A stretch of 11,018 nucleotides of DNA from Gammaproteobacteria bacterium RIFCSPHIGHO2_12_FULL_37_14. GTDB lineage: Bacteria > Pseudomonadota > Gammaproteobacteria > DSM-16500. The stretch covers positions 935 to 11,952 of the forward strand of contig MGXV01000094.1 in assembly GCA_001801485.1 (NCBI GenBank), given 5' to 3'. This document shows, piece after piece, positions 1-11,018 of the stretch. The translations under genes and the position numbers were made by a program. The notes under the pieces were generated by a model. It was not told the origin of the DNA, ran no database searches, and saw only the letters and a list, made by a program, of their open reading frames with translations. The first letter of the stretch is position 1. Every line of letters starts with the position of its first letter.

Positions 1-687
1 TTTGAAACATTTAATAAACAACATGAAGTCACTTTTTTAGGCACTGCGCTTCCTTATCGTCGTCGTTTACTGTGTGAGCTCGCCAAATTTCAGATACCGT
101 TCACGGTTTACGGAAAATACTGGGATACAGACAAAACGAATACATGCATAAGGTCATTTGAAAAAACAGCGTTGGATATTGTACGTTACGGTTGGCCGCG
201 TGTCAGAACTGAGGGAATTAAGAAAGCATTGGAAAGCTTATCTTCACGCATTTTTACAAACACCCATGATAATGATAGGGTCATTCCTCCCGAATATATA
301 AAGGGGCAACTAGAAACACATGAATTACCTTTATTATTTCAGCAATCCAAAATTAATATTGGTTTAACACGGTATGCAGAAAACGATCCAAATAAAGTAG
401 GCAGATGTCAAATGAAGTTACGCGATTTTGAAGTACCGATGGCTGGTGGATTTTACTTGGTAGAAAAATCGCCAGGGTATGATGCGGCTTTTATTGATGG
501 CGAGGAAGTGGTTATGTGGCAAACAGTGCAGGAATTGATAGAAAAAATACAGTATTATTTAGCTCATGAAGATGAGCGTAGAGCAATCGCATTAAAAGGG
601 CAGAAAAGGGCAATCAGTGAGCATACGTGGCAACATCGATTTAATACATTATTCCAGGCATTAGGCATTGATTATGCGCATTCGTAG
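1..687 (+). CDS. CgeB-like glycosyltransferase, 3' part only
   Basis: The frame is already open at base 1 and runs 228 codons to TAG at 685-687, so the true start lies left of the window. The internal TTG at 172 is not the start. The C-terminal half resembles the CgeB/Glyco_trans_1_2 type of GT-B glycosyltransferase: a conserved K-x-R-D-F-E-x-P-M-A-G-G-F segment (codons about 140-152), then a Y-D-x-A-F-x-D-G-E-E-V stretch, a helix with YYLAHEDERRAIA, and a terminal HTWQHRF motif. In this family the segment around F-E-x-P helps bind the sugar nucleotide. The likely role is cytoplasmic transfer of a sugar onto a lipid-linked or surface glycan; donor and acceptor cannot be read from the sequence. 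The stop overlaps the next gene by 14 bases, suggesting coupled translation. Family call fairly sure, specificity unknown. Confidence 0.8.
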   Translation, partial: FETFNKQHEVTFLGTALPYRRRLLCELAKFQIPFTVYGKYWDTDKTNTCIRSFEKTALDIVRYGWPRVRTEGIKKALESLSSRIFTNTHDNDRVIPPEYIKGQLETHELPLLFQQSKINIGLTRYAENDPNKVGRCQMKLRDFEVPMAGGFYLVEKSPGYDAAFIDGEEVVMWQTVQELIEKIQYYLAHEDERRAIALKGQKRAISEHTWQHRFNTLFQALGIDYAHS

Positions 688-1924
688 ACGCTCATTTTTT
701 GAAATTTTGTTACCACTCTTATTTGTGTTTTTTCTTGGCGCAGGCACAACATTTATTAATCCACTACAACCAAAATTGCTGAAGTGGCTCATATTTTTTG
801 TATTATTCGGATATCTTTTTTTAAACAAAAAATTATTAATTTATATTAATAGAAGCTGGCTTGTATTGTTAGCATTATATCTCATATGGTGCCTATCAAC
901 GAATTTTTGGTCTGAAGTCCCTGTAATGAGTGTTATTAAGAGCATACCGTTTATTTTAATAATTATAACAATGCTATCAGCAGGTAGCCTTTGGGTTGTT
1001 CGCTTCGGATATGAAAAAGCCACTGATTTCTCATTTTTAATTATGTTAATTGCAATCATATCCAATTTGGCAGGATTGAATTCCAATGCATACATGGCTG
1101 CTGGTATTGAAATATCTGGTGGATTGTCTGGCAATGCAAATAATTTTGGGTTTTTGCAAGTCATAGCATGTCCAATTATTCTTTGGTATTTATATAAAAC
1201 ATGGGGAAATAAATGGTATTCATTGCTTTGGGGATTGTTGTTTCTGATTGATATGCGCGGACTGCTTATGTCTTATTCAAGAAGTGCAACTGCAGCATTT
1301 CTTTGTATCATTTATTTTTTTCTAATCAGCTTATCTGGTTATAAAAAAATGGTGGTCATTTTTTCAGCGTTATTTGCCATGCTTATAAGTATTATATTCA
1401 TTCCTATGGTGATGGTGACATTTGAAAAAAATATCTTGGCACATGTACTAAAAGGAACGATTGAAAGGAGTATTGACACCCAGACAATGCTTTTCTCCCG
1501 AAGTAAGCTTTGGGAAAAATCCTATCAGCAAGCAGTGCAAGGCGGATTGTCAGGAGGGGGTTTTTACGTGACAATAGGTGACCATGATTTTAGTCTTTTG
1601 CATCCGGAACGTTATGGCAGAGAAAAGGGAAATTCCCAATTAGCTGTGGTAGAAGAAACGGGCATTATTGGATTTTCTTTATATTTATTAATAATCATCA
1701 GCTTTTATTGGTATGCTTTGAAATACTATCGATCTTTGAAACCTATTAGAAAAAAAGTAGCAATGGGTCTTGTTTTAGGCGTGATTTCCGGTTTGTTAGC
1801 TGAATCTCTTGTAGAGGCTTGGTGGGATTCGCTTGCCCCAGAAGTGATTTGCTTTTGGGCTTTTATAGGTGTTGTTTTTGGTATGATTTACTTAGAAAGA
1901 AGAGAGCGCTTAGTAAAGGATTAA
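674..1924 (+). CDS. O-antigen ligase/polymerase family membrane protein (Wzy/WaaL-like)
   Basis: A protein of 416 residues from ATG 674; a TTG two codons upstream is a less likely start. It is highly hydrophobic, with about ten to twelve membrane segments broken by one large polar loop at roughly residues 250-335, the layout of the Wzy_C/O-antigen ligase superfamily. Supporting motifs are a glycine/asparagine stretch (GLSGNANNFGFLQ, about 151-163), SYSRSATAAF (about 200-209, like the S-x-S-R motif of the family), and a GGLSGGGFY turn followed by EETGIIG after the loop. Such proteins polymerise lipid-linked repeat units or ligate polymer to lipid A-core at the periplasmic face. Sequence alone does not separate the two. 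The usual H-N before the final motif reads G-N here (about 319-320), with histidines a little earlier in the loop. It overlaps the upstream glycosyltransferase and the deacetylase follows 4 bases later, so it sits inside the operon. Confidence 0.85.
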   Translation: MRIRRRSFFEILLPLLFVFFLGAGTTFINPLQPKLLKWLIFFVLFGYLFLNKKLLIYINRSWLVLLALYLIWCLSTNFWSEVPVMSVIKSIPFILIIITMLSAGSLWVVRFGYEKATDFSFLIMLIAIISNLAGLNSNAYMAAGIEISGGLSGNANNFGFLQVIACPIILWYLYKTWGNKWYSLLWGLLFLIDMRGLLMSYSRSATAAFLCIIYFFLISLSGYKKMVVIFSALFAMLISIIFIPMVMVTFEKNILAHVLKGTIERSIDTQTMLFSRSKLWEKSYQQAVQGGLSGGGFYVTIGDHDFSLLHPERYGREKGNSQLAVVEETGIIGFSLYLLIIISFYWYALKYYRSLKPIRKKVAMGLVLGVISGLLAESLVEAWWDSLAPEVICFWAFIGVVFGMIYLERRERLVKD

Positions 1925-1928
1925 CATA

Positions 1929-2750
1929 ATGAGATCATTGGCATGGAAGCGACGAATTGCGCAATACTATTCACCATTTATAAAAACTGATTTGTCTCGA
2001 AAAATCATCCTGATTTATCATGCCATTGGTTATAGTCCCTGGGCAATATCTGAACCCACATTTAGGCAGCAAATGGCATGGCTTTCTCAACACTGCCATA
2101 TTGTTACCCTAAATAACTTATTAAATCCGCATAATGAGTACAACAAAACAGCAGTCGCAATTTCCTTTGATGATGGGTACGCCTGTATACACGATATTGT
2201 TGCGCCAATTCTACAAGATTATCGTGCCTCAGCAACCGTTTACCTTAACACAGGATGGATTAGCGAAGACAGCATACATAAAAATTCTGATGCAAATTTA
2301 GGCCATTATCCGAATGAGGCATTTCTAACCTGGCATGAGGTAAAAACTTTAGCCAAAAATGGCTGGGAAATTGGATCGCATGGTGTAGATCATATTGATT
2401 TAACTGCTCGCGCAGAAAATATCATTCAAGATGAATTAATTCACTCGAAAAATATGATTGAAACAATACTAAAAAACCCTTGTAAACATTTTGCATACAC
2501 TTGGGGTAGGTATCATTCCTTGCTGCAGAAAAAAGTTAAAGAGGCAGGATATTGTAGCGCTGTGTCTGGTATACACGGCACAGTTACATGTAAAAGCGAT
2601 TTATGCGCACTACCAAGGATCAATGTTGCACTAGAGTATGAAATGCATGATTTCATTGCCATGGTAAAAGGTCACTGGGATTATTTAAGGTATATACAGT
2701 TATTGAAGAGAAAATCTAATAGGACTCAAGCTTATGAAGTTAGCAATTAA
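1929..2750 (+). CDS. Polysaccharide deacetylase (NodB/CE4 family)
   Basis: A protein of 273 residues. ATG 1929 is preceded by AAGGA inside the end of the previous gene. The CE4 metal-dependent de-N-acetylase signature is present: motif 1 S-F-D-D-G (F80, D81 as likely base, D82 as metal ligand) and motif 2 S-H-G-V-D-H (H151 and H155 as metal ligands). Motif 3 is altered to F-A-Y-T-W-G-R-Y (188-195), where a proline is usual. The enzyme would remove acetyl groups from N-acetyl sugars or ester-linked positions. The N terminus is basic and polar with no signal peptide or membrane anchor, so it probably acts in the cytoplasm on a lipid-linked intermediate, unlike secreted peptidoglycan deacetylases. 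Its last 17 bases overlap the next glycosyltransferase, pointing to joint expression. Family secure; substrate not known. Confidence 0.9.
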   Translation: MRSLAWKRRIAQYYSPFIKTDLSRKIILIYHAIGYSPWAISEPTFRQQMAWLSQHCHIVTLNNLLNPHNEYNKTAVAISFDDGYACIHDIVAPILQDYRASATVYLNTGWISEDSIHKNSDANLGHYPNEAFLTWHEVKTLAKNGWEIGSHGVDHIDLTARAENIIQDELIHSKNMIETILKNPCKHFAYTWGRYHSLLQKKVKEAGYCSAVSGIHGTVTCKSDLCALPRINVALEYEMHDFIAMVKGHWDYLRYIQLLKRKSNRTQAYEVSN

Positions 2751-3873
2751 TGCGTTTAATATTCAAATTGGTGGCGGTGTGACACATTTGGTGGAGTTGT
2801 TGTCTGCTGCTGATCCCTACAGATATGGTTTTACTGAAGTTGCTATTTGGTCAAACGAGAAAACATTGGCATTATTGCCAGATCGCCCATGGCTTAAAAA
2901 AATAAGTATAAAAGCGCTTAATAAAAAGCTATGGCATAAATTATGGTGGAATTTCCGTTATTTTTCTAAAGAAGTCAAACAATACGATATTTCCTATGTG
3001 CCTGGTGGAACTTACCTTGGTCGGCATTCTCCCTTTGTTAATTTTTTTCAAAATGCATTGCCATTTGAACCAAAAGAAAAAAGACGATTTTTGTTAACAT
3101 CGCCTGCCTATTATATAAAGTTGAATTTATTGCGTCTCACACAAGGGTTAACATTTAAAAAAGCAACGGCAGTGATATTTCCGTCACACTACTTAGAATC
3201 ACTTGTATTTCAAAATATTAGGCATACAAATTGCCGATTTTCTCGTGTCATTCCGCATGGAATAAATCCAATTTTTTTTAATAAGCCTATGGATGAAAAT
3301 CAGTTACTTGCCCATAAAAAAGAAATTCGATTGATATATGTATCAAGAGTCGATTTTTATAAACATCAGTGGCATGTTGTTGAGGCGGCTGGCTTGCTGC
3401 GCAAAATGAATATTCCAGTACAATTAGATTTAACGGGGTATGTTGGTAGCAAGAAGGCATTAAAAAAGCTAAAACATTCGATGAATCGAGTTGATCCAAC
3501 AGGCGAATTTATTCGGTATCATGGTCATTTGCCTTATACAGATTTACCAAAGTGGTATAAAGAAATTGACATTTTTATATTTGCATCTAGTTGCGAGAGC
3601 ATTTCTAGTATTTTATTAGAAGCAATGGCGTCGGGATTAGCCATCGCTTGCTCCAATATATCTGTAACACATGAAATATTAAAGGATGCTGGTATTTATT
3701 TTGATCCGGAAAATCCAGAAGATATTAAAAATGCAGTTCATCAATTAATTAATGATACGAAACTAAGAGATTCATGCCGAAAAAAAGCGTACCTGCATGC
3801 ACAACAGTATCGCTGGAATCATTGTGCAGATCAAACCTTTTCCTTTTTAAGCGACATAGCGAAATTGCAATAA
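2734..3873 (+). CDS. Glycosyltransferase family 4 (GT-B fold)
   Basis: A protein of 379 residues starting at ATG 2734, with AGGA about ten bases upstream; it overlaps the deacetylase by 17 bases. The N-terminal domain opens with a glycine-rich GGGVTHLVELL loop (about 13-23), as in many GT4 enzymes. The C-terminal nucleotide-sugar domain has V-I-P-H-G-I-N-P (about 172-179), L-I-Y-V-S-R-V (about 200-206), and the family E-x7-E motif at E288 and E296 in CESISSILLEAMASGLAI. It would be a retaining transferase working at the cytoplasmic face of the inner membrane to extend the lipid-linked oligosaccharide. GDP-mannose from the nearby manC is a possible donor, but the sequence does not fix this. 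The MurJ-like gene follows after 11 bases. Confidence 0.9.
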   Translation: MKLAINAFNIQIGGGVTHLVELLSAADPYRYGFTEVAIWSNEKTLALLPDRPWLKKISIKALNKKLWHKLWWNFRYFSKEVKQYDISYVPGGTYLGRHSPFVNFFQNALPFEPKEKRRFLLTSPAYYIKLNLLRLTQGLTFKKATAVIFPSHYLESLVFQNIRHTNCRFSRVIPHGINPIFFNKPMDENQLLAHKKEIRLIYVSRVDFYKHQWHVVEAAGLLRKMNIPVQLDLTGYVGSKKALKKLKHSMNRVDPTGEFIRYHGHLPYTDLPKWYKEIDIFIFASSCESISSILLEAMASGLAIACSNISVTHEILKDAGIYFDPENPEDIKNAVHQLINDTKLRDSCRKKAYLHAQQYRWNHCADQTFSFLSDIAKLQ

Positions 3874-3878
3874 AGGGG
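3873..3878 (+). promoter_or_regulatory. Shine-Dalgarno site that sets the MurJ-like start
   Basis: AAGGGG lies directly after the preceding stop, six bases before ATG 3885. It selects ATG 3885 over the in-frame ATG at 3774 inside the glycosyltransferase gene and over ATG 3918 downstream. No equally good site precedes either alternative. Confidence 0.65.
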
Positions 3879-3884
3879 TTGTCA

Positions 3885-5468
3885 ATGGGTGCTGATGTTG
3901 TTGTTGAAAAGCCATTCATGAAAAGAGAGAATTTACTTGGTTCGACGGTATTAGTTTCTATTAACAGAATTATTTCTTTGAGTTTTGGCTATACAAGAGA
4001 CATGATTTGGGCCTGTGTATTTGGCTCCAGTTTAGCATTCGATGCATTTGTTATCGCATTTCATCTCCCATCATTTTTTAGTTATATCATCTCGGAAGCT
4101 GGTATCAGACAAGTATTTATACCACTGTTGTCGGAAAAACAAATTCAATCTACTGATGCTGATGTCAAAACATTTATTTCCGACATTAGTCTTATATTGC
4201 TTATTGTATTAGTTGTTGTTGTGATTATTTCGATTGGGATGGCGCCAGTCATTATAAAAATGTTTGCACCAGGATTATGCAAGGTTGAAAAAAGCTTTAT
4301 TCTTGCAGTTTCACTATTTCGTATTATGGCAGTCGGTATATTATTTACCTCACTGTCAGAGCTGTTTGGCGCAATTTTAAACACATTTGGCAGTTATGGC
4401 ATCCCATCATCCACACCAATCATATTCAATGTGGTTGCCATATTGTCGACAAGTTATTTTACAGATTATTTTAAGATCCCAATTTACGCACTGGCCTTTG
4501 GTATTTTGGCCAGTGGTATTTTTCAGGGTTTAATACAGATTCCATTTTTGAAAAGAAAAAATTTATTAGTAAAACCGAGCCCGCGTATTAATGTGGTGCT
4601 AATAAGAAAAGTATTTAAAATGGTTATACCTACTCTAGCCGGCGTTTCTATTATGCAACTGGGTGTGTTAATTGATTTCATATTTTCGTCGTACTTACCT
4701 AAGGGGAGTATTACCTGGTTGTATTATTCCACGAGATTAATGGAGATTCCTGTTGGTATTTTTTCTATTGCAATTGCTGCGGTAGCACTTCCCAATTTGG
4801 GGCGATACTATGCAAAGAAAGATATGGACTCATATAACCAGGTGTTAGATGGGTCAATTCGTAACACGCTTTTTTTTGGCATGCCTGCAAGTGCTGGGTT
4901 ATTTGTATTATCTGGCCCAATTATTGCGACATTATTTAAACACGGAATTTTTAGTAGTAATGATGTCATTATGGCAACATCAAGTACAAAAGCATTTGCA
5001 ATTGGCATTTGTGGATTTATGTTAATAAAAGCCTGCGCAGTTGCTTCGTATGCAAGACAGGATGCAAAACTTCCAGCAAAAATAGCTGCTATAGGCTTAC
5101 TATGTAATATTGTTTTTAATTTTATTTTTTTTAAGCAATTGATGCATGCTGGTTTGGCGCTAGCCACATCTCTCGCGGGTATTGTTAATGCTGGAATATT
5201 ATTCTCGTGCCTGATCACAAAAAAATATTATCAACCAGAGGCCGGATTTTGGCTGTATACTATAAAGTTAATGATAGCTACGCTTACAATGTTGCTTGTT
5301 TTGCTTCACATGACGCCAACGTTAAGTGCTTGGTTAAATGCGGGGACTATATGGCGTATATTGCATTTGTCAATGCTTATTTTGTTGGGTGCAATGACCT
5401 ACATTTTGAGTATGGATTTATTGGGATGTCGAATAAAAAAATTCTCATTAGGTCTAAAAATGGAATAA
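3885..5468 (+). CDS. murJ: MurJ/MviN-family lipid-linked glycan flippase, divergent
   Basis: A protein of 527 residues from ATG 3885. It is strongly hydrophobic with roughly 14 membrane segments, as in MurJ (MOP superfamily), whose E. coli member (about 511 residues) flips lipid II for peptidoglycan synthesis. Family hallmarks are G-Y-T-R-D-M near the N terminus (R38, D39), F-D-A-F with F-H-L-P (53-62), F-I-P-L-L-S-E, G-A-I-L-N, T-R-L-M-E-I-P (283-289), A-L-P-N-L and Y-A-R-Q-D. Compared from memory with E. coli MurJ at a constant offset of 14, R24 (R38), D39 (D53) and R270 (R284) are kept. R18 has become L32, R52 has become S66 and D269 has become T283. It lies last in a glycan operon, 11 bases after a glycosyltransferase, so it may flip a lipid-linked surface glycan instead of lipid II. 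If the genome has no other murJ it could still be the housekeeping enzyme. Confidence 0.9.
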   Translation: MGADVVVEKPFMKRENLLGSTVLVSINRIISLSFGYTRDMIWACVFGSSLAFDAFVIAFHLPSFFSYIISEAGIRQVFIPLLSEKQIQSTDADVKTFISDISLILLIVLVVVVIISIGMAPVIIKMFAPGLCKVEKSFILAVSLFRIMAVGILFTSLSELFGAILNTFGSYGIPSSTPIIFNVVAILSTSYFTDYFKIPIYALAFGILASGIFQGLIQIPFLKRKNLLVKPSPRINVVLIRKVFKMVIPTLAGVSIMQLGVLIDFIFSSYLPKGSITWLYYSTRLMEIPVGIFSIAIAAVALPNLGRYYAKKDMDSYNQVLDGSIRNTLFFGMPASAGLFVLSGPIIATLFKHGIFSSNDVIMATSSTKAFAIGICGFMLIKACAVASYARQDAKLPAKIAAIGLLCNIVFNFIFFKQLMHAGLALATSLAGIVNAGILFSCLITKKYYQPEAGFWLYTIKLMIATLTMLLVLLHMTPTLSAWLNAGTIWRILHLSMLILLGAMTYILSMDLLGCRIKKFSLGLKME

Positions 5469-5523
5469 CTTGAGGTCATGGGAACTATTTTTAATTTTAT
5501 TTTTTTACGTAACCTCAATTATT
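5464..5523. terminator. Inverted repeat between convergent operons, possible terminator
   Basis: Arms 5464-5476 and 5512-5523 can pair over 12 base pairs with one bulged C at 5469, centred on TTGAGGT/ACCTCAA. The left arm covers the stop codon of the MurJ-like gene. The 35-base loop is T-rich and contains the palindrome TTACGTAA. The place, between two converging genes, suits a bidirectional terminator, but the loop is long and no clean T-run follows either arm. The call is weak. Confidence 0.3.
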
Positions 5524-5569
5524 ACAATTTCTTTATACCAGCATCAATAAAATGCAGTGGCGAATGAAT

Positions 5570-6988
5570 CTATTGTTCATTTAGTGTTCTTCCATAAGAA
5601 TCTTCAAAACGCACAATATCATCTTCTCCCAAATAACTTCCTAATTGTACCTCGATAATTTCAATATTATTTTCTGTCAAATTAGCAAGGCGATGTTTAA
5701 TTGTCATAGGAATATAGGTGGACTCATTTTCGAAAACCATAAAAACATCTTCCCCTCGTGTTACTTGAGCTATACCATTAACAACAATCCAATGTTCAGA
5801 ACGATGATAATGCATTTGCAGTGACAAACAGCAATTTGGTTTTATCACTATGCGTTTTACTTGAAAACACTTTCCTTGATATAAGATCTCATAAAATCCC
5901 CAAGGCCGACAAACCTTTCTATGTAAATCAATCTCTGACCGCTTGTTTTGTTTAAGGCGAGATACAATATTTTTTATTGACTGACTTTTGTCTTTACTCA
6001 CAACTAACACTGCATCAGATGTTTCTACTATAATATGATCACTGACACCTACCGCAGCTACCATACGACTTTCCGCACGTAAATAGGAATTTTTTACATC
6101 CTCAATTATTATATCTCCTTGTAAAGTGTTCCCATTTTGATCTATTTTTTGAACATCACATAAAGCTTTCCATGAGCCAATGTCACTCCAAAACGTATCA
6201 AGCGGTATCAATATTGCTTTATTAGTTTTTTCCATGACTGCGTAATCAATAGAATTACTAGGAGTGGCTGCGAAAAGGGTCTTATCTAACCTAATAAAGT
6301 CTAAATCTTTGGTGATTGATGACATGGTTCGTTGACATGTCTTTAAAATAGTAGGGGCATATCGTTTTAATTCGGATAAATATTGAGAAGCTTTAAACAT
6401 AAACATACCGCTATTCCAATAATATTGGCCAGAATTAAGATATAATTTTGCCATTTCAATATCAGGTTTCTCAATGAATTTCTCGACAATGTATGCACGG
6501 TCATTTTTCAAACTTTGGGAGGCCTTTATATAACCATATCCTGTTTCAGGTATGGTTGGTATAACCCCAAAGGTAATAAGCCAACCGTCTTGAGCATAAG
6601 CTATTGCGCTTTCCACTAATTTTGCATAATGTTGACTATCCTCAATTAGATGGTCAGCTGGCAAAATCAATAAAATGGGATCTTGTTCTTTCAAATATAA
6701 AGCAGCAATTGCTGTAGCAGGAGCCGTATTTTTTCCTATCGGTTCAAGAATAATCTTTGCATTTTTAATATTTATGCTTTGCAATTGCTCTGCAACAAAA
6801 AAACGATGTTCTTGATTGCAAATTACTATGGGTGGAGAAACGTCAGGGATAGATTGTGTACGTAATATAGTTTCTTGTAATAAAGTTTTATTACTTACTA
6901 AAGGTAATAATTGTTTTGGGTAAGCACTACGTGATAATGGCCATAAACGACTTCCAGTGCCGCCCGCTAAAATAATTGGAACAATCAT
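5570..6988 (-). CDS. manC: Mannose-1-phosphate guanylyltransferase / mannose-6-phosphate isomerase
   Basis: A protein of 472 residues from the ATG at 6988-6986, preceded by AGG nine bases upstream; a TTG three codons earlier is possible but less likely. Domain 1 (about 1-280) is the GDP-mannose pyrophosphorylase, with L-A-G-G-T-G-S-R-L-W-P-L at 7-18, P-K-Q at 24-26, L-P-A-D-H at 109-113, G-Y-G-Y-I at 150-154 and F-I-E-K-P at 171-175. Domain 2 (about 320-472) is the type II phosphomannose isomerase cupin, with Q-M-H-Y-H-R-S-E-H-W (H393, H395, H399 as likely metal ligands) and the typical C-terminal G-S-Y-L-G-E-D-D-I-V-R-F-E-D. It converts fructose-6-phosphate to mannose-6-phosphate and mannose-1-phosphate plus GTP to GDP-mannose in the cytoplasm. 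No phosphomannomutase is present in the window. Length and domains are complete. It lies 230 bases downstream of wzx on the same strand, so it may have its own promoter. Confidence 0.96.
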   Translation of the reverse strand: MIVPIILAGGTGSRLWPLSRSAYPKQLLPLVSNKTLLQETILRTQSIPDVSPPIVICNQEHRFFVAEQLQSINIKNAKIILEPIGKNTAPATAIAALYLKEQDPILLILPADHLIEDSQHYAKLVESAIAYAQDGWLITFGVIPTIPETGYGYIKASQSLKNDRAYIVEKFIEKPDIEMAKLYLNSGQYYWNSGMFMFKASQYLSELKRYAPTILKTCQRTMSSITKDLDFIRLDKTLFAATPSNSIDYAVMEKTNKAILIPLDTFWSDIGSWKALCDVQKIDQNGNTLQGDIIIEDVKNSYLRAESRMVAAVGVSDHIIVETSDAVLVVSKDKSQSIKNIVSRLKQNKRSEIDLHRKVCRPWGFYEILYQGKCFQVKRIVIKPNCCLSLQMHYHRSEHWIVVNGIAQVTRGEDVFMVFENESTYIPMTIKHRLANLTENNIEIIEVQLGSYLGEDDIVRFEDSYGRTLNEQ

Positions 6989-7091
6989 TATTGCCAACCT
7001 AGCAAAATCTTAATGTTGTAGATAGAATAAATATAACCATAATATAGAATTCATCTAATAAAATATATTTAAAATAAAACATAGAATACAT

Positions 7092-7116
7092 ATCAAGCTA
7101 TGGACTATAGCATGAT
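7092..7116. promoter_or_regulatory. 25-base dyad in the manC leader, possible operator and promoter
   Basis: Two ten-base arms (ATCAAGCTAT and ATAGCATGAT) flank GGACT and pair at nine of ten positions, with one A-A mismatch. On the - strand a TATAGT hexamer (7109-7104) lies inside the dyad, 18 bases after TTGGTT (7133-7128). A weak manC promoter overlapped by an operator is therefore possible. The -35 match is poor and the leader to the ATG would be about 110 bases. Confidence 0.25.
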
Positions 7117-7150
7117 TAATTTTGTCTAACCAATTTTAATTCTGCTTGAT

Positions 7151-7164
7151 CGGTATAGATACCG
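7151..7164. repeat. Perfect 14-base palindrome in the wzx-manC gap
   Basis: CGGTAT, AG, ATACCG: two perfect six-base arms with a two-base centre, in otherwise very AT-rich DNA 55 bases past the wzx stop. The short centre makes a protein-binding site more likely than an RNA hairpin. No T-run follows, so it does not look like a terminator. Confidence 0.3.
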
Positions 7165-7218
7165 TGATTACTTATAATAGAAATTTAGACAAATAATATC
7201 TTGTACAACTGGTGTTAC

Positions 7219-8493
7219 TCAAGCATATGCATTTACCTGCACAGGTTTTTCTTTCAGATAAAGTATCGAAAAAATAATCATGGTAACCCAATATAACGAG
7301 TAGCTCACCGCAAAGGCCATGGCACAACCAATCAATCCTTCATAGTGAACAAATATTACGGTAAGTAATACATGAGTTGCGGTGAAAGTCAGTTCCATCG
7401 CAAGACAGCCCTTCACCATGGCGCGAGCAACCAGAATATTATTAAGTATCCATGTATTTGCTCTTGCGAAATCACCCAATAGCTGGAATTTAAATAATGG
7501 TAAAACTGGCAAAAAACTTGTACTGTACATTAAAACAATGATTTTTTCCTTCAACAGAAAAACTAGTACAACTGCGATCAAAATAAGTGGCGATAAGTAA
7601 TAGTGACTCTTAATCACTTCAGTGCGCAACGCTTGCCTTGTTTTTAAGGATGAAAATTTTGGGATAAAATAAAAACCGAAGACCATTGTCATCAATGTCA
7701 AATAACTATTTGAAAGCCGCGTAATGGCTTGCCAATATCCCGCATCAGTCCAAGAAAGCGTATCAACTAAATATCGATTAATGATCATTAATGCAATTGG
7801 TTCGACTAATGCGGCCGAAAATGGAATACATGAATAGGTTAATAATCGTTTTATTCCAGCGAAATTTATCTTAGACAAAAATAACTGAATAGAAAACCAA
7901 CGAGACTTAATAACCAAATAAGTCGTTAAAAGACCAACAAAGGTTTGATTTAATGCAAAGCCAATTAAACCACCAATCAAACCAAAATATGTAATCAAAC
8001 CAGCTGTTGTTAAAAAATTACAGACTGTATTAGCTATCATGCAAATCGCGTATTTTTTTGCGTCCATTTCTGCATTTAGTATAGATAGACCGAGATTATT
8101 TAGAATAAATAACCCGATACCTACGCCAACTAAAATAATCATTCCCGGGTGCACTGTTGATTGAAAGACAGAATGAGAAATTATCCTGCTAAAAAACACT
8201 AACAAAATAAGTGCGATAACAAAAAAAGCGATATTGATCGCGAAAGCATTACTTAATATCCATGCCTTTTTTTCGAAATTTTCTTTATACTCTGAAACAT
8301 ATTTTACAACGCCTTCATTAATACCCGTCGGTATTGCAACACGTGATACTTGAATAAAGTTTTGAAATTGTTCAATAATCGCAATGCCTTTTGGGCCAAC
8401 ACTCACTGCAATGATTTTCCACATCACATACGTTAGAATCCCCTTAACTAAGGTAATAACGCTCATCAAGAAGGAGATTTTTAAAAAAGTCAT
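7219..8493 (-). CDS. wzx: O-antigen flippase, WzxE-like (MOP/PST family)
   Basis: A protein of 424 residues. The start is the ATG at 8493-8491, because AAGGA (8504-8500) stands six bases before it; the TTG at 8499 abuts that site and is too close. About 12 membrane segments are visible. Resemblance to WzxE is clear in the N-terminal T-L-V-K-G (about 15-19), V-S-V-G-P-K-G-I-A (about 31-39), N-E-G-V-V-K-Y-V-S-E-Y (about 58-68), L-S-W-T-D-A-G-Y-W-Q-A (middle) and F-Q-L-L-G-D-F-A-R (C-terminal third). Such proteins flip undecaprenyl-pyrophosphate-linked repeat units from the cytoplasmic to the periplasmic face, in exchange for protons in the best studied cases. It lies between the orphan frame and manC on the - strand. 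It is complete, so the window has two intact flippases of different families. Confidence 0.93.
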   Translation of the reverse strand: MTFLKISFLMSVITLVKGILTYVMWKIIAVSVGPKGIAIIEQFQNFIQVSRVAIPTGINEGVVKYVSEYKENFEKKAWILSNAFAINIAFFVIALILLVFFSRIISHSVFQSTVHPGMIILVGVGIGLFILNNLGLSILNAEMDAKKYAICMIANTVCNFLTTAGLITYFGLIGGLIGFALNQTFVGLLTTYLVIKSRWFSIQLFLSKINFAGIKRLLTYSCIPFSAALVEPIALMIINRYLVDTLSWTDAGYWQAITRLSNSYLTLMTMVFGFYFIPKFSSLKTRQALRTEVIKSHYYLSPLILIAVVLVFLLKEKIIVLMYSTSFLPVLPLFKFQLLGDFARANTWILNNILVARAMVKGCLAMELTFTATHVLLTVIFVHYEGLIGCAMAFAVSYSLYWVTMIIFSILYLKEKPVQVNAYA

Positions 8494-8517
8494 GAACAAT
8501 CCTTGTAATTTTATTTA

Positions 8518-8721
8518 TCAGGTTGTCTTTCGGAAATTCTCCAAAGATACGCCTTTGTACGGAAGGACTTTAGCATCACTAAGATCGGAAACAAAATTGG
8601 TCACGGTTTTTTGATCAAAAAATATTGTTTGGGGCACATTCAATCTATCAAAAACTTTAAGAAGATTTCTATAAAATGATAATTTCCTAAGATTTTGAAA
8701 ATACTCAAAAAAATGCAGCAT
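8518..8721 (-). CDS. Orphan 67-codon frame, possible gene fragment
   Basis: An ATG at 8721 opens a 67-residue frame ending 24 bases before wzx on the same strand. I do not recognise the protein. It begins with an aromatic and basic helix-like stretch (MLHFFEYFQNLRKL), has no membrane segment or known motif, and ends in YKGVSLENFRKTT. No Shine-Dalgarno site precedes the ATG. A plausible -10/-35 pair lies just upstream, and the frame sits in line with wzx. It could be a real small gene, the remnant of a longer biosynthetic gene, or a chance frame in the wzx leader. Confidence 0.3.
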   Translation of the reverse strand: MLHFFEYFQNLRKLSFYRNLLKVFDRLNVPQTIFFDQKTVTNFVSDLSDAKVLPYKGVSLENFRKTT

Positions 8722-8740
8722 TTTAATAGATAATAAATAA

Positions 8741-8768
8741 ATTGTATCCTACATTCCTAGACCCTCAA
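8741..8768 (-). promoter_or_regulatory. Candidate sigma-70 promoter for orphan-wzx
   Basis: Reading the - strand, TTGAGG (8768-8763) is followed after 16 bases by TACAAT (8746-8741), five of six matches to the -10 consensus. Transcription would begin near 8734, just ahead of the orphan frame and about 240 bases before wzx. It is the best promoter-like pair in the 406-base stretch between the wzx start and the gene at 8906. Confidence 0.4.
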
Positions 8769-8781
8769 AACAATTTTTTTG

Positions 8782-8806
8782 AATTAACCTAAGAAATAGG
8801 TTAATT
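8782..8806. repeat. Perfect inverted repeat next to the manC relic
   Basis: AATTAACCT (8782-8790) and AGGTTAATT (8798-8806) are perfect nine-base arms around AAGAAAT. A T-run precedes the repeat on the + strand and none follows on either strand, so a terminator is unlikely. It lies 16 bases from the manC relic, near the junction of two oppositely oriented gene blocks, and may be an operator or a rearrangement scar. Confidence 0.45.
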
Positions 8807-8822
8807 TGCATCAAATCAACCG

Positions 8823-8876
8823 CTTGAAATCATAGAAATACAATTAGGTTCCTATTTAGGCGAAGATGATATTTAA
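8823..8876 (+). pseudogene. 3'-end relic of a second manC
   Basis: In the frame starting at 8823, 17 codons read LEIIEIQLGSYLGEDDI and then stop with TAA at 8874-8876. This is the conserved C-terminal segment of ManC/AlgA-type enzymes. Over 16 codons it matches the end of the intact manC in this window at 15 residues (one V/I change). The DNA differs at 10 of 48 positions, nearly all silent, so it is not a recent copy of that gene but comes from a separate manC lineage that was under selection. The rest of the gene is missing: a stop lies seven codons upstream in frame, and the usual V-R-F-E-D-x-Y-G-R tail is absent. It lies on the + strand, just before the SDR gene, implying that a manC once preceded wbpV-wbpL-type genes here. 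Confidence 0.8.
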
Positions 8877-8905
8877 TGGCGTATAACATAATGGATGAGT
8901 CGTGA

Positions 8906-9889
8906 ATGGCAAAAGTACTTGTCACAGGTGCAACAGGATTTATTGGCCGATTTTTGGTTTCCCATCTATTAAAGCAATCTGTTTCTGTTCGCATACTGGT
9001 AAGAAATCATCTTCGCGATGATTTTCCTGCAACTGTTCAACAATTTATAGGTGATTTGGCAGAGCCAAATGGACTAATTGATGCCATGAAAGGGATTGAT
9101 ATTGTCTTTCATTTAGCAGGTTATGCGCATGCATGGAAAGATAATCAAGAAAGTGCAGCAAAACATCATCAAACAAATTTAATCGGTACGAAAAATTGCT
9201 TAGAGGCGAGTGTCCTTGTTGGAGTAAAAAAATTTATTTTTTTTAGTACGATCAAAGCGGTTGGTGATTCAGATCATTGTATCGATGAAAAATGGAATGC
9301 GCCACCTGATACACCGTATGGCAAAGCGAAAAGAGCAGCAGAAGCGCAGATGTTAGAAAACGCTTTGGCAAACGATATGCATGTTTGTGTATTGAGATTG
9401 GCACTGGTTTATGGTCCACATCTCAAGGGTAATTTATATCAGATGTTACGTGCAATTGATAAAGGTTATTTTTTACCGGTCCCACCCGTAAAAAATCATC
9501 ATTCACTCATCAGTGTTTACGATGTTTGTCAAGCGGCATGGCTCGCAGCCAATTGTGAGGTAGCAAATGGAAAAATTTATTTTTTGGCAGAGCAGAAAAG
9601 CTATTCAACTTATCAAATTTATTCTTTAATGCGAAAAGCGCTAGGCTATTCAACCCCTACTTGGTCAATCCCATTATGGGTTTTTAGGCAATTAGCAATG
9701 ATAGGAGATCACGCTGAACGTTTGATTAAAAGTCGTTTACCTTTTAACAGCCAAGCATATCACAAATTATTCGGCTCATCGTATTGTAGTGCGAATGCTA
9801 TTCAACATGAATTGGGATTTTGTACGCAATATGCACTAGCGGACTTATTACCTCAAATTATTACAACTTATCGAGCAGGTAAAACATGA
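8906..9889 (+). CDS. WbpV-like NAD-dependent sugar-nucleotide epimerase/reductase (extended SDR)
   Basis: A protein of 327 residues from ATG 8906, with GGATGAG six bases upstream. It has a Rossmann fold with T-G-A-T-G-F-I-G (G8, G11, G14), D-I-V-F-H-L-A-G (about 65-72), the S-T-I-K-A-V-G segment with catalytic S114/T115, and Y138-x3-K142. The downstream pattern Y-G-P-x2-K-G-N, L-P-V-P-P-V and H-S-L-I-S-V-Y-D-V resembles WbpV/WreQ enzymes. These reduce the 4-keto group of UDP-2-acetamido-2,6-dideoxy-hexulose to UDP-D-QuiNAc or UDP-D-FucNAc. UDP-glucose/GlcNAc 4-epimerase is the main alternative. The pairing with a WbpL-like transferase (4-base ATGA overlap) favours the WbpV reading. The 4,6-dehydratase (WbpM type) that would make its substrate is not in the window. 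No convincing promoter is visible upstream, where the manC relic lies. Confidence 0.9.
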   Translation: MAKVLVTGATGFIGRFLVSHLLKQSVSVRILVRNHLRDDFPATVQQFIGDLAEPNGLIDAMKGIDIVFHLAGYAHAWKDNQESAAKHHQTNLIGTKNCLEASVLVGVKKFIFFSTIKAVGDSDHCIDEKWNAPPDTPYGKAKRAAEAQMLENALANDMHVCVLRLALVYGPHLKGNLYQMLRAIDKGYFLPVPPVKNHHSLISVYDVCQAAWLAANCEVANGKIYFLAEQKSYSTYQIYSLMRKALGYSTPTWSIPLWVFRQLAMIGDHAERLIKSRLPFNSQAYHKLFGSSYCSANAIQHELGFCTQYALADLLPQIITTYRAGKT

Positions 9890-10869
9890 TATCAATGTGG
9901 ATCCTGCTTCCGATGATTTTTTTTATTTCTGTCATATTTACGGGATTAATTCGGCTTTATGTCATTCATAAAAACATGTTCGATATTCCAAATAACCGCA
10001 GTTCGCATGATGAGCCAACTCCACGAGGAGGAGGGGTATCGATTGTTTTGTTATTTACTTGCTCGACAATATGGCTATATTTGCAAAATCTAATTTCTTT
10101 ATCTCTTTTTTATGCTTTAAATGGGGGTTTCATCATCGCCATCATTGGGTGGTTAGATGATATCTTTATTATTCACCCACTATGGCGTGGTGTTGTGCAC
10201 ATATTGGTTGCCATATGGGCTGTCTATTGGATAGGTGGATTAGCCAATTTTCCGTTCAGCATAGGCTATCCTTTAGCAATGATCAGTATCATTTGGTGTA
10301 TCAATTTGTATAATTTTATGGATGGCATTGATGGTTTGGCTGCAACAGAAGGTTTATGTATGAGTATAGTGGTCGCATTTATATTAAGTTTATATGGTTT
10401 CTCAAACATGAGTTTGCTTTGTTTGTTGCTAGCCGCTTCCATTGCAGGATTTTTGGTGTGGAATTGGCCGCCAGCAAAAATATTTATGGGGGACGTCGGA
10501 AGTGGGTATTTAGGTTACGTGTTTGCTGTCCTTGCCCTCTCAACTGCCAATACACATCTGTTACCACTCACATTTTGGATGACAATTTCTGCTCTATTTT
10601 TATGTGACGCGACATGGACAGTTTTGTTTCGATTATGGAGAGGTGAACGATTGTATGAAGCGCATCGAGAACATGCATATCAACGTTTGGTGCAAAATGG
10701 GATAAGCCATTTTAACGTCACAATCAGTGCAGCGATGATTAATATATTTGTATTATTCCCTATTGCAATCCTTATGCTTTATTATCCTTCGTTACAATTT
10801 CAATTATTGAGTTTTTTATTGGCGATGTTATTTGTGGTATGGAATTCAATAAGAAAAACAAGAGCATAA
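9886..10869 (+). CDS. Polyprenyl-phosphate sugar-1-phosphate transferase (WbpL/WecA type)
   Basis: A protein of 327 residues from ATG 9886, with AGG seven bases upstream and a start that overlaps the previous stop (ATGA). It has about ten to eleven membrane segments. The PF00953 family motifs are complete: D-I-P-N-N-R-S-S-H with T-P-R-G-G-G (33-50), the Mg-binding L-D-D at 90-92, N-L-Y-N-F-M-D-G-I-D-G (140-150), F-M-G-D-V-G-S-G-Y (200-208), and the cytoplasmic H-R-E-H-A-Y-Q-R-L (260-268). It transfers a sugar-1-phosphate from a UDP-sugar to undecaprenyl phosphate and so starts the repeat unit on the cytoplasmic face. By its WbpV-like partner, the sugar is probably QuiNAc or FucNAc; GlcNAc, as for WecA, is the alternative. 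It is complete and ends just where base composition changes. Confidence 0.93.
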   Translation: MISMWILLPMIFFISVIFTGLIRLYVIHKNMFDIPNNRSSHDEPTPRGGGVSIVLLFTCSTIWLYLQNLISLSLFYALNGGFIIAIIGWLDDIFIIHPLWRGVVHILVAIWAVYWIGGLANFPFSIGYPLAMISIIWCINLYNFMDGIDGLAATEGLCMSIVVAFILSLYGFSNMSLLCLLLAASIAGFLVWNWPPAKIFMGDVGSGYLGYVFAVLALSTANTHLLPLTFWMTISALFLCDATWTVLFRLWRGERLYEAHREHAYQRLVQNGISHFNVTISAAMINIFVLFPIAILMLYYPSLQFQLLSFLLAMLFVVWNSIRKTRA

Positions 10870-11018
10870 GACCCCTTGCTACTGGTTATCAATAAGTCAC
10901 TGTTAGCATCTTCGCTTAACTGTACGCTTTTATTATCAGCTGCCATTGCTTCTTTACTTTGGCCACGACAGGGTGGTCGTGCACCAATCAGGAACTTGGT
11001 GTTGATTCAACACAAGAA
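10870..11018. other. Right-edge segment without an assignable gene, richer in GC
   Basis: These 149 bases are about 44% GC by direct count, clearly above the AT-rich genes beside them. On the + strand the reading frame of the preceding gene stays open after its stop through to the window edge (49 codons, hydrophobic then basic) but has no ATG. On the - strand there is no long frame that resembles a known protein. A perfect six-base hairpin, CACGAC/GTCGTG, lies at 10964-10981 with no T-run. It could be the edge of an insertion element or the leader of the next gene; the window stops too soon to tell. Confidence 0.35.

Follow-up and report, generated by a model that had tools for sequence, protein, structure and literature searches.

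Introduction

The canonical MurJ proteins carry arginines in a central cavity, and several of these residues have been characterised in more than one organism. In the published model, as presented in PMC4790310, R18 and R24 in TM1, R52 in TM2 and R270 in TM8 of E. coli MurJ line this cavity. R18 is reported to be essential in the MurJ proteins of E. coli, T. africanus and B. cenocepacia (PMC9973255, PMC4790310), and R24 and R270 count among the essential cavity arginines of the MurJs described there as well. According to the review PMC4790310, E. coli MurJ needs R52, whereas the B. cenocepacia protein can dispense with it. Since one true MurJ can do without R52, its loss taken by itself proves nothing and is weaker evidence than a loss of R18. 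In T. africanus MurJ the triad R24-D25-R255, of which R255 corresponds to E. coli R270, is described as interacting with pyrophosphate, and the same source mentions that the cavity arginines of Wzx/WzxE are proposed to bind pyrophosphate (PMC11706664). Wzx/WzxE proteins flip an undecaprenyl pyrophosphate (Und-PP)-linked unit for the Wzy-type pathway, a role like the one proposed below for a MurJ-like protein. The substrate selection of MOP flippases is described as unclear in PMC8561386.

A MurJ that belongs to a glycan locus has been considered before. Of the two MurJ homologues of C. difficile, both reported to be essential, MurJ1 (MviN) is encoded in the PS-II locus and has been proposed as the flippase of the lipid-linked PS-II unit (PMC5065235, PMC12548448). 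The likeness to the case reported here is that of a second MurJ homologue in a surface-glycan locus together with manC and glycosyltransferases; the organism, however, is very distant. PapL of P. fluorescens is said to resemble MurJ at only 17% identity (PMC7716237). A search of titles and abstract openings, with most subscription journals outside its reach, found no subfamily with the cavity signature described below. PslK is not used here as a precedent for a glycan-locus MurJ: a literature search gave no paper linking PslK with MurJ, and PslK was absent from the 20 papers listed of 89 in another.

Here we describe a MurJ-like protein from a gammaproteobacterial surface-glycan locus. With a probability of roughly 0.72 we regard it as a MurJ-type MOP flippase for an Und-PP-linked surface-glycan unit, acting in the manner of a Wzx for the genes at 1-5468. 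This substrate is proposed on the basis of the surrounding genes alone.

A MurJ-like gene in a surface-glycan gene set

The stretch of DNA that was analysed, here called the window, comprises 11,018 nt of contig MGXV01000094.1 (assembly GCA_001801485.1, positions 935 to 11,952 of the forward strand). It holds nine main genes:

1..687, plus strand: glycosyltransferase (Pfam PF13524), truncated by the window start
668..1924, plus strand: Wzy_C-like membrane protein of the O-antigen ligase/polymerase type (Pfam 27.5 bits, below the cut-off of 31.7)
1929..2750, plus strand: polysaccharide deacetylase (PF01522)
2734..3873, plus strand: glycosyltransferase (PF00534), ending 11 bases ahead of the MurJ-like ATG
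3885..5468, plus strand: MurJ-like flippase of the R14 subfamily, 527 aa (516 aa from the alternative start at 3918)
5570..6997, minus strand: mannose-1-phosphate guanylyltransferase/mannose-6-phosphate isomerase of the ManC type (TIGR01479 676 bits, cut-off 373)
7219..8499, minus strand: WzxE-like flippase, the second flippase of the window (NF011679 179 bits, below the cut-off of 325)
8906..9889, plus strand: NAD-dependent epimerase/dehydratase (PF01370)
9886..10869, plus strand: WecA/MraY-family sugar-phosphate transferase (PF00953 114.5 bits; TIGR02380 72.9 bits, below cut-off)

The five plus-strand genes in 1-5468 overlap by 17-20 bases or are separated by gaps of 4 and 11 bases, an operon-like spacing that suggests a single operon. 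The WecA/MraY-family transferase likely makes an Und-PP-sugar primer. The WzxE-like protein matches the WzxE structure 9g95 (PDB) with 134.8 bits.

The MurJ-like protein scores 351 bits against PF03023 (cut-off 27.4), its sole Pfam match at E 0.001, and 346 bits against TIGR01695 (cut-off 235.6). It matches E. coli MurJ over the full length (327 bits, 34% identity), and the MurJ fold is predicted to be complete, including the C-terminal helices. Three relatives (P0002-P0004) are listed from an ATG aligned to 3918, so that the true start may lie 11 codons downstream of 3885. Residue numbers of the window protein are counted here from the ATG at 3885; counted from 3918 all of them would be 11 lower.

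Cavity residues of the MurJ-like protein

A MAFFT alignment of the window protein with E. coli MurJ has a constant offset of 14. The cavity positions, all on the plus strand, read as follows:

3966..3968, plus strand: R28, at E. coli position 14 (T there), an arginine gain common to the subfamily
3978..3980, plus strand: L32, at E. coli R18, lost
3996..4001, plus strand: R38-D39, at E. coli R24-D25, retained
4080..4085, plus strand: S66-Y67, at E. coli R52-R53, both lost
4731..4736, plus strand: T283-R284, at E. coli D269 (lost) and R270 (retained)

Of the cavity arginines R18, R24 and R270 the window protein thus has the latter two, with L at 18, and R52 is replaced by S66. E. coli D39 is retained as D53, and E57 is likewise kept. 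Further changes against E. coli are K46 to H60, N49 to S63 and, in TM2, E-G-A to E-A-G; like R53 to Y67, they had gone unmentioned in the sequence-only reading. When compared with the canonical MurJ proteins (E. coli; PDB 9ukv/6cc4/7wag), the subfamily to which the window protein belongs shares the fold and R24, D25, D39, E57 and R270. It differs in the replacement of R18, R52, R53 and D269, in the presence of R14, in the TM2 change from EGA to EAG and in a gene position within a glycan locus instead of next to ribF.

The sequence-only reading had given R24 and R270 as kept and L32, S66 and T283 as the counterparts of R18, R52 and D269 at an offset of 14, and the alignment returns exactly these pairs. 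R28 also lies where that reading had put it, one helical turn before L32, which is E. coli position 14 and four residues before 18. The two lost arginines had further been called essential in E. coli; of these, R52 is not essential in every MurJ, as B. cenocepacia illustrates.

A subfamily with a common signature

Among the best 120 homologues listed, 19 are subfamily members (P0001-P0012, P0014, P0016-P0021). For residue counts we used 18 distinct full-length members. The copy of a related genome, G002, was added to this set, and P0001 (identical to the window protein), the copy of a further genome, G005 (identical to P0010), P0012 (without letters at 14-25) and P0009 were left out. Membership was picked by R14 together with S, T or G at 52, and both features are therefore 18/18 by selection. 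An alternative pick by H46 and S49 returned the same rows plus P0012, with no exception and with R14 wherever a letter is present.

R18 is absent from all 18 members (S in 13, L in 4, C in 1). Position 52 is S in 12, T in five and G in one, and position 53 is Y in 17 and F in one. D269 is likewise lost throughout (T 11, S 5, A 2), and H46 and S49 are found in 18/18. R24, D25 and D39 are retained by every member, and R270 by all except P0014, which has K. The comparison set consists of 189 non-subfamily sequences with a MurJ-profile score of at least 500 and letters at both sites, a non-random sample of best query hits and genome-survey hits. All 189 have R18 and all have R52; 188 have T14 and none has R14. 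A pattern common to 18 members, with R14 in 0/189 other close MurJs, is inherited and not a one-off. R28 is supported as a plausible substitute for the lost charge. The subfamily itself scores 589-737 against the MurJ profile. Among 19 remote non-subfamily sequences (profile score 50-500) R18 is present in 11 and R52 in seven; remote paralogues thus often lack these arginines, and their absence is notable in close MurJs only.

Over the whole protein, charges found in 80% or more of the canonical sequences and in no more than 20% of those of the subfamily are lost at the basic positions 18, 46, 52 and 53 and at a single acidic position, 269. Charged or histidine residues gained (at least 80% of the subfamily, at most 10% of canonical sequences) are R14, H46, K211 and K447, of which positions 211 and 447 are located away from the cavity positions R18/R24/R52/R270. 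Uncharged positions also differ between the two groups, several of them within 131-141. The canonical set for this comparison was chosen by R18/R24/R52/R270, and for residue frequencies the counts from the 189 sequences are therefore preferred.

Two observations concern single sequences or positions. P0009 (323 aa, from a 1,335-base contig, profile score 458) is 83% identical to the subfamily over 61% of the query, yet has the canonical TM8 motif DRLIYFPL; it looks chimeric, through assembly or through recombination between two MurJ copies. Thirteen canonical-type sequences (e.g. P0030, P0035) have G in place of R53 and keep R18, R24, R52 and R270, so R53 is not universal in MurJ.

A canonical murJ beside ribF in related genomes

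A contig scan with the window found a single related contig, that of G001, the metagenome-assembled genome (MAG) Gammaproteobacteria bacterium RIFCSPHIGHO2_12_FULL_39_24. Its subfamily copy is 76% identical to the window protein and lies amid glycan genes; a second, canonical copy adjoins ribF, which was recognised as FAD_syn plus Flavokinase. At E 1e-100 both MurJ types are present in three of 36 genomes of this order (G001, G002 and G005), and four of the 36 gave no MurJ match at this E value. The canonical murJ of G002 and G005 lies between obgE and ribF. The canonical copies of all three genomes keep R18, R24, R52, R53, D269 and R270. The second, canonical murJ whose presence in the genome had been put forward as a check is found in these three related genomes. 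The ribF neighbourhood belongs to the canonical copy in 3/3 genomes and to the subfamily copy in 0/4 loci.

In wider samples of 369 genomes of the class (E 1e-163) and 398 of the phylum (E 1e-160), G001 alone yielded a subfamily member; G064 and G135, two further hits in the class sample, have canonical MurJ. G002 and G005 gave no hit here and had thus not been drawn, which marks the samples as partial, and more diverged members could fall under these thresholds. Two or three PF03023 matches occur in 33/369 gammaproteobacterial genomes, some of them pieces of one gene; 32 of the 33 were searched again and 20 regions taken. The loci L092 and L093 (G037, G304) hold MurJ frames of more than 700 aa with PF03023 in two pieces about 25 codons apart.

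These data bear on the reading that the subfamily is a second lipid II flippase, be it condition-specific, a backup or one for a modified peptidoglycan precursor, whose placement in a glycan locus would be incidental. The protein is a MurJ by TIGR01695 score and by fold, a S. pyogenes homologue with 22% identity is reported to replace E. coli MurJ (PMC4990322), and R52 is dispensable in B. cenocepacia MurJ. Yet R18, reported as essential in three MurJs, is lost in all 18 members, three genomes keep a canonical copy while the odd one lies away from ribF in four loci, and these loci contain glycosyltransferase, Wzy_C-like, Wzc, deacetylase or other sugar genes. We consider this reading rather unlikely.

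Origin of the subfamily

A tree built from 87 proteins places every one of the 19 subfamily rows in a single clade. A tree of 44 proteins, with 14 subfamily rows and the ten signature columns removed, has the subfamily monophyletic at 100/100, and sets it apart together with P0013 and P0015, again at 100/100. These two sister MurJs, of which P0015 is named as a Gammaproteobacteria bacterium CG11 MAG, are 46-49% identical to the window protein and differ from the subfamily in keeping R18, R52 and R53 and in having E at 269. The cavity changes hence came later than the split from P0013/P0015. A search for the gene context of P0015 reached one genome and found nothing.

Duplication of the hosts' own murJ was rejected with the signature columns out (74.8 log units, p-AU 1.8e-06). 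Because a grouping with the hosts' MurJs is rejected, the subfamily is either an old paralogue or an acquisition from another lineage; the long branch leading to it (0.84) makes some long-branch pull possible. The idea of a MurJ recruited for a glycan pathway is supported as far as the second MurJ in a glycan locus and its remodelled cavity are concerned, but the protein does not derive from the host lineage's own MurJ. Between the same genomes, subfamily copies are 45-53% and canonical copies 70-80% identical; the lower value for the subfamily would be accounted for by exchange of glycan loci or by a faster rate of evolution. P0119, named as the MurJ of a Coxiella endosymbiont, groups in the 87-protein tree with a genome of G001's order, which may for this reason be the order of Coxiella.

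Gene context and other flippases

Surface-glycan genes surround the subfamily gene in 4/4 loci seen (window, G001, G002, G005). The window and G002 have in common the MurJ-like gene, a Wzy_C-like gene (46% identical) and the deacetylase (50%); the Wzy_C-like homologue of G002 scores 35.5 bits, above the cut-off, and adjoins the MurJ-like gene. The 5.8-kb contig of G005 shares with the window the MurJ-like gene and the deacetylase (48%). The G002 locus further contains a Wzc-type co-polymerase, GT2 and GT1-group glycosyltransferases and an ABC exporter. That of G001 has a Wzi-type capsule protein, a UDP-GlcNAc 2-epimerase and a WzxE-like wzx, and about 40 kb of G001 gave no match at E 1e-6 to the Wzy_C-like protein or the deacetylase of the window. 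Components of a Wzy-type locus are thus present in the window (glycosyltransferases, a WecA-like transferase and a Wzy_C-like protein below cut-off) and in G002 (Wzy_C and Wzc). A gene with the GNAT domain PF13480 (L117, 687-1607, plus strand) lies directly 3' of the G001 MurJ-like gene; its product is akin to FemAB proteins.

Two MOP flippases of different families are found in the window (the second at 7219-8499, minus strand) and in G001 (L117, 17759-19021, plus strand), and the two WzxE-like proteins are 60% identical. The ABC exporter of G002 (L035, 4683-6452, minus strand) matches a PglK structure (PDB) over residues 5-570 with 226 bits and is MsbA-like too; it scores below the equivalog cut-offs of both PglK and MsbA, and the Wzc-type gene sits between it and the MurJ-like gene. 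No intact PF01943 or PF13440 Wzx was found in the G002 genome at E 0.001. A stretch at G002:C19:14628-14969 matches PF01943 with 19.8 bits, below the cut-off, and has five internal stops; it is possibly a wzx gene remnant. The sole PF13440 match in G002 is the canonical MurJ. PF13440 is reached above its cut-off by the G005 subfamily member and by the canonical MurJs of G001, G002 and G005, and hence has no power to discriminate Wzx from MurJ. G005 has a PF13440 Wzx candidate on a contig separate from that of the MurJ-like gene. The G002 and G005 genomes contain no match to the WzxE family NF011679 at E 1e-12.

With other flippases nearby in the window, G001 and G002, and a Wzx candidate on another contig in G005, another protein could flip the unit. 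The MurJ-like protein might then be a degenerate or accessory MurJ that does not flip by itself, with transport left to the WzxE-like protein (window, G001) or the ABC exporter (G002), and other flippase candidates in 3/4 loci would fit this. The window gene, however, has no internal stop, and comparison with its 76%-identical relative gives dN 0.141 and dS 0.902 (dN/dS about 0.16), values that indicate purifying selection. An alignment of 17 members has 98 invariant columns, and decay is not expected to give one replacement set in 18 diverse proteins. Random decay is disfavoured by the dN/dS and by this conservation, and we judge a degenerate or accessory role improbable. Alternatively, the MurJ-like protein and a Wzx could both flip a single surface-glycan repeat unit, side by side or redundantly. 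In the window and in G001 the two genes do occur close together in the same region, and Wzk is mentioned as a flippase of relaxed specificity (PMC4990322). The pair is nevertheless not obligate, since G002 and G005 have the MurJ-like gene and no WzxE-family match, the PF13440 candidate of G005 being elsewhere. Sharing of a unit appears very improbable to us.

Discussion

We favour a MurJ-type flippase that would have left peptidoglycan synthesis and would carry an Und-PP-linked repeat unit of a surface polysaccharide across the inner membrane. In its favour stand the subfamily signature, the canonical murJ next to ribF in three genomes, the glycan genes in all four loci, the Wzc-type gene in the G002 locus together with the lack of an intact PF01943 or PF13440 Wzx in that genome at E 0.001, and the purifying selection. 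The R24-D25-R270 triad is kept by the subfamily, which is consistent with an Und-PP-linked substrate, and it may still hold the pyrophosphate. R18 is lost and an arginine stands one helical turn from its place, so the charge may have moved, and R14 could have taken over from R18. The other losses might remove contacts that suit the headgroup of lipid II and make room for a different sugar headgroup, and the cavity would in this way be refitted for a sugar headgroup without peptide. The WecA-like transferase of the window could supply the Und-PP-linked substrate. The Wzy_C-like protein would then polymerise the unit, and the deacetylase perhaps de-N-acetylates a sugar. It counts against a glycan flippase that the protein still passes the TIGR01695 equivalog cut-off. 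On the same side are the absence of counterparts of the Wzy_C-like protein and the deacetylase at E 1e-6 from the region of G001, the nearest relative, and the score of the window's Wzy_C match below the Pfam cut-off.

A more specific version, which we put forward tentatively and think less probable than its opposite, is that of a natural specificity switch. The pyrophosphate clamp would be kept, the arginine moved from 18 to 14 and positions R52, R53 and D269 cleared, with peptide-free Und-PP-glycans as the substrate. If this were true, few cavity positions would encode substrate choice. At 34% identity to E. coli MurJ, with the pyrophosphate triad intact and a few cavity charges exchanged, the clade offers a compact and testable set of positions for substrate selection. 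Finally, TIGR01695, an equivalog for murein synthesis, accepts the subfamily, and automatic annotation may thus give a glycan flippase a function in peptidoglycan synthesis.
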